Of a DNA stretch of 64,000 nt, positions 1 through 64,000 are shown in pieces (positions within the stretch are counted from its first letter, which is position 1; each line of letters opens with the position of its first letter). Source of the stretch: Anoxynatronum buryatiense (GTDB taxonomy: Bacteria > Bacillota > Clostridia > Peptostreptococcales > Tindalliaceae); the NCBI RefSeq assembly GCF_900182905.1, contig NZ_FXUF01000008.1:1-64000 (forward strand), in the 5' to 3' direction. A program made the translations under genes and the position numbers. Below the pieces are notes generated by a model, which saw nothing but the letters and a program-made list of their open reading frames with translations, made no database searches and was not told the origin of the DNA.

Positions 1-965
1 CAGGAATTGATGATCAGAGGGTACTTGCTCCCCCAGATGGCTTCAAATTCATTGAGTGCTTCCAGTCCCGCATCTTCGCTGGCCGCCTGGTAAATTGGCT
101 TTAAATCGGCGGTCACTTTACGCAGATCTTTGTAGTTTACATACCGTACACTGTTTCGTATCTGGTGAACGATACACTTCTGGATTTCCGCTTGGGGATA
201 GCAGGCGGCGATGGCTTCGTTGAAGCCTTTCAGATTGTCTACGCTTACAATAAGAATATCCTCCACACCCCGGTTTTTCAGCTCATTAAGAACCACCAGC
301 CAGAACTTGGAGGTTTCATTCTCGCCAATCCACATACCCAGGACGTCCTTTTGTCCATCCATATCAATGCCAATGACCATGTAGGCTGCTTTGTTGACAA
401 TCATTCCGTCCTGCTTGACTTTATAGTGAATGGCATCCAGGAAGACCATGGCGTAGGTTCTTATCAATGGTCGGTTCTGCCATTCTTTGATGGTTGGCAT
501 GATTTTGTTGGTAATATTTGAAATGAGGGTAGGGGATACCTCGATTCCATACAACTGCTCCAGATGAGCCTGTATGTCTCTTGTACTGACCCCTTTGGCG
601 TACAGGGCAATGACTTGATCTTCAATGCCGGTCACATTTCTTTGGCCTTTCTTGACGATCACTGGTTCAAAGTCGCTTTCACGGTCACGTGGAATTTCCA
701 AACCCACTTCGCCGTAATCGCTGCGAACGGTTTTAGCACTATGACCGTTCCGACGGTTGGCTGTTTCTTTCTTGGCATCTTCGTGTTTCTGGTAGCCGAG
801 ATGGGTGTCCATTTCCCCTTCCAGCATTCCTTGAAGCGTTTCTGCGAACATGCCTTTGAGGACATTCTGAATATCCTCCACGGATTGAATCTCATTGTCT
901 TTGATAAACTGCTTGATCTGCTCCTGGGTCATGATTCTTGGTTTTTTGCTCTTAGCCATTTCCAT
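1..965 (-). CDS. IS256-family transposase, copy 1 (C-terminus off the left edge)
   Basis: Mutator/IS256-type DDE transposase, which would cut and join the ends of its own insertion sequence. The frame is open from ATG at 965 leftward to the window edge, giving the first 321 residues of a protein that is normally about 400. The N-terminal DNA-binding part is followed by the segment with VFLDAIHYKV (first catalytic Asp region), VIGIDMDG and SVDNLKGF (second Asp region); the third acidic residue lies outside the window. It is almost identical to copy 2 at 1010-1807 but reads through the point where copy 2 stops, so this copy looks intact as far as it can be seen. Not recognisable is the exact IS name, which needs the left end. 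Confidence 0.9.
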   Translation of the reverse strand, partial: MEMAKSKKPRIMTQEQIKQFIKDNEIQSVEDIQNVLKGMFAETLQGMLEGEMDTHLGYQKHEDAKKETANRRNGHSAKTVRSDYGEVGLEIPRDRESDFEPVIVKKGQRNVTGIEDQVIALYAKGVSTRDIQAHLEQLYGIEVSPTLISNITNKIMPTIKEWQNRPLIRTYAMVFLDAIHYKVKQDGMIVNKAAYMVIGIDMDGQKDVLGMWIGENETSKFWLVVLNELKNRGVEDILIVSVDNLKGFNEAIAACYPQAEIQKCIVHQIRNSVRYVNYKDLRKVTADLKPIYQAASEDAGLEALNEFEAIWGSKYPLIINS

Positions 966-1026
966 CCTCTCCCTACTGTTATTATAGTTGGATTAGCTAA
1001 AAGCACAATTTATTTTACACTCCCGA
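966..1026. repeat. Terminal end of IS256-family element, copy 1
   Basis: About 60 bases upstream of the copy 1 transposase are repeated upstream of copy 2 (1808-1868) with one or two differences. Both end in the same stretch, TTTATTTTACACTCCCGA, after which the flanks diverge. This marks the outer end of the element near 1021-1026; the matching inverted repeat is off the window. Confidence 0.7.
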
Positions 1027-1807
1027 TTTCCGCTTGGGGATAGCAGGCGGCGATGGCTTCGTTGAAGCCTTTCAGATTGTCTACGCTTACAATAAGAATA
1101 TCCTCCACACCCCGGTTTTTCAGCTCATTAAGAACCACCAGCCAGAACTTGGAGGTTTCATTCTCGCCAATCCACATACCCAGGACGTCCTTTTGTCCAT
1201 CCATATCAATGCCAATGACCATGTAGGCTGCTTTGTTGACAATCATTCCGTCCTGCTTGACTTTATAGTGAATGGCATCCAGGAAGACCATGGCGTAGGT
1301 TCCTATCAACGGTCGGTTCTGCCATTCTTTGATGGTTGGCATGATTTTGTTGGTGATATTTGAAATGAGGGTAGGGGATACCTCGATTCCATATAACTGC
1401 TCCAGATGAGCCTGTATGTCTCTTGTACTGACCCCTTTAGCGTACAGGGCAATGACTTGATCTTCAATGCCGGTCACGTTTATTTGGCCTTTCTTGACGA
1501 TCACTGGTTCAAAATCGCTTTCACGGTCACGTGGGATTTCCAAACCCACTTCGCCGTAATCGCTGCGAACGGTTTTAGCACTATGGCCGTTTCGACGGTT
1601 GGCAGTTTCTTTCTTGGCATCTTCGTGTTTCTGGTAGCCGAGATGGGTGTCCATTTCCCCTTCCAGCATTCCTTGAAGCGTTTCTGCGAATATGCCTTTA
1701 AGGACATTCTGAATATCCTCCACGGATTGAATCTCATTGTCTTTGATAAACTGCTTGACCTGCTCCTGGGTCATGATTCTTGGTTTTCTGCTCTTAGCCA
1801 TTTCCAT
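1010..1807 (-). pseudogene. IS256-family transposase, copy 2, truncated
   Basis: Same transposase as copy 1, ATG at 1807, but only 265 codons. After residues YPQAEI the frame runs into the terminal sequence of copy 1 and ends after three extra residues (GSVK then TAA). In copy 1 the same position continues into a normal QKCIVHQIRN sequence. The protein therefore lacks roughly the last third, including the final catalytic acidic residue, and is inactive. The simplest reading is that copy 1 inserted into this gene; the missing 3' part would lie left of the window. Only a few base differences separate the copies, so the event is recent. Confidence 0.85.
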
Positions 1808-1868
1808 CCTCTCCCTATTGTTATTATAGTTGGATTAGCTAAAAGCACAATTTATTTTACACTCCCGA
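1808..1868. repeat. Terminal end of IS256-family element, copy 2
   Basis: Second copy of the element end described at 966-1026, an exact 842-base offset from it. Beyond 1868 the sequence becomes unique, so this is the right-hand boundary of the insertion sequence against the accessory island. Confidence 0.7.
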
Positions 1869-1892
1869 ATATAACATAAAAATATCTGTGGT

Positions 1893-2034
1893 TTACGTCA
1901 GATAACCATGCATTGCCGGCTCCGCTGCGCTCCGACCCAAACCTTTTCGCTGGGAGACAAGCTCCCCCAAGCGGTATTCCTTTGGGGTCCAGCTCAAAGG
2001 CTTCGGCAATGCAAAACGTTGGCTGAAAGATTAC
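1893..2034 (+). repeat. attC-like recombination site A (candidate)
   Basis: The stretch opens with GATAACC and TGCATTGCCG near 1898-1919 and closes with CGGCAATGC plus AAAACGTTGGCT at about 2007-2030, so the arms form an inverted repeat around a central region of roughly 85 bases. The right arm carries TGCAAAACGTT, shared exactly with site B downstream. AAC...GTT ends with imperfect inner palindromes are the layout of integron attC sites. The R' end GTTGGCT departs from the consensus GTTRRRY at one position. No integrase is seen. Confidence 0.4.
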
Positions 2035-2081
2035 ACCGCAAGAAAAAGAGTGTGCGCATGAAAAAAGCAGGGAGGAATGAA

Positions 2082-3035
2082 ATGGGGACCATGAAAGCAA
2101 TAATATGCCCGAAGTACGGACCGGCGGATGTACTGCAAATCAGACAAATCAATAAGCCGATTCATAGACAGGATGAAGTTCTGATAAAAATTTATGCAAC
2201 TTCTGTTACCAATAGCGACCTCTTTATCAGAAGTTCTAACATACCTTCTAAAATGATGCGTATACCATTTCGCTTAATGATGGGGTTGAGAGGTCCACGC
2301 AATCCAATTATAGGAGAAGTTTTTTCCGGTAGAATTGAAGCTGTTGGCTTCGACATTAAACGATTTAAACCGGGTGATAAAGTTTATGGCTTAACAGGAT
2401 TTTCTCTCGGAGGATATGCTGATTACAAGTGCATGAAAGAAGTGGATTCCAAACAAGGGTGTTTGGCAATTATGCCAGACAATATAAGTTATGAGGAAGC
2501 AACCTCTGCAGCATATGGCGGACTATTGGCGATTCAATACATGGAAAAGGGAAATATCAAGAAAGATAATAAAGTACTCATCTATGGAGCATCCGGAACA
2601 ACTGGTACATTTGCGGTGCAATATGCAAAACATCTTGGCGCTACGGTAACTGCTGTATGCGGAACTAAAAACCTGGAATTTATTAAATCTTTAGGGGCGG
2701 ATAATGTTGTTGACTATACAAGACAAGACGCTATTTCGCAATTAGTGAAATATGACTTTGTTCTGGATGCCGTTGGAAAATCTAAAACTTCCGCTCTGAA
2801 AAAGGCATGTGTAAAAGCCCTGTCAAAAAATGGAAAATATGGATCTATAGATGAATCTCCATTGCTGCTAAAATCAGATAGGCTTAACCAAATAACAAAA
2901 ATGGTCGAAGCCGGTGCTGTTAACCCAGTCAATGATAGAGTTTATTCCTTTGAACAAATTATCGAAGCTCACAAATACGTGGAGACTGGGCATAAAAGGG
3001 GAAATGTTGCTGTTACCGTTAACTTTGACCAATAG
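2082..3035 (+). CDS. Medium-chain NAD(P)-dependent oxidoreductase (quinone reductase/alcohol dehydrogenase-like)
   Basis: Medium-chain dehydrogenase/reductase of the quinone oxidoreductase branch, 317 residues. The N-terminal GroES-like fold (about residues 1-125) contains GEVFSGRIEAVG and KPGDKVYG; the Rossmann domain shows YGASGTTGTFAVQYAK, the nucleotide-binding loop, followed by VTAVCGTKN. The structural-zinc cysteines of classical alcohol dehydrogenases are absent, so a zinc-independent enzyme acting on quinones or small enones is likely; the substrate is unknown. Start chosen at ATG 2082 because GGAGG lies at 2071-2075; ATG 2091 is an alternative. The frame is open back to 1908, but that part is the attC-like site. 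The gene stands alone between two attC-like hairpins and is AT-rich, so it is probably acquired. Confidence 0.85.
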   Translation: MGTMKAIICPKYGPADVLQIRQINKPIHRQDEVLIKIYATSVTNSDLFIRSSNIPSKMMRIPFRLMMGLRGPRNPIIGEVFSGRIEAVGFDIKRFKPGDKVYGLTGFSLGGYADYKCMKEVDSKQGCLAIMPDNISYEEATSAAYGGLLAIQYMEKGNIKKDNKVLIYGASGTTGTFAVQYAKHLGATVTAVCGTKNLEFIKSLGADNVVDYTRQDAISQLVKYDFVLDAVGKSKTSALKKACVKALSKNGKYGSIDESPLLLKSDRLNQITKMVEAGAVNPVNDRVYSFEQIIEAHKYVETGHKRGNVAVTVNFDQ

Positions 3036-3112
3036 ATAAGCTGGAACATCGACAACAAATGAAGTGAATAGGAAAGAAGGGGCGTACAAAATGAAATGAG
3101 GAGAATTACATC

Positions 3113-3171
3113 GGCTAACAGCAACTATGCAGTTCGGGCAACTTCGCATAGCTGCAAAACGTTAAGTAGAT
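3113..3171 (+). repeat. attC-like recombination site B (candidate)
   Basis: A compact hairpin follows the oxidoreductase. The left arm GGCTAAC, AGCA, CTATGC, AGTT is mirrored by AACT, a two-base bulge, GCATAG, CTGC and AACGTTAAGT. The right end GTTAAGT fits the attC R' consensus GTTRRRY, and the left end gives the matching TAAC. The offset bulge within a nearly perfect stem is typical of attC folding. It shares TGCAAAACGTT with site A and has the same orientation, so the DNA between the two R' ends would equal one gene cassette. Confidence 0.5.
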
Positions 3172-3211
3172 TTACTCCCAAAAACAGTTGCAAGTTAAAA
3201 GGAGAATTTAA

Positions 3212-3967
3212 ATGACGGAATTAGAGTTACTAATCGATTTCCACGTGGATGCTGAAAGACAAGGCCCGGGAAGTGGTGAAGATACTTTAAAGGCATTAAG
3301 TATGATTGATATTAACCCTGAAGCATCTTTGAAAATTGCAGATGTTGGCTGTGGTTTAGGCGCTCAAACACTGACGCTCGCTCAGAACTTAAATGGCTGC
3401 ATTACTGCGGTAGATTTATTTGCTGATTTCTTAACGAAACTGAATGACCGAGCCAAAAAGTTGAATTTGGAAAACAAAATTACGACTCTGGAAAAGTCCA
3501 TGGATGCACTTCCATTTGATAATGAAGAGTATGATATATTGTGGTCAGAAGGTGCCATATATAATATCGGATTTGAGTCAGGATTGAAGAATTGGAAGCG
3601 ATTTTTAAAGACAAATGGTTATATTGCTGTAAGTGAAATGACATGGAAAACAAAAAACAGACCGAAAGAAATTGAAGAACACTGGAATAACGAATATCCA
3701 GAAATTGATACTGCATCAGGGAAAATAAAAATACTCGAAGAAAATGGTTTTTCGCTGGTAGGATTCTTTTTCTTGTCTGAAAAAAGTTGGCTTGACAATT
3801 ACTATAGTCCCATGGAAAAGCGGTTTGATGCTTTTCTCCAAAAGCATGAAAATTCTGATGCAGCAAAAGCTATTGTAGAAGGAGAAAGACAGGAAATTGC
3901 CTTATATAGGAAGTACAAAGATTATCTAAGCTATGGGTTTTATATTGCTAAGAAATTACCTTCTTAG
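3212..3967 (+). CDS. Class I SAM-dependent methyltransferase
   Basis: A 251-residue soluble methyltransferase. Motif I is IADVGCGLGAQTL (about residues 42-54), the SAM-binding glycine loop; motif II acidic residue is in ITAVDLF, and ALPFDNEEYDILWSEGAIYN supplies the later binding motifs. The C-terminal half, with paired aromatic residues, is the likely substrate cap; the substrate cannot be told. The start ATG 3212 has AAAGGAG ending at 3204. It follows the attC-like site B directly and shares its AT-rich base use with the island, consistent with a second cassette, though no attC-like structure is obvious after it. Confidence 0.85.
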   Translation: MTELELLIDFHVDAERQGPGSGEDTLKALSMIDINPEASLKIADVGCGLGAQTLTLAQNLNGCITAVDLFADFLTKLNDRAKKLNLENKITTLEKSMDALPFDNEEYDILWSEGAIYNIGFESGLKNWKRFLKTNGYIAVSEMTWKTKNRPKEIEEHWNNEYPEIDTASGKIKILEENGFSLVGFFFLSEKSWLDNYYSPMEKRFDAFLQKHENSDAAKAIVEGERQEIALYRKYKDYLSYGFYIAKKLPS

Positions 3968-4083
3968 CGATTCGGGCTATTGATCATGCGAAATTCTGCG
4001 GCGGCGTTCTAAGATCTCTTTAAGATTTTTGTCAAAAGACACGCACCAGGTGAATGCAACTTATTAAACGTAAGGGGATTGTG

Positions 4084-4542
4084 ATGGATATCAAAATCAT
4101 TAAAGAAAACAAAAAAAGGTTTTTGGATCTATTACTTTTGGCAGATGAACAAGAGAGCATGATTGATAAATATATAGAGCGAGGCGAACTGTTTGCTCTT
4201 TATGATGGGGATTTAAAATGTATCTGCGTGATCACAAGGGAAGATAAAGATACATGTGAATTGAAAAACATAGCAACATATGAAAAGTATCAGGGGAAAG
4301 GGTATGGAAGTCGCCTGATTAAGTATATATGTGAGCATTACGAAGACAAGTGTAAAAGCATCATAGTTGGGACAGGGGACAGCCCGTGGATCATTTCGTT
4401 TTATGAACGGTGTGGGTTTGTGCTTTCGCATCGGGTGAAGGACTTTTTTATTGATAACTATGAGCACCCAATGTTTGATAATGGGATTCAGTTGGTGGAT
4501 ATGGTCTATTTAAAGAAAGATTTCGAAGCACATGATGGGTAA
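4084..4542 (+). CDS. GNAT-family N-acetyltransferase
   Basis: A 152-residue acetyltransferase of the GNAT superfamily, transferring an acyl group from acyl-CoA to an amine. The central beta strand and pyrophosphate-binding loop are visible as [23 protein letters not shown] (R/Q-x-x-G-x-G/A type, QGKGYG), followed by [12 protein letters not shown], the usual C-terminal signature. ATG 4084 was chosen over the upstream ATG 4054 because AAGGGGA lies at 4071-4077 and homologous proteins begin at MDIKIIKEN-like sequence. The substrate is unknown. Part of the AT-rich island, with no operon partner implied. Confidence 0.85.
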
Positions 4543-4589
4543 AATGTACCTGAAGAGATGGTGTCACTTTCGGGAAGGATGTATGACTC

Positions 4590-4979
4590 GTGAGAATCGA
4601 GCATGTGGCTATGTGGACCCAAAACATAGAAATAATGAAGACGTTTTATATAGATTACTTTGGTGGAATTGCTGGCGACAAATACAATAATCCCAGGAAA
4701 TCCTTTGAATCATACTTTATTACGTTTGATTCAGGCGCAAGGCTGGAGCTTATGCAGATGCCGGCAGTGTTGTTGGCATCAGGCGATACCAATCACCAGT
4801 ATATCGGACTAGCCCATATCGCCATTTCTGTGGGAAGTATTGAAAAGGTTAAAGGCCTTACGGATGAATTAATGAAAGCGGGCTACACAGTCATCAGTGA
4901 GCCACGGTACACAGGAGATGGCTACTATGAAAGCTGCGTATTAGACCCTGATGGAAACAGGCTGGAGTTAACGGTATAA
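4590..4979 (+). CDS. VOC (glyoxalase/bleomycin-resistance fold) protein
   Basis: A 129-residue vicinal-oxygen-chelate protein. IEHVAMWTQNIEIMKTFYIDYFGG is the first beta-alpha-beta-beta-beta unit, with the metal-ligand His at residue 5; LAHIAISVGS gives the second His and RLEL/NRLELTV the two Glu positions. All four metal positions of a glyoxalase-like centre appear to be present, so an enzyme (glyoxalase I-like or fosfomycin-thiol-transferase-like) is more likely than a pure binding protein. GTG start at 4590, preceded by GGGAAGGA at 4572-4579. The reaction is not determined by the sequence. Confidence 0.85.
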   Translation: MRIEHVAMWTQNIEIMKTFYIDYFGGIAGDKYNNPRKSFESYFITFDSGARLELMQMPAVLLASGDTNHQYIGLAHIAISVGSIEKVKGLTDELMKAGYTVISEPRYTGDGYYESCVLDPDGNRLELTV

Positions 4980-5009
4980 ATACGCAGATACATGAAGGGG
5001 AGGATGCCT

Positions 5010-5732
5010 GTGAACTGGGAGCCGTGGACGGGTTGCTACAAAGCAAGCGATGGCTGCGCAAATTGCTATTTTTATGGGCCGCATGCGAAGCGCTATGGTC
5101 AAAGCACCATACAAAAAACAGACAAATTCGATTGGCCCATCAAAACAAATGCAAAAGGCGAATACAACATCAAAGGAAACAAGATTCTTGCCACCTGTTT
5201 TGCAACCGACTTTTTTCTTCCGGAAGCGGATGAATGGCGCAAAGAGGTGTGGTCGATCATCAAAGAAAGAACCGATATCGATTTTTTAATTTTGACCAAG
5301 CGAATTGATCGTTTCCTGGTATCTCTCCCATCAGATTGGGGAACAGGATATGACAACGTAAACATGGGATGTACCGTCGAAAATCAGCAAGCAGCCGATG
5401 ACAGGCTGCCATTGTTTTTATCCTATCCCATCAAGCGGCGGTTTATCGCCTGCGCCCCACTTTTAGAAGCGATCGATTTAACGCCGTATCTTCATGGCGT
5501 AGACCATGTGACAGTCGGCGGCGAAACAGGGCGAGAAGCCCGTGAATGTGATTATGATTGGGTGCTTAATATCCGTGAACAATGCGTAAAAGCAAATATA
5601 ACTTTTTGGTTTAAAAATACCGGCTCGCTTTTCAAACGTGACAGCGTCGTGGAAAGAATAAACCCATTTAAGCAGACCGGGATGGCGAAAGAGCTTGGTA
5701 TCAATATTTCAGATGGAAAAAGACTGTTCTGA
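5010..5732 (+). CDS. DUF5131 family (phage Gp37/Gp68-like) protein
   Basis: A 240-residue protein of the DUF5131/Gp37-Gp68 family known from phages and mobile regions; its biochemical role is not established. The conserved N-terminus is NWEPWTGCYKASDGCANCYF, with three cysteines in a C-x6-C-x2-C arrangement that suggests an iron-sulfur or metal site of radical-SAM character. TKRIDRF, CAPLLEAIDL and VTVGGETGREAR are further conserved blocks. GTG 5010 is preferred to ATG 4992, since GGGGAGG at 4996-5002 sits seven bases before it and the family normally begins at NWEPWTG. It belongs to the AT-rich accessory island. Confidence 0.8.
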   Translation: MNWEPWTGCYKASDGCANCYFYGPHAKRYGQSTIQKTDKFDWPIKTNAKGEYNIKGNKILATCFATDFFLPEADEWRKEVWSIIKERTDIDFLILTKRIDRFLVSLPSDWGTGYDNVNMGCTVENQQAADDRLPLFLSYPIKRRFIACAPLLEAIDLTPYLHGVDHVTVGGETGREARECDYDWVLNIREQCVKANITFWFKNTGSLFKRDSVVERINPFKQTGMAKELGINISDGKRLF

Positions 5733-5829
5733 CAGAAGGATTCATTTAGTTTCCCTCATTAGCAAGTTGAATCGACCAGTTTGGCATTAAAAATACTGAA
5801 GAATTTTGAAGATAAAGTCGGTGAAGGCC

Positions 5830-6696
5830 ATGGAATGGACGAAAGCATTAAAAGAATCAATTGAATACATAGAGCAGAACATACTTTCGGATGTATCTTT
5901 AGAAAGTCTTTCAAAGCATGTTCATATTTCCCCGTTTTATTTTCAAAAGGCATTTAATATCATGACTGGCTATACCATAGGGGAATACATTAGAAACAGA
6001 CGATTGTATTTGGCGGCACTTGATCTCATTGAAAAAGATGATAAAGTCATAGAGGTGGCTTACCGGTATGGTTATGAAACACCAGAAAGCTTCTCAAAGG
6101 CCTTTAGTCGTTTTCATGGTTTGTCACCCATGAAATTAAGAAAGCAACCCTACAAAATAAAACCGTTTCATCCGATGGATATCAGTGTCTCTGTAAGAGG
6201 TGGAACTCAGTTGGATTATATCGTTGAGGCGATGGCATCCTTTAAAGTCATTGGAATCGGCAAGCGATTTTCTTATGAAAAGGCTTTTGATGAAATCCCT
6301 GAATTTTGGAGGGAATGGAAAGTAACATGTCCGGCCACCATTAGTGGACGAACAGCGTCTGACTTCAATATTGGAAAGTATGGCATTAGCATTGACACGA
6401 TGAAAAAAAGTCATGAGTTTGATTATTATATTGCAGGTGATTTTGATAAGGCTCAAGTCAATAAAGACTATGAAGTTCTCGAAATTCCAGCACTGAACTG
6501 GGCTAAATTCCACTGCACGGGGCCACTGCCCACATCATTACAAGCGGTGAATACCAGAATCTTCAATGAGTGGTTACCAGAGAATAAAGCATACGAGATA
6601 AGCGTGGGTTACAATATTGAGGTATACCATCTGGGTGATATGAATGATCAAAATTACAAGTGTGAGATTTGGATACCAGTTAAAAAGATAAACTAA
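5830..6696 (+). CDS. AraC-family regulator with GyrI-like effector domain
   Basis: A 288-residue transcription regulator. Two AraC helix-turn-helix motifs occupy about residues 1-105 (SLESLSKHVHISPFYFQKAF and VIEVAYRYGYETPESFSKAF, the second being the family signature, ending in GLSPMKLRK). The C-terminal half, beginning near VSVRGG and containing FKVIGIGKRF, matches the GyrI-like/AraC effector-binding fold, which binds small, often cationic, drug-like molecules. ATG 5830 is chosen as homologs begin MEWTKALKE-like; an in-frame ATG exists at 5806. A likely target is the neighbouring hydrolase at 6778 or its own gene, but no operator was identified. Confidence 0.85.
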   Translation: MEWTKALKESIEYIEQNILSDVSLESLSKHVHISPFYFQKAFNIMTGYTIGEYIRNRRLYLAALDLIEKDDKVIEVAYRYGYETPESFSKAFSRFHGLSPMKLRKQPYKIKPFHPMDISVSVRGGTQLDYIVEAMASFKVIGIGKRFSYEKAFDEIPEFWREWKVTCPATISGRTASDFNIGKYGISIDTMKKSHEFDYYIAGDFDKAQVNKDYEVLEIPALNWAKFHCTGPLPTSLQAVNTRIFNEWLPENKAYEISVGYNIEVYHLGDMNDQNYKCEIWIPVKKIN

Positions 6697-6777
6697 AAGC
6701 GACAAATAAAAGCAAAGAATGACAGGATAAGATGTGGTTTTCTCTGTAGAATGGGCTTAGAAAAGGAGGCGTATTCG

Positions 6778-7881
6778 ATGGAAACGAAAAACATATCTTA
6801 TTTTACATTAGAGGGAAGTTATGAGGAAATTGGTCGAAAAATGGCATTAATGCCGAACTTAACATCAGGTGTTTTAAAAGCTCCCAATACGTTCACAGAC
6901 AATGAATTGAATGAGGCGATCAATCTATACAGGAAATATTGCCCGGGATTAGTGCGTGAACTGGAAGGCTATGCAGCGGCCAGCAATGTTTCAGTAAGTG
7001 ACATTGCTTTTACGTGGATGACTTACCTGATTCCAAGATGCTCAGGTCTTATTGTAGAAGGCAGCTTGATGAATGATGGGGATACCCGGCTCGCAAGAAA
7101 CTATGAATTTGATTTAGAACATGAAGACCTGGTCTTGTTTAAAACCAAACCAGAAGGAAAGTATGCGCATATTGGAGGCAGTGTTGTTCTTTTTGGTAGA
7201 AGCGAAGGCATCAATGAATGTGGACTTGCCGTTTCAATGTCATCTTGTGGCTTGCCGGTGAGTAATATGAGTGGGATGCGGCCGCCGAAAATCAAGGGTT
7301 TGCAGTTTTGGGCAGTGATAAGAAGTATTTTGGAAAACTGTAAAGATGTGGATGAAGCCCTGGCACTGGTGAAAGAAATGCCGATAGCGTATAACATCAA
7401 TCTATTTTTAGCAGATGAGAACGGCAATGGCTGTCTTGTGGAGACGATGGATGGTGAACTCTCATTTGAAAGGATTTCACCCACAAGCAAGAAAAAGTAT
7501 GTGTGTGGCACCAACCATATCGTGATTCCATCCTTTCAAAAATGGGAGCCCTATGCGATGAAAAACTCTGTCATACGATTACAAACGATAGAGAATTTCA
7601 TGGAAGATAAAAAATCGCTGGCCGAAAATGACATAACCAGTCTTTTTCAAAAAACATATCCTGAGGGTTTGTCGTCACGTTATTATGACGACTTCTTCGG
7701 AACCATCAAAACAGTTGTGATGGTTCCAAAGAACCGAACGTTTAAAATTCACTGGCTTCTGGAAGAAGAAAACGGATGGGAAATCTATCAAATAGCAGAT
7801 CAAAAAGAGGATCATGTCCTTGAAAAATATTACATGAAAGAAAAGGCCGACCCATCATTCTTTGAAGTTGTGAGGTTATAG
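6778..7881 (+). CDS. C45-like Ntn hydrolase (linear amide C-N hydrolase)
   Basis: A 367-residue protein resembling acyl-CoA:6-aminopenicillanate acyltransferase (peptidase C45) and related linear-amide hydrolases. The likely nucleophile is Cys88 in IPRCSGLIV, followed by the family pattern DTRLARNYEFD (Arg and Asn-Tyr/Asn-x-D), GINECGLAVSMSSCG, and FLADENGNGCLVET. Unlike secreted members it has no signal peptide, so it acts in the cytoplasm, perhaps on an acylated amine or antibiotic. ATG 6778 follows AAGGAGG at 6763-6769. No cleavage of a propeptide can be shown from sequence. It follows the AraC/GyrI-like gene by 81 bases in the same direction, so they may form a small resistance unit; this is inference. 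Confidence 0.75.
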   Translation: METKNISYFTLEGSYEEIGRKMALMPNLTSGVLKAPNTFTDNELNEAINLYRKYCPGLVRELEGYAAASNVSVSDIAFTWMTYLIPRCSGLIVEGSLMNDGDTRLARNYEFDLEHEDLVLFKTKPEGKYAHIGGSVVLFGRSEGINECGLAVSMSSCGLPVSNMSGMRPPKIKGLQFWAVIRSILENCKDVDEALALVKEMPIAYNINLFLADENGNGCLVETMDGELSFERISPTSKKKYVCGTNHIVIPSFQKWEPYAMKNSVIRLQTIENFMEDKKSLAENDITSLFQKTYPEGLSSRYYDDFFGTIKTVVMVPKNRTFKIHWLLEEENGWEIYQIADQKEDHVLEKYYMKEKADPSFFEVVRL

Positions 7882-7885
7882 CCTG

Positions 7886-8061
7886 ATAAACCTCGACGAC
7901 CCAATAGCCGTTTTGATCCGCCGGTGCCGGGTATCTCTTTAAATGGGGGTAGCATCCTGTTTCAGTCTTTCCAGCCCAATGAGTTTAACAGGTTTCAGGT
8001 ACAGGCTTCTAAGGTGAGAATCAACACTTTATTCGCCAAGCTGGGTAAAATGGAGGCATAG
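7886..8061 (+). pseudogene. Unidentified coding remnant
   Basis: One frame is open from just after the hydrolase stop to the TAG at 8059-8061. It reads like protein near its end: residues RFQVQASKVR then INTLFAKLGKMEA. There is no plausible start or ribosome site. It looks like the 3' tail of a lost gene, perhaps of a mobile element, but I do not recognise the family. About 60 further bases before the next gene hold nothing recognisable. Confidence 0.3.
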
Positions 8062-8169
8062 CCATCCGGCCAACTATCCAACTATCCCAATACAGGGGAA
8101 GCGAGAAGGGCCTGATGATAGATGCTGGCGATCAACGTAATGACTTTTAGGACGGAGGGATCAGTCGAG

Positions 8170-9318
8170 GTGAAACCATATGCAAAGGATAAAGAACAGG
8201 TGATTAAAGGTATGAAAAAGAATCAAGACACCCACCAGATGCTGGGTGACCAACCCATTTTACTGCGGTTGGAGCTTCTGAACGAATGGTGCAGTGAGGA
8301 AGATATTGAAGTGCTGATGAAATACGCCCAGACCACTGAACGGGGTACAATTGTGAGAGATATTATTATTCCATCAGATATGCACCTGCACCATCTCCAC
8401 TACGTAATTCAGCGGCTCTTTGGCTGGCAAAATTCTCATTTGCGTTCTTTCGAACTGGATGAAAAAGACAACCTTCGATTGACTGGCAATCGTGTAAGGG
8501 AATGGTCAGAACTTGCAGGTATTTTGTATCGTGGTGTACCCATTGATGAACATGACAAATTTTGGGATGATGAAGACTATACCGGTGGCAATTTTAAAAT
8601 TTGGCTGAAGAAAAAATATACGGGACCCTATGAATATGGCGGTTATACGGAAGATTATGATGTGGCAAGGGAAGGCATTGAGATATTGATGAAAAACTGT
8701 CCGATGGTGGAAGTCAGAGAGTCTTTTTATGATTTTTATGAGAGAACAAAGAACTTGCCTCAGAGCAAAAAAGGCTCTGTTAAAACGCTTCGCAAAGCGC
8801 CAATTATGGATTTGACTTTGAAGGAACTCACAGACTCCATCAGTTTTGATTCAGATCTCTTTGAATTAATGGAAAAACTGGAAGTAAGACAAATTCTTGG
8901 CACATCGGGCAGCTCACTTGCAGCATATAAGGATCTTGTCAACGGTGAAGTGAACATACATTCTGGTGTGCTTCCAAATCCGGTTACCAACAAACTGGTT
9001 TATAAGTATGATTTCGGCGACAACTGGGTTGTTGAAATAACAAGACTCAGTGATATGAATACATTTGTTCGGCAAGGCGTGGTGGATCAAGAGTGGATGG
9101 ACGAAGCTGTCGGCATCGTTGAGGAGAAGTATAAGCCGGTCTGCGTCCATAAAATGGGCGGGTATGTCATGGATGATGTGGGTGGAATGAGGGGCTATAC
9201 TGATTTTTTGCGGGGAGTTTACCTTCACGGCGACAAAGAAGAAAAGGAAGCACTGAGAGAATGGGCCGGAAGCATGGGATGGAGCAGTAAAAAAGTGGCT
9301 TTGAAGAATATGCTTTAG
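8170..9318 (+). CDS. pRiA4b ORF-3-like (IS1096 passenger TnpR-related) protein
   Basis: A 382-residue protein with the plasmid pRiA4b ORF-3-like fold. IIPSDMHLHHLHYVIQRLFGW with the following FELDE is the hallmark; a second part with KYDFGDNWVVEI (the conserved Y-D-FGD-W motif) lies near residue 285. These proteins are common in bacterial mobile and accessory regions; their function is not known despite the old resolvase-like name. GTG 8170 is preferred because GGAGG lies at 8154-8158; the frame stays open to an ATG at 8122 with no good ribosome site. The next gene is 350 bases away. Confidence 0.75.
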   Translation: MKPYAKDKEQVIKGMKKNQDTHQMLGDQPILLRLELLNEWCSEEDIEVLMKYAQTTERGTIVRDIIIPSDMHLHHLHYVIQRLFGWQNSHLRSFELDEKDNLRLTGNRVREWSELAGILYRGVPIDEHDKFWDDEDYTGGNFKIWLKKKYTGPYEYGGYTEDYDVAREGIEILMKNCPMVEVRESFYDFYERTKNLPQSKKGSVKTLRKAPIMDLTLKELTDSISFDSDLFELMEKLEVRQILGTSGSSLAAYKDLVNGEVNIHSGVLPNPVTNKLVYKYDFGDNWVVEITRLSDMNTFVRQGVVDQEWMDEAVGIVEEKYKPVCVHKMGGYVMDDVGGMRGYTDFLRGVYLHGDKEEKEALREWAGSMGWSSKKVALKNML

Positions 9319-9322
9319 GTTG

Positions 9323-9350
9323 CTGCTGCCCGCCTTGTGCCGGGCAGCAG
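9323..9350 (+). terminator. Hairpin after the pRiA4b-like gene
   Basis: A 10-base-pair stem, CTGCTGCCCG with CGGGCAGCAG, stands five bases after the stop codon. The following sequence is only moderately T-rich, so it is a probable but imperfect intrinsic terminator. Confidence 0.55.
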
Positions 9351-9655
9351 TCTCTGATTTCCTTTTTCTTCATCTTTGCGCTCATGGAAAGTCGCCCTTA
9401 GATGTTAGAGCGCTCCTTTTGCCTGTAATCTGCCAATGACGGTATCATCGACGCCTTAAGCATAGCGTTTTAAAGCGAAGACCAGTCTTTGCGCAATTAA
9501 TCACATGGATGACTCGGTGAAAAATGTAGCGGTAGAATCCGTGTTGCAGCTCGCCGGAAAAGATAAAAGCATCTACGCTTGGTGAGGGACGGTTTTGTTC
9601 TAAGCTGGAAAGGGTATCTAATGGAAATGATGATTGCTGCCGGCGTGCACCAGAT
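9351..9655. other. Gene-poor stretch with a short coding remnant
   Basis: No complete gene is visible. A frame from about 9485 to the TGA at 9581-9583 reads MDDSVKNVAVES then VLQLAGKDKSIYAW and resembles the end of a decayed gene; the family is not recognised. Nothing else was found here. Confidence 0.3.
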
Positions 9656-9666
9656 GGAGGGATTTT

Positions 9667-9990
9667 TTGAAAAAGAACAATGCATCCATAATCATTTTGT
9701 TTATTCTTTTGGCGTTGCCGATTCCACCTTCGCTTCTTTCATGGATTGGAACAGTGATATCGGTTGCGAATATCGGGATGACGGATTGGTCGGCACCTGG
9801 CCAGCTGATGCTGGGGTTTGTTGCTTTGGCAACGATGTTGCTTGCAGGAACGTACTTGGTGTCATACGTGATTTCGTTGAGGGCAACACTGAAGAACAAA
9901 AGAATTTCGAAAATCAGTTTTTTGCCGATGGGGCACCTGTTGGTATTGGGTGCTTTTTTTCTTATATGGATGTGGCTTGAGTCATTCTGA
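9667..9990 (+). CDS. Small hydrophobic membrane protein
   Basis: A 107-residue protein with three likely membrane segments: residues about 7-27 (IIILFILLALPIPPSLLSW), 40-62 (LMLGFVALATMLLAGTYLVS) and 85-103 (LLVLGAFFLIWMWL). The segment between the last two is basic (RATLKNKR), which places it in the cytoplasm. Start TTG 9667 is chosen because GGAGGG occurs at 9656-9661 with ideal spacing; an upstream in-frame ATG at 9634 lacks a site. No family is recognised. A longer overlapping frame at 9579-9980 has no ribosome site and is rejected. Confidence 0.55.
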   Translation: MKKNNASIIILFILLALPIPPSLLSWIGTVISVANIGMTDWSAPGQLMLGFVALATMLLAGTYLVSYVISLRATLKNKRISKISFLPMGHLLVLGAFFLIWMWLESF

Positions 9991-10277
9991 TCTGCTTCAG
10001 ATGGATGACCTGAATTGATCTTCCTGTCTATCAAAAGTTTGCTCGAAGGTGAATCAGTTGGTCTGCAGATGATACTCCAGGAGTGTTTTTCAATTTCGGT
10101 TGTTGATGCCGGTGATGACCACAAAATGGGATTTTTCCGCCGACGAAATTCAGCAATAGTGTCAGTTTGTGACGAATTGAAAAAAATCAATACAATGTCA
10201 AAAAAGCGTTGCAATGTCAAAAAAAGAAGCGTATAATAAGTAGAAAAACTAACGGTAGGTTGAGAGAGGTGTCAAAA

Positions 10278-10862
10278 GTGAGAGAACATGAATCTGCAGA
10301 ACGCATTAAAAGAGTTTCCATGAAGCTTTTTAACGACAAGGGTTATGAAGCAACCACCATCCGGGACATCTGCAACGAGATTGGGATCACAGCTCCTTCG
10401 TTTTACTACTATTTCGACTCAAAAGAACTGCTTTACCTTCAAATGATCAAAGAATGCGAAGCATTGCATCAGGCTGTCATTACAGAGGCTATTGACAATT
10501 GTCCCAGCCAGATCGCCGAGGACCGTCTCAAGTACATTTTTGAAGCGTTGCTGAAGTTTTACCGGGACCATCCAGATCCGTACACTTTCCTGTTGCGCAA
10601 CACCCTCTTCCCAGTGGCTTCCATGAAGGAGAAGATCAGGGAAATGTCCAACATCTGGAAAGTCCAGTTTTCAGAGCAAATTGCAGGATTTGTGGAATCC
10701 AGTCAAAAACGCCGCATGCCGAAGCTGGAAGCGGCCGGTCTCATCAAGTCCTATCATCGATTCATTGTGGGATATGTACTTCAATTGGTGAATGGACTGC
10801 TGGAACCAACAGACGATGCTGCAGAGGAAGCTTGGAATCTTTATTGGAACGGCATCAAATAA
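10278..10862 (+). CDS. TetR/AcrR-family transcriptional regulator
   Basis: A 194-residue TetR-type repressor. The N-terminal helix-turn-helix is clear: AERIKRVSMKLFNDKGYEAT, then TIRDICNEIGITAPSFYYYF (about residues 8-50), with the recognition helix in APSFYYYFDSKE. The C-terminal ligand domain is all helical and contains a TetR_C-type pattern of aromatic residues (HPDPYTFLLRNTLF). GTG 10278 is chosen since GAGAGAGG ends at 10269; GTG 10269 is possible but too close. No partner gene is adjacent, so the target could be the small membrane protein upstream or a distant pump. It ends in a strong terminator. Confidence 0.85.
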   Translation: MREHESAERIKRVSMKLFNDKGYEATTIRDICNEIGITAPSFYYYFDSKELLYLQMIKECEALHQAVITEAIDNCPSQIAEDRLKYIFEALLKFYRDHPDPYTFLLRNTLFPVASMKEKIREMSNIWKVQFSEQIAGFVESSQKRRMPKLEAAGLIKSYHRFIVGYVLQLVNGLLEPTDDAAEEAWNLYWNGIK

Positions 10863-10897
10863 GTATCAATCAATCGACAAATAACCATCCGAATGCG

Positions 10898-10926
10898 AAT
10901 CCCCCGGCAGATGCCGGGGGATTTTT
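10898..10926 (+). terminator. Intrinsic terminator after the TetR gene
   Basis: A near-perfect hairpin, CCCCCGGCA with TGCCGGGGG around a two-base centre, followed by ATTTTTG. It is the strongest terminator in the left third and marks the right edge of the accessory island. Confidence 0.9.
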
Positions 10927-11369
10927 GTCATTCGAATACATACAATAAAGCACTTACTGCCAGGGGATCGGTAAATTAAAAATCCATCCTATGCCAAACG
11001 GAGTGGTTCAAATGTGTCGGATGACTGGTTCGTTTAGATCGTCATAAACAAGATCTCAACAGAACCACAAAAATTCAGAACACGCATAAAAACAGAACAA
11101 TTAAAGAAAAAAGCAAATAGTTTTTCTGGAATAGACGCACATTAATGCCGTATCGATCAAAAAGATTCTCTATTCTCTTTACTTTTTGATGTCTGTTTTG
11201 TTACACTTAAACCACGGACAAAACACAGATCAGCCATGAATGATGACGAAATGATATCAAAGAGTGGCAGCGGCACATGCCATAGGTGCATGAACACCTG
11301 CCGGTAAGTAAAGCAAGCAATAGAAAGAGCAAAGCCAAAAGAATCGATTGAAGAATGAGGAGGCGTTGG
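10927..11369. promoter_or_regulatory. Leader region of the purine operon
   Basis: About 440 bases without a gene precede purK. The promoter must lie here, but no convincing -35/-10 pair stood out. I looked for a guanine-type riboswitch and for CGAAC-type PurR boxes and found neither in convincing form. A short hairpin (AGGTG/CACCT, near 11283-11298) is present 70 bases before purK. Confidence 0.4.
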
Positions 11370-12638
11370 GTGTTGAATCAGGCAGAGATTGGTGTTGTCG
11401 GGGGTGGACAGCTGGGCAAAATGCTGCTCTTGGAAGGGCACCGGGCAGGGCTCACCTTTGCAGTGCTTGACCCGGCGGTTGACTGCCCTGCTGGAGTGAT
11501 GAGCCACCAAACCATTCAGGCGGCTTTTACCGATGAAGCAGCACTGGAAGCCCTGGCAGCTGCCAGCCGCCGGTTGACCTATGAATTTGAACATATTGAT
11601 GCCAGGACATTGATGCGCCTGGAATCTTCAGGATGCCAGGTAATGCCTTCGCCGGAAACACTGTACATGGTACAGGACAAGTTTCGGCAGAAGTCGTTTC
11701 TGGCATCTTGCTGTCTACCCGTACCCGATTTTATGCAGGTGAAGAATGAAGCCGACGCCCAAAAAGCTGGAGAAGCCTATGGCTATCCCTTTATGCTGAA
11801 AAGCTGCACAGGCGGTTACGACGGTAAGGGAAATGCCCTGGTGGAAACGCCGGCAGACTTAAACCAGGCCATGACCCGGTTGGGGGGAGGGGAAACCTCC
11901 CTCATGGCAGAAAAGTGCATTGATTTTCTCATGGAAATCTCCGTACTGGCTGCCCGGGACGAAGCAGGCAATCTGGCCATCTTTCCCGTGGGTCAGAACC
12001 AGCACCGGGACAGTATTCTCCACCGGACGCTGGTGCCGGCTCCTCTGCCGGTAAAAGTGCTGGAAGAAGCGGATCAGCTGGCCCGAAATACCCTGAAACA
12101 ATTGAAGGGGGCGGGGATTTTTTGCATTGAAATGTTTGTGGACCGGGAACACCGGCTCACCATCAATGAAATTGCTCCCAGAACCCACAACTCCGGGCAT
12201 CATACCATTGAAAGCTGTAATATTTCCCAGTTTGGCCAGCAGCTGCGGGCCCTTATGGGATGGCCCCTGCTGCCGCCCAGGCTGCTGCGGCCGGCGGTGA
12301 TGATCAATTTACTGGGAGATCCCCGCCATGTCGGCAAACCCCGGTTGGCAGGTATAGAAGAAGCCTTGGCGCTGGGAGAAGTGCACCTGCACCTCTATGG
12401 AAAGACCGAAAGCCGCCCCGGCCGGAAGATGGGCCATGTGACGGTACTGGCCGACACCTTGGAAGAGGCCCTGATACTGGCCGACCGAGTGGAAGCCCTC
12501 TTACGCATTGAAGTGGTGGCGACTGCTTCGGCCACTGAAATCAAAAGGAGGAACAAGGATGACATCAATCACGCCAACCACCGCAGAGACAAAGCCTCAA
12601 CAGCCCCTGGTGGGCATCATCATGGGCAGCGATTCTGA
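11370..12638 (+). CDS. purK: N5-carboxyaminoimidazole ribonucleotide synthase
   Basis: ATP-grasp enzyme that carboxylates aminoimidazole ribonucleotide with bicarbonate, making the substrate for Pur[12 protein letters not shown] near residue 8 is the N-terminal loop, and [24 protein letters not shown] and [14 protein letters not shown] are ATP-grasp motifs. GTG 11370 (or TTG 11373) is chosen because GAGGAGG lies at 11357-11363; the frame opens at ATG 11355 inside that site. At 422 residues it is longer than usual: the last 25 or so residues are a polar tail that overlaps purE by 80 bases in another frame. First gene of an eight-gene purine operon. Confidence 0.95.
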
Positions 12639-13122
12639 TCTGCCGGTGATGCAGGAAGCTGCCGGGATTTTAAAGATATTGGAAGTGCCTTATGAAGTAA
12701 CTATTGTGTCAGCTCACCGCACACCGGAGCGAATGGTGGCTTATGGTAGGGAAGCCCGTGAACGGGGCCTGAAGGTGATTATTGCCGGTGCCGGCGGTGC
12801 CGCCCACCTGCCGGGAATGGTGGCGTCGTTGACGCCCCTGCCGGTGATAGGGGTGCCGGTGAAAAGCCGGCAAATGAACGGGCTGGATTCCCTGCTGTCC
12901 ATTGTGCAAATGCCCGGGGGCATTCCTGTGGCTACAGTGGCCATCAACGGAGCCCGAAATGCCGGGTTGCTGGCCGCCCGCATACTGGCCCTGGGAGATG
13001 AAGCCCTCATGGACCGGCTGGATCGTTGGATTCACCAGCAGACAGACCAGGTGCTTAAAAAAGCACAAGCATTGGAAACCATGGGCGTTGAAGCCTTTTT
13101 GGAAGGGAGACAGGAACAATGA
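12559..13122 (+). CDS. purE: N5-carboxyaminoimidazole ribonucleotide mutase
   Basis: Class I PurE, 187 residues, moving the carboxyl group of N5-CAIR to C4. GSDSD at residues 23-27 binds the phosphate, and SAHRTP at 51-56 carries the catalytic His. The presence of purK beside it agrees with the class I (mutase) type. ATG 12559 follows AGGAGG; the upstream in-frame ATG 12508 is inside purK. Its end overlaps purC by four bases. Confidence 0.96.
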
Positions 13123-13913
13123 GTGAAGTGAAACAAGAGAAGGGGACCAGCCTGAAAGATCTTGGCCTGAAAGAGCTTGACCTGCAAGACATTGAAATGG
13201 GTGACATGCTGTACGAGGGAAAAGCCAAAAAAATGTTCCGCACCAAGGATGAAAAACAGCTGGTGGTGGTGTATAAAGACGATGCCACTGCCTTCAACGG
13301 CGAAAAGAAAGGCACCATTATGGGGAAAGGACAAGTGAACTGTGAAATGTCGGCCCTGCTCTTCCGGTATCTGGAAGCTTCAGGCATTCCCACCCACCTG
13401 ATCGCATCACTGACCCCCGGTCAAATGCTGGTGAAGGCAGTGACCATTCTACCGGTGGAAGTGATTGTGCGCAACATTGCTACCGGCTCTCTCAGTAAAC
13501 GCCTGGGAGCAGAAGAAGGGAAAGTGCTGCCCCACCCCATACTGGAATTCTGTTATAAAAATGATGCTTTAGGCGACCCGCTGGTGAATGATGACCATAT
13601 CACCGCTCTGGGGTGGGCCACGAAAGAACAGCTGGCTGTCATTCGCACCATGGCCCTGAGAGTCAATGAATTGCTGCAGCCGGTCATGCTGAAGGCAGGG
13701 CTGCGACTGGTGGACTTCAAGCTGGAGTTCGGACTGTACGGCGGGGAAGTGATTCTGGCTGATGAAATTTCGCCGGATACCTGTCGGTTGTGGGATACAA
13801 CAACCGGCAAAAAACTGGATAAAGACCGTTTTCGTCAGGATTTGGGACAGGTGGAAGAGGCCTACGAAGAAGTGTTGAAGCGGCTTCGTCAGGCAGTTGT
13901 GGTGGAAAGGTGA
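13119..13913 (+). CDS. purC: SAICAR synthase
   Basis: Phosphoribosylaminoimidazole-succinocarboxamide synthase, 264 residues, joining aspartate to CAIR with [38 protein letters not shown] and [12 protein letters not shown] are the family motifs. The first 25 residues are a charged extension not found in many homologs. It starts at the overlapping ATG of purE's end and its own stop overlaps the purF start, so translation is coupled along the operon. Confidence 0.96.
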
Positions 13914-15388
13914 GCGGTATGAAGAAACAAAACCCCTGGCAGGAGATGGATATGATGGATGAGATGGACCGGCTTCATGAGGAGTGTGGTGTGCTGGGGC
14001 TCTACCAGCCCACCGATGATCACACCGCCGAACTGTTGTATTACGGCCTCTATGCGTTGCAGCACCGGGGCCAGGAGAGTGCCGGCATTGCCGTTACCGA
14101 CGGCAGCCGCACCCGCTGGCATAAAGAAATGGGGCTGGTATCTGAAGTTTTTGGAGAAGGAGAACTGAAAAAACTCACCGGCAACCGGGGCATTGGCCAT
14201 GTGCGGTATTCCACCAGTGGTGAAAGTGATGTGGAAAATGCACAACCCCTGGTGGTGCGCTACCGGGGCGGCAGCATAGCCATGGCCCACAATGGCAACC
14301 TGGTGAATGCCGGGCTCTTGCGGGAACGGCTGGAAGACGCCGGGGTGGTGTTTCAGACCTCCATTGACTCAGAGGTGATTGTTAACCTCATTGCCCGTTA
14401 CAGCAATGAAGGCATTCACCAGGCCATTCGCCGCACCATGGATCTGGTGAAGGGCGCCTATGCCCTAGTGATTATGAATGAAGAATGCCTCATCGGTGTT
14501 CGTGACCCCCTGGGGCTTCGCCCCCTGTGCCTGGGGAAAACGGAGACAGGCTACGTGCTGGCATCGGAAAGCTGCGCCTTTGATGTGATGGGAGCCCAGC
14601 TGGTGCGGGATATAGAGCCGGGAGAAATGGTCACCATTACAGAAAATGGAGTAACCTCAGAAATGTATGACACCCCGGGAAAACGGGCGTCATGTATCTT
14701 CGAGTACATTTACTTTGCCCGCCCCGACAGCGTCATCGACGGTGTGGGGGTTTACCAGGCCCGGCGAAATGCCGGCCGTCTTCTGGCGGCAGAATGGCCG
14801 GCAGAGGCAGATATGGTGATGGCGGTGCCGGATTCATCCATCCCGGTGGCGTTGGGGTATGCAGAAGCTTCCGGCATTCCCTACGGGGAAGGCCTCATGA
14901 AAAACCGGTATATCGGCCGTACCTTCATTCAGCCCACCCAGGCCATCCGGGAACTGGCGGTGAAGTTGAAGCTGAGCCCCATGGAACAGAACATTCGGGG
15001 CAAACGCCTGGTACTCATTGACGACTCCATTGTGCGGGGCACCACCAGCAAACGCATTGTGGAAACCCTGAAACAGGCAGGGGCGAAGGAAGTGCATGTG
15101 CGGGTCAGTTCGCCCCCGGTGGCCTACAGCTGCTTCTTTGGCATCGATACGCCAGACCGGAACCAGCTCATCGGCGCAGTGAAAACCATCGATCAGATTC
15201 GCCGGGTGATAGGGGCCGATTCATTGGGGTACCTGAGTCCGGAAGGCCTGGTGGATTCCATTGGAAAGCCACGTAACCAGTTTTGTCTGGCCTGTTTTGA
15301 CGGCCGTTATCCCACCGAAGTGCCGGTGCAGACCGGCGGGCAGGCAGAAAACCGTTTTCAACGGCTGGAGGAGGATCATCATGAGTAA
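13910..15388 (+). CDS. purF: Amidophosphoribosyltransferase
   Basis: Committing enzyme of purine synthesis: glutamine plus PRPP gives phosphoribosylamine. The precursor has a 25-residue propeptide; after its removal Cys26 in HEECGVLG becomes the N-terminal nucleophile of the glutaminase domain. The C-terminal half is a PRTase fold with VLIDDSIVRGTTSK as PRPP loop. The cysteines RASCIFE, AYSCFFG and NQFCLACFDG match the four ligands of the 4Fe-4S cluster in the Bacillus subtilis type, so this is an oxygen-sensitive enzyme. GTG 13910 overlaps the purC stop; ATG 13919 is a possible alternative. Confidence 0.95.
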   Translation: MSGMKKQNPWQEMDMMDEMDRLHEECGVLGLYQPTDDHTAELLYYGLYALQHRGQESAGIAVTDGSRTRWHKEMGLVSEVFGEGELKKLTGNRGIGHVRYSTSGESDVENAQPLVVRYRGGSIAMAHNGNLVNAGLLRERLEDAGVVFQTSIDSEVIVNLIARYSNEGIHQAIRRTMDLVKGAYALVIMNEECLIGVRDPLGLRPLCLGKTETGYVLASESCAFDVMGAQLVRDIEPGEMVTITENGVTSEMYDTPGKRASCIFEYIYFARPDSVIDGVGVYQARRNAGRLLAAEWPAEADMVMAVPDSSIPVALGYAEASGIPYGEGLMKNRYIGRTFIQPTQAIRELAVKLKLSPMEQNIRGKRLVLIDDSIVRGTTSKRIVETLKQAGAKEVHVRVSSPPVAYSCFFGIDTPDRNQLIGAVKTIDQIRRVIGADSLGYLSPEGLVDSIGKPRNQFCLACFDGRYPTEVPVQTGGQAENRFQRLEEDHHE

Positions 15389-16418
15389 AATCACTTATCA
15401 GGATGCGGGGGTCAACGTGGCAGAGGGGCAGCGCACGGTGGAACTAATGAAAGAAGCCGTTGCCCGCACCTTCACCCCGGGGGTGCTCACCGGCATTGGC
15501 TCTTTTGGCGCCCTGTTTCAGCCCGATCTCACCGGTATGACAGAACCGGTGCTGGTTTCAGGCACCGACGGTGTGGGCACCAAGTTGAAGCTGGCCTTTC
15601 TCATGGACCGCCACGACACCATTGGGCGGGATTGCGTGGCCATGTGCGTTAATGATATTCTCTGCCATGGGGCTCAACCCCTCTTTTTTCTCGATTATCT
15701 GGCCACCGGCCGTTTGCAGGGAGAAAAAGCCGCTGCCATTGTGGCAGGAGTAGCCGCTGGCTGTCAGGAGGCAGGCTGCGCTCTGGTGGGGGGTGAAACC
15801 GCTGAAATGCCAGGGTTTTACCCTGAAGGGGAGTATGACCTGGCCGGCTTTGCGGTTGGGTTGGCAGACCGGAAAAAACTGGTCACCGGCGAAAACATTC
15901 AACCGGGAGATCTTCTCATCGGGCTGGCTTCCTCCGGGATTCACAGCAACGGTTTTTCGCTGGTACGCCGGCTGCTGCTGGAAGAAAAAGCCTATTCCCT
16001 GGATGCGGTGCTGCCGGAACTGGCGAAACCCCTGGGAGAAGTGCTCCTCACCCCCACCCGCATATACGTGAAGCCGGTACTTTCAGTCATGAAGCATCAC
16101 CATCTGAAAGGCATGGCCCATATCACCGGCGGTGGTTTTCATGAGAACATTCCCCGCATGCTGCCGGCGGGCTGTCAGGCAACCATCCACCGGGGAAGCT
16201 GGCCGGTGCCCCCGGTCTTCAAACTGCTGGCAGAAGCCGGCAATCTGGAAGAAGAAGACCTCTACACCACCTTCAACATGGGCATTGGGCTGGTGATTGC
16301 CGTTGCTGAAAAAGAGGCGGAACAGCTTCGGCGATCTTTGGTGGAACAGGGGGAACAGGCATGGATCATCGGCGAAGTGACAGCCGGCGAAAAGCAGGTG
16401 ACCTTATGCAACCCCTGA
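15381..16418 (+). CDS. purM: Phosphoribosylformylglycinamidine cyclo-ligase (AIR synthase)
   Basis: Makes aminoimidazole ribonucleotide from FGAM with ATP; 345 residues, the usual length. GTDGVGTKLKLA and GGETAEMPGFY are the ATP-binding and signature motifs, and ITGGGFHENIPRML is the C-terminal one. ATG 15381 follows GGAGGA and overlaps the end of purF by eight bases. Confidence 0.96.
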   Translation: MSKITYQDAGVNVAEGQRTVELMKEAVARTFTPGVLTGIGSFGALFQPDLTGMTEPVLVSGTDGVGTKLKLAFLMDRHDTIGRDCVAMCVNDILCHGAQPLFFLDYLATGRLQGEKAAAIVAGVAAGCQEAGCALVGGETAEMPGFYPEGEYDLAGFAVGLADRKKLVTGENIQPGDLLIGLASSGIHSNGFSLVRRLLLEEKAYSLDAVLPELAKPLGEVLLTPTRIYVKPVLSVMKHHHLKGMAHITGGGFHENIPRMLPAGCQATIHRGSWPVPPVFKLLAEAGNLEEEDLYTTFNMGIGLVIAVAEKEAEQLRRSLVEQGEQAWIIGEVTAGEKQVTLCNP

Positions 16419-17038
16419 ACATCAGCGTGTTGATTTCCGGCGGCGGCACCAATCTGGAAGCCCTGCTTCAGGCCATTGAAGCACAGCAAATTCCTGCCCG
16501 TGTGGTGCAGGTGATCGCCAGTCAGCCCGATGCCTATGGCCTTACCCGTGCCGGAAACTGGGACATTCCCACAAAGATTCTTCCGGTGAATGAACCGGAA
16601 AAAGCCGACAAACTGTTGTTGGAATGGCTGGAAGAAGCGGACACCCAGCTGGTGGTGCTGGCGGGATATGTGAAGAAAGTGCCCCCGACGGTGGTGGCCG
16701 CCTACCCCAACCGAATGATGAACATCCACCCCTCCCTGATTCCTGCTTTTGCCGGCCCTGGCTGGTACGGCATAAAGGTGCATGAAGGCGTCTGGCAGCG
16801 GGGGGTGAAGCTCACCGGTGCCACGGTGCATTTTGTCAACGGTGAGATGGATGGCGGCCCCATTATTCTCCAGGAGGCAGTGGCCCTTTCTCACGAAGAT
16901 GACCCTGCTGCCATTCAGCAAAAGGTACTGGCGGTGGAACACCGGCTGCTTCCCCGCGCAGTCAGTTTATTTGCAGCCCAAAAACTCCAGGTGGCAGGAC
17001 ACCGGGTGATTCTAAAGGATGAGGTGAGTGAACAATGA
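16406..17038 (+). CDS. purN: Phosphoribosylglycinamide formyltransferase
   Basis: Folate-dependent GAR transformylase, 210 residues. [11 protein letters not shown] is the phosphate-binding N-terminal loop; [10 protein letters not shown] carries the catalytic Asn and His, and [11 protein letters not shown] holds the conserved Asp. ATG 16406 overlaps the end of purM by 13 bases; an earlier in-frame ATG (16361) lies inside purM. Its stop overlaps the purH ATG. Confidence 0.95.
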
Positions 17039-18582
17039 TCAAACGTGCTTTAATCAGTGTTTCCGATAAAACAGGCATTGTGGAACTGGCAGAAGCCCTG
17101 CATCGCCACGGTGTGCAGCTGATTTCCACGGGAGGTACCGCCAGATTGCTGGCAGAAGCAGGGCTTCCGGTGAAAGAAGTGGCAGAAGTCACCGGATTTC
17201 CCGAATGTCTGGACGGCCGGGTCAAAACCCTGCATCCGGTGATACATGGGGGGCTGCTGGCCAGACGGCCTGACCCTGCCCACATGAACACCCTGGCAGA
17301 AATGCACATCGACACCATTGACCTGCTGGTGATCAACCTGTACCCCTTCAAAGAAACCATGCTGCGTCCTGGTGCAACCTTTGAAGAGGTCATCGAACAG
17401 ATTGACATCGGCGGCCCTGCCATGCTGCGTTCTGCCGCCAAAAACCACGAGTCTGTCACGGTGCTCACCGACCCGGCAGATTATCCCCGGGTGCTGCAGG
17501 AGCTGGCTGAAACCGGTGACACCACCCCGGCCACCCGGCGCGATCTGGCGGCCAAGGTGTTTCAGCTCACCAGCCACTATGACAGTCTCATTGCCGGATA
17601 CCTCACCCGGGCAACGGAACCGGCGGCAGAAGAACTTCACTGGCCGGCAACCATGACCCTCACCTTCGAAAAAGCCCAGGACCTGCGCTACGGGGAAAAC
17701 CCCCATCAGCAGGCAGCTTTTTACCGGGAGCCGGTGACCCTGCCGGGCACCCTGGCTGCTGCCCGCCAGCTTCAGGGCAAAGAACTTTCCTTTAATAACA
17801 TCAATGATGCCGCCGGCACCCTGTCGCTGCTCCAGGAATTCACAGCCCCCACTGCGGTAGCGGTGAAGCACACCAATCCCTGTGGCGTGGCTTCGGGAGA
17901 AACCATTGAAGAAGCCTGGGAAAAAGCCTACGGGGCAGATCCCCTCTCCATCTTTGGCGGCATTGTGGCCTTTAACCGTCCGGTGACAGAAACCGTGGCC
18001 AAAGGCATGCTGCCCATTTTTCTGGAAGTGGTGATGGCGCCCGCCTTCACCCCGGAAGCCCTGCAGGTACTTGCAGCCAAACCCAATATCCGGCTGCTGG
18101 AAATTCCGGAAATTGAAAAGGCTCCCCGGGAAATGCTGGACTTAAAGCGAGTGCCCGGCGGCCTGCTGGTACAGCAGGCAGATGACGCCCTTACCCAGGG
18201 CCTTGACCTGAAAACCACCGCAGGCCTTGCCCCTGAGCTGGAAGAAGATTTGCGCTTTGCCTGGAAAATCGTGAAACACGTGAAATCCAACGCCATTGTC
18301 ATTGCCAAAAATCAGCAGACACTGGCAGTGGGACCGGGACAGACCAGCCGCATCTGGGCACTGGAGAACGCCCTTCGGAACACCACCCACGACACCCAGG
18401 GTGCTGTGATGGCTTCTGATGCCTTCTTCCCCTTCAGCGACTGTGTGGAAGTGGCGGCCCAGGCGGGCATCACTGCCATCATTCAACCCGGGGGTTCCCA
18501 GAAAGACCAGGAATCCATTGACGCCTGCAATCGCCTTGGCATTGCCATGGTGTTCACAGGTATGCGCCATTTCAAGCATTAG
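17035..18582 (+). CDS. purH: Bifunctional AICAR formyltransferase/IMP cyclohydrolase
   Basis: Carries out the last two steps to IMP; 515 residues. The N-terminal MGS-like cyclohydrolase domain (to about residue 190) shows STGGTARLL and [15 protein letters not shown]; the C-terminal formyltransferase domain shows [16 protein letters not shown] and SDAFFPFSD. It shares an ATGA overlap with purN and is followed by short repeats before purD. Confidence 0.96.
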
Positions 18583-18622
18583 TTCTTTAGCATTTAGTTC
18601 TTTAGCATTAGTTCGTTAGTAT
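18580..18622 (+). repeat. Three short tandem repeats between purH and purD
   Basis: TAGTTCTTTAGCAT occurs at 18580-18593 and 18595-18608, and a decayed third copy, TAGTTCGTTAGTAT, at 18609-18622. The repeats fill most of the only real gap in the purine operon. They may be replication slippage; no function is implied. Confidence 0.7.
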
Positions 18623-18666
18623 GAAAATGCTCATTGGATAAATAGATGATACGAGGAGTGTTCCGC

Positions 18667-19920
18667 ATGAAAATACTGGTCATCGGCAGCGGGGGCAGAG
18701 AACATACCCTGGTCTGGAAACTGAAACAGTGTGCCACCGTCAGCCGTCTTTACTGCGCCCCGGGAAATCCGGGAATAGCAGCGCTGGGTGAATGTGTCCC
18801 CATCCAGGTGGATCAGATCAAAGCCCTTCGGGACTTTGCCCTGGAAAAGCAGGTGGACCTCACGGTGGTGGGGCCGGAGGTGCCTTTGACACTGGGCATC
18901 GTGGATGAATTTCGTCAGGTGGGGCTGCAAATCATCGGCCCTGATGCAAAGGCCGCCCAGTTGGAAGGCAGCAAGTCCTACGCCAAGGATTTTATGGTGA
19001 AATACGGCATTCCCACCGGCCGTTACGAAAAAGCCCATACCATGGAAGAAGCCCTGTACCTGTTGCAGGATTTCTCTCTGCCCGTGGTGATCAAAGCCGA
19101 CGGACTGGCTGCCGGCAAAGGGGTGCTCATCTGCCAGACGCCGGATGAAGCCCGCCAGGCAGTGGTGGACATTCTGGTGAACCAGGTCTTCGGAGAGGCC
19201 GGCAGTCACCTGGTGATTGAAGAGTTTCTGGAAGGCATTGAGACCTCAGTGCTTTGCTTTGTGGATGGCGAAACCATTCTTCCCATGGCCAGTTCTCAGG
19301 ACCATAAGCGCATTGGCGACGGCGATACGGGCCCCAACACCGGCGGTATGGGAACCTACTCCCCCAACCGGGTGTATACCAATGCCATGGCCCGGCAGGT
19401 GAAGGAAAAAATTCTGATTCCCACCCTTCGGGGGATTCAGCAGGAAAAAATGGACTTTCGGGGCATTCTTTTTGTGGGGCTCATGATCACCCATGAGGGG
19501 CCCAAGGTGCTGGAATACAACGTTCGCTTTGGCGATCCTGAAACCCAGGTGGTGATGCCCCGGCTGAAGACAGATCTGTGCAAGGTCTTCAGCCAGATGC
19601 TGAACCGGAACCTGTCGCGTCTTCAACTGGAATGGAAACCGGAAGTCGCAGTGTGTGCGGTGCTGGCCTCCGGCGGTTACCCGGGTGACTATGCAACAGG
19701 AATTCCCATTTCAGGCCTGGAAGAAGTGGCAGAGGACATACTTGTTTTTCATGCCGGAACCGGAATGAAGGAAGAACAGTTGGTCACCGCAGGGGGGCGG
19801 GTGCTGAACGTAACCGCCCTGGCCCCCACAGTTGACGAGGCCCGGGAAAAAGTTTACAATGCAGTGGAGCGTATCACCTTTGAAGGAAAAACCTACCGCC
19901 GGGATATTGGACTGACTTAA
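18667..19920 (+). CDS. purD: Phosphoribosylamine-glycine ligase
   Basis: ATP-grasp enzyme joining glycine to phosphoribosylamine; 417 residues, the normal length. GSGGREHTL at the N-terminus, ADGLAAGKGV, DGDTGPNTGGMG and EYNVRFGDPETQ are the family motifs. ATG 18667 follows GAGGAG at about 18653-18658; an ATG at 18646 precedes that site and is not used. Last gene of the purine operon. No clear terminator follows. Confidence 0.95.
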   Translation: MKILVIGSGGREHTLVWKLKQCATVSRLYCAPGNPGIAALGECVPIQVDQIKALRDFALEKQVDLTVVGPEVPLTLGIVDEFRQVGLQIIGPDAKAAQLEGSKSYAKDFMVKYGIPTGRYEKAHTMEEALYLLQDFSLPVVIKADGLAAGKGVLICQTPDEARQAVVDILVNQVFGEAGSHLVIEEFLEGIETSVLCFVDGETILPMASSQDHKRIGDGDTGPNTGGMGTYSPNRVYTNAMARQVKEKILIPTLRGIQQEKMDFRGILFVGLMITHEGPKVLEYNVRFGDPETQVVMPRLKTDLCKVFSQMLNRNLSRLQLEWKPEVAVCAVLASGGYPGDYATGIPISGLEEVAEDILVFHAGTGMKEEQLVTAGGRVLNVTALAPTVDEAREKVYNAVERITFEGKTYRRDIGLT

Positions 19921-20016
19921 CAAAATGCCAGGAACTGGGGCGGTGCCTGTTACCGCCTGAAACCATGGGCATGATCCGGGAGCGACGGTATTTCCTCAAA
20001 AGAGAGGAGATCATCC

Positions 20017-21126
20017 ATGCATGCTGTACAACAGAAAAAAAGCGGCCATGTCAGCTGCCGGAAACCGGGGCTGAAACATCGGCTGATCATACTGCTGGGT
20101 CTATTGCTGTTGCTGTTTTCGGTATCGGGCTGTAACCAGTCCTCCCAACCGAAGGGAGGCGAAAATGCGTCGGAACCGCCGGCAGTGACAGAGGCTCCGG
20201 CCCAGGGGCCTTCAGAGATGAAACCACCGGTGGAAGTGCCTGTTTCACAGCAACAGAGCCAGGAAGGCATCACCGTGAACCTGGAACACCTCCAGCTGCT
20301 GAGTCAGGTCGATTTTGGAGACGGTCGCCACAGTGACGCTGTCAAGCTGACAGTGACAGTGGAACAGGAATCAGACATTTCACTGAGGGTTTATCCCGAT
20401 GGGGGCCGGCTGTTGCTGAACACCGGTGAAGAAATATCCACGGCGAAGGGGGAATTTCACGAAACCTATGCCGATGGCACGCTGAAAAAGGGAGATTTAT
20501 ACTTTCCCCTGACCCTTACCCGTCCCGAAGAAATCAATCACGTCCGGTTTGTGATGGAAGGCCCGGCCAATCAATATTTCACTGTGGTGGGAGAAGATTT
20601 TGTTTTTAAAGTGCCGGTGAACCATCCCGATCATCAACCGGTGGAGCGGCAGGAACTCATTGAAAGGGCCTATGCACATGCAGAAAAGCTGACCGCCGCC
20701 CCCGGCGTGACAGAATCCAGGCGAATGGCCCTGGTGGAAAACCTGGGGGAAATCACCCTTCATGTGATCGATGTGGTGCTTTATGAAGCTATGGAACACC
20801 CCTTTGCGGCATTTTTAAAGGTGGACGAACCGGTGAATTTCATCGCCCTCACCCTGGCCATTGAAAATACCGGTGACAACGAAGTGACCTTTTCAAGTGC
20901 CCGCAGCCGGCTGCGGTTAAATGGCGGCGAAGCCCTGGCGGCAGACCATCTCATGAGCCAGTATCTGAGCCCTGACTACGCGCCGGGAGGCATCAAAACC
21001 GGTGCTGTGTTTTATCTGATTCCAGAAGCGCTTCCCGCAGAACTGGAGACTCTGGAGCTGTTGACAGAGCTGGTACTGCCGGGGGAAAACCCTGAACCGG
21101 TGACGCTGCAGTTACCCATCCGGTAA
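20017..21126 (+). CDS. Putative lipoprotein, unknown function
   Basis: A 369-residue lipoprotein. A basic N-terminus is followed by the hydrophobic segment LIILLGLLLLLFSVSGC, in which VSGC is a lipobox with Cys at about residue 40. A Pro/Glu-rich linker follows (about 42-85), then two beta-rich regions that could be Ig-like or DUF4352-like domains (VKLTVTVEQESDISLRVY; NFIALTLAIENTGDNEVTF). The pattern of a conserved 'T-x-x-IENTGD' strand is seen in many extracellular accessory proteins. No catalytic motif is seen. ATG 20017 has AGAGGAG upstream. It stands alone between purD and the IclR unit. Confidence 0.65.
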   Translation: MHAVQQKKSGHVSCRKPGLKHRLIILLGLLLLLFSVSGCNQSSQPKGGENASEPPAVTEAPAQGPSEMKPPVEVPVSQQQSQEGITVNLEHLQLLSQVDFGDGRHSDAVKLTVTVEQESDISLRVYPDGGRLLLNTGEEISTAKGEFHETYADGTLKKGDLYFPLTLTRPEEINHVRFVMEGPANQYFTVVGEDFVFKVPVNHPDHQPVERQELIERAYAHAEKLTAAPGVTESRRMALVENLGEITLHVIDVVLYEAMEHPFAAFLKVDEPVNFIALTLAIENTGDNEVTFSSARSRLRLNGGEALAADHLMSQYLSPDYAPGGIKTGAVFYLIPEALPAELETLELLTELVLPGENPEPVTLQLPIR

Positions 21127-21312
21127 GAACAGGCTTCTGCCGGTACGGCTAAGAATGACATCAAGAAAGATTTTGGCAGTGATGCTGAAATCTTTTTTTC
21201 TTTTTTGGCTCACAACAATGGTTAAGAACAACACGAGAAAAGATACATTGATCTGAATCAATATAATAGTCGGACAATTACAAAAAAACTCAAAAAAAGG
21301 AAGATTCTGTGA

Positions 21313-21341
21313 TTGAAGCCAGGAAGATTTTGTGTTAAAAT
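21313..21341 (+). promoter_or_regulatory. Probable promoter of the iclR unit
   Basis: TTGAAG at 21313-21318 and TTAAAA(T) at 21335-21341 are separated by 16 bases, in an AT-rich region 160 bases before the IclR gene. The palindrome at 21353-21367 lies at the expected transcription start. Confidence 0.5.
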
Positions 21342-21352
21342 GTGAAAAAGCG

Positions 21353-21367
21353 TTTTGCAATGCAAAA
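21353..21367. promoter_or_regulatory. Candidate IclR operator (palindrome)
   Basis: TTTTGCA-A-TGCAAAA is a perfect 15-base palindrome located just after the probable -10 element. IclR-type regulators bind such short palindromes, so autoregulation of the adjacent regulator and its operon is likely. This is inferred from position and symmetry. Confidence 0.5.
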
Positions 21368-21501
21368 TACATAGAGGCCATCAATAGATCTGAAGACCAT
21401 TCCACAGAGCGGGGAGAGGGTGATAATCACATTACAGAGAATGTCCGAAAATAAGATCCGAGCCATCGGGAAGATCGGATCAGAGGGGTGATCCATCCAA
21501 C

Positions 21502-22281
21502 ATGACGCAACGGGACTATGTTGTCAAATCGGTTGTGAAAGCACTGGATATTCTGGAAATGCTGGATCAGGAAAAAGAACTGGGAATCAGTGAACTGGCA
21601 GAAAAACTGCAGTTGGATAAAAGCACGGTGCATCGCCTGGTGACCACATTGAAGCTTCAGGGGTATGTGACACAAAACCAGACCAATCAAAAATATGCCA
21701 ACAGTATCAAGCTTTTTGAGATGGGCAACCGGATGATTGAGGGGATGGGGTTCCGGCGGCAGTGCCAACCCTATCTGGAAGAACTGGCCATGCGCACCCA
21801 CGAAACTGTGAACCTGGCCATTCAGGATGGTCATGAAATCATCTACATTGATAAAATTGAAAGCCGGGCCACCATTAAGGTGGATCTGGGCATCGGGAAG
21901 CGATTGCCCATGTATTGCACCGGTCTGGGAAAAGCCATGCTGGCCTGGCTGCCGGAAGAAGAACTGGACCAACTCTATGGTGAAACTGTTTTCAAACCCT
22001 ATACACCCAAAACCCTGACAACCCTTCAGGATTTGAAGGAATCGCTGGCGGTCATACGTCAGCAGGGGTACAGCCTGGACGATGAAGAATATGTCGTTGG
22101 GTTAATGTGCGTGGCAGCACCCATCTGGAATCATCAGGGGCGGCCCATTGCAGCCATTAGTGTGGCAGTGCCTGAATACCGCTTTCAGGAAGGGCTGGTA
22201 ACGACAGACTATGGGGAGGTGGTGAAAGAAATCAGCGAAAAAATTTCAAGAGAATTGGGATGTCGGCAGGAAAACAATTAA
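21502..22281 (+). CDS. IclR-family transcriptional regulator
   Basis: A 259-residue IclR-type regulator. The winged helix-turn-helix covers about residues 5-65 (VVKALDILEML, then GISELAEKLQLDKSTVHRLV). The C-terminal effector domain shows GIGKRLPMYCTGLGKAMLAWL, the signature region, and VVGLMCVAAPIWNHQGRPIAAISVAVP. IclR effectors are usually small organic acids. It heads a run of genes for an ECF transporter, a P1 peptidase, panB and an M20 hydrolase, all on the same strand, and probably controls them. ATG 21502; the frame extends past the start of the next gene's open frame. Confidence 0.9.
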   Translation: MTQRDYVVKSVVKALDILEMLDQEKELGISELAEKLQLDKSTVHRLVTTLKLQGYVTQNQTNQKYANSIKLFEMGNRMIEGMGFRRQCQPYLEELAMRTHETVNLAIQDGHEIIYIDKIESRATIKVDLGIGKRLPMYCTGLGKAMLAWLPEEELDQLYGETVFKPYTPKTLTTLQDLKESLAVIRQQGYSLDDEEYVVGLMCVAAPIWNHQGRPIAAISVAVPEYRFQEGLVTTDYGEVVKEISEKISRELGCRQENN

Positions 22282-22313
22282 ACGTACAGGTGCAGGGGAA
22301 AGGAGCGAGAAAC

Positions 22314-22865
22314 GTGAACTTATCCATCCGAAAAATTGTTATGTCGGGTATTTTAGGTGCTGTCTCCATTTTGTTAGGCGTGACGGGTCTGGGATTCATT
22401 CCGGTGCCCACACCGGCAGGTCATGCCACCATCATGCATGTACCGGCGATTCTGGGAGGCGTACTGGAGGGACCCATTGTCGGTATGCTGTCAGGAGCCA
22501 TCTTCGGGATCTTCAGCTTTTTGAGGGCCACCAGCCCCATGTTTACAGATCCTCTCATTGCCATCTTCCCCCGCCTGTTCATTGGCGTTACTGCCTATTA
22601 TGCCTATGTGGCAACCAAGCGGATTAACCCCATTCTGGCCTACGTGCTGGCAGGGGCTGTGGGTACTGCCACCAATACCATTCTGGTGCTGGGCATGGCA
22701 TCCATTCGCGGATTCTTCCCTGCCAGTGTGGCCCTCTCCATCGGGGTGCTTCACGGGGTGCCGGAAGTCATCGTGGCAGCCATTCTGGTGGTTGTTTTGG
22801 GCAAAGGCCTTGAACGGGTTCGTGGTGCTCAGGGTGATGTCATTGAAACAGACGACGACTTGTAA
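22314..22865 (+). CDS. ECF transporter S component (substrate unknown; vitamin-type)
   Basis: A 183-residue membrane protein with about six hydrophobic segments. It has the loop pattern of ECF S components: VTGLGFIPVPTPAGHATIMHVPAILGGVLEG, in which the short loop between helices binds the vitamin, and IFPRLFIGVTAYY later on. It would sit in the membrane and give substrate specificity to the A/A'/T module that follows. GTG 22314 is chosen because AGGAG lies at 22301-22305; an in-frame ATG at 22260 overlaps iclR without a site. A pantothenate-related or other vitamin substrate is suggested by panB downstream but is not proven. Confidence 0.75.
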   Translation: MNLSIRKIVMSGILGAVSILLGVTGLGFIPVPTPAGHATIMHVPAILGGVLEGPIVGMLSGAIFGIFSFLRATSPMFTDPLIAIFPRLFIGVTAYYAYVATKRINPILAYVLAGAVGTATNTILVLGMASIRGFFPASVALSIGVLHGVPEVIVAAILVVVLGKGLERVRGAQGDVIETDDDL

Positions 22866-22891
22866 AGACTGAATCGAACCAACCGGGGAAA

Positions 22892-22928
22892 ACAACAGTC
22901 GGCAGGCCTTACGGATTGCCGGCTGTTG
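22892..22928 (+). promoter_or_regulatory. Hairpin between the S-component and ATPase genes
   Basis: CAACAGTCGGCAG and TGCCGGCTGTTG form a stem around CCTTACGGAT-like loop sequence. No run of T follows, so it is more likely an RNA processing or partial attenuation element than a full terminator. It could lower expression of the A/A'/T genes relative to the S component. Confidence 0.45.
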
Positions 22929-22950
22929 CTTCGGAACAGGAGTGATAACC

Positions 22951-23790
22951 TTGGATAAGCTGATTGAAGTCAAAGACCTGACTTTTGTCTATGGCCGGGG
23001 AACAAAGCAGCCGGTGAAGGCACTAAAAAATGTGAATCTGGATATTATGCGGGGTGAGTTCCTTACGATTCTGGGTCACAACGGCTCAGGCAAATCCACC
23101 CTGGCACGCCACTTCAATGGGCTGTTGACACCTTCAAAAGGGGAAGTGCTGGTGGATGGCATTTCTGTCAAGGATAGAAGCAAGCTATGGGAAATTCGCA
23201 AACGTGTGGGCATGGTGTTTCAGAATCCGGATAATCAGATTGTCAGCACCGTGGTGGAAGAGGATGTGGCATTTGGACCCGAGAACCTGGGCATACCGGC
23301 AGATGAAATTCGGCAGCGGGTGGACTGGGCACTGGAAACACTGAATATGACTGAGTATCGCCGGGAAGAGCCTCACCAGCTGTCAGGCGGTCAGAAACAG
23401 CGGGTGGCCATTGCCGGTGTGCTGGCAACGCGCCCCGAATGTATCGTGCTGGATGAACCGACAGCTTTATTGGACCCCATTGGCCGGAATGAAGTGATTG
23501 AGGCGGCTAAAAAGTTGAACCGGGATGAAGGGATCACCGTGGTGCTTATTACCCACTTTATGAACGAAGCCATTGAATCAGACCGCATCGTGGTCATGGA
23601 CAGAGGGGAAATCACGCTTTCGGGGACACCCCGGGACATTTTTGATCAGGTGGAACTGATTCGTGAATTGGGCCTGGATATCCCCATGGCCACTCAAATA
23701 GCCCTTGGCCTGCGCCAGCGGGGCATTCAGGTGGCAGACCATATTCTGGCGGCAGAGGAGTTGGTGAACAGCCTATGTCCATCATCGTAG
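22951..23790 (+). CDS. ecfA1: ECF transporter ATPase A1
   Basis: First energizing ATPase of an ECF transporter, 279 residues. Walker A GHNGSGKST, Q-loop FQNPDNQI, signature LSGGQKQR and Walker B CIVLDEPTALLDP are all intact, with the switch His in VLITHFM. It pairs with the second ATPase to drive the S-component/EcfT complex. TTG 22951 is chosen because AGGAG ends at 22942; a GTG at 22942 overlaps that site. The end overlaps ecfA2 by 16 bases. Confidence 0.92.
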   Translation: MDKLIEVKDLTFVYGRGTKQPVKALKNVNLDIMRGEFLTILGHNGSGKSTLARHFNGLLTPSKGEVLVDGISVKDRSKLWEIRKRVGMVFQNPDNQIVSTVVEEDVAFGPENLGIPADEIRQRVDWALETLNMTEYRREEPHQLSGGQKQRVAIAGVLATRPECIVLDEPTALLDPIGRNEVIEAAKKLNRDEGITVVLITHFMNEAIESDRIVVMDRGEITLSGTPRDIFDQVELIRELGLDIPMATQIALGLRQRGIQVADHILAAEELVNSLCPSS

Positions 23791-24650
23791 AAAACCTTAA
23801 CCATCGCTACAAAGCAGGCACACCATTTGAAAAACAGGTGCTGTTCGGTATCAATCTGGCCATCGGCGACGGCGAATTCGTGGGTCTCATCGGCCCCACC
23901 CAGTCGGGAAAAACCACGCTGGCACAACATTTCAACGGACTGTTCATTGCCAAAGATGGAAAAGTGCTGGTGGACGGAAAAAATCTGGCAGACAAAGAAA
24001 CCGATATCGTGGCCGTGCGCCACCAGGTGGGGTATGTGTTTCAAAGCCCGGAACACCAGCTGTTTAAGGAAACTGTGGGGGAAGACATTGCCTTTGGGCC
24101 GGTGAACCAGAAATGCAGCAAAGATGAAGTGGATCACCGGGTGCGGGAGTCAATGGCACTGGTGGGGCTGGATTACGACATCTTCTACAAACGGGATATT
24201 TTTGCCCTCAGCGGCGGCCAAAAGCGAAGGGCAGCCATTGCCGGTGTATTGGCAGGGCATCCCCGGGTGCTGGTGCTGGACGATCCCACTGCCGGGCTTG
24301 ATCCCCGGGGGCGGGAAGAAATTCTGGAGGTCATTGGGCGTCTTCATGAAGAACGGGATATGACCATTGTCTTCATTTCCAATACCATGGAAGACGTGGC
24401 CCGAATGGCCAAGCGCATCATCGTCATGAATGAGGGCACCATTTTTGCAGAAGGAGCCACCCGGGAAATTTTCTCTGAATGGGAGAAACTCCGGGAAATC
24501 GGCCTAGGAGTTCCGGAAACTATTGTGATTATGCAGCAACTGGCGGGAAGAGGCATGAAAGTGCCTGTGGATACCCTGACAGTGGATGAAACCGTTGAAG
24601 CCATCGTCAAAGAAATGACTGGTGAAAGGGGGCAAGCCCAGTGGAGCTGA
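23775..24650 (+). CDS. ecfA2: ECF transporter ATPase A2, with Walker B Glu replaced by Asp
   Basis: Second ECF ATPase, 291 residues. Walker A is GPTQSGKTT, signature LSGGQKRR, Q-loop FQSPEHQL. In Walker B the sequence is VLVLDDPTAGLDP: the catalytic glutamate that activates water in nearly all ABC ATPases is an aspartate here (GAC GAT codons). The switch region reads VFISNTME, with Asn where a His is expected. Two deviations in one subunit suggest that its composite ATP site hydrolyses slowly and that the pair is asymmetric. ATG 23775 overlaps ecfA1; the end overlaps ecfT. Confidence 0.9.
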   Translation: MSIIVENLNHRYKAGTPFEKQVLFGINLAIGDGEFVGLIGPTQSGKTTLAQHFNGLFIAKDGKVLVDGKNLADKETDIVAVRHQVGYVFQSPEHQLFKETVGEDIAFGPVNQKCSKDEVDHRVRESMALVGLDYDIFYKRDIFALSGGQKRRAAIAGVLAGHPRVLVLDDPTAGLDPRGREEILEVIGRLHEERDMTIVFISNTMEDVARMAKRIIVMNEGTIFAEGATREIFSEWEKLREIGLGVPETIVIMQQLAGRGMKVPVDTLTVDETVEAIVKEMTGERGQAQWS

Positions 24651-25474
24651 CAAAAGATATTACCCTGGGGGTCTATATTCCCCGGAAGACCACCGTACAT
24701 CAGGCAGACCCCCGCAGCAAGATTTTACTGACCATCCTGCTGATTACACTCTTGTTTTTCATTAAAACCTACACGGCGTATGGGGTCTATGCCCTTTTTG
24801 CCCTTTTCCTGGTATGGATATCGCAAATACCCCTGGGGTATGCCGTGAAAGGATTAAAACCCATGATTCCGGTGCTGATCATCATGTGGATCTTTCAGCT
24901 GTTCTTACAGAAACCGGACCATGCCCAGGTGATCTTCTCCCTTGGATTTCTGGAAGCCACCGATGTGGGGCTGCGCATGGGAACCCTCATGTCCATTCGT
25001 GTATTGCTGCTGTTTCTCATCACCACCATACTCACCATGGCCACCTCCATGGTGGAGCTGACAGATGGCATTGAAGCACTGCTGAAACTCTTCCGCAAAA
25101 TCGGGGTGCCATCCCATGAACTGGCAATGACCATGGTGATTGCGCTTCGTTTTGTGCCCACCCTGGCAGAAGAGATGGAAAAAATTGTGAAAGCACAGAT
25201 GGCCCGGGGAGTTGATTTTGACCGGGGGAATTTTATCCAGAAAACCGCCAAGGTGTTTCCCATCTTTTTGCCCCTTTTCCTCAACGCTTTCAAGCGGGCG
25301 GAAGATTTAATCATCGCCATGGAAGCCCGTAATTACACTGGTGGCGGCGGGCGCACCAAGATGCGGCAGCTGCGCATGGGGCCGGCAGATACCAAAGCCT
25401 TTGCGGCGGTGCTGCTCTTTACCCTGATACTGGTGGCGGTGATTCGTCTGTTCCCACCACCGATTCAGATTTAG
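24641..25474 (+). CDS. ecfT: ECF transporter T component
   Basis: The scaffold membrane subunit, 277 residues, with several hydrophobic helices and the two cytoplasmic coupling segments of EcfT: KAQMARGVDFD and RAEDLIIAMEARNYTG, both ending in the Ala-Arg-Gly/Ala-Arg-Asn signature that contacts the ATPases. GTG 24641 overlaps the ecfA2 stop; AAAGGGGG lies nine bases upstream. Together with 22314-24650 it gives a complete dedicated ECF transporter. Confidence 0.9.
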   Translation: MELTKDITLGVYIPRKTTVHQADPRSKILLTILLITLLFFIKTYTAYGVYALFALFLVWISQIPLGYAVKGLKPMIPVLIIMWIFQLFLQKPDHAQVIFSLGFLEATDVGLRMGTLMSIRVLLLFLITTILTMATSMVELTDGIEALLKLFRKIGVPSHELAMTMVIALRFVPTLAEEMEKIVKAQMARGVDFDRGNFIQKTAKVFPIFLPLFLNAFKRAEDLIIAMEARNYTGGGGRTKMRQLRMGPADTKAFAAVLLFTLILVAVIRLFPPPIQI

Positions 25475-25602
25475 GCGGCAGCCCCTCGATAATCGGGGTG
25501 ACGGCTGCTGAAGCGCAACAATAAGCATGACCGGGTCATTATGTTGAAGCTTTTGTAATGAACGGCAGTGTGTATGCAGTATGTATAATGAATGGCGGTG
25601 TG

Positions 25603-25667
25603 AATAAGCACTATGAATAAGCAGTATGAGTAAGCACTATGAATAAGCAGTATGAGTAAGCAGTGAG
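25603..25667 (+). repeat. Five tandem 13-base repeats before the P1 peptidase
   Basis: Five adjacent copies, alternating between AATAAGCACTATG, AATAAGCAGTATG and AGTAAGCACTATG and ending in AGTAAGCAGTGAG. The unit is conserved at eight or nine of 13 positions. It lies in a 218-base gap between ecfT and the P1 peptidase; the upstream part of the gap (25475-25602) holds nothing recognisable. Confidence 0.85.
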
Positions 25668-25692
25668 AATTAAGTGTAGGGGAGGGACGGGG

Positions 25693-26652
25693 ATGAACGG
25701 GACACTGACAGATATCCAGGGCATCAAAGTTGGTCACGCCCAGAATGAAGCGGCGCTTACCGGTTGTACTGTCATCTTATGTGAATCCGGCGGTGTTGCC
25801 GGGGTGGATGTCAGGGGGGCGGCTCCGGGAACCAGGGAAACCGATCTGCTTCACCCGGTGAAAATGATGGATCAGGTTCACGGCATTCTGCTCTCCGGCG
25901 GCAGTGCCTTTGGGTTGGACGCCGCCGGTGGTGTTATGCGTTACCTGGAAGAAAGAGGTGTCGGTTTTGATGTGGGAGTGGCCCGGGTACCCATAGTGCC
26001 GGGAGCGGTTCTCTTTGATCTGATGATTGGTGACCCGGCAGTGCGGCCTGATGCTGCCATGGGTTATGAAGCCTGTCGACAGGCCACAACAGATCCAGTG
26101 CCCCAGGGGTGCGTGGGAGCCGGCACCGGAGCCACCGTGGGCAAACTCTTTGGCCCCAAATATGCGACAAAATCAGGGATTGGCAGTGCCTCGATGAAAA
26201 TAGGCGGGGGTGTGCGGGTGGCGGCGCTGGTGGCAGTCAATGCCTTTGGTGATGTGGTGGACCCGGAGAGCCAGGCCATTTTAGCCGGGGCGCGCACACC
26301 GGTCACGGGAGGGTATGCCAACTCAGCCAAGTTGCTGATGGGCGATTTGAACCGCATTATTGCAGGGTTTCACACCAATACCACCATTGGAGTTGTGGCC
26401 ACCGATGCCGCCCTGACCAAGGCAGAAGCCTCAAAAGTGGCCCAGATGGCCCACAACGGCTACGCCAGGGCCATTCGGCCGGTACACACCCAATATGACG
26501 GCGATACCATTTTTGCCCTGTCCCACGGGACGAAAAAAGGGGATGTAAATGCCATCGGGTTTGTCGCATCACTGGTGATGGAGGCGGCTATTCTCAATGC
26601 GGTAAAGCATGCCGTTCCTGCGGGGGGATTACCGGCCGGGTCGCGGCAGTGA
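25693..26652 (+). CDS. P1 family (DmpA/BapA-type) aminopeptidase
   Basis: A 319-residue Ntn-type hydrolase of the S58/P1 family, which includes D-aminopeptidase DmpA and beta-peptidyl aminopeptidase BapA. The signature GGSAFGLDAAGGVMRYLEERG is at about 69-89, GAGTGATVGK at 142-151, and the self-cleavage site TNTTIGVVATD at 228-238, where Thr230 (after Asn229) is the likely nucleophile; most described members use Ser. The enzyme would split itself into two chains and release N-terminal amino acids, possibly beta-amino acids. No signal peptide. ATG 25693 follows GGGGAGGGACGGGG. It lies within the IclR/ECF/panB unit. Confidence 0.85.
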   Translation: MNGTLTDIQGIKVGHAQNEAALTGCTVILCESGGVAGVDVRGAAPGTRETDLLHPVKMMDQVHGILLSGGSAFGLDAAGGVMRYLEERGVGFDVGVARVPIVPGAVLFDLMIGDPAVRPDAAMGYEACRQATTDPVPQGCVGAGTGATVGKLFGPKYATKSGIGSASMKIGGGVRVAALVAVNAFGDVVDPESQAILAGARTPVTGGYANSAKLLMGDLNRIIAGFHTNTTIGVVATDAALTKAEASKVAQMAHNGYARAIRPVHTQYDGDTIFALSHGTKKGDVNAIGFVASLVMEAAILNAVKHAVPAGGLPAGSRQ

Positions 26653-26731
26653 GCGCCGTTTTCTGAAAATCACCAACCATCATTATGGATCAGGACTACT
26701 GAACAGGACCATTGAACAGGAGGCATTGAAC

Positions 26732-27565
26732 ATGGCAGCAGTCACCATACCTGCATTACAGAAAATGAAAGCAGAAGGCATCAAAATCAGCATGACCACC
26801 GCTTACGACTATCCCACCGCCTGCCTGGTGGAAAAAGCAGGCATTGAAATTATTCTGGTGGGCGATTCCCTGGCCATGACAGTGTTGGGAATGGACTCCA
26901 CCGTACCGGTGACCATGGATGAAATGATTCATCATATCAAACCTGTGGTGAAGGGCGCTCCCACGCCCCTGATTGTGGGAGACATGCCCTTTGGGTCATA
27001 TCAGGTCTCTCCGGAGGAAGCCGTGGCCAATGCCATCCGTTTGATGAAAGAGGGAGGCTGTGACACGGTGAAGCTGGAAGGCGGCAGCGACATGGCGCCC
27101 ATTGTGAAACGAATTGTGAAGGCGGGGGTTCCGGTGATGGGGCATATCGGCCTGACACCTCAGACGGTCTCCATGTTGGGGGGGTTCAAGGTGCAGGGCA
27201 AGGGAGAAGCGGCGGCAAAAGTGCTGCTTCAGGATGCCCTGGATCTGCAGGAAGCCGGGGCCTGGGGATTGATTATTGAAGCCGTGCCGGAGAATGTGGC
27301 CAGGCTCATCACCGAAAAAGTCACCATTCCCACCATTGGTATTGGCGGTGGTCGATACTGTGATGGTCAGGTGTTGGTGTTTCATGATATGTTCGGCCTG
27401 TTCGACAAGTTTCTTCCCAAGTTTGTCAAGCAGTATGCCCAACTGGGAGAACAGATTGTGGCTGGCCTGGAAACCTTTAAGGAAGATGTGCGGGAGACCC
27501 GTTTTCCCGAAGAAAAACATGTTTTTGGCGGCGTGACGGAAGAAGAGCTGAAGCGGTTATACTAA
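26732..27565 (+). CDS. panB: 3-methyl-2-oxobutanoate hydroxymethyltransferase
   Basis: Ketopantoate hydroxymethyltransferase, 277 residues, which adds a hydroxymethyl group from methylene-tetrahydrofolate to ketoisovalerate, the first step of pantothenate synthesis. MTTAYDYPTA, VGDSLAMTVLGMDSTVPV, GDMPFGSY, KLEGG and MGHIGLTPQ are the typical blocks, and the metal-binding acidic residues in VGDS and in KLEGG are intact. ATG 26732 follows AGGAGG; the frame opens earlier inside the peptidase. panC, panD and panE are not in the window, so this gene has been placed here rather than in a pan operon. Confidence 0.93.
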   Translation: MAAVTIPALQKMKAEGIKISMTTAYDYPTACLVEKAGIEIILVGDSLAMTVLGMDSTVPVTMDEMIHHIKPVVKGAPTPLIVGDMPFGSYQVSPEEAVANAIRLMKEGGCDTVKLEGGSDMAPIVKRIVKAGVPVMGHIGLTPQTVSMLGGFKVQGKGEAAAKVLLQDALDLQEAGAWGLIIEAVPENVARLITEKVTIPTIGIGGGRYCDGQVLVFHDMFGLFDKFLPKFVKQYAQLGEQIVAGLETFKEDVRETRFPEEKHVFGGVTEEELKRLY

Positions 27566-27576
27566 GGAGTGACACC

Positions 27577-28794
27577 ATGAAACCTCTGGAAAAAGTGGTT
27601 GACTATGTGGATCAGGAAGCACTGGTGGCGCTGACACAGCAGCTGATTCGGGTTAAAAGCGTGTATGACCCGGAGGTGCCCGGGGCCAATGAAGAAGCTG
27701 TCGCCGGCCTGGTGGCCGACACGCTGAGAACCATGGGCCTGAAAGTCACCATGGAAGAAGTGGTACCGGGAAGACCCAATGTGGTGGGGATTCTGGAAGG
27801 CGGCTCACCCGGCAAGACCCTGCTGATGGAAGGGCACACCGATGTGGTGACTGCCGGAGATCTGGATGAATGGACAGAAGATCCTTTTGGCGGTGACATC
27901 AAAGGAGAACGCATTTATGGCCGGGGTGCCTGCGATACCAAGGGAAACCTGGCAGCAGCCATCATGGCGGTAAAAGCCATCCAGGATGCCGGCATTCCCT
28001 TCAAAGGGCGCATTCTGTTGTGCATACCCGTGGATGAAGAAGGGCTCATGCTGGGAATCAAAGACTTCATTAAACGGGGATGGGCGGATGCAGTGGACGC
28101 CGCCATCATCTGTGAACCGGAAGAAAATCACCTGTGCATTACTCAGAAGGGTGCCCTGCGCATTGCCCTGCGGGTTTTCGGAAAAATGGCCCATGGGGCC
28201 ATGCCCCTGGCGGGCATTAACCCCAACTGGGGGATGGCAGCGGTGATCACCGGGCTTGAAAAGCTGGAACAGGCTGAAATTCAGCGGCTGGGAAAAGACC
28301 CCCTTCTGGGATACCCCAGCATCACCCCCACCATTCTGAAAGCCCCTTACAAAGGAGAGGCCCAGATCAATGTGATCCCCAAGGAATGTTACATGACATT
28401 GGACATCCGCACCATTCCGGGACAGGAACACAGCGTGCTCATTGGTCAGATTCAGGACATACTGGACAGGATTTCCGGTGAAAGGCCGGATTTCAAAGCA
28501 GAAATGGAAGTGCTGGAAGAACGGCCCTGGACGGCAACAGACAAAGAACACCCGGTGGTGAAGGCCATGGACAGGGCTTACCGGCAGGTGACGGGGAAGG
28601 AACCCACCTATAACGGCGTGCCCGGGGCAACAGACGGCACCTTCCTTCACGCCTGGAAAAACATCCCCATCATCACCACGGGAGCCGGTGACCGGCTGAT
28701 TCCCCATCAGGCAGATGAGTACGTGGATATTCCCCAACTGGTGGAGGCGTGCCGCCTTTTTGCCCTGGCAGCCCTTTACTATCTCAATGAATAA
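27577..28794 (+). CDS. M20-family metallohydrolase (ArgE/DapE type)
   Basis: A 405-residue di-zinc hydrolase of the ArgE/DapE/CPG2 group that removes acyl or aminoacyl groups from amides. The metal ligands and catalytic acid occur in GHTDVV, ACDTKGN, DEEG and CEPE, and near the C-terminus in IPHQADEYVD. The dimerization domain lies between about 180 and 290. It resembles the enzymes annotated as YgeY-type selenium-linked hydrolases, but that name rests on overall resemblance only. ATG 27577, 11 bases after panB. Last gene of the IclR/ECF unit, ended by the terminator at 28868. Confidence 0.88.
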   Translation: MKPLEKVVDYVDQEALVALTQQLIRVKSVYDPEVPGANEEAVAGLVADTLRTMGLKVTMEEVVPGRPNVVGILEGGSPGKTLLMEGHTDVVTAGDLDEWTEDPFGGDIKGERIYGRGACDTKGNLAAAIMAVKAIQDAGIPFKGRILLCIPVDEEGLMLGIKDFIKRGWADAVDAAIICEPEENHLCITQKGALRIALRVFGKMAHGAMPLAGINPNWGMAAVITGLEKLEQAEIQRLGKDPLLGYPSITPTILKAPYKGEAQINVIPKECYMTLDIRTIPGQEHSVLIGQIQDILDRISGERPDFKAEMEVLEERPWTATDKEHPVVKAMDRAYRQVTGKEPTYNGVPGATDGTFLHAWKNIPIITTGAGDRLIPHQADEYVDIPQLVEACRLFALAALYYLNE

Positions 28795-28815
28795 GGTGAT
28801 CTGCGAAGCATCTGA

Positions 28816-28845
28816 TTGACATTGGTGTTATTGACATTGGTGTTA
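28816..28845 (+). repeat. 15-base tandem duplication
   Basis: TTGACATTGGTGTTA is present twice in a row, 28816-28830 and 28831-28845, just before the terminator. Each copy starts with a -35-like TTGACA but no matching -10 is visible. Confidence 0.8.
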
Positions 28846-28867
28846 ATGAAATAATTGCTTTAAGCTG

Positions 28868-28895
28868 GGCGACTGAAAATTTCGGTCGCCTTTTT
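28868..28895 (+). terminator. Intrinsic terminator of the M20 hydrolase unit
   Basis: GGCGACTGAA and the matching TTCGGTCGCC form a stem of about ten pairs, followed by TTTTT. Confidence 0.85.
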
Positions 28896-28942
28896 GCAGT
28901 GGTGACCTGAAGGCGAAATTCGTCGGTAAGGGTGGGAAAAAC

Positions 28943-28971
28943 TGGTCAGACCCTCGGTCTAATGGTATAAT
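28943..28971 (+). promoter_or_regulatory. Promoter of transketolase with an internal palindrome
   Basis: TGGTCA at 28943-28948 and TATAAT at 28966-28971 are 17 bases apart. The spacer contains AGACC-CTC-GGTCT at 28948-28960, a 13-base palindrome in the ideal place for a repressor. The regulator is unknown. Confidence 0.7.
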
Positions 28972-29012
28972 GAAGCCAATATATCAAGCAACGATTTTGA
29001 GGAGGCTGACGC

Positions 29013-31001
29013 ATGAATCAGGAAATGGACCAGTTGGCAGTTAATACCCTGCGGGTACTGTCTGCTGAAGCAGTTGAAAAGGCAAACTCCGGTCATCCCG
29101 GGCTCCCCATGGGTTCTGCGCCCATGGCGTATACCCTGTGGTCAAGGCACATGAATCATAACCCCAAGAACCCGGCATGGAAGAACCGGGACCGTTTTAT
29201 ACTTTCTGCAGGGCATGGCTCCATGCTGCTGTATTCCCTGTTACATCTTTTTGGATATGACTTGAATATGGAAGAGCTGAAATCCTTTCGCCAGTGGGAC
29301 AGCCGCACCCCCGGTCATCCTGAGTTTGGGCACACCTCCGGGGTTGAAACCACCACGGGCCCCCTGGGACAGGGGTTTGCCAATGGAGTGGGCATGGCCA
29401 TGGCTGAAGCCCGCCTTGCAGCCCAGTTCAACAGAGAAGGTTACCCGGTGGTTGACCATTACACTTACGTACTGGCCGGCGACGGCTGCATGATGGAAGG
29501 CATCAGCAGCGAGGCTGCCTCACTGGCCGGCACTCTGGGTCTGGGCAAACTTATCGTGCTGTATGATTCCAACCGCATCTCCATTGAAGGCGATACTGAT
29601 CTGGCGTTTCGGGAAGATGTGAAAAAGCGCTTTGAAGCCTATGGCTGGCAGGTGCTGCAGGTGAAAGACGGCAATGATCTGGAGGCCATCAATGCGGCAC
29701 TGGTGGAGGCGAAAAACGACAAAACCCGCCCCGCCATGATTGAAGTGGTGACAGAAATTGGGTACGGCTGCCCGGCAAAACAGGGAAAAGCGTCAGCCCA
29801 TGGAGAGCCCCTGGGTGCGGAAAACCTGAAGGCCATGAAAGAAAACCTGAATTGGCAGGAAGAACCCTTTAAAGTGCCTGCATCAGTCTCCCGGCAAATG
29901 GAATCAGAAATGGAAAAGGGCATGAAGGCAGAAGCGGCCTGGGAGCTGATGCTCAGTGACTACTTCACTGCCTATCCGGAAATGGAGACGGCCTGGGACC
30001 AGTGGTTCGGAAATGCCTGGATGCAGGATGTCATGGAAGACGAAAGTCTGTGGCAGTATGACAAGCCCAATGCCACCCGGTCTGCTTCAGGAGACATCAT
30101 TAACCGTCTGGCAGAGAAGGTGCCCAACCTGATTGGAGGTTCTGCCGATCTGGCGCCTTCCACCAAAACACTCATGAAGGCTCACAGTGACTTTCAGAAA
30201 GAAAACCACGCCGGCTCGAACCTGCGATTCGGAGTGCGTGAACATGCCATGGCGGCCATCATCAACGGCATGGCCCTTCACGGCGGGCTCCGGGTATTTG
30301 GTGCCACTTTCTTCGTCTTTACCGACTACATGAAAGGGGCTATGCGCCTGTCATCCATTATGGGAGTTCCGGTGACCTATGTGCTTACCCACGACAGCAT
30401 TGGAGTGGGTGAAGACGGCCCCACCCACCAGCCCATTGAACATCTCATGGCATTGCGCAGTGTTCCCAACATGATTGTGTTCCGCCCCGCCGACGGTAAA
30501 GAAACCGCCATGGGTTGGAAGGCGGCTCTCAGCAGCACCAACACACCGGTGTCGCTGGTACTGACCCGGCAAAATCTGCCCCTGTATGCAGAAACCGGGG
30601 CTGATGCTCTCAAGGGCGGCTATGTGCTGAAAGATGCCGGCGACGGAGAACCCCAGGTGCTTCTCATGGCCTCCGGCTCTGAAGTGGCCACCATTATGGC
30701 GGCGGCAGATGCACTGGCGGCCAAGGGAATTACCAGCCGGGTGGTCAGCATGCCTTCCTGGGAACTGTTTGAAAAACAACCCGAAAGTTACCGTCACCAG
30801 GTGCTGCCACCGGCCCTGCGCAAGCGGATTGCCGTGGAAGCCGGCAGCGGTTTGGGCTGGTATAAATACACCGGGCTTGATGGCCGGGTGATTTCCCTTG
30901 ATCACTTTGGTGCATCGGCACCGGGTGAATTACTCTTTGAAAAATTTGGCCTGACACCCGAAGCGGTGGTGGAAGCGGCAGAAGCGCTGGTGGGCCAGTA
31001 A
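29013..31001 (+). CDS. tkt: Transketolase
   Basis: Full-length 662-residue thiamine-diphosphate transketolase moving two-carbon units between sugar phosphates in the pentose-phosphate pathway. [15 protein letters not shown] at the N-terminus, [14 protein letters not shown], the ThDP motif [18 protein letters not shown] through LYDSNRIS, and in the pyrimidine domain [14 protein letters not shown] with the conserved Glu, then [23 protein letters not shown] 29013 follows GGAGG. It is monocistronic: own promoter and own terminator. Confidence 0.97.
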
Positions 31002-31035
31002 GTCATACCAGTAAGCCATAATAGCACCAATAAGA

Positions 31036-31066
31036 AATCACCGGGAGAAAGTTCCCGGTGATTTTT
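31036..31066 (+). terminator. Intrinsic terminator after transketolase
   Basis: AATCACCGGGA pairs with TCCCGGTGATT across a small loop, followed by TTT. Being A-rich on its other side, it may also help stop the convergent LysM gene. Confidence 0.85.
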
Positions 31067-31171
31067 GCGTGGCTGGTATTTTCTGCTATAATAAAACAAC
31101 GGAGATTGACTGTTAAAGATTGACTGTTTAAGTTGAAATATGCTTTCGCACATTCCTGCAAGTCATGCTGC

Positions 31172-32467
31172 CTAATTGTTGGGGATGCGCAGTACCTGCC
31201 CGGCCCTGAGGCTGGAAGCATCGGTGATGTTATTGTAGCTCATGATTTCAGGGTAGCGGCTTCCGTCGCCATAGAAACGAAGACTGATGGCATAGAGGGT
31301 GTCCCCTGACTGAACGGTGTAGTTGGTGTGAGGTTCGGTGGATGTCGGCGGCGGGGTGGCCGGCGGGGTGGTTTCGTTACTGGGCGAATCCTCGCCCGGA
31401 TCTTCGGTTACCGGTGTTTCACCAGGTTCTTCCGGCTCATCTCCGCCGGGAGCTTCCTGGTCAGTGGGATCACTTGCCGGAACTTCAGGGGTTTCCATTC
31501 CCGGAGGTGTTTCAGCCACTTCGTCGCCAGGTTCCCGGTTCAACAGGCGGTTGATACCCATGATTCCCAGAAATAAAATCAGGAGGGCGGCCAGTGCCAC
31601 CAACAGGGTTTGGCGTCGGCGGGCCCGTTTGCTCCGGCGTCCCACCCGGCGTTCCCGGGTGAGTAAAAAGGGTCGTTCTGGTGCGTCTGGATGGTCTGGC
31701 ATCATTATAATGTCTCCTTCCTCGTTGTTGGATGCAGTCCGGGTTCTTGTACTGCGAGGCTCAATCGGTGACGGCGGTCGGTGATCCTGACTGAGGCGCG
31801 TTTTGAAAAAAATGGGGTTGAAATCTTTTTGTACAGCCTGCACGTCCGGGTACTCTCCCAGATAACAGCGCTGAATAATGCCGGCCACTTCCGGGTGAGA
31901 TCCTTCCTGCACTTCGTCCAGGCGGGCATAGAGAGAATTGCCGTACACACAGAGCAGAAAGTCGCCGATACGCTGCAGGTAACTTGGCCATGAGGCAGTG
32001 AGGTCTTCGGGAGAGAAAAAGAGAATATTGTTCAGGCATACAATTTTCCTGTCGACCACCGAGATGTTCCCGAAAGAAGAAAGGACATATCTCACCACCA
32101 AGGGCAAAGGTTCCATCACCAGCAGTTTATTCAGGTAGTTGCTGACAATCTGTCCCTTTTCGTAAGGGTTCAAAATGGTATTGGTGACGAAAGAAGGGAA
32201 TGGTTTGCCGGGACACTGTTTTGAAACCGTGTAGAAAACATCTTCCACCAGAAAAAAGTCATCAAAAAACTGTTTCATTTCCCGATCAAAATGCTGAAAA
32301 GCCTCCATCACAGGTTCGCCGGCCTCCAGATCCCGGAAAGCTGTGACGTACACTGGTGTTTTAGATTCGGAAAACAGATCCTGCGCCAGATAAATCCGTT
32401 GGAAGGCGTCCTGGTGAAGCACCTCTTCCACTTGATACTGGTTGTTGATGAGAATATCCCGGTTCAT
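31172..32467 (-). CDS. Membrane protein with degenerate kinase-like domain and C-terminal LysM domain
   Basis: A 431-residue protein with three parts. The cytoplasmic N-terminus looks like a worn protein kinase: YQVEEVLHQDAFQRIYLAQDL stands where the glycine loop should be, VYVTAF where the ATP lysine (VAIK) should be, and VDRKIVCLNNILFF resembles the catalytic loop HRDIKPENIL, so key residues are lost. Then come a basic stretch (RRVGRRSKRARRR), one membrane helix (TLLVALAALLILFLGIMGI, about 285-305), a Pro/Glu/Thr linker and a LysM domain (YTVQSGDTLYAISLRFYG, last 45 residues) that binds peptidoglycan. It could sense wall state and signal inward without catalysis. ATG 32467 follows GGGAGGGA; the frame opens ten residues earlier. 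Confidence 0.75.
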   Translation of the reverse strand: MNRDILINNQYQVEEVLHQDAFQRIYLAQDLFSESKTPVYVTAFRDLEAGEPVMEAFQHFDREMKQFFDDFFLVEDVFYTVSKQCPGKPFPSFVTNTILNPYEKGQIVSNYLNKLLVMEPLPLVVRYVLSSFGNISVVDRKIVCLNNILFFSPEDLTASWPSYLQRIGDFLLCVYGNSLYARLDEVQEGSHPEVAGIIQRCYLGEYPDVQAVQKDFNPIFFKTRLSQDHRPPSPIEPRSTRTRTASNNEEGDIIMMPDHPDAPERPFLLTRERRVGRRSKRARRRQTLLVALAALLILFLGIMGINRLLNREPGDEVAETPPGMETPEVPASDPTDQEAPGGDEPEEPGETPVTEDPGEDSPSNETTPPATPPPTSTEPHTNYTVQSGDTLYAISLRFYGDGSRYPEIMSYNNITDASSLRAGQVLRIPNN

Positions 32468-32678
32468 GCTGAATCCCTCCCCGTGGCTTCCGGTCAATGA
32501 CGGACTGCCCCTTCTAAAGTATATTCGATGGAAAGCCTGAAATTCCTCTTTTATTTCATGAATTTTTTTGAAGTGCCATCAAATTCGGTTTCTGGAACCA
32601 CAGATGGCGTATCTTTGTTCGTTGATTCAATACCCTTCATCGGAGGGTCTTACACCGGCAAATGTCAGGAGAATATCC

Positions 32679-34790
32679 ATGAGGCGAACAGAAGAAAAAA
32701 AACAAACAAGCCTGTCGCACATTGCTGCGGCTCTCAAAAAGCGGTGCAACTCCCCCAGGTTCACGCGCTGTCTGCTGGCACTCGTCATACCAATGCTGGT
32801 GGTGCCACTGGTGATGGTGCAGAGCGTCCCGGTGGAAGCGGCGCTGGATAACCCCTATCTTCAAAGGCAGCATCTGGTGTTGCGGGTGGCCTTTGATCCC
32901 CGGCTGGCACCGCTGCAGTATGAGACGCCGGAGGGTTACCAGGGGTTCAGCATTGATCTTTTGGAAATCATGGGGAGCCGAAATGATTTTCGGGTTCAAT
33001 GGATGCCCATGACCATGACACAGGCGCAGAAGAGCCTTCAGGAAGGCACGGTTGACGTGATCATGGGGATTGACTACCAGGCCCGGCTGGCGCCGGAGAT
33101 GGAGTTCACCGAGCCCTTTTTTTCCTCAACAGTGGGGCTCATGGTGCCGGCGGGTGCCACCGAAATCGAATCCATTGCTGATTTGTCTGAAAAACTGGTG
33201 GCCATTCAGCGGCATTCCCTGGAGCACGATTTTCTTCAGAATGTGTGGCGTATCAATTTCAATACCACTGAAAATCTGGTGGACGGTCTGGCCCTCATGG
33301 AAATGAACCGGGCAGAAGCGCTGGTGGGAGACCGGCTGGTTTTGCAGCATGCCCTGTCGGAACTGCAGCTGGAGGATGCGTATCAGTTTGTCAGCAGCTA
33401 TGTGATCCCCCTGGAGTATGCCATGGCGGTTAAAAAAGAGAACTTTGGTCTGTTGAACCTGCTGAACCGGGGGTTGCAACAGGCGAAGGGCCAGGGAATC
33501 CACCATGAATTACAGGAAAAATGGTTTGGCAGCAATCTTCTTCAGGCCCGGCTTGAACAGACCCTGAAAGCACTGGGGTTTATTCTGGCCCTGATTTTTG
33601 GCGTCTTTCTCATCAGCTTGTGGTGGAACCGCATGCTGCAAAAGGAGGTGCAACGAAAAACCGGCGAATTGAAGGCGGCCAACCGGGATCTGGAATACCA
33701 GATTCTGGAAACCCGCAATATGAGTGGTTTAATGGAGCAAATCATGCGTAACAGCCCCCGGGGGTTGGTAACGGTGGATCGAAAAGGCCTGGTGACAGCC
33801 CTGAACCCCCGGGCCCAGGAACTCACCGGAGAAGCCGAATCTCTGAAAGATAAGCATTATACAGCATCACCCCTGTTGGAAACCCTGCTGGAAACGCGTC
33901 TGAAGCATGTACTGGAAGAAGGGGTTCAGTATGTGGGAGGGGAACTGCGCTGGCAGCCGGAAGAGAAGGGCAGCCGGGTGGATATTCGCTACACCCTTTA
34001 CCCTGCCAGGGATGTGGAAAAACAGATTACCGGCATGATTCTCACGCTGGAAGATATAACAGAGGAGCGAAAGCAGCGGGAGCAGGGCTTTGAGCGGGAA
34101 AAAAGCCGGGCACTGCATCAGGTGGTGGCAGGAATTGCTCATGAAATCCGAAATCCTCTCACATCCATCAAAACCTTTGTGGAACTGATCCCGGCAAAGA
34201 TTCTCAATCCCCAGTTTCAGGAGAACATCGTGCGGCATGTTCCCCGGGAGGTGGAACGGGTGAGTCAGCTCATTGAAAGTCTCATCGACTATGCCCGGCC
34301 ACGGCCGCCCAACCGGGAAGTATTTGATGCGGCTGAATTATTGAGGTCCTGCACGGCATTGTTTGAACCCGTCTTCAACAGCAAGGGCTTTCAGCTGAAA
34401 AGCCGGCTGGAGCCGGACTGTGTGATTCAGGCGGACCGGGATCAAATTAAACAGGTGTTGGTCAACTTTCTGTTGAATGGACTGGAAGCCATGGAAATGC
34501 GTGTCAATGGGGAGGAAATGACGATGCCGCCATCCATGACCACCAGCTGCCGTTTAGATGGAGCCCATGTTTGGATTGATTTGAAAGATGAAGGGGTGGG
34601 CATGAGCCCGGAAGAGCTGAAGAACATCCTGGAACCATTTTATTCCACCAAAAAAGATGGGACCGGTTTGGGACTGCCCCTGTCCAAACGATATCTGGAG
34701 GATAATGGGGCTGTGCTCAGTTTTGAAAGTGAAAAAGGACAGGGTACCATTGTCCACCTGCAATTTGAGAGGATGACAGACCGTGGATAA
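32679..34790 (+). CDS. Sensor histidine kinase with solute-binding, PAS and kinase domains
   Basis: A 703-residue membrane sensor. After a membrane helix (about 31-50), residues 66-285 form a family-3 solute-binding domain (LRVAFDPRLAPLQY, GFSIDLLEIMG, GTVDVIMGI), the fold of amino-acid-binding proteins, placed outside the membrane. A second helix (about 296-318) leads to a coiled coil, a PAS domain (from about 345) and the kinase: H-box AGIAHEIRNPLTS with His488, N-box NFLLNGLEAM, G-boxes DEGVGMSPEEL and GTGLGLPLSK. It would bind a small solute directly and phosphorylate the regulator that overlaps its 3' end. ATG 32679 follows CAGGAG; the frame opens at 32568. Confidence 0.92.
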   Translation: MRRTEEKKQTSLSHIAAALKKRCNSPRFTRCLLALVIPMLVVPLVMVQSVPVEAALDNPYLQRQHLVLRVAFDPRLAPLQYETPEGYQGFSIDLLEIMGSRNDFRVQWMPMTMTQAQKSLQEGTVDVIMGIDYQARLAPEMEFTEPFFSSTVGLMVPAGATEIESIADLSEKLVAIQRHSLEHDFLQNVWRINFNTTENLVDGLALMEMNRAEALVGDRLVLQHALSELQLEDAYQFVSSYVIPLEYAMAVKKENFGLLNLLNRGLQQAKGQGIHHELQEKWFGSNLLQARLEQTLKALGFILALIFGVFLISLWWNRMLQKEVQRKTGELKAANRDLEYQILETRNMSGLMEQIMRNSPRGLVTVDRKGLVTALNPRAQELTGEAESLKDKHYTASPLLETLLETRLKHVLEEGVQYVGGELRWQPEEKGSRVDIRYTLYPARDVEKQITGMILTLEDITEERKQREQGFEREKSRALHQVVAGIAHEIRNPLTSIKTFVELIPAKILNPQFQENIVRHVPREVERVSQLIESLIDYARPRPPNREVFDAAELLRSCTALFEPVFNSKGFQLKSRLEPDCVIQADRDQIKQVLVNFLLNGLEAMEMRVNGEEMTMPPSMTTSCRLDGAHVWIDLKDEGVGMSPEELKNILEPFYSTKKDGTGLGLPLSKRYLEDNGAVLSFESEKGQGTIVHLQFERMTDRG

Positions 34791-36177
34791 AATTCTGATT
34801 GTGGATGACGAAATTTCCATTTGTTCTTCCCTGACATTTGCCCTGGAAGATCGCTTTGATGTGCAGGCAGTCACTGACGCAGGTCAGGCCATGCAGCTGG
34901 CCCGACAGGAAATCTTCCATCTCTGCCTGCTGGACCTGAAGATCGGACAGGTGAACGGCATTGATGTGCTGGAGCAGATGAAAGCCATTCAGCCGGAGAT
35001 GGTGGTGATTATGATGACTGCCTATGCCTCCATCTCTTCATCGGTGGAAGCCATCAAAAAAGGGGCGTATACCTACCTCACCAAGCCCCTGCACATGGAA
35101 GCCATGCTGTCGGTGATTGAACAGGCATTGGCGTACCAGCGACTGAACCGGCAGCTGGAGTATCTCAGCAGCGAACTGGCTGAAAAATACACCGACAAGG
35201 GCATTATCGGAAACAGCCCCCCCATGAAAGTGGTGTTCAGCAAAATTGAAAAACTGAAAGACTTGGACACCAGTGTGTTGGTGGTGGGTGAAAGCGGCAC
35301 CGGCAAAGAACTGGTGGCCCGGGCCCTCCATTTTTCAGGCCAGCGGCGAAAGCATCGTTTTGTGGCATTAAACTGTGCTGCAATACCGGAAAACCTGCTG
35401 GAGAGTGAACTGTTCGGGCATCGCAAAGGGGCTTTTTCCGGTGCCAATGCCGATAAACCCGGTAAGTTTGAATATGCCAATCAGGGAACTCTTTTTCTGG
35501 ATGAAATTGGCGATATGCCGCTGGGGCTGCAGGCCAAGCTTCTAAGAGTGTTGCAGCAGAAAGAAGTGACACCTCTGGGGGCCAACCGTCCCATCCCCCT
35601 GGATGTACGGGTGATCGCCGCCACCAACCAGGACTTAAATGAAAGCGTGCGGCAGGGAACCTTTCGCCAGGATTTGTACTATCGACTGAATGTGGTGACG
35701 GTGAGTATGCCAGCCCTGCGCACCATGCGTGAAGATCTGCCCCTTTTGTTCCGCCATTTCTTAAAAAGTTTTCAAAAGCCGGGAGAACCGGTGAGAAAGC
35801 TGTCTGAGGAAGCAGCTCAGGGGCTGATGCACTATGACTATCCCGGCAACATCCGGGAGTTGGGAAATATTCTGGAGGGTGCCTGCATCATGGCAGAGGG
35901 AGAGATGATTCAGTGGCATGATTTGCCGGAAGAGGTGCGTAAGACCACCCGTATTCCTGACAAGACTGATAATAATGGAGAAATGGGGAAGGATGTCTTT
36001 TCCAGCCTGGTGGGTATGACCCTGGAAGAGATTGAAAGAAAAGTGATTGAAGCAACCCTGGTCAGCCATGAAGGACACCGGCAAAAGACGGCAGAGGTTT
36101 TGGGAATCAGCGAACGGGGGCTCAGAAATAAAATCAACCGGTACGCTTTGGGAACTTCTGACCCTGTCAGCCGGTAG
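34783..36177 (+). CDS. Sigma-54-dependent response regulator (NtrC type)
   Basis: A 464-residue activator. Receiver domain residues 1-120 with DDE at 8-10 and phosphoacceptor Asp51 in LLDLKIG; AAA+ domain with Walker A GESGTGKE, the sigma-54 contact loop GAFSGAN (the usual GAFTGA with Thr to Ser), Walker B LFLDEIGDMPL; and a Fis-type helix-turn-helix at the end (KTAEVLGISERGLRNKINRY). GTG 34783 overlaps the kinase stop by eight bases, so the two are coupled. The natural target is the -24/-12 promoter at 36651, before the TAXI-TRAP genes. Confidence 0.95.
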   Translation: MDKILIVDDEISICSSLTFALEDRFDVQAVTDAGQAMQLARQEIFHLCLLDLKIGQVNGIDVLEQMKAIQPEMVVIMMTAYASISSSVEAIKKGAYTYLTKPLHMEAMLSVIEQALAYQRLNRQLEYLSSELAEKYTDKGIIGNSPPMKVVFSKIEKLKDLDTSVLVVGESGTGKELVARALHFSGQRRKHRFVALNCAAIPENLLESELFGHRKGAFSGANADKPGKFEYANQGTLFLDEIGDMPLGLQAKLLRVLQQKEVTPLGANRPIPLDVRVIAATNQDLNESVRQGTFRQDLYYRLNVVTVSMPALRTMREDLPLLFRHFLKSFQKPGEPVRKLSEEAAQGLMHYDYPGNIRELGNILEGACIMAEGEMIQWHDLPEEVRKTTRIPDKTDNNGEMGKDVFSSLVGMTLEEIERKVIEATLVSHEGHRQKTAEVLGISERGLRNKINRYALGTSDPVSR

Positions 36178-36204
36178 ATTTCATCCCGGATCATTTCATC
36201 ATAC

Positions 36205-36219
36205 CGGCAAAAAATGCCG
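36205..36219. promoter_or_regulatory. Upstream activator site 1 (candidate)
   Basis: CGGCA-AAAAA-TGCCG, an inverted repeat with a five-base spacer, extended by one pair on each side. The first of three copies of the same pattern 280-450 bases before the sigma-54 promoter. Confidence 0.6.
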
Positions 36220-36222
36220 GAA

Positions 36223-36237
36223 CGGCATAAATTGCCG
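36223..36237. promoter_or_regulatory. Upstream activator site 2 (candidate)
   Basis: CGGCA-TAAAT-TGCCG, the same half-sites and spacing as site 1, with centres 18 bases apart. The overlap ATGCCG-GAA-CGGCAT between the two sites makes a further palindrome. Confidence 0.6.
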
Positions 36238-36360
36238 CAGCATCGAAACGAGCCGTGGGTTTGATAATTTTATATCAATATCAGTGGAATCATCGGGGAA
36301 TTGCCTGTTGTGAGGCCTGTAAAAAGGGTGTTGGCAAGACTGCCGGTGATTTTGATGTTA

Positions 36361-36375
36361 CGGCAAAAAATGCCG
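36361..36375. promoter_or_regulatory. Upstream activator site 3 (candidate)
   Basis: CGGCA-AAAAA-TGCCG again, identical in all 15 bases to site 1. A weaker copy (TGGCA-AGAC-TGCCG) stands at about 36332-36345. Confidence 0.6.
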
Positions 36376-36448
36376 GTGATGGCGGGTGAACCGTAAACTA
36401 GCCAGTAGTGTTGACAGAGAAAAAACCGGCGGGCCGCGAAAAAACATC

Positions 36449-36473
36449 GCCGGGGGAGAAAATTTCTCCCGGC
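36449..36473 (+). terminator. Hairpin downstream of the response regulator
   Basis: GCCGGG(GG)AGAAA pairs with TTTCTCCCGGC. It is followed by TAATTTG rather than a T run, so it is a probable weak terminator of the two-component genes, or a DNA element between activator sites and promoter. Confidence 0.45.
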
Positions 36474-36650
36474 TAATTTGCAGGCATCAAGCGGCCCCCC
36501 CCTTACTGCCAGAAAATATGATATAAGTTCAATGCGTTGAAATCAGATAAATAGGAAAGACGAAACGGCAAACGTTTACCAGGTTCACCTTGCCGGCAGT
36601 GGGGAAGATGCAGGTGTGGAGAAGTGTTTTTTTGCACAACCGGTGATCAC

Positions 36651-36666
36651 TGGCACGATCTTTGCA
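36651..36666 (+). promoter_or_regulatory. Sigma-54 (-24/-12) promoter of the TAXI-TRAP operon
   Basis: TGGCAC at 36651-36656, five bases, then TTGCA at 36662-36666. This is a perfect match to the consensus TGGCAC-N5-TTGC. It is 70 bases before the TAXI gene start. With the NtrC-type regulator just upstream and the activator sites at 36205-36375 it forms a full enhancer-dependent promoter. Confidence 0.9.
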
Positions 36667-36734
36667 ATTTAACAGAGCAGTGTGTCAGATCGTTTTGACA
36701 TCAAAAGAAACCAATAAGCAAAGGGGAGAAAAAA

Positions 36735-37763
36735 ATGAAGAAGATCTTAGCAATCCTGTTACTGATGACCATGGTATTGGCAGCCTGTGGCGGCGGTGCA
36801 TCAGCACCGGCAGCACCGGCACCGGCAGAATCGGGTGAGGCACCGGCTGAAACACCGGCAGAGGCGCCTGCTGCGAGCCGTGACCTGTTTGTTACGGTAG
36901 CCACCGGACCCACCAGTGGTGTTTATTATCCCATCGGCGGTGCTTTTTCCAGCATCATTCAAAATGACCTGGGCTTCCGATCCTCTGCCCAGTCCACCGG
37001 TGCTTCTGTTGAAAACATCAACCTGATCCTCAACAGTCAGGCTGAACTGGCCATCACCATGGCAGATGCTGTCACACAGGCTTACCTTGGCTTTGGTGCC
37101 TTTGAGGGAGAAGCCCCCAAAGAAGAACTTCGGGGTCTGATGAGCCTTTACCCCAACTACGTGCAGCTGGTCACCATGGAATCCACCGGAATTGAAAGCT
37201 TCTACGATCTGGAAGGCAAGCGTGTGGGTGTCGGGGCCCCCAACTCCGGCGTTGAACTGAATGCCCGGCTCATGTTTGAAGCCCATGGCATGACCTATGA
37301 TGATATTCGCCCTGACTATCTGAACTACGGCGAAGCTGTTGATCAAATGCGCAACGGCATGATAGACGCCGCTTTTGTTACATCCGGTATTCCCAACGCC
37401 ACCGTGATGGATCTGGGAACCACCAATGCCATTCGCATCATCCCCATCGAAGGGGAAGGCATGGCTTATCTGAATGAACACTACCCCTTCTTCACAGCCA
37501 ACATTATTCCGGCTGGTACTTATGATAATGAAGAAGATGTTAACACTGCCACCATTATGAATCTGCTGCTGGTACACCATGACTTGCCGGAAGATGCCGT
37601 GTATGAGATCACCAAAGGCTTCTTTGATCATCTGGACACCATTCACAGCGCTCACAATGCGGCCAAAGAGAATATCAATCTTGACAGCGTGATGGAGGGA
37701 ATGGTGGTTCCCCTGCATCCTGGAGCAGAGCGTTACTTCCAGGAAGTGGGAGCCATTGACTAA
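36735..37763 (+). CDS. TAXI-family TRAP transporter solute-binding lipoprotein
   Basis: A 342-residue extracellular binding protein. The signal peptide ends in the lipobox VLAAC (Cys18), followed by an Ala/Pro/Glu linker and the TAXI domain: VTVATGPTSGVYYPIGGAFSS is the N-terminal signature, SVENINLILNSQAELAITMAD and GKRVGVGAPNSGVELNARLM are further conserved blocks. It captures a solute (glutamate or a dicarboxylate-like compound in known members) and hands it to the permease downstream. ATG 36735 follows AGGGGAG. It is the first gene of a sigma-54 operon. Confidence 0.93.
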   Translation: MKKILAILLLMTMVLAACGGGASAPAAPAPAESGEAPAETPAEAPAASRDLFVTVATGPTSGVYYPIGGAFSSIIQNDLGFRSSAQSTGASVENINLILNSQAELAITMADAVTQAYLGFGAFEGEAPKEELRGLMSLYPNYVQLVTMESTGIESFYDLEGKRVGVGAPNSGVELNARLMFEAHGMTYDDIRPDYLNYGEAVDQMRNGMIDAAFVTSGIPNATVMDLGTTNAIRIIPIEGEGMAYLNEHYPFFTANIIPAGTYDNEEDVNTATIMNLLLVHHDLPEDAVYEITKGFFDHLDTIHSAHNAAKENINLDSVMEGMVVPLHPGAERYFQEVGAID

Positions 37764-37765
37764 CG

Positions 37766-38317
37766 GTGAAGACTGAAGCGGGAACCAAGTGGAGGGGGGG
37801 AACCTCCTCCTTTCTGCCATTCGCAGGTTTACGAAAGCTGAAATCAAGGCAGCAGGTACTGATACTGGCGGCACTCTGCCTGAGTCTCCTGTGGGGCCTT
37901 GTTCGATGGCTGCCGGCAGCGCCTGGCAGCATGCTGGTGATCCGCACTGCCAATGACATGGAAGTGCAGTGGCACACAGCTGTTGAAACAGGTGATGTGC
38001 TGGTGTTTCACTGGATACATTCTGTGGAGCACATTCCCTGGCAGGAAACCTTTGAAGTGACGGCAGAAAATACACTTATGCTGACAGAATCCCGGTTCGC
38101 CGGATTTGGTGCCGGCATTCCCCATGAAAATCAGGGAGGAGTGCGGGTGGAAGACGGCTGGGTGATTCTGGATAACATCCAACGGGAGATAAAGCAATAC
38201 GACTGGATTCATTCCCACACAGCTTTACCTGAAATCTGGCTCAACGGAAAGGTCATGCTGCAGGGAGCTGATCTGCCGCATCATCAACCCCTGACCCTGA
38301 CCATTGAAGAGAGGTGA
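37766..38317 (+). CDS. DUF1850 protein of TAXI-TRAP operons
   Basis: A 183-residue protein with one N-terminal membrane helix (LILAALCLSLLWGLVRWL, residues about 32-49) and a DUF1850 domain outside: HWIHSVEHIPWQETFEV is the conserved segment, with the later GGVRVEDGWV. Members nearly always lie between a TAXI binding protein and a fused TRAP permease, as here, so a role in assembling or tuning that transporter is likely; no activity is known. The GTG start at 37766 is three bases after the TAXI stop; translation is probably coupled. Its stop overlaps the start region of the permease. Confidence 0.85.
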   Translation: MKTEAGTKWRGGTSSFLPFAGLRKLKSRQQVLILAALCLSLLWGLVRWLPAAPGSMLVIRTANDMEVQWHTAVETGDVLVFHWIHSVEHIPWQETFEVTAENTLMLTESRFAGFGAGIPHENQGGVRVEDGWVILDNIQREIKQYDWIHSHTALPEIWLNGKVMLQGADLPHHQPLTLTIEER

Positions 38318-38322
38318 TTCAT

Positions 38323-40353
38323 TTGAACAGTGAACATGAAAAAAACCGGCAGGAACCGGGGGTTCAGCCGGAAGAAACCATCGAAAAAAGTATTAAGGAA
38401 CTGGAAATGGAAGCTATGGATGAGAAAAAGCAGCAGGAGCTGCTGGAGAAATTTGACAATGAATCCCGGGTGCGCACTTTCACCAACCGGGGCATGGCGC
38501 TTTTTGTGAAGGCGTTTGCCATTGCCGTATCCCTCTACCATTTATACACGGCTTATTTCGGAACACTGGTAACCCTGAAGCACCGTTCCCTCCATGTGGC
38601 CATGATTCTGGCCCTGGCCTTTGTGCTTTATCCTGCCTTCAAAAAATCCAGCAGAAACCGGCTGGCCTGGTATGATGCAATTTGTTCGGTGCTGGCCCTG
38701 TCAGTCACCGCCTATATTTTTTCGGACTATCTGGGAATTGTTCACCGGGCGGGTGTGCCCAATCAACTTGACCTCTTTTTCGGTGTGGTTCTCATTTTTC
38801 TGGTGCTTGAGTCAGCCCGGAGGGTTACCGGCTGGGCGCTGCCTCTCATGGGCGTTATTTTTATTTTGTATGCACTCTTTGGGCGCAACATGCCCGGTTT
38901 CTTTGGCCACCGGGGCTACAGCTGGACACAGATCGCCAACCATTTGTTTGTTTCCACCGATGGGGTGTACGGTACCGCTGTGGGGGTGGCCTCCACTTAT
39001 ATTTTCCTCTTCATCTTGTTTGGGGCCTTTATGAACAAGTCGGGAATGGGACAGTTTTTCAATGATATCGCACTGGCCTTTGCCGGTCACACCAAAGGCG
39101 GGCCGGCAAAAGTGGCGGTCATCGCCAGTGGTTTTCTGGGGAGTATTAACGGGGCGGCTGTTGCCAATGTGGTGACCACCGGCGCCTTTACCATTCCCCT
39201 GATGAAACGTACCGGTTACAGTGCAGATTTCTCTGGTGCGGTGGAAGCTTCCGCCTCTGTGGGCGGGCAGCTGCTGCCTCCCATTATGGGTGCGGCAGCG
39301 TTTATCATGGCAGAAGTGCTGGGTGTTCAGTATCGGGTCATTGTGATGGCAGCCATTCTGCCGGCCCTGCTGTACTATCTGGGTATTATGGTGCAGGTGC
39401 AGATGAGGGCTTCCAAAAACGGACTGGAAGGCTTGCCAAAAGACCAGCTTCCCACCATTGGTGAAGTCATGAGAGAACGGGGACATTTGCTGCTCCCATT
39501 GATTTTTCTCATTTACATGCTCTTTTTCAGTGGTCGGACCATCATCTACTCAGCCTTTCTCACCATCGTGGTGACCATTCTTGTGAGCATGCTGCGTCCT
39601 GCCACGCGCATGAACTTTCAGGATTTCCTCGACGCCCTTGATGCCGGTGCCCGTTCTTCGGTACCCGTAGCCCTCGCCTGTGCGGCGGTGGGTCCCATTG
39701 TGGGGGTTGCCAGCATCACCGGGTTTGGACTGAGCATGGCCTATACCATTGTGTCTCTTGGGGGCACCAGCCTTCTCTTTACCCTGATGTTCACCATGCT
39801 GACCTGTATTATTCTGGGAATGGGACTGCCCAGTATTCCGGCGTACCTGATTACCGCCACCATGGCGGCGCCGGCACTGGTGCAACTGGGAATTGAACCC
39901 ATCGTGGCTCACTTGTTTGTGTTCTATTTCGCCATGTTTGCCAACATCACTCCGCCTGTGGCCCTGGCTTCCTTTGCAGCGGCGGGAATTTCCGGCGGTA
40001 ATGCCATGCGCACGGGCTTTGAATCCATGAAGCTTTCCATGGCCGGGTTCATTGTCCCCTATATGTTTGTGTACAACAAAGCCCTTCTCTTGCAGGGAAC
40101 CAGCCTGGCAGAGGGGATTATGGTCACCATCACCGCCATCATCGGCGTGGTGATGCTGGGAAGTGCCGCAGAAGGATACTTCTTTGCCCGCATGCCCCTT
40201 CCGCTGCGCGTCGTCCTCTTTGCCGCGGCGCTCATGCTGATCAGTGCCAATATGCTGCAGGATGTGGTGGGGCTGGCGGTGATTGCGGTGGTACTGATGC
40301 TGCAATGGACAAAAGCCAAAAAGGAAAAGCAGCAGGAACCGCTGTCGGCGTGA
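38323..40353 (+). CDS. Fused TRAP transporter permease (4TM/12TM)
   Basis: A 676-residue membrane protein in which the small (DctQ-like, four helices) and large (DctM-like, twelve helices) TRAP subunits are joined, as is usual for TAXI systems. After a charged N-terminus of about 65 residues come the hydrophobic segments; conserved blocks are GFLGSINGAAVANVVTTGAFTIPLMKR, VEASASVGGQLLPPIMGAAAFIMAE and MGLPSIPAYLITATMAAPALVQ. Uptake is driven by a sodium or proton gradient. TTG 38323 is chosen because a perfect GAGGTGAT site lies at 38311-38318; GTG 38314 is inside that site. The operon ends with the terminator at 40431. Confidence 0.93.
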   Translation: MNSEHEKNRQEPGVQPEETIEKSIKELEMEAMDEKKQQELLEKFDNESRVRTFTNRGMALFVKAFAIAVSLYHLYTAYFGTLVTLKHRSLHVAMILALAFVLYPAFKKSSRNRLAWYDAICSVLALSVTAYIFSDYLGIVHRAGVPNQLDLFFGVVLIFLVLESARRVTGWALPLMGVIFILYALFGRNMPGFFGHRGYSWTQIANHLFVSTDGVYGTAVGVASTYIFLFILFGAFMNKSGMGQFFNDIALAFAGHTKGGPAKVAVIASGFLGSINGAAVANVVTTGAFTIPLMKRTGYSADFSGAVEASASVGGQLLPPIMGAAAFIMAEVLGVQYRVIVMAAILPALLYYLGIMVQVQMRASKNGLEGLPKDQLPTIGEVMRERGHLLLPLIFLIYMLFFSGRTIIYSAFLTIVVTILVSMLRPATRMNFQDFLDALDAGARSSVPVALACAAVGPIVGVASITGFGLSMAYTIVSLGGTSLLFTLMFTMLTCIILGMGLPSIPAYLITATMAAPALVQLGIEPIVAHLFVFYFAMFANITPPVALASFAAAGISGGNAMRTGFESMKLSMAGFIVPYMFVYNKALLLQGTSLAEGIMVTITAIIGVVMLGSAAEGYFFARMPLPLRVVLFAAALMLISANMLQDVVGLAVIAVVLMLQWTKAKKEKQQEPLSA

Positions 40354-40430
40354 AGAAGACACGTTGCAAAAAAAGTTCCAGCTGTCCTTCGCCAGACCCG
40401 CTGTCTTCATCCTATTTTGTCTACCGTCTG

Positions 40431-40460
40431 AACCGACCTTTTGGTAAGGTCGGTTTTTTT
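40431..40460 (+). terminator. Intrinsic terminator of the TAXI-TRAP operon
   Basis: ACCGACCTT and AAGGTCGGT form the stem, followed by seven T. It separates the operon from the convergent SLH gene. Confidence 0.92.
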
Positions 40461-40539
40461 ATGCCATCAACAAAAAAGAACTTCCTCTTATTGCTCAAGA
40501 AGAAGTTCCTTTGAGATTGCAGATAAAATCGATCACACG

Positions 40540-41559
40540 CTACTCGGCCACAATCACTTCCAGCTTCTGGGTTTTGCCCAGGGTATTGCCGTTGTTGGCC
40601 ATCAATTCCTTGTCCACACGAATTTCGTAAGCAGCGCCAGAAGACAGTATCTCTTCAGGGGTGACGTATACATTGTTCCGCTCTTCGTAGGATTCAATGC
40701 GGCTCACTTCAGCCTCCACAGCTTCACCGGATTCAACCAGGGTCATCGAGAACAATGACTGGTTGGCCTCCCAGTTGTCCCCTGTCACATTTCGGTCAAA
40801 ATTCAGTTGGAAAACGGCGTTGACAGGCACGGCAGTACCTTCTTCCCAAGCAAAAGGTTCTTCGCCATCCACCAGCACTGTCACGCCCAACAAATTCAGT
40901 GGGTTGTTGCCGCTTTCATGTGTTTCACCGGCTTCAACGGTTTCGAAGGCAGTCAGGGCTCTTCTCAGCAGTACCACTGCCTCAGCTCGGCTGATTTCAC
41001 CTGTGGCAGTGTAGTCCAGGCCTTCCACAGGGCGAATCACACGTTGGTTCATCATAGAAGCCAGTGCATCCCGATTCTGGGCCTGCACCTGGTCCGGATC
41101 TGCCAACTCAGCAAGTACAGCCAAGGAAACATCTGATTCCACTGGTACGAAGGCACTCACCATCACGGCAGCGTCTTCCCGGGTAACGTTGCCCTGGGGA
41201 TCAACCATGTTGGCCTCATCGGCTTCAAGGTATTTGGCCTTGGTGGCAATTTTAAAGGCCTCCAGGTACCAGGCGTTTTCTGCCACATCATCAAAGGTCT
41301 TGCTGTTGGTTTCTGTTAAATGAAAGGCTTTGTTCATCATCACAGCAAACTCTGCACGGGTGATTGGTTGGTCAGGGCGGAAGGTGCCATCGCCATAACC
41401 TCTGATCAGTCCCATCTCCTGCCATTCAGTCAACTGTTTTTCTGCCCAGTGACCTGCGATGTCGGTGATGGCGGCGTAGGTTGTCAGGGTTGACAGCACC
41501 ACCAGCACCAGGGTCAGCAGGAGCATCATACATCTGCCTTTGAATACGTTGTTCTTCAT
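40540..41559 (-). CDS. SLH-domain surface protein with C-terminal Ig-like domain
   Basis: A 339-residue secreted protein. Signal peptide MMLLLTLVLVVLSTLTTYA (about residues 10-28) is followed by three S-layer-homology repeats: DIAGHWAEKQLTEWQEMGLI then GYGDGTFRPDQPITRAEFAV; FDDVAENAWYLEAF then NVTREDAAVMV; and a third ending ISRAEAVVLL. These bind pyruvylated wall polymers. The last 120 residues (from about VTVLVDGEEPF) form a Big_5/SbsA-type Ig-like domain. ATG 41559 is chosen as AAAGGAGG lies just upstream; the frame opens 54 residues earlier. It is divergent from a second Ig-like protein, from which it shares the 420-base promoter region. Confidence 0.85.
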   Translation of the reverse strand: MKNNVFKGRCMMLLLTLVLVVLSTLTTYAAITDIAGHWAEKQLTEWQEMGLIRGYGDGTFRPDQPITRAEFAVMMNKAFHLTETNSKTFDDVAENAWYLEAFKIATKAKYLEADEANMVDPQGNVTREDAAVMVSAFVPVESDVSLAVLAELADPDQVQAQNRDALASMMNQRVIRPVEGLDYTATGEISRAEAVVLLRRALTAFETVEAGETHESGNNPLNLLGVTVLVDGEEPFAWEEGTAVPVNAVFQLNFDRNVTGDNWEANQSLFSMTLVESGEAVEAEVSRIESYEERNNVYVTPEEILSSGAAYEIRVDKELMANNGNTLGKTQKLEVIVAE

Positions 41560-41833
41560 TGTTGAATCCTCCTTTTGTAATAAAAAGATGCAAAAAGAAT
41601 AGATATTTCTAAGAAGACTTGTTGCTTCGCTGCCAATTCGGATAATAATGGGATAGGTTTTTATATGCATAACGATAGGCAAAACGTTTCCCTCGATATC
41701 CGCAGGCGTGGAGCAGTTCAATTGTCTCTGTTATTGTATGTGAGAGGGTGATATAAGTCAATAGTCTATCAGCTGACATTGACTTTGATAGGTTAAGATG
41801 GGCATTTTACTACAATGACATTGGTTCGATGTG

Positions 41834-41862
41834 TTGACTTCGACATAATGATGCCATAAAAT
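41834..41862 (+). promoter_or_regulatory. Probable promoter of the surface protein/FecCD-type operon
   Basis: TTGACT at 41834-41839 and TAAAAT at 41857-41862 are 17 bases apart, 119 bases before the start at 41981. The rest of the 41560-41980 gap shows no gene. I looked for a Fur-type iron box and found no convincing one. Confidence 0.6.
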
Positions 41863-41980
41863 AATTAGCAATGATAACGTCTGTCTCTCAGCAGGTGGTT
41901 TTTTCTCTCCATGGAAAGATGAAAACTTCCGGTTGGAAATTTGACAGGCTTTTTATGGACCAAGGAGGGAAACGATAACA

Positions 41981-42919
41981 ATGACAGAGAAAAGCGTTTG
42001 CGCAAAAAGTCAACATCCGAAGCATGGAGTGTCAGATACCTTGATCCTCATACCCAGCACAGGATTTCGCTGGAAAAAACCCATGGCCATGCTGATGCTG
42101 GTCATACTGCTGGTTAGCCTGCTTTCCCTGGCCACTTACGCCGAAGGCGACGGGGACGGTGAAGGGGGCGGTATTGATCCGGTAAGACTGGAGTTTTCTG
42201 TGCCCGCCAGTGGTGCTGTCAATGTGTCCCCGGAACTGGAAACCATCTTGCTGGTGTTCAACAAAAACGTGGTGTACATGACCATTCGTGATGCCAACAT
42301 GGCGGCCATCTCCCTGGCAGCAGTCGACGGCACCCCGGTGGCCATCACCATTGAAATGGGTGACGACCAACTGTACCGGGAGCTTCGACGGGATGTGAAG
42401 GTGCATTTAGGCGAAACATTGAAGCCGGATACGGAATACATACTGGCCATTGATCCCACCTTCCAGGCGAAAAATGGCACCACCTTGGACAGTAGAGTGA
42501 CAGTGGCCTTCACCACTGCTCCGGCAGCGGCTTCACAGGAACAGCAAGAAACGGTGGAAGCACCTGCCAGCCCACCCCAGGAAGGGCAGGCAGCAGAAGG
42601 TGCTGCCAACCGGGCGGAAGAAACGGCTGCCACAGACCAATCAGAGGGAAACGATACCGACGCTCAGACGGAAGCAGCCCTGGCGGCAGATCAGGCCAAT
42701 GACGATGAAGAAGAAACCTCTGAAGCAGTTCAGGCAATACAGGAGGCGGAGGATTCGGTCCAGGAGGTGGAAACGACCGCAGAAACACCCCGAGAAAATG
42801 TGGAAACCGCCGACCAACCTGTTCCGGCAGAAGCTGCCACTTTGCCTTATGGACCCCTGTTGGCAGGGGCGGGTCTGTTCACAGCAGTGATCTTGTTCCT
42901 GCGAAGGAAATCCTCATGA
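41981..42919 (+). CDS. Surface protein with Ig-like domain and C-terminal membrane anchor
   Basis: A 312-residue protein. The signal/membrane segment (MAMLMLVILLVSLLSLATYA) lies at about 35-54, after an unusually long N-terminus. An Ig-like Big_5/SbsA domain covers about 65-180 (PVRLEFSVPASGAVNVSP, YILAIDPTF, VTVAFTTAP). Residues 181-285 are an acidic Glu/Ala-rich spacer. The end LPYGPLLAGAGLFTAVILFLRRKSS has the plan of a wall-sorting signal: an LPxxG motif, a hydrophobic run and a basic tail. It is the first gene of an operon with a FecCD-type permease and overlaps it by four bases, so it is probably the cell-surface part of that uptake system. Confidence 0.75.
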   Translation: MTEKSVCAKSQHPKHGVSDTLILIPSTGFRWKKPMAMLMLVILLVSLLSLATYAEGDGDGEGGGIDPVRLEFSVPASGAVNVSPELETILLVFNKNVVYMTIRDANMAAISLAAVDGTPVAITIEMGDDQLYRELRRDVKVHLGETLKPDTEYILAIDPTFQAKNGTTLDSRVTVAFTTAPAAASQEQQETVEAPASPPQEGQAAEGAANRAEETAATDQSEGNDTDAQTEAALAADQANDDEEETSEAVQAIQEAEDSVQEVETTAETPRENVETADQPVPAEAATLPYGPLLAGAGLFTAVILFLRRKSS

Positions 42920-43938
42920 AACCCCTCATGACACTGCCCATCATGGTACGTCGTTTGCTGCTGGTGACCTTTCCACTTGCAGCCCTGCTCCTGTCCGTTT
43001 TTATTGGCAGGTACCCATTATCCATTTACCAGGTGCTGGAAATATTGTCCCTGCCATTTTTCGGCAGGGGGGAAGAACTCCCTGCCATGCACCAGACGGT
43101 GATCTGGCAAATCCGCTTGCCCCGGGCCCTGTTAGGAGCCATGGTGGGAGCCAGCCTTTCTGCCAGCGGTGCCACCTTCCAGGGCATCTTTAAAAACCCC
43201 CTGGTAAGTTCAAACATCCTGGGGGTCAGCTCTGGGGCTGGCTTTGGCGCTACCCTGGCCATCATTCTATTCGGACAGGGCACCATGATTTATATTTTTG
43301 CTTTCCTGTTTGGCACCCTGGCTGTGGTGTTCAGCTATCTGGTGGCCCGGCATTACCGCACCACCCCCACCATCATGCTGGTGCTGGGAGGCGTGGTAGT
43401 GTCCTCCATTTTCTCTTCCCTGATCTCTTTGGCAAAATACGTGGCCGATCCTTACACTGATTTACCCGCCATTGTGTTCTGGCTCATGGGCAGCCTGGCA
43501 ACTGCCAGATGGGAAGACATCACCACCGCCGGGTTGCCCATGCTTCTGGGAGTGGCGGGCCTCATGGCCCTGCGTTGGCGCATCAACGTGCTTTCCATGG
43601 GAGATAAGGAAGCTCAGTCCCTTGGAATCAACACCACCCTCACCAAGGGCTTTCTCATTGGGTCCGCTTCCCTGGCCACCACCGGGGCTGTCTGTGTCAG
43701 CGGCATCATCGGCTGGGTAGGCCTCATTATTCCCCACATTGCCCGTATTTTGGTGGGGAACGACCACAAGGCACTGATCCCTGCTTCCATGCTCTTGGGG
43801 GCCGGTTATCTGGTGCTGGTGGACATCATTGCCCGCACCCTCACAGGGGCAGAAATTCCCCTGGGCATTCTCACCGCCCTCATTGGCGGCCCCTTCTTCA
43901 TCTACCTGCTGAAAAAAACAAAGGGAGGCGGTTGGTAA
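42916..43938 (+). CDS. FecCD-family ABC transporter permease
   Basis: A 340-residue permease for iron-siderophore, haem or cobalamin-type substrates. Conserved segments are IRLPRALLGAMVGASLSASGATFQGIFKNPL, the family signature, then GVSSGAGFGATLAI, MLVLGGVVVSSIFSSL, and GWVGLIIPHIARILVGNDH, the coupling segment. Ten hydrophobic segments are expected. The ATG overlaps the stop of the preceding surface protein (ATGA). Sequence alone does not choose among the substrates. Confidence 0.92.
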   Translation: MKPLMTLPIMVRRLLLVTFPLAALLLSVFIGRYPLSIYQVLEILSLPFFGRGEELPAMHQTVIWQIRLPRALLGAMVGASLSASGATFQGIFKNPLVSSNILGVSSGAGFGATLAIILFGQGTMIYIFAFLFGTLAVVFSYLVARHYRTTPTIMLVLGGVVVSSIFSSLISLAKYVADPYTDLPAIVFWLMGSLATARWEDITTAGLPMLLGVAGLMALRWRINVLSMGDKEAQSLGINTTLTKGFLIGSASLATTGAVCVSGIIGWVGLIIPHIARILVGNDHKALIPASMLLGAGYLVLVDIIARTLTGAEIPLGILTALIGGPFFIYLLKKTKGGGW

Positions 43939-43940
43939 CC

Positions 43941-44792
43941 ATGATTCTCAACGTACATCAAGCCACCTTCAGTTATCATAAAACTCCGGTGTTTCAACAC
44001 CTGAACCTGACCATGGACACCCAGGGCATCTTTTGCCTCTTCGGCCCCAATGGCTGCGGTAAGTCAACTCTGCTGGAATGTTTACTGGGCTACCTGACCC
44101 TGGATGCCGGCGACATTCACTGGGGTCAGAAATCCCTGAAAAAAATGAAACCCCAGGAAGTAGCCCGCCACACCGCCTACACTCCCCAAAACCACGTGAA
44201 ATCCTTCCCTTACACTGTGTTACAGGTGGTGCTCATGGGACGGGCCGCCTACCAAGGTCTGTTTCAGTCCCCCTCACAAGAAGACGAAGCCATGGCCTGG
44301 GAAGCACTAAAGGCGGTGAACATGACCCATTACGCCCATACCCCCTACACCCAGCTTTCCGGGGGAGAGTCGCAACTGGTGATGATTGCCCGGGCTTTGG
44401 TGCAGGACACACCAGTCATCATCATGGATGAACCCACTGCCCACCTGGATTTCCGTCATGAGCTCATCGTTTTGGAAACCATTGTGAAGCTGGTGAAAGA
44501 ACAGGGCCGTTCCATCATCATGTCCACCCACTTTCCCAACCATGCCTTCTACTTTGAAAACGCGGGCGTCCCCATTCAGGTAGCTCTCATGGAGAAGGGT
44601 GACTTCACCGCTCAGGGAAGCCCCCGGGAGGTGCTGAACGAAACCAACATGAGGGATACCTTCGGCGTAAGGGCACACATGGTTCACTATGGCGAAGACA
44701 CGGATAACACTTACACCCAGCTCATCCCCCTCAGCCTGCTGCCCAGGCCCTCGACTGACGGGGGAGATCAAGGCGAAAGGATGATCACATGA
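43941..44792 (+). CDS. FecE/BtuD-type ABC transporter ATPase
   Basis: A 283-residue ATPase of the iron/cobalamin uptake group. Walker A GPNGCGKST, Q-loop TPQNHVKS, signature LSGGESQL and Walker B VIIMDEPTAHLDF are intact, with the switch His in MSTHFPNH. ATG 43941 has GGGAGG twelve bases upstream; TTG 43932 is too close to that site. The 3' end overlaps the binding-protein gene by four bases. Confidence 0.92.
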   Translation: MILNVHQATFSYHKTPVFQHLNLTMDTQGIFCLFGPNGCGKSTLLECLLGYLTLDAGDIHWGQKSLKKMKPQEVARHTAYTPQNHVKSFPYTVLQVVLMGRAAYQGLFQSPSQEDEAMAWEALKAVNMTHYAHTPYTQLSGGESQLVMIARALVQDTPVIIMDEPTAHLDFRHELIVLETIVKLVKEQGRSIIMSTHFPNHAFYFENAGVPIQVALMEKGDFTAQGSPREVLNETNMRDTFGVRAHMVHYGEDTDNTYTQLIPLSLLPRPSTDGGDQGERMIT

Positions 44793-45943
44793 TGCACACC
44801 AATAACAAGTCCTTATCAAAGGTCACCCGATGGATGGCATGGCTGTTAATCCTGCTGATACTCACCGGCTGCGCTTCAACCCAGCCTGCCCCGGCGGACA
44901 GCACGCAGCCAGAGACTCCTATGGCCCAGGAAGACCCTTTGGAAGAAGTAGCTGAACCACAGATTGATGCTGGGAAATGGATCACCGACGCCGTTGGAAG
45001 GGAAGTGCTGGTACCGGACAAGATTCAACGGGTTGCCTGCCTCTACGCCTTCTCCGGTTATGCCGTCACTCTGCTGGGAGATGGCGACAAAATCGTGGCC
45101 ACCCCCGGCGGGTTGAAGCGTGACCGCCTGCTGGCCATGGTCAACCCCGCTATCGAAGAGGTTTCCGTCCCAAGAGCAGGGGGCACCATTAATGTGGAAG
45201 AACTGTTAAACTTAAAACCAGACCTGGTTTTTGTCAGCATCGAAACCGCTGCTGACGACCGGGAAATGGACAAAATGGACAAGACCGGCATTCCTTTTTT
45301 GGTGGTGGATTTCACCAGCATTGAAGACCAAATGGCAAACATTGCCTTTATTGGCGAAGCCATGGGCAGAATCCAGGAGGCTCAGGCTTTTAACGCCTAC
45401 TACCAATCAGTGATTGACAGGGTGGAAGGTGTGCTGGCCCAAGTGCCCATGGGGGATCGGGTCACCGTGTACCACTCCATCAACGAAGCCACTCGCACCG
45501 ACATCAAAGGCTCCCTGTCTGCCCAATGGACCAACATTGCCGGAGCCAACAATGTGGCTATGAACCAGGACCTGCGTTTTGTGGACAACAAATATTTCGC
45601 CGCCCTGGAGCAAATCCTGCTGTGGGACCCGGAAGTAATGATTGTCAATGAACCGGACGTGGTGAAATACATCCTCACCAATCCCCAATGGGCAACATTG
45701 CAGGCCGTAAAACAGCAAAAAGTATACCAACTGCCTCAGGGAATCTCCCGCTGGGGCCACCCCGGGGCCGTAGAAACTCCCCTGGCCATCCTCTGGACAG
45801 CCAAAACCCTGTACCCGGAACTCTTTGAAGACATGGACCTGAAAGAAGAAATACAGCACTTTTACCGTACCTTTCTGGCCTTTGACCTGGAAGATGACCT
45901 GACTGAGCAGATTTTACAGGGAGGACTAAGGGATCCAAAGTAA
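44789..45943 (+). CDS. FecB/BtuF-type ABC transporter substrate-binding lipoprotein
   Basis: A 384-residue binding protein. The signal peptide ends in the lipobox LILTGC (Cys28 or so) followed by a Pro/Glu-rich linker. The two lobes of a type III (siderophore/vitamin B12-type) binding protein follow: ITDAVGREVLVPDKIQRVACLYAFSG, then VEELLNLKPDLVFVSI, and in the second lobe ISRWGHPGAVETPLAILWTAKTLYPELF. The latter pattern occurs in proteins that bind metal-tetrapyrroles and some oxyanions. ATG 44789 or 44792 both fit. Confidence 0.9.
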   Translation: MMHTNNKSLSKVTRWMAWLLILLILTGCASTQPAPADSTQPETPMAQEDPLEEVAEPQIDAGKWITDAVGREVLVPDKIQRVACLYAFSGYAVTLLGDGDKIVATPGGLKRDRLLAMVNPAIEEVSVPRAGGTINVEELLNLKPDLVFVSIETAADDREMDKMDKTGIPFLVVDFTSIEDQMANIAFIGEAMGRIQEAQAFNAYYQSVIDRVEGVLAQVPMGDRVTVYHSINEATRTDIKGSLSAQWTNIAGANNVAMNQDLRFVDNKYFAALEQILLWDPEVMIVNEPDVVKYILTNPQWATLQAVKQQKVYQLPQGISRWGHPGAVETPLAILWTAKTLYPELFEDMDLKEEIQHFYRTFLAFDLEDDLTEQILQGGLRDPK

Positions 45944-45981
45944 CACTTCATCACATTTCAATGGAAGAAAGGAACCTTCCC

Positions 45982-46758
45982 ATGACCACTAACCGTTTTG
46001 AAAAGCTGTTTATTTCACTGGACGACACCGACAATCTGGAAAGCCTCGGCACTGGTCACCTGGCCGCTGCCTTTGCTCGCTGCATCGAAAAATACGGATG
46101 GGGCACAACCACCTTCATCTCACGCCATCAGCTCTATGTTCATGACGACATACCCTACACCTCTCACAACAGTGCCATGTGCTTCACTGCAGAACTGAAC
46201 CTGGCTCACCACCAGGCACTGGTGGAAGCTGGTGCAGATTTTCTCCTAAAAGAAAGTGCCCCAGGCTCTGACCCAGGCTTTTGCGTTGCCCCCCTGTCAA
46301 AAATTGACGGGTCACACCAGTTGCTGCGATACAGCCGTCGGGCAAAGGAAGAAGTATTGACAAAATCGGAAGCTTACGCCCTGGCCGCTTCCCTGGGCAT
46401 CCACCTGTCGGAACACGGCGGCACCGGACAGGGTGTAGTGGGTGCTCTGGCCGCAGTGGGATTGCGCCTGGGAGGCAATGACGGCCGCATCAAGGGAAAG
46501 CACCTGGAAGGCATGGCAGGAAAATGTCTCACTGTGGATGAAATCTGCCAACGCAGCGCCGTTGATGCCGTATGGACCATGGATTACCGTCCACTGAAGG
46601 AAAACGAAAAAGTGCTTCTTGGGGAAAAAGTTAAAAGTGTGTTGTTGCAGCACCAATCCGTACTATTGGTGGTGCCCGGAGAAGACTTTGACATGACAGG
46701 TGCCAGGATTGACACTCCCTGGGTGACCTGTCCAAGACACCTGCTTCAAAAATATTAG
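45982..46758 (+). CDS. TiaS kinase-domain-like protein, function unknown
   Basis: A 258-residue protein that lines up with the N-terminal kinase-like domain of archaeal TiaS, the enzyme that attaches agmatine to tRNA-Ile2. The two landmarks are IxLDDTDN (DDTDN at residues 14-18), and HGGTGQGVVGALAAVG (about 145-160), equivalent to the ATP-site and glycine-rich segments of TiaS. The ferredoxin-like, OB-fold and zinc-ribbon parts of TiaS that bind tRNA and agmatine are missing, and bacteria use TilS for that tRNA, so its substrate must be different, perhaps a corrinoid-, haem- or metal-ligand-type molecule brought in by the ABC transporter just before it. ATG 45982 is chosen with AAAGGA at 45967-45972. 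Last gene of the operon, followed by a terminator. Confidence 0.65.
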   Translation: MTTNRFEKLFISLDDTDNLESLGTGHLAAAFARCIEKYGWGTTTFISRHQLYVHDDIPYTSHNSAMCFTAELNLAHHQALVEAGADFLLKESAPGSDPGFCVAPLSKIDGSHQLLRYSRRAKEEVLTKSEAYALAASLGIHLSEHGGTGQGVVGALAAVGLRLGGNDGRIKGKHLEGMAGKCLTVDEICQRSAVDAVWTMDYRPLKENEKVLLGEKVKSVLLQHQSVLLVVPGEDFDMTGARIDTPWVTCPRHLLQKY

Positions 46759-46794
46759 TGTAAAAGCCACATTTTGATAAACGCTTGAGAGCGT

Positions 46795-46824
46795 AACCGG
46801 CCTTGTGTCAAGGTCGGTTTTTTT
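46795..46824 (+). terminator. Intrinsic terminator of the FecBCD/TiaS-like operon
   Basis: AACCGGCCTTG and CAAGGTCGGTT form an 11-pair stem, followed by seven T. The stem resembles the terminator at 40431. Confidence 0.92.
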
Positions 46825-46949
46825 AGCCCTAAAATCTCTGGTATGAGTGGGTTTAGGAATTTGGTGCTTTCGATTGCAAAAAAGCAAATTCATTTAAGTG
46901 GTGATCGTGATGCATATTCAACGATGAATTGGGTAACATGAATAATTAG

Positions 46950-46986
46950 AAATATAAAAGCCTGATAGGTGGAAATATAAAAGCCT
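46950..46986. repeat. 14-base direct repeat before the ligase gene
   Basis: AAATATAAAAGCCT occurs at 46950-46963 and 46973-46986, start to start 23 bases. It lies 34 bases before the next gene and could be a regulator site, as two copies are spaced about two helical turns. Confidence 0.6.
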
Positions 46987-47019
46987 TAGGATAAAGAAAC
47001 GTGACGGGAGTGGCAGATC

Positions 47020-48333
47020 ATGGAGATTAAAAACAACCATCAGCAAGACCGGATTGTGGCGCTGCTCAGGCAGGGTGAGACGGCGGCGGCTGATCTTCGC
47101 ATTGGTATGGAAATGGAACATGTGGTGGTGGATGCACAAACCCTGGAATCGGTGAACTACTACCAGGAAAAGGGAATTGAAGCCATTCTGAAGCAACTGA
47201 TTCCCAAGGGCTATGACCCCATTTATGAAGATGAGCATGTGGTGGGACTGCGCCACCCGGAGTATGTGATTACCCTGGAACCGGGAGGACAGCTGGAAAT
47301 CAGCATTGATCCCAGCGACGAGCTGGAGGTGATCTACCGGCGGTATTGGACCTTCCTCCACCACCTTATACCGGTGCTGGAAACCCAGGGTCAGTGGCTC
47401 CTGGCCGTGGGCTATCACCCCCGCACCTCCATCCACGATATTCCCTTCAATCCCAAAAAAAGATACCGGTACATGTCGGAGTATTTTCAGCAAACCGGCC
47501 GGTATGCCCATTACATGATGAAAGGAACCGCTTCCCTTCAGGTGATTGTGGACTACATAGATCAGACAGATTTTATCGAGAAGTTCCGGGTGGCTCATTT
47601 TCTCATGCCCTTTCTGGCGCTGTTGACAGATAATGCGCCCTACTTTGAAGGAGAGCCTGCTCAACAGGTCAGCATGCGGACTGCCATCTGGGATGAAACA
47701 GACCCGGCCAGGTGTGGGCTGATTCCGGGAGTGATGGATACAGAGTTCGGCTACCAGGCCTATGCTGATTATATTCTGCGGACGCCTCCCATTCTGGTTC
47801 AGCAGGGCCACACATACAGGGGCACCGGTGACATGCCCGCGGCAGCGCTGGAAGGGCTGGAGAATTTCACTGATGAAGAGGCAGACCACCTGCTTTCCAT
47901 GGTTTTTCCAGATGTACGGGTGCGCCGGTACATCGAGATTCGCATGGCAGACTCGTTGCCCCTTCCCCTCAGCTTTGGATTTGCTGCCCTGGTGAAGAAT
48001 CTCTTCTACCGGGAAGCTTCCCTCCACTATTTGTACCACCTTTCCCAGGGGATGAGTGACGCTCGCTTGAATCAGCTGCGCCACGACATGCAGCACCAGG
48101 GCTATCAGGCCCGCTTTGGAGGCACCACCTGCCAGCAGATGCTGCTGACACTGCTGGATCTGGCCAAACAGGAAGCCACCGCCCGGGAGCTGGCATGGCT
48201 GGGGCATCTGGAAAATCTGGTGGTGAACCAGGAAACTCCGGCAGCCTACAGCCGGCGCAGGGTGGCAGAAGATGGTTGGCAGGGGCTTGAATGGTGCGCC
48301 GCTCACCAATGGACAGAGGAGGAAACCATGTGA
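47020..48333 (+). CDS. Glutamate-cysteine ligase-like enzyme (GCS2/EgtA type)
   Basis: A 437-residue member of the plant-type/GCS2 ligases, which join the side-chain carboxyl of glutamate to the amino group of cysteine with ATP. The N-terminal LRIGMEMEHVVVD carries the Glu-x-Glu metal ligands, followed by RHPEYVITLEPGGQLEIS, the ATP/substrate loop, and RTAIWDETDPARCGL and YIEIRMADSLPL, typical of the family. It may make gamma-glutamylcysteine. The ATG 47020 follows GGGAGTGG. The last codons overlap the next gene, so production of both is coupled. Whether the product is a glutathione-like thiol cannot be read from the sequence. Confidence 0.82.
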   Translation: MEIKNNHQQDRIVALLRQGETAAADLRIGMEMEHVVVDAQTLESVNYYQEKGIEAILKQLIPKGYDPIYEDEHVVGLRHPEYVITLEPGGQLEISIDPSDELEVIYRRYWTFLHHLIPVLETQGQWLLAVGYHPRTSIHDIPFNPKKRYRYMSEYFQQTGRYAHYMMKGTASLQVIVDYIDQTDFIEKFRVAHFLMPFLALLTDNAPYFEGEPAQQVSMRTAIWDETDPARCGLIPGVMDTEFGYQAYADYILRTPPILVQQGHTYRGTGDMPAAALEGLENFTDEEADHLLSMVFPDVRVRRYIEIRMADSLPLPLSFGFAALVKNLFYREASLHYLYHLSQGMSDARLNQLRHDMQHQGYQARFGGTTCQQMLLTLLDLAKQEATARELAWLGHLENLVVNQETPAAYSRRRVAEDGWQGLEWCAAHQWTEEETM

Positions 48334-49691
48334 AAGAAACGCTGAGCCCCTATTGGGATCAATACCGACAGTGGGTTTTGGCCCATCCCCGTGAAATGCA
48401 GGCTTCCCATGAAGGGTTGATGGCGGCGGTGGCAGATTCGCCGGCAAAATACAAAGGCAAACCGGTGGAATTCCTTCACCATCCCTTTTTTATGACGTCT
48501 TCCCAATGGCAGCATCTTGACCGCATCACCCAGACGATGATGAACCTCATCAAGCGGGTAACCAGTGAGTATGTGGAGAACCCGGCTTTTCGAAAGCATT
48601 TTCCTTTCTCGCCCCTGACAGAATCCCTGATTCTGAAGGATCCGGGCTATGATTATCCCGTGCCCGTCACCCGCATTGATCTTTTTTATCAGCTGGAAAC
48701 CGGTGCTTTTCAGTTTTGTGAAATCAACACCGATGGTTCTTCCGGCATGGTGGAAGCCCGTGAACTGCAGCAGATCATAGGCAGTTCGCCTACGGTGAAT
48801 GCGTTGAATTTACCGGCCGATGCCCTGCGGGGCGGTGAATTTTTCAACAGCTGGGTCGATGCACTGCAGAGGAACTACCGTCATTGGCGGGTGTCCCGGA
48901 ATAAAGGGCCTGACTTTCCTGAAAATCCCCGGGTGGCCATTGTTGACCTCTTTTCAAGTGAGCCGCCTTCGGAGTTCATGGAGTTTCAAAAAGCCTTTGA
49001 GAAAGCGGGCTGTCCCTGTGTGGTGGCAGACGCCCGGGAGCTGGTGCTGAAAGATGGCCGGCTGATGGCGGGAGAACAGGTGATTGATGTGATCTATCGA
49101 CGGCTGGTCACCTGGGAACTGGTGGAAAACTGGCAGCAACTGACACCCCTGGCAGAGGCCATTGAAGCAGATCATGTGTGCCTGGTGGGGGCAGTCAGAT
49201 CTCAGATTCCACATCACAAACGTTTTTTTGCCATTCTTCATGATGAAGAAGCCACCGGATTTCTGGATGAATCCCAACGCCGCTTTATTCGGGAGCATGT
49301 GCCCTACACCGCCCAGTTACAGCGGAACAATGAAGCCGACTGGCAACACTGGCTGAAGGAAAAAGACCGGTACATCATCAAGCCTGAAGACCGGTATGCC
49401 TCCTATGGCGTATATGCGGGAAGGGACTGGTCTTCGGAAGAATGGGAGAAAAAGCTTCAAAGGGCCGCAGCAGAAGATTATCTCATTCAGGAGTTCTGTC
49501 AGGTGCCTCAATTGCCCATGGCTGTGGTGGAAGAACATCGGGTGGATTTCGAACCTTTTTATTACCTCACCGGCTGCTTTGTCTATAACGAGATTTTTCA
49601 GGGCCCTTACATCAGGGCGGGGCGTCACAGCATCATCGGCAGTGTGGTGGAATGCTTCACCGTGCCGGCTTTTCAGGTGGCTGACCAGTGA
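48330..49691 (+). CDS. Glutathionylspermidine synthase-like ATP-grasp ligase
   Basis: A 453-residue protein resembling the synthetase half of glutathionylspermidine synthase. The conserved blocks are RIDLFYQLETGAFQFCEINTDGSSG (ATP-grasp acidic motif), IYRRLVTWELV, YIIKPEDRYASYGVYAG (nucleotide/metal loop) and the C-terminal LTGCFVYNE. The amidase half found in E. coli Gsp is absent, as is usual in Firmicutes. The acceptor amine is unknown. GTG 48330 overlaps the ligase stop and follows GAGGAGG. Next to the glutamate-cysteine ligase it implies a two-step synthesis of a gamma-glutamylcysteine-derived amide. Confidence 0.8.
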   Translation: MKETLSPYWDQYRQWVLAHPREMQASHEGLMAAVADSPAKYKGKPVEFLHHPFFMTSSQWQHLDRITQTMMNLIKRVTSEYVENPAFRKHFPFSPLTESLILKDPGYDYPVPVTRIDLFYQLETGAFQFCEINTDGSSGMVEARELQQIIGSSPTVNALNLPADALRGGEFFNSWVDALQRNYRHWRVSRNKGPDFPENPRVAIVDLFSSEPPSEFMEFQKAFEKAGCPCVVADARELVLKDGRLMAGEQVIDVIYRRLVTWELVENWQQLTPLAEAIEADHVCLVGAVRSQIPHHKRFFAILHDEEATGFLDESQRRFIREHVPYTAQLQRNNEADWQHWLKEKDRYIIKPEDRYASYGVYAGRDWSSEEWEKKLQRAAAEDYLIQEFCQVPQLPMAVVEEHRVDFEPFYYLTGCFVYNEIFQGPYIRAGRHSIIGSVVECFTVPAFQVADQ

Positions 49692-49828
49692 AAGAGATTG
49701 TTACTTTTTGATTACGAAACCCACAATTCATCAGGTAAATCATAGCGCCCGGCTGTTGAATCAGTTATAATGAACTGAGAGAGAACAGACCGGGCATTTT
49801 AACGGATTTCTGCAGGGGGGGCTGGCCA

Positions 49829-51043
49829 TTGCGAATCAAATGGGATCGTCAGTATCTGAAATATACATTTTATGCGGCACTGACCATCATCATTGCCATT
49901 GCTTTTTTTCACATGGTCGATAACCTGTCCCTTTTCGTCAGTTCCATCCGAACCGCCTTCAGATGGACCAGACGACTCATCAGCCCTTTCATCGTCGCAG
50001 CCTTCATTGCCTACCTGATGAATCCGGGCGTGCGGTGGTTTGAGCACCGGGTTTATGGGCGCATTCCATCCTTAAACAACCGCCGGCGAATCAAACGGAA
50101 TGCCAGTATCGCCACGGTTTTTCTGATTTTAGCAAGTGCCATCATTGGGCTGGTGATGGTGGTGGCACCGCAAATTGCCGCTAACATACGTGAGATTGCC
50201 AAACGAGCCCCTGAGTATGCTGTTTTTATTGAAAATCTGGTGCAGAATTGGTCGGAAGAGATCAGCTCCATGCGCTTCTATAACATGAATGTGTACGAGT
50301 ATCTGGAGCCGATGGAGAAGAAAATTATCAGTTACTTCGATCAGGCAGGAGAACTGCTGGACACGATGGTGACCATGGTGGTGAACCGGGCGCTGATCAT
50401 TACTTCGGGATTTCTGAATTTCCTGCTGGGACTGGTCATCTCCTTCTACGCATTGGCTGATAAAGAATCCTTTAAAAAGGGAATTGAACGTTTTCTTAGA
50501 GCCTTTATCTCCAGTGAACGGGTGGAAGGGATCAAACAGTTTGGCAGGGATGCAGACCTGCTGTTTTCCAGGTTTATTGTGGGTAAAACCCTTGACTCGG
50601 TGATCATTGGTATTCTATGCTACATTGGCATGAGTTTCTTGAATGTTCGTTACGCTCTGTTGCTGAGTGTGGTGGTGGGAGTAACCAATATGATTCCCTA
50701 TTTTGGCCCGTTCATTGGCATGGTACCGGCTGGTTTTTTGACCCTCTTCGAAGGACCAATGAAAGCGCTTTGGGTGGTGCTGTTTATTCTGGCGTTGCAG
50801 CAGTTCGACGGGCTTTACCTGGGTCCCAAAATTCTGGGGAACAGCGTGGGGATTCCCCCGTTCTGGGTGATCTTCTCCATCGTGGTGGGTGGCAAGCTCT
50901 TTGGCGTCATGGGTATGTTTCTGGGGGTGCCGGTCTTTGGTGTCATCCGGCTCTTTGTTTTTCGAATTCTGGATCAGCTGGTGGCTCAAAAGGAAGCTTT
51001 GGTGCCGCTGATTATGGAAGAAGATCAACAGGATACCTCGTGA
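49829..51043 (+). CDS. AI-2E (YdiK/PerM-like) family transporter
   Basis: A 404-residue polytopic membrane protein of the AI-2E/PerM family. There are about eight hydrophobic segments, with the conserved blocks ISPFIVAAFIAYLMNP near the N-terminus and YALLLSVVVGVTNMIPYFGPFIG with QQFDGLYLGPKILGNSVGIPPFW in the C-terminal half. Family members export or antiport small solutes or autoinducer-2, and in halophiles sodium. TTG 49829 with a run of G (AGGGGGGG) eight bases upstream. It ends in a long shared terminator facing the UPF0173 gene. Confidence 0.87.
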   Translation: MRIKWDRQYLKYTFYAALTIIIAIAFFHMVDNLSLFVSSIRTAFRWTRRLISPFIVAAFIAYLMNPGVRWFEHRVYGRIPSLNNRRRIKRNASIATVFLILASAIIGLVMVVAPQIAANIREIAKRAPEYAVFIENLVQNWSEEISSMRFYNMNVYEYLEPMEKKIISYFDQAGELLDTMVTMVVNRALIITSGFLNFLLGLVISFYALADKESFKKGIERFLRAFISSERVEGIKQFGRDADLLFSRFIVGKTLDSVIIGILCYIGMSFLNVRYALLLSVVVGVTNMIPYFGPFIGMVPAGFLTLFEGPMKALWVVLFILALQQFDGLYLGPKILGNSVGIPPFWVIFSIVVGGKLFGVMGMFLGVPVFGVIRLFVFRILDQLVAQKEALVPLIMEEDQQDTS

Positions 51044-51076
51044 ACCATTTACACAAGCCAATCAATTGATAAACAG

Positions 51077-51127
51077 TAAGCCATACAAAAGCCCCGCCGG
51101 CAGCCGGTGGGGCTTTTGTATGGCTTA
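51077..51127. terminator. Long bidirectional terminator
   Basis: A 24-pair inverted repeat around a three-base loop (arms 51077-51100 and 51104-51127, one G-T pair). The central pairs are GCCCC/GGGGC, flanked on both strands by AAAA/TTTT, so both the AI-2E gene (+) and the UPF0173 gene (-) can use it. Confidence 0.93.
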
Positions 51128-51171
51128 TAATCCCGTTGACTATGATCTCCCGTGGTAAGCATACCGGAGAA

Positions 51172-51843
51172 CTAAAACTCAAAAGTATCACCCGGGGCAA
51201 GTATTTTGGTCTGGGAAGCGTTGTTTCCGGCGGCAAAGGTTTTGGGATCAGCCTCAATCACCGGAAAGGTGTTAAAGTGCATGGGAATGGCCACGGCCGG
51301 GCGAATCATCTCCACAGCCCGCAGGGCATCCGTCACATCCATGGTGAAATTGCCGCCGATGGGCAGCAGCGCCACGTCGATGGATTCCACTTCCAGCAGC
51401 TGCATATCCATGGTGAGCCCGGTGTCACCGGCGTGGTATAGCTTTTTCCCTTCCACTTCAATCACAAAGCCGCCGGGATTTCCCCCGTACACCATGCCTT
51501 CCGGGGTTTCAATACCTGAACCGTGGAGCGCGGGGGTCATCTTTACCACGCCGAAATCCATGGTGGTGCGTCCGCCGATATGCATGGCGTGACAGGCAAC
51601 CCCCTGTTGGCCCAGATAGTGGCAGATTTCATAGTTGGCAATCACCGTGGCTCCTGACGCTTTTGCCAGGGCGACGGCATCTCCCAGATGATCGCCATGA
51701 CCATGGGTCAGAAAGAGATGGGTGAGCTGTGTCTCATCGTATGCCTTTGTCACATCTCCGGGAATAAAAGGGTCGATCATGGCTTTCAGTTTACCGGCTT
51801 CCACATAAAAAGCAGAATGGCCCAAATACTGGATTTTCATCAT
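51172..51843 (-). CDS. UPF0173 metal-dependent hydrolase (MBL fold)
   Basis: A 223-residue metallo-beta-lactamase-fold hydrolase of the UPF0173 group. The active-site motif is LTHGHGDHLGD (H-x-H-x-D-H), with further metal ligands in the YHAGDTGL segment and the C-terminal PMHFNTFP. The true substrate of this group is not known. ATG 51843 follows AAAGGTGG; the frame opens six residues earlier. It is convergent with the AI-2E gene and upstream of nhaC in the same direction. Confidence 0.9.
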   Translation of the reverse strand: MMKIQYLGHSAFYVEAGKLKAMIDPFIPGDVTKAYDETQLTHLFLTHGHGDHLGDAVALAKASGATVIANYEICHYLGQQGVACHAMHIGGRTTMDFGVVKMTPALHGSGIETPEGMVYGGNPGGFVIEVEGKKLYHAGDTGLTMDMQLLEVESIDVALLPIGGNFTMDVTDALRAVEMIRPAVAIPMHFNTFPVIEADPKTFAAGNNASQTKILAPGDTFEF

Positions 51844-51984
51844 TATCCACCTTTCTGTCATTTGTCTGAATCAACTGACGAATTCTCTGAGTTCATTATA
51901 TCACAGCCCCGATTTCATTCAAAGGCTTCCCTTCAGACGGTATCCATCAGTCAGCTGCTGTGGCCAAATCCTTTTATTTCAACA

Positions 51985-52012
51985 TAAAAGCCTCCCGGAT
52001 GACCGGGAGGCT
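51985..52012 (-). terminator. Intrinsic terminator of nhaC
   Basis: AGCCTCCCGG and CCGGGAGGCT, separated by ATGA; on the minus strand it is followed by TTTTAT. Confidence 0.9.
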
Positions 52013-52046
52013 CTGTCGTATAACGCAAACCGAACAGGTGAAAGCT

Positions 52047-53459
52047 CTAGGCTTTTGCGTTGACTTTTGTGCCATCTTCATTGAACACACCAAAGCCCAT
52101 GAATCCTGCAATGATTTCCACCACCGGCATGGCCAGGTTAAAGTAGGCATAGGGCAGGTAGGTGAAGGGGTGAACGCCCAGGGTTGTCCACATAAAGGCA
52201 CCGCAGGTATTCCAGGGGATCAAGGCTGAGGTGACGGTACCGCCGCCTTCCAGAGCGCGGGAAAGCACCTTGGGGTGAATGCCCTTTTCTTTGTAGGCAT
52301 CCTTGTACATACGACCGGGAATGACCAGAGCAATGTACTGCTCTCCTGCCAGCAGATTGACGGCAAAACAGGTGAGAACAGTGGCTGCAATGAGAGAACC
52401 GGTGTTGTGGGCCATCTTCAGAATGGCGCTGCCAACGGCATGAAGCATGCCGGTTTTTTCCATCACGCCGCCAAAGCACAGGGCAATGAGAATCAGTGAG
52501 ACAGTCCACATCATACCGTCAAGACCGCCTCGGCTCAGCAGATTGTCGATGATTTCGTTACCGCTTTCCAGTTCGAAGCCGTAATGGGCGGCATCAATGA
52601 ATGCACCCAGATCGGCGCCCTGGAACAGCATGGCAAAAAGACCGCCCAGCAGAACGCCGGCCATCAGACCGGGAAGTGCCGGCACTTTCATCACAACAAT
52701 GATGATAACCACAAGGGGAGGGATCAACAGCAGGGGTGAAATATTGAAGTTTTCAGCCATTGCCGCCAGCATCGAGTTGATTTCGCCAACATTCAGTTCC
52801 TGACCAGCGTAGCGGGTTCCCATGATGCCGTAAAGCACGGCGGCGATGAGAACAGCCGGAACAGTGGTATAAAACATGCTCTTGATATGTTCGAAAAGAG
52901 TGGTGCCAGCCATGGCGGGGGCCAGGTTGGTGGTATCGGAAAGGGGTGACATCTTATCACCAAAATAGGCACCCGAAACGATGGCGCCTGCCACCATTCC
53001 CTCAGGAATGCCAAGGCCGATGCCTACGCCCATGAGAGCAATCCCCACGGTGCCGGCGGTGGTCCAGGAACTTCCGGTGGAAACAGAGACGATCATGCAG
53101 ATAACCAAAGTGGCCAGCAGGAAAATACCGGGTGACAGAATTTGAAGGCCGTAGTAAATCATGGTGGGAACAGTACCGCTGAGGATCCAGGTACCAATGA
53201 TGGAACCAATGACCATCAGAATCAAGGCTGCCTGCATGGCCATGCTAATGGTGGCAATCATGGCCTCTTCAAGATCTGACCAGGCATAGCCCAGTACGAA
53301 AACACCAATGAGAGCGGCTACGATGGTTGCCAGAATAATAGGAATGTGCGGGTCGGCCCCCATGTACTGGATAGCAACAAAAAGAACGACGACGAGGAAT
53401 ATAATAACTAATAATGCATGCATGAATGTTGCTTGTTTCGGTTGTTTCTTCTCTTCCAT
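52047..53459 (-). CDS. nhaC: Na+/H+ antiporter, NhaC family
   Basis: A 470-residue antiporter that expels sodium in exchange for protons, with 11 or 12 membrane segments. The family features visible are MIVSVSTGSSWTTAGTVGIALMGVG, SGAYFGDKMSPLSDTTNLAP (a conserved ion-site region with D, K, S), and ALEGGGTVTSALIPWNTCGAFM near the C-terminus. ATG 53459 follows GGGAGGCG. Its promoter at 53601-53629 leaves a leader of about 135 bases. Confidence 0.93.
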   Translation of the reverse strand: MEEKKQPKQATFMHALLVIIFLVVVLFVAIQYMGADPHIPIILATIVAALIGVFVLGYAWSDLEEAMIATISMAMQAALILMVIGSIIGTWILSGTVPTMIYYGLQILSPGIFLLATLVICMIVSVSTGSSWTTAGTVGIALMGVGIGLGIPEGMVAGAIVSGAYFGDKMSPLSDTTNLAPAMAGTTLFEHIKSMFYTTVPAVLIAAVLYGIMGTRYAGQELNVGEINSMLAAMAENFNISPLLLIPPLVVIIIVVMKVPALPGLMAGVLLGGLFAMLFQGADLGAFIDAAHYGFELESGNEIIDNLLSRGGLDGMMWTVSLILIALCFGGVMEKTGMLHAVGSAILKMAHNTGSLIAATVLTCFAVNLLAGEQYIALVIPGRMYKDAYKEKGIHPKVLSRALEGGGTVTSALIPWNTCGAFMWTTLGVHPFTYLPYAYFNLAMPVVEIIAGFMGFGVFNEDGTKVNAKA

Positions 53460-53595
53460 TCAAACGCCTCCCTGGTTATAAAGATATGTATTGCCGGAAA
53501 GAAGAGTCGTGTACCGGTGAATCACCTCCCAGAGGGACCTTTGCCGAAAAAAATCAACAGGACATTCAGGCCATCTAAATAGTTAGCAATTTTCA
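53460..53595 (-). promoter_or_regulatory. Structured leader of nhaC (candidate cation-responsive RNA)
   Basis: Between the promoter and the nhaC start is a leader of about 135 bases with local pairing, including GGTGA-T-TCACC near 53519-53529 (as read in the minus strand) and CCGG repeats. Such leaders before sodium/proton antiporters can be ion-sensing riboswitches. I could not match a known consensus, so this is only a suspicion. Confidence 0.25.
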
Positions 53596-53600
53596 CGCAT

Positions 53601-53629
53601 ATCATAACATAAAAACAACTGTTCAGCAA
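53601..53629 (-). promoter_or_regulatory. Promoter of nhaC
   Basis: On the minus strand TTGCTG (53624-53629) and TATGAT (53601-53606) are 17 bases apart. It faces away from pepA. Confidence 0.65.
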
Positions 53630-53761
53630 CTGGAGTATTTATGTCGGTTTAAGCATAAATATGTGCAGCTGTATTTCCGTCAGAGGTGATGATTTCTGTG
53701 TAAAAATGTATTCCCGTGGTATGAATGAAAGGAACGAAAAGATCATGGAGGTGTGTGGCCA

Positions 53762-55267
53762 ATGAAGAGCCAGATTATCATGGAAAAACCCGCCGCGATT
53801 GCTGCGGATCTCCTGGTGCTGGGATTTTTTCAGGGAACCAGTGCGCTGGACACAGAAGGGCAGACCCTTGACCGTCAACTGAAGGGTCAATTGACAGAAC
53901 TGATGTCAGAAGGGATTTTTAAAGGAAAAGCAGGGGAGCATTTTATGATTCACACCCGGGAATACTTGGCAGCCAAACGCATGCTGCTGATTGGTTTAGG
54001 CAAGAAAGAAGCGTTTGATGGTGAAGGGCTGCGAAAAATGGCTGCGGTGGCATTGCGACAGGCAGAAAAGGTGCGTGCCAACTCAATGGCGCTGATCTTG
54101 CCGGACACCGGCCAGATGGCTGCAGAAATGGTGGGCCAATGCCTGCAGGAAGGCCTGGATTTGGCGGCCTATCGATTTGAACGATACAAAAAGCAGGAGG
54201 AAACAGAGCAACCACTGGTGACAGTGAGTGACGTACTGCTTAATCGCAGAAAAGGCATGAAAGTGAAAGAGCTGGAAAAAGGGATCGAAACAGGACGCAT
54301 TCTGTCGAAGGGTGTGAATATCGCCAGAGACTTGGTCAATGAGCCTCCAAATGTGATGGATCCGACAGCCATGGCAGAAGAAGCCATTGCCATTGCCAGA
54401 GAAACGGGTATGGCCGTGACGGTGCTGGAACAGGAAGACATGGAGAAGCTGGGGATGGGTTGTTTTCTGGGGGTGACGGCAGGAAGCCGGCGCCCGCCCA
54501 AGCTGGTGGTGCTGACTTACAAAGGCGCAGGTGACGCATCGAAAGAAGTGATCGGTCTGGTGGGAAAAGGGCTGACCTTCGACTCGGGAGGCATCTCTCT
54601 GAAACCGGGGGCCGGAATGGACGAAATGAAGGGTGATATGGCCGGCGCGGCGGCGGTACTGGGAGCCATGGCAGCCATTGGGCGTCTGAAACCGACGGTG
54701 AATGTGACAGCAGTGGTGGGGCTGTGTGAAAACATGCCCTCGGGAAGTGCTTACCGTCCCGGAGATATTCTCACTGCCATGAACGGAAAGACCGTTGAAA
54801 TTCTCAATACAGACGCAGAAGGTCGCCTGGTGCTGGCAGACTGCCTGGCCTATGCCCGGCACCTGGGAGTTACCCGGGTGGTGGATGTGGCCACCCTCAC
54901 CGGAGCCTGCGTCATCGCTTTGGGGAATCATGCCTCCGGGCTGATCAGCAATGATGATGGCTGGCAGCAGGCGGTGGTGGATGCCGGAAAGGCAGTGGGA
55001 GAGGCTTGCTGGCCGCTGCCTGCCTTTGATGCCTATGGGGAACAGATTAAAAGCGACGTGGCTGATCTGAAAAACGTTGGCGGCAGGGAAGCAGGCGCCA
55101 TTACTGCCGGTTTATTTTTAAAAGCCTTTGCAAATGAAATTCCCTGGGTTCACATGGATATTGCCGGTACCAGTTACACAAAGAAACCCCTGGCCTACCA
55201 GCAAAAGGGCGGTACCGGGGTGGCGGTGAGAATCCTGGCGCAGCTGGTGAGTCATTGGAAACCGTGA
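53762..55267 (+). CDS. pepA: Leucyl aminopeptidase (M17)
   Basis: A 501-residue cytosolic aminopeptidase using two metal ions. The M17 C-terminal catalytic domain (from about residue 175) shows VGKGLTFDSGGISLKPG, MKGDMAGAAAVLGAM, and NTDAEGRLVLADCLAYA, the family signature with the metal ligands (Lys, Asp, Asp, Glu). The N-terminal hexamer-forming domain is complete. ATG 53762 is chosen because GGAGGTG ends at 53751; a GTG at 53753 is too close to it. Confidence 0.95.
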   Translation: MKSQIIMEKPAAIAADLLVLGFFQGTSALDTEGQTLDRQLKGQLTELMSEGIFKGKAGEHFMIHTREYLAAKRMLLIGLGKKEAFDGEGLRKMAAVALRQAEKVRANSMALILPDTGQMAAEMVGQCLQEGLDLAAYRFERYKKQEETEQPLVTVSDVLLNRRKGMKVKELEKGIETGRILSKGVNIARDLVNEPPNVMDPTAMAEEAIAIARETGMAVTVLEQEDMEKLGMGCFLGVTAGSRRPPKLVVLTYKGAGDASKEVIGLVGKGLTFDSGGISLKPGAGMDEMKGDMAGAAAVLGAMAAIGRLKPTVNVTAVVGLCENMPSGSAYRPGDILTAMNGKTVEILNTDAEGRLVLADCLAYARHLGVTRVVDVATLTGACVIALGNHASGLISNDDGWQQAVVDAGKAVGEACWPLPAFDAYGEQIKSDVADLKNVGGREAGAITAGLFLKAFANEIPWVHMDIAGTSYTKKPLAYQQKGGTGVAVRILAQLVSHWKP

Positions 55268-55302
55268 AGATGACCCATGAAGAATCACCCTGGGGACGAT
55301 TG

Positions 55303-55331
55303 TTGACAAAAAGGTAAATGGGCGCTATAAT
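55303..55331 (+). promoter_or_regulatory. Consensus promoter of the HesB-like selenoprotein gene
   Basis: TTGACA (55303-55308) and TATAAT (55326-55331) at exactly 17 bases: a perfect sigma-A consensus, implying strong constitutive transcription. Confidence 0.92.
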
Positions 55332-55379
55332 GAGGCTAAGAAGATACCCCTGCACCCCGGGGGTGAGGGAGGTAACAAT

Positions 55380-55679
55380 ATGAAAATTACCATCACAGAA
55401 GCAGCAAAAGAGGCGTTGCTGGAGCAGAATGAATCCGGCAAAAAAGTGAGGGTCTATGTGTCTGGTATTGGCTGAGCAGGCCCGCGATTTGCATTGTCTC
55501 TGGATGAGGCAAAAGAAACAGATGTTATGAGTGAAGTGGATGGGATCAGTTTTGTTGTGGATGAAGACACCGACCGCCAGTTTGGAACCGTGATTGTTGA
55601 CTTCAGTTCCGGGTTTCTGGGAAAACGGTTCATGGTGAATTATGCCGGTGGAGGGTCGTTCAGAGGCAGCTGCTCATAA
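55380..55679 (+). CDS. HesB-like selenoprotein (in-frame UGA read as selenocysteine)
   Basis: A 99-residue protein of the HesB/IscA fold (iron-sulfur cluster carrier-like). ATG 55380 follows GGGAGG. At codon 32 the frame meets TGA (55473-55475) but goes on without any other stop to TAA at 55677. The flanking peptide VYVSGIG-U-AGPRFALSLDEA matches the site where IscA/HesB proteins have their first conserved cysteine, so U32 replaces that Cys. HesB-like selenoproteins of this shape are known in bacteria. A stem-loop for selenocysteine insertion lies at 55494-55512. The C-terminal part holds only one cysteine (GSCS) where IscA has CxC. Because of the TGA, automated annotation will probably split it or start it at 55494. 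Confidence 0.88.
55494..55512 (+). promoter_or_regulatory. SECIS element (candidate) of the HesB-like gene
   Basis: TTGTCTC (55494-55500), loop TGGAT (55501-55505), GAGGCAA (55506-55512): a seven-pair stem with one G-T pair. The GG in the apical loop is 27 bases after the TGA, in the range used by bacterial SECIS elements, where an exposed G is read by SelB. Confidence 0.75.
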
Positions 55680-55688
55680 AACAACTGA

Positions 55689-55726
55689 ATTTCAAATGTC
55701 GATCTAAATTTCAAATGTCGATCTAA
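55689..55726 (+). repeat. 19-base tandem duplication
   Basis: ATTTCAAATGTCGATCTAA is present twice, at 55689-55707 and 55708-55726, directly after the selenoprotein gene and before a terminator. Confidence 0.85.
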
Positions 55727-55744
55727 ATGAAAAACAAGACAAAA

Positions 55745-55770
55745 GACAGCCCTCATCCGGCTGTCTTTTT
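55745..55770 (+). terminator. Intrinsic terminator of the selenoprotein gene
   Basis: GACAGCC and GGCTGTC around CTCATCC, followed by TTTTT. Confidence 0.9.
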
Positions 55771-55782
55771 GAGGTCTTTCCG

Positions 55783-55791
55783 TGGTATAAT
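55783..55791 (+). promoter_or_regulatory. Extended -10 promoter of the UspA gene
   Basis: TGGTATAAT, a full extended -10, 40 bases before the start codon. The -35 region is weak. Confidence 0.6.
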
Positions 55792-55830
55792 AGAAAAAAG
55801 TCAGAAAAAAATGAAAAAGGAGGCGGCGCC

Positions 55831-56679
55831 ATGTTAGCCAAAAAAGTAGTCATCGCCGTTGACTTCTCCCCCGCTTCATCCAATTTGCTCAACTGCATTG
55901 ATGAGCTGGTGGATAAAGGGCTGGAGGAAGTCATTCTTGTCCATGTGATTGACCTGCGAATTGGAGAAGAACGTTCCATTGTTGCGGTACAACAGGAAAC
56001 CGAGACCCGGCTTCAGGAAATGGCTGAAAAACTGAAAAAGGAAGGCATCAAAGCCCGGGTGAACGTATTGGGCGGGTTTGCCGCCTCTGAAATTGCCCAT
56101 GTGGCTGAAAAGGAACAGGCGTCCTTAATCCTCATCGGCTCCATTGGGAAGAGCATCTTAAAGGAGATATTTCTGGGAAGCACCACCTTCGATTTGATTC
56201 GCATGACCACCACGCCCGTGCTCATCGAAAAATACCGAAAAGACGAGGCGGATCATCTTCGGAATGTCTGCATCAGCAAATTTGAAAAAATAGTGGTACC
56301 CATCGATTTTTCCCGCTGCTCCCAGTTGGTACTGGATGAAATTCGCCAAATGAAAAACATACGGGAAATGATTTTGCTGTCAGTGGCCGAACACGGCGAA
56401 ACCCGGGAGGAAGTGGAGCGGATACTGGAGGATTACCGGACCCGGCTGGAAGCCATTGCCGACGAGTTCAGGGAAAAAGGCATTGAAGTCTCTGTGAAAA
56501 CCGGTGTTGGTCTGCCTTCTAAAATCATCACCACCACCGCGGAAGAGGAACAAGCCACGTTGATTGTGATGGCCACCCGGGGAGCGGGTCTTCTGAAATC
56601 ACTGCTGCTGGGAAGCACCTCAGACGCTGTTTCCAGACATTCCAAGCGGCCGGTGCTGTTGATTCCCTGCGGAAAATAA
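55831..56679 (+). CDS. Protein with two universal stress (UspA) domains
   Basis: A 282-residue cytosolic protein made of two UspA domains in tandem. Domain 1 (about 1-140) begins KKVVIAVDFSPASSNLL and ends near GSIGKSILKEIFLGSTTFDL. Domain 2 (about 147-282) begins KIVVPIDFSRCSQLV and has the ATP-binding pattern ATRGAGLLKSLLLGSTSDAV (G-x2-G-x9-G-S), then RPVLLIP. Domain 1 has the slightly altered G-S-I-G-K-S. ATG 55831 follows AAAGGAGG. Stress adaptation is the family role; the ligand is likely ATP. Confidence 0.92.
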   Translation: MLAKKVVIAVDFSPASSNLLNCIDELVDKGLEEVILVHVIDLRIGEERSIVAVQQETETRLQEMAEKLKKEGIKARVNVLGGFAASEIAHVAEKEQASLILIGSIGKSILKEIFLGSTTFDLIRMTTTPVLIEKYRKDEADHLRNVCISKFEKIVVPIDFSRCSQLVLDEIRQMKNIREMILLSVAEHGETREEVERILEDYRTRLEAIADEFREKGIEVSVKTGVGLPSKIITTTAEEEQATLIVMATRGAGLLKSLLLGSTSDAVSRHSKRPVLLIPCGK

Positions 56680-56741
56680 GAGGATCTTTTACAAAATCAG
56701 CGACATTGCGAAAAAAGCAGGGGTATTATCAAAAATAATAT

Positions 56742-56771
56742 TTGACAACAGTGGGTTTGCAGTTATATAAT
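56742..56771 (+). promoter_or_regulatory. Promoter of the veg gene (upstream)
   Basis: TTGACA (56742-56747), 18 bases, TATAAT (56766-56771). A second TTGACA at 56785-56790 with TACACT at 56808-56813 offers a downstream promoter. Tandem promoters before veg are also known in Bacillus. Confidence 0.7.
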
Positions 56772-56846
56772 GAATAATTTGCGTTTGACAATACTGCCAA
56801 ATTATGATACACTTAACACGATGGAATGTGTGAAAGAGGTGATGGT

Positions 56847-57113
56847 TTGGCTGATAAAAACACGTTGGGCGAAATCAGGAAGATCATCGAAGGGTATCTG
56901 GGACAGAAAGTAACCTTAAAGGCCAACAAAGGCCGAAAGCGCATTGTGGTAAGGGAAGGCATCCTGGAGGATACCTATCCCAGCATATTTGTTGTGAAGG
57001 TCTATGGCGACTTTGACAGTGTGCGTCGCGTTTCCTACAGTTACTGTGATATACTGACGGAAACTGTCGAAATTACTGTTTGCGAAGATAACCGGCAAAT
57101 TAAAGTCAGTTAA
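56847..57113 (+). CDS. veg: Veg family protein
   Basis: An 88-residue protein of the Veg/DUF1021 family (small Sm-like beta barrel), abundant in Firmicutes and linked in Bacillus subtilis to biofilm control and spore outgrowth. IRKIIEGYLGQKVTLKANKGRKR is the conserved N-terminal part, followed by SIFVVKV and RVSYSYCDILTETVEI. TTG 56847 is chosen because GAGGTGAT lies at 56836-56843; an ATG at 56826 has no site. Confidence 0.88.
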   Translation: MADKNTLGEIRKIIEGYLGQKVTLKANKGRKRIVVREGILEDTYPSIFVVKVYGDFDSVRRVSYSYCDILTETVEITVCEDNRQIKVS

Positions 57114-57114
57114 G

Positions 57115-57136
57115 AGCCACCTGCGGGTGGCTTTTT
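57115..57136 (+). terminator. Intrinsic terminator of veg
   Basis: AGCCACC and GGTGGCT around TGCG, followed by TTTTT. Confidence 0.9.
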
Positions 57137-57163
57137 GCCATTTAGTTTCATTGTATGAACCCG

Positions 57164-57201
57164 ACAGCCTTGACCTTCAACAGGAAAAGGCTGTTTTTTT
57201 T
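57164..57201 (+). terminator. Second terminator after veg
   Basis: ACAGCCTT and AAGGCTGT around a 14-base loop, followed by eight T. It insulates veg from argF. Confidence 0.8.
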
Positions 57202-57222
57202 ACATGAAAATGAATGGAAGGG

Positions 57223-57251
57223 TTGAATAAATATAATATATAATGTATAAT
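57223..57251 (+). promoter_or_regulatory. Promoter of argF-carAB
   Basis: TTGAAT (57223-57228) and TATAAT (57246-57251) at 17 bases, in a very AT-rich region. TATAATTATAAAAATTC right after it is weakly like an ArgR box and would allow arginine control; this is not certain. Confidence 0.6.
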
Positions 57252-57316
57252 TATAAAAATTCGACCGCCAATGACGGTACAGTCAGTGGAATCGGCAGAA
57301 CAGGGAGGAAATCAGG

Positions 57317-58405
57317 ATGACTCATACAGTGACAACCATTCATCGAAAAAGAAACGGCAGCCAGACTGTTCGAAGACAGTTGAAAGCCTTGAGAGAAACC
57401 GCATCCTGGCGGGGTAAAAGCCTGCTGACATTGAAAGATTATTCACCTGAAGAAATACTGTCACTGCTGAACCTGGCTGCAGCACTGAAAGAGAAGAAAC
57501 AGCAGGGCATTCGCGGGAAACTGCTGACAGGAAAGAACGTTGTTCTTCTTTTTGAAAAAACATCCACCCGAACCCGTTGCGCCTTCGAGGTGGCGGTGAT
57601 GGATGAGGGTGGGCATGCCACTTTTCTGGGTATGAAAGATTCCCAGATCGGTAAAAAAGAATCCATTGAAGACTCAGCAAAGGTACTGGGCCGGTTTTAT
57701 GACGGCATTGAGTTCAGGGGATTTGCCCACAGCACGGTGGAAACCCTGGCAGCCCATGCGGGGGTGCCGGTGTGGAACGGCCTGACAGATGACTACCATC
57801 CCACGCAGATCCTGGCAGACTTTCTCACCATTCAGGAAAAACTGAAAAAGCCACTGAACCAGGTGAGTTTTGCATATGTGGGAGATGCCCGCAACAATAT
57901 GGCCAATTCTCTCATGATTGGGGCCGCCAAAATGGGCATGGATTTCCGGGCGGTGGCACCCGCCAGCCTGTTTCCTGAAGCCGGCCTGGTGGCAGAAATG
58001 AAAGCGGTGGCAGCAGAAACCGGCGGCAGCATTTCCCTCATTGAAGATCCCCTTGAAGGCGTAAAGGGGGCCGATGTGGTCTACACCGACGTGTGGGTTT
58101 CCATGGGAGAAGAAGATCAGTTTGCCCAACGTATTGAACAGCTGCTGCCTTATCAGGTGAATGCAGCCCTTATGGCAGCCACTGGAAAACCGGAAAGCCT
58201 GTTCATGCACTGCCTGCCGGCTTTTCACGACCTGGAAACCCAGGTGGCCAAAGACGTTTACGAAGCCCATGGATTAAAAGAGCTGGAAGTCACCGACGAA
58301 GTGTTCCGCAGCCCGCAGTCAGTGGTCTTCGATGAAGCCGAGAACCGGTTGCATACCATTAAAGCCCTCATGGTGGCCACCCTGGGACCGGTGGTGGAAG
58401 AATAA
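57317..58405 (+). CDS. argF: Ornithine carbamoyltransferase
   Basis: A 362-residue enzyme that makes citrulline from ornithine and carbamoyl phosphate. The motifs are STRTR (carbamoyl phosphate), NGLTDDYHPTQ and FMHCLPAF (the HCLP ornithine-site motif). It has an N-terminal extension of about 30 residues compared with typical enzymes. ATG 57317 follows GGGAGG. It is the first gene of argF-carA-carB; carAB makes its carbamoyl phosphate, so an anabolic role is likely although ArcB-type (catabolic) enzymes look alike. Confidence 0.94.
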   Translation: MTHTVTTIHRKRNGSQTVRRQLKALRETASWRGKSLLTLKDYSPEEILSLLNLAAALKEKKQQGIRGKLLTGKNVVLLFEKTSTRTRCAFEVAVMDEGGHATFLGMKDSQIGKKESIEDSAKVLGRFYDGIEFRGFAHSTVETLAAHAGVPVWNGLTDDYHPTQILADFLTIQEKLKKPLNQVSFAYVGDARNNMANSLMIGAAKMGMDFRAVAPASLFPEAGLVAEMKAVAAETGGSISLIEDPLEGVKGADVVYTDVWVSMGEEDQFAQRIEQLLPYQVNAALMAATGKPESLFMHCLPAFHDLETQVAKDVYEAHGLKELEVTDEVFRSPQSVVFDEAENRLHTIKALMVATLGPVVEE

Positions 58406-58431
58406 CAGAAAGAAAAAGGAGCGATGGTTTC

Positions 58432-59511
58432 ATGGAAGGCATTATTTATTTTGAAGACGGAACCCTGTATCGGGGAAAAGGATTTGGCCGGGGAGGCACC
58501 GCTGTGGGTGAAATGGTGTTCAACACCGCCATCACCGGTTACCAGGAAATTCTCACCGATCCCTCCTATGCGGGGCAGATCATCACCATGACCTATCCCC
58601 TCATCGGTAACTATGGCGTGAATATGTCGGAATCAGAGTCTGACAGCATTTATGCCCGTGGAATGGTGGTGCGGTCCATCTCCAGCCACCCTTCCAATTA
58701 TAAGAGTGAATCCACTCTGGCAGAGATGATGCAAAAACTGGGTATTCCCGGCGTTTCCGACGTGGATACCCGCAGCATCACCCGAAAAATACGCTCTGAA
58801 GGAGCCTTGAAAGGGGTTATCTCCACCGAAATCACCGATGTACAGGGCTTGGAACAGTTATTGAAGGCCACCCAGCTGAAGGAAGACTGGATGAAGGTGG
58901 TGGGAGTGCGAAAGGCCAAACATCTCCACGGCGAAGGCTGCCGCGTGGCCCTGCTGGATCTGGGCGTAAAGGGAAACATGGTTCGAGAACTGCAGAAACG
59001 GGAATGCGACATTATGATGTTCCCCTATGGTACCAGTCTGGAAGTGATTGAGGCGTATCAACCCCACGGCCTGCTGGTGAGTAACGGCCCCGGCAACCCT
59101 GAAACAGCGGTGGAAGGCATTGAGCTGATTCGCGGATTGATGGAAAAACTCCCCATTTTTGGTATCTGCATGGGGCACCAGCTGCTGGCCCATGCGGTGG
59201 GAGGCAGTACCTATAAAATGAAATATGGTCATCGGGGAGGCAATCACGGCGTCTACGACAGTCAGCTGGACCGGGCCTACATCACTTCCCAAAACCATGG
59301 CTTTGCGGTGGATGCCGCCAGTGTGGAAGCCAAAGGCATGGTGATTACCCACACCAATTTAAATGATCACACCGTGGAAGGCATGGAGCACAAAGAGCTG
59401 CCCATTTTTTCCGTTCAGTTTCATCCGGAGGGAGCTCCCGGCCCCACAGACACCGAATATTTATTTGACCGATTTGTGACTCTTATGAAGGAGCGAAACC
59501 AATGCCTTTAA
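58432..59511 (+). CDS. carA: Carbamoyl-phosphate synthase small chain
   Basis: Glutaminase subunit, 359 residues. The N-terminal domain includes [23 protein letters not shown]; the class I amidotransferase has the nucleophile Cys in [13 protein letters not shown], plus the C-terminal His-Glu in [14 protein letters not shown] 58432 follows AAAGGAG. It overlaps carB by ten bases. Confidence 0.96.
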
Positions 59512-62500
59512 ATCCAGCACTTAAAAAAATACTGATTCTGGGCTCTGGACCCATTGTTATTGGCCAGGCTGCCGAGTTTGATTACTCCGGCACCCAGGCC
59601 TGCAAGGCCATCAAGGAAGAGGGCATTGAAACGGTGCTTCTCAACAGCAATCCGGCCACCATCATGACCGATACCCACATTGCTGACCGGGTGTACATTG
59701 AACCCATGACCATGGAAAGCATTCGCCAGATTCTGGAAAAGGAAAAGCCCGACGGGATCTTGGCGGGTTTTGGCGGGCAGACGGCACTGAACCTGGCCAT
59801 GACCCTGCAGGAACAGGGGGTGCTGGCAGAGATGGGCACCCAGCTGCTGGGCGCCGAGTCGGAAACCATCCGAAAGGCAGAAGACCGGGAAGCCTTTAAA
59901 GAGCTGATGGAAGAGATTGGAGAACCGGTGGCCCTCAGTATCATTGCCACCAATCTGGAAACCTGCGAAGCCTTTGTGAAAGAGGCGGGACTGCCGGTGA
60001 TCATTCGGCCTGCCTACACCCTGGGAGGAACAGGGGGCGGCATTGCCACCACCTGGGAAGAAATGCTGGAAATCTGCCAGCGGGGGATGAAAGCCAGCCC
60101 CATCGGTCAAATTCTGCTGGAGCAGAGCGTGGCCGGCTGGAAAGAAATTGAATATGAGGTCATTCGTGATCATAAGGATAACTGCATCATCATCTGCAAT
60201 ATGGAAAACATGGACCCGGTGGGGGTGCACACCGGCGACAGCATTGTCATTGCGCCCTCCCAGACCCTGCGGGACCGGGAATACCAGATGCTCCGCCAGG
60301 CTTCCATTAAAATCATCCGCAGCCTGAAGGTGGCGGGGGGCTGTAACATTCAATTTGCCCTGAACCCGGAAAGCAGCGAATACGTGGTCATTGAGGTGAA
60401 TCCCCGGGTAAGCCGTTCCAGTGCCCTGGCTTCCAAGGCGGTGGGTTATCCCATTGCCAAAATTGCTGCCAAAATTGCCATTGGCTATTCCCTCAACGAA
60501 CTGAAAAACACCGTCACCGAAGGTTCCAGTGCCTTCTTTGAGCCGGTGCTGGATTATGTGGTGATTAAGTTCCCCAAGTGGCCCTTTGAAAAATTCCGGT
60601 CTGCCAAACGCACCCTGGGCACTCAGATGAAGGCCACCGGAGAAGTGATGGCCATTGCCCGCACCTTTGAAAGCGCACTGCTGAAAGCCATCACCTCCCT
60701 TGAAGGCAACTTCACCGGTCTGCGTCTGGCCCAGATGTCTGCTCTATCCCAAGAGGCGCTCATGGAAAAAATCATGGCCTGCGACGATGAAAGAACCTTC
60801 GCCCTGGCAGATGCCCTGCGACGGGGCATTACCATCGGGGAGCTTCATGACATGACCAAAATGGACCCCTGGTTTTTGCAGGGACTGCAGCATATTGTGG
60901 ACATGGAAAAGCGTTTGGCCCAGGAAAACATGACCCCCACCCTCCTTCATGAGGCAGAGGCCATGGGCTTCATTGATGAAGAAATCATGGACCTGTCCAG
61001 CATTGACGGCCAGGAACTGCAGCAATACCGGGACGCCCACGGCATCTTCCCGGTGTTTAAAATGGTGGACACTTGCAGCGGTGAGTTTGAGGCCGCCACC
61101 CCGTATTACTACTCCTGTTATGAGGCAGAAAACGAAAATCGGATCAGTGACGGGAAGAAAGTGCTGGTCATCGGTTCCGGCCCCATTCGCATCGGCCAGG
61201 GAATTGAGTTCGACTATTGCTGCGTTCACGGTGTCTGGGCACTGGAGGAAGCCGGCTACCAGTCCATTATGATGAACAACAATCCGGAGACGGTGAGCAC
61301 TGACTTCGACACCGCCGACAAACTGTATTTTGAAACCCTCCATGTGGATGATGTGATGAACGTAATTCGCCAGGAAAACCCGGACGGTGTGATTCTTCAA
61401 CTGGGGGGGCAGACTTCTGTCAACCTGGCACCGGCTCTTTATCAGCGGGGTGTCACCATACTGGGAACTTCTTTTCCCTCCATGGATCTGGCAGAAGACC
61501 GGATGAAATGCAACCAGTTTCTCCAGCGGTATGGCTTGGCCACCCCTGTGGGAGCCACAGCCCACACCGCATCGGAAGCTGCGGAAAAAGCGCAGGCCCT
61601 TGGATTCCCTGTGATTGTACGTCCTTCCTATGTGATTGGCGGCCGGGGAATGCAGATCATCAGCAATGAAAATGAGCTGGCAGTTTACCTGTCGGAAATG
61701 GCCGCCCTGAACATGCAGTATCCCCTTTTTGTGGACCAGTATCTGTCAGGCACAGAGGTGGAAGTGGATGCGGTGGCCGACGGTGAATCGGTGCTGATTC
61801 CCGGCATCATGGAACATATTGAAAAGACCGGTGTTCACTCCGGTGACAGTATTTCCGTTTATCCCACCCGCAGCCTGACCCCGGAAGTGCTGGCCAAGCT
61901 CCAGGCCATGACAGAAACCATTGTAAGAGAAATGAAAGTGGTGGGACTGGTGAACGTTCAGTACGTGGTTCGGGATCAGCAGCCCTATGTGATTGAAATC
62001 AATCCCCGGGCTTCCCGCACCGTTCCCATTCTCAGCAAGATCACCGGTGTTCCCATGGTGAAGCTGGCAGTGGAGGCCATGCTGGGGAAAAAACTGAGCC
62101 AGATGGGCTGGGGAACAGGCATTCTTCCGGTGAAACACTATCATGCGGTGAAGGTGCCCGTGTTCTCCGCAGAAAAGCTGACAGATGTGGATATGGCTCT
62201 GGGGCCTGAAATGAAATCCACCGGTGAGGTGCTGGGCCTCGATCCCGTCTATGAAATTGCTTTGCTGAAAGGATTTCTGGCGTCGGGCATTCGCATGCAG
62301 GAGACCGGCGGAATCTATTTCTCTCTGAGCCAGCGGGAAAAAGAAGACGGCATGAAGCTGGCCCGCAGCTGGCAGGCCATGGGATTCACCTGCTATGGTT
62401 CCAATGGAACCGCGGCCTATCTTCAGTCCCAGGGAATCCACTGCACCCCCCTGCCGGAAGAAGAACTGCTGGGTGCCATTCAGGATGAAACCATTCAGAT

Positions 62501-62702
62501 GATCATCAACACCCCCACCCAGGGGCAGATGGCCGGCAGCCGGGGGTTCCAGGTGCGCAAGCTGGGTATCCTGTACAAGCTGCCCACCTTCACTTCACTG
62601 GATACAGCGGCGGCCTACCTGCAGGCCATGAAGGTCTACCACAGGCTGCCCACCCTGCAGTACCGGCGCCTCAACGAGTATCTGGAAATGAAACCGGTTT
62701 GA
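59502..62702 (+). CDS. carB: Carbamoyl-phosphate synthase large chain
   Basis: A 1066-residue enzyme made of two ATP-grasp halves: the first (to about residue 400) phosphorylates bicarbonate, the second (about 550-930) carbamate. Each half starts with a similar motif ([41 protein letters not shown]), and has its own E-x-N-P-R block ([24 protein letters not shown]). The last 130 residues are the MGS-like allosteric domain ([12 protein letters not shown] and NTPTQGQ). Normal length and complete. Confidence 0.97.
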
Positions 62703-62758
62703 AGCGCATAGCCTCATGAACAGGACTCCTGCTCGTCACGTTGTTTCTCATCATCTCT

Positions 62759-62797
62759 CACCGCCTGCCGGCGATTCCGGCGGGCGGTGGTTTTTTT
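62759..62797 (+). terminator. Intrinsic terminator of argF-carAB
   Basis: CACCGCCTGCCGG and CCGGCGGGCGGTGG, followed by TTTTTTT. Confidence 0.93.
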
Positions 62798-62881
62798 GTG
62801 ACTGTTGTTGTACAATAAGAGGAATGAATACACAGTGAGCTGCCAGTGAAGCAGTCAACCGTGAAACGGGAGGCAACCCCC

Positions 62882-64000
62882 TTGTCCAAAGTCATTGCCG
62901 TAGGTTGTGGCCGTTACGACCTGGCCGCCGTCACCATTAAACTGGAAGCTGCCCTGGAAGCCCTTGGCGGCATCCATCACCTGATTCCCCGGGGAAGCCG
63001 TGTTTTTCTGAAGGTGAATCTTCTCACAGGGCGTCCGCCGGAAGAAGCGGTGACCACCCACCCGGTGGTGGTACAGGCGGTGGCGGCCCTGCTGAAAGAC
63101 GCGGGCATGGAAGTGGTCATTGGTGACAGTCCTGCCGGCCCTTTTACAGCTGCCCGCATGAAACAGATTTACCGGGTGACGGGAATGGAAGCGGCGGCCG
63201 CCGCTGCAGGCGTGTCTCTCAATGAGAACCTGGAAGCGGCCATGATTTCTCATCCTCAGGCCCATCGCTTAAAGCAGTTTGAAATGATGACTGCGGTGCA
63301 GGAAGCCGACACCGTGATATCCCTGTGCAAAATGAAAACCCACAGCATGACTTTGATGACCGGAGCAGTGAAAAATCTCTTTGGAGTGATGCCTGGTTTA
63401 ACAAAGGCGGCTCTGCATTTTCGCTTTCCCCAGCTGGCAGATTTTGCCCATGCCATGGTGGATATTTGCGAGAAAGTCAATCCGGTGCTTTCCATCATGG
63501 ACGGCATTGAAGGAATGGAAGGGGCCGGCCCCTCAGCGGGAACGGTTACCCCGGCAGGCGTGCTGCTTCTTTCCACCAACCCCCACCAGCTTGACCTGGC
63601 CGCCGCCAGGTGGATGGGCATTTCCCCCGACCAGGTACCGCTGCTGGCGGCTGCACGGGAACGGGGTCTCTATCACCCCGGTGATGCAGCATCTGTTCCT
63701 CCCGGTGGCGCGATGACAACCCAGTGGGTGAGCCTGACACCGGAAGCAGCGGCGGTGAAACCCTTTCAGACCCCTGTTATCCATGAGCCGGACTTTCTGC
63801 GGCGGTATCAGCAGGTGCCCCTGTTGGGGCCGGGGCTGGCGGCCGTCAGCAACCGGTGGCTGCGCCCCAGACCCGTTGTCATCCCTGAAAAATGCATCAG
63901 TTGCAGTGAATGCAAGATTATTTGTCCGGCAGCGGCCATCACCATGGTTAACCGCCGGCCTGAATTCGATCTGACCAAATGTATTCGATGCTTCTGCTGT
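62882..64000 (+). CDS. DUF362 protein with C-terminal ferredoxin domain (runs off right edge)
   Basis: A DUF362 family protein, open for 373 codons to the window edge. The N-terminal part carries the family pattern (FLKVNLLTG near residue 45, IGDSPAGPF, then SLCKMKTHSMTLMTGAVKNLFGVMPG at about 145-170, and IMDGIEGMEG). Near the end a 4Fe-4S ferredoxin unit begins: CISCSECKIICP, followed by KCIRCFCC where the second cluster starts. TTG 62882 is chosen because GGGAGG lies at 62868-62873. Such proteins are probably involved in anaerobic electron transfer or cofactor handling; the role is not established. Confidence 0.82.
   Translation, partial: MSKVIAVGCGRYDLAAVTIKLEAALEALGGIHHLIPRGSRVFLKVNLLTGRPPEEAVTTHPVVVQAVAALLKDAGMEVVIGDSPAGPFTAARMKQIYRVTGMEAAAAAAGVSLNENLEAAMISHPQAHRLKQFEMMTAVQEADTVISLCKMKTHSMTLMTGAVKNLFGVMPGLTKAALHFRFPQLADFAHAMVDICEKVNPVLSIMDGIEGMEGAGPSAGTVTPAGVLLLSTNPHQLDLAAARWMGISPDQVPLLAAARERGLYHPGDAASVPPGGAMTTQWVSLTPEAAAVKPFQTPVIHEPDFLRRYQQVPLLGPGLAAVSNRWLRPRPVVIPEKCISCSECKIICPAAAITMVNRRPEFDLTKCIRCFCC

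Follow-up and report, generated by a model that had tools for sequence, protein, structure and literature searches.

A HesB-like selenoprotein gene of Anoxynatronum buryatiense with a candidate CsoR-family operator and a possible link to reactive sulfur

Introduction

The A-type Fe-S carriers IscA, SufA and ErpA have three ligand cysteines, among them a C-terminal Cys-x-Cys. The HesB-like selenoproteins, which have the same kind of domain, were listed in 2006 with 11 members among 25 bacterial selenoprotein families, and the protein of Alkaliphilus metalliredigenes was already catalogued at that time (PMC1794560). A 2026 review places the family, with its motif UxGP, among selenoproteins that are mostly of unclear function, and also catalogues DUF1858 selenoproteins (PMC13188914). 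For a Methanococcus HesB-like member, which was identified through mutagenesis together with 75Se labelling, a 2024 paper describes the function as not clear (PMC11097638).

CsoR is classically a copper repressor, and operators of the CsoR family are pseudopalindromes with G-tracts, the type 2 form being ATATACCCCTNAGGGGTATAT (PMC3902906); such operators are also described in PMC10318464. In E. faecalis, a CoA persulfide reductase is under the control of CstR, a dithiol CsoR-like repressor (PMC9405070). In the open-licence literature we found no report that links HesB-like selenoproteins to CsoR/CstR or to persulfide. Here we compare a HesB-like selenoprotein gene and its surroundings with these described systems.

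Results

Reading through the in-frame TGA

The window, that is, the whole stretch of 64,000 nucleotides of A. buryatiense DNA that was analysed, belongs to a 4.16-Mb assembly of 47 contigs that is 99.81% complete. The features of the locus are as follows.

55303–55308, + strand: −35 box, TTGACA.
55326–55331, + strand: −10 box, TATAAT, at a spacer of 17 bp from the −35 box.
55344–55369, + strand: candidate CsoR-family operator ATACCCCTGCACCCCGGGGGTGAGGG, a C-tract/G-tract repeat with its core at 55347–55363.
55367–55372, + strand: ribosome binding site GGGAGG, 7 nt 5' of the ATG.
55380–55679, + strand: gene for a HesB/IscA-like selenoprotein of 99 residues, Sec32 among them, TGA read through, TAA stop included.
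55473–55475, + strand: UGA as predicted selenocysteine codon (Sec32, motif U-A-G-P), aligning with the Cys codons of Cys homologs.
55494–55512, + strand: predicted SECIS hairpin UUGUCUC-UGGAU-GAGGCAA, 7 bp with a UGGAU loop, from folds and comparison.
55742–55770, + strand: probable intrinsic terminator AAAGACAGCC...GGCTGTCTTT, then T, read directly from the sequence.

As described in the first-pass annotation, the frame is interrupted solely by the TGA at codon 32 (55473–55475) and ends with the TAA at 55677–55679, and 5' of it stand a consensus promoter (TTGACA/TATAAT, 17 bp apart) and a GGGAGG ribosome site. Between the stop codon and the terminator, a 19-nt tandem duplication (AATTTCAAATGTCGATCTA twice) occupies window positions 55688–55725.

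A protein search over 118 genomes, the window's included, returned matches in 88, of which the 29 best-scoring loci (L022–L050, one per genome, L022 being that of the window) were aligned. Exactly one TGA is present in each of the 29, at the aligned codon, such that the column is invariant; U32 and the tail Cys98 are among the invariant residues and are the only invariant Cys/Sec of the set. Near relatives that carry names are two Tindallia sp. and two MAGs of the Clostridiaceae, and Alkaliphilus serpentinus is a more distant one. A cysteine had been expected at the position of the TGA, and indeed TGT or TGC occupies that codon in 20 of the 21 fetched Cys homologs, the frame of the remaining locus (L068) not having been located. 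The possibility that the protein normally begins after the TGA is refuted by the 30–35 residues that precede the Sec codon in the window locus and 28 relatives, with I3, A9 and R24 invariant among them. Substitution is mainly synonymous both before and after the TGA, with dN below dS on both sides for six relatives (Nei–Gojobori; dS saturated in four). Compared with L023 and L024, dN is 0.22 and 0.23 and dS 2.3 and 2.1 before the TGA, and dN 0.07 and 0.08 and dS 1.1 and 1.1 after it.

The Sec machinery for which a search had been proposed is complete in the window genome, where selB, selA, tRNA-Sec (UCA; TCA in the DNA) and selD all lie within 6.5 kb on contig C3. Judged from these sequences, insertion of Sec at 55473–55475 is very nearly certain. 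The reading of the TGA as a true stop, leaving either a pseudogene or a 61-residue protein started at the downstream TTG 55494, which is the only open reading frame that a list with a minimum of 60 residues gives for this frame, was rejected and is extremely improbable given the same-codon TGA and conserved upstream residues of 28 fetched relatives, the low dN relative to dS on both sides, and the complete machinery.

The first-pass annotation had called HesB-like selenoprotein genes rare, which does not hold in this order, as at least 40 of the 118 searched genomes carry one. None of 29 viral-contig stretches that matched a pattern encodes a relative. Within the window genome, selD itself (G000:C3:350937-351857, L019) contains one in-frame TGA and is a second probable selenoprotein gene.

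A hairpin retained with selenocysteine

A hairpin with GG in its loop had been placed 18–37 bases past the TGA and is found at the 19th to 37th base, which agrees to within one base. The folding check bore this out in part: the 7-bp stem with the UGGAU loop does form, but the window sequence taken alone folds no better than its shuffles (z = 0.54 on 58 nt and −0.87 on 41 nt). Since no Rfam family was found in the window at the gathering threshold, the SECIS assignment rests on folding and comparison.

For this comparison, we used 40 Sec loci, comprising the 29 best-scoring loci and 11 of family f11, and scored seven standard pairs at offsets 21–27/33–39, counting the T of the TGA as 0. At least six of the seven pairs form in 32 of the 40 Sec loci versus none of 20 Cys homologs, the remaining Sec loci having five pairs (six loci), four (one) or three (one). 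Only 14 of the 40 have the outermost pair. The pairs covary, with G-C, A-T, T-A and C-G all observed at one position and CTC..GAG replaced by CCC..GGG elsewhere. In addition, the leucine whose codon spans the stem/loop border is encoded by CTG in 39 of the 40 Sec loci versus 2 of the 20 Cys homologs. The predicted SECIS pairs are thus kept in Sec loci and lost in Cys loci.

Relation to the HesB family and the IscA fold

The translated protein scores 38.0 bits against PF01521, above the cut-off of 26.3, and therefore carries a HesB/IscA domain. The nearest NCBIfam model is NF038090 'IscA_HesB_Se' (61.6 bits, cut-off 85), and TIGR01911 'HesB_rel_seleno' ranks fourth (40.8 bits, cut-off 66.35); as both scores lie below the curated cut-offs, the protein is not assigned to either model. 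It does contain the U-x-G-P motif of HesB-like selenoproteins, in the form U32-A-G-P, and, as in the published family, a predicted bacterial SECIS lies just 3' of the UGA in a genome with Sec-decoding machinery. With these properties the predicted protein fits the published family, to which the window gene almost certainly adds a further HesB-like selenoprotein.

An AlphaFold2 model built on 29 sequences reached a pLDDT of 86.2 and a pTM of 0.75, with low confidence in the tail (mean of 59 in the last block). The top three PDB hits in Foldseek were HI1723, IscA and SufA, at E-values of 8e-7 to 5e-6 and TM-scores of 0.62–0.71 (query length), and the profile and structure matches include ErpA, SufA and IscA (1s98, 2d2a, 2apn). 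In this IscA-type fold, Sec32 stands where IscA has its conserved cysteine, and a Gly-rich tail that ends in one invariant cysteine, Cys98, replaces the Cys-x-Cys of IscA. As the Cys-x-Cys is absent, the protein is not classed as an A-type carrier. The fold, the similarity to ErpA, SufA and IscA profiles and structures, and the linkage to Fe-S membrane proteins described below would suit an Fe-S cluster carrier of the IscA/SufA/ErpA kind with Sec as a cluster ligand; we consider this unlikely, given that the C-terminal Cys-x-Cys is missing and that Sec32 and one tail cysteine are the only invariant Cys/Sec.

A C-tract/G-tract repeat at the promoter

Beyond the promoter and ribosome site described in the first-pass annotation, the promoter region contains an inverted repeat, ATACCCCTGCACCCCGGGGGTGAGGG, which takes up part of the stretch from the −10 box to the start codon and overlaps the edge of the ribosome site. 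Its core at 55347–55363 is a C-tract/G-tract pseudopalindrome, as in type 2 CsoR-family operators, with TAC on the left as in that type and GTG on the right instead of the published GTA. We defined a strict element as CCCC-N0-12-GGGG within −110 to −8 of the start codon and a relaxed one as CCC/GGG. The strict element was found in 32 of the 40 Sec loci and the relaxed one in 36, against 35 of 800 shuffles and 3 of 1463 further windows taken from these loci. Spacing in the 32 strict loci is 10.1 +/- 2.2 nt between the −10 box and the site and 20.9 +/- 5.2 nt between the site and the ATG.

Twenty further TGA loci comprise eight with a single-Cys tail, seven of which have the strict element (not L217), and 12 with a multi-Cys tail, none of which has it; L220, of the multi-Cys-tail type, has a relaxed match placed 5' of its −10-like box. 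The element thus tracks the clade and not Sec itself. It is also missing from all of 20 Cys homologs (L192–L211, a set that overlaps the one used for the SECIS comparison and is not identical to it), which is a weak control, since their upstream regions are AT-rich and gave 0 of 400 in shuffles. The 12 multi-Cys-tail loci (L213–L215, L220–L224, L226, L227, L230, L231) belong to another HesB-like clade, which has Sec in these loci and Cys elsewhere.

Similar elements precede other genes. The window genome has a gene for an Fe-S membrane protein, NapH-like by resemblance and by its match in the WSW search described below, that is preceded by TTGACA, then CCACCCCCATGGGGGGAGGG, then a ribosome site. 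A scan of 10 genomes for TATAAT followed by C/G tracts gave 38 hits and the reversed pattern 16, counts that include nested duplicates. Of the 30 scan loci returned, 23 were examined, with nested duplicates and further hesB hits left out. Their targets are hesB-Sec in five (L073, L077, L078, L079, L085), NapH-like genes in five (L076, L080, L087, L094, L100; family libraries run on L080 and L100 only), an ArsP-like permease in two (L092, L097; only L097 profile-tested) and a MATE gene in one (L096), and L084 is the L092 place read on the other strand. The remaining nine were dropped for want of a sensible target (L072, L074, L075, L081, L086, L088, L093, L095, L099). One of these, L099 (G073:C80), matched the pattern through repeats with ATTTCAATCCACGCCCC that we take to be CRISPR-like from their resemblance. 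The two permease genes lie directly 3' of the element (L092 in G102, L097 in G011), and that of L097 matches ArsP_1 (PF03773) weakly, under the cut-off.

Co-occurrence with the probable regulator CsoR-2

Genes of the CsoR family are present in 13 of 13 genomes examined. Two were seen in the window genome, with neighbours named by reading: CsoR-1 lies beside a copper-ATPase-like and a CopZ-like gene, and CsoR-2 near phoB/phoR-like genes, not beside hesB. Upstream of this CsoR-2, the 12 kb that were read contain no strict element. A match of 77 bits or more was counted as CsoR-2, a cut set after the gap down to 72.8 had been seen. The 48 loci of the clade (the 40 Sec loci and the eight single-Cys-tail loci, the 12 multi-Cys-tail loci being left out) then divide into 40 with both the relaxed element and CsoR-2, four with neither, three with the element only and one with CsoR-2 only, which amounts to agreement in 44 of 48 (Fisher p 8.5e-4, uncorrected for relatedness). 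The element stands without a CsoR-2 match in G042 (80% completeness), G061 and G017; CsoR-2 occurs without the element at L046 of G008, where a second hesB copy has it; and both are missing in G040, G117 and G079, which are of one genus, and in G111.

In ten family-f3 genomes, CsoR-2 lies directly 3' of a gene for a small Fe-S membrane protein, 'WSW', which is NapH-like by resemblance and itself matched no NCBIfam model. Nine of the ten genomes with a WSW-CsoR-2 operon have the element in front of it (not G085), and no strict element was found at the CsoR-2 of G091 (L236), which has only a WSW fragment alongside. Together, these patterns make 55344–55369 a probable CsoR-2 operator. An RNA hairpin, acting as a 5' stabiliser or attenuator, would also account for a foldable repeat near the transcript start whose spacer varies in length; that its presence tracks CsoR-2 and that it also precedes WSW-CsoR-2 operons argue against this explanation, to which we give a low probability. 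The distance from the element to the −10 box is tighter than that to the ATG, which is compatible with the operator and RNA readings alike, and the order of the arms, C-tract first and G-tract second, is the search pattern itself and hence no test between them.

CstR, as a persulfide sensor, lacks the copper-ligand His between its two cysteines. Both CstR-type cysteines are present in all 17 CsoR-2 sequences located among 30 loci (second Cys read by eye), and the His position, likewise read by eye, holds H in 13 and N in four of these 17. In eight regulators from the f2 regions described below, this position reads Q, Y, Q, S, H, Y, H and N (by eye). The window genome's CsoR-2 has the set C-H-C, as copper CsoRs also do, and the best NCBIfam model for three tested CsoR-2 proteins is the copper-sensing RicR, at scores far under its cut-off. 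Separately, first-type CsoR loci in four genomes (L103, L104, L106, L116) have a short-spacer palindrome of the ATATCCCCC-GGGGGATAT type after a −10-like box, and the first-type locus with such a palindrome in G073 is followed by a MATE exporter gene.

Recurrent neighbours of hesB-Sec and CsoR-2

WSW matches at E below 1e-40 were obtained in 34 genomes. hesB-Sec lies just 5' of WSW in 17 of these (G010, G016, G021, G032, G038, G045, G053, G057, G061, G066, G077, G083, G089, G095, G100, G110, G115), and CsoR-2 lies just 3' of WSW in another 10. A glutaredoxin-like CxYC frame, identified by pattern only, follows in 14 of the 15 regions fetched for the 17 (not G053), and G095 has a second element between hesB and WSW.

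Eight f2 regions were chosen for having hesB and CsoR-2 on one contig stretch. In these, a hesB-Sec with a single-Cys tail lies 0.35–9.1 kb 5' of CsoR-2 and has the element in all eight. A glutaredoxin-like gene follows it directly in seven (not G084), and a gene for a CoA-disulfide reductase fusion of 830–860 residues lies between hesB-Sec and CsoR-2 in the same seven, in four of them with an element of its own. The single glutaredoxin compared with the family models came nearest to TIGR02196 (82.4 bits, cut-off 88.55), and the single reductase to the CoA-disulfide reductase model TIGR03385 (522 bits, cut-off 579); the C-terminus of this reductase is DsrE2-like (86 bits, cut-off 210).

A search for CoA-disulfide reductase (CoADR)-like genes covered 39 genomes, from which 30 loci were fetched and 28 genes located (not L275; L299 left out). 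The element precedes four of the 28 (G001, G047, G016, G083) and is missing before 24, and the window genome's own CoA-disulfide reductase gene is without it. Upstream of some of the 24 lies a DUF1858-like gene with the element. Such an ORF, with C-x-G-TGA, lies 5' of the CoADR-like gene in six of eight loci scanned, and the element precedes it in all five with a readable start (L284, L291, L293, L295, L301), of which L284 belongs to a genome (G017) without CsoR-2. One tested member matches TIGR03980 at 50.8 bits, over the cut-off of 44.95, when the TGA is taken as C. The five loci are from f5, f11 and f12 genomes, and in them the DUF1858-like ORF has C-x-G-TGA-GG and lies just 5' of the CoADR-like gene.

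These neighbourhoods bear on the signal that CsoR-2 might sense. A copper signal was considered first, with CsoR-2 as a copper-sensing regulator and the selenoprotein as a chaperone or buffer for soft metal (Cu(I)); the C-H-C set of the window genome, the classical role of CsoR (PMC3902906) and the distant RicR match all point that way. It was weighed lower in view of the f2 operons and now appears improbable: the window genome has its separate CsoR-1 beside copper-type genes, three genomes of genus g29 are without CsoR-2 and the element while keeping a lower-scoring CsoR match, the His is replaced by N in four of 17 CsoR-2 and is another residue in six of the eight f2 regulators although both cysteines are kept, and sulfur enzymes are among the f2 neighbours. 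We therefore favour a thiol or persulfide signal over copper, as the copper-type His is often replaced, both cysteines are kept and sulfur enzymes are linked.

Discussion

The protein family to which the window gene belongs is known, and the novelty appears to lie in its regulatory and gene context. Taken jointly, Sec decoding and control by a CsoR-family regulator are likely. We propose that the UGA would be read through by SelB and tRNA-Sec, guided by the SECIS hairpin just 3' of it, and that CsoR-2, as a dithiol CsoR-family repressor bound to the C-tract/G-tract repeat near the transcript start, probably represses the consensus promoter. The signal would most likely be reactive sulfur (persulfide or polysulfide) or a related thiol stress, which would oxidise or persulfidate both repressor cysteines. 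The induced protein would most likely employ its Sec32/Cys98 pair either in accepting or reducing sulfane sulfur or as a redox relay, the partners of which would be the glutaredoxin, the Fe-S membrane protein and the CoA-disulfide (persulfide) reductase encoded by linked genes.

A role of hesB-Sec in reactive-sulfur or thiol chemistry seems to us a little short of an even chance. Slightly more tentative is the broader proposal that the single-Cys-tail HesB clade is an effector of a selenium-dependent reactive-sulfur response, in which a CstR-like repressor would control hesB-Sec, the CxxU DUF1858-like selenoprotein, glutaredoxin, Fe-S membrane electron-transfer proteins and the CoA-persulfide reductase fusion, with Sec32 carrying or reducing sulfane sulfur. 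The shared operator-like element and the recurrent neighbours provide a testable lead on the timing and partners of the HesB-like selenoprotein and, if the proposal is true, selenium use in anaerobes would be linked to reactive-sulfur stress.

The window protein resembles the A-type Fe-S carriers IscA, SufA and ErpA in fold and in the position of the first cysteine, but has Sec in place of that cysteine and is without the Cys-x-Cys tail. With the known HesB-like selenoproteins (TIGR01911, NF038090) it has in common the IscA/HesB domain, a UGA-Sec within U-x-G-P and a bacterial SECIS, whereas it falls into a clade with a single-Cys tail, scores under both NCBIfam cut-offs and, like its clade, is set apart by the C-tract/G-tract element and gene neighbourhood, of which we found no earlier account in the open-licence literature. 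The CstR- and CsoR-controlled operons, exemplified by coaP under CstR in E. faecalis and by the CsoR operators of Streptomyces, are alike in their dithiol CsoR-like repressor and G-tract repeat, and in having a CoA-disulfide reductase fusion among the linked genes. In contrast to these operons, the genes described here, with control that is predicted, add HesB-like and DUF1858-like selenoproteins, a glutaredoxin and Fe-S membrane proteins.
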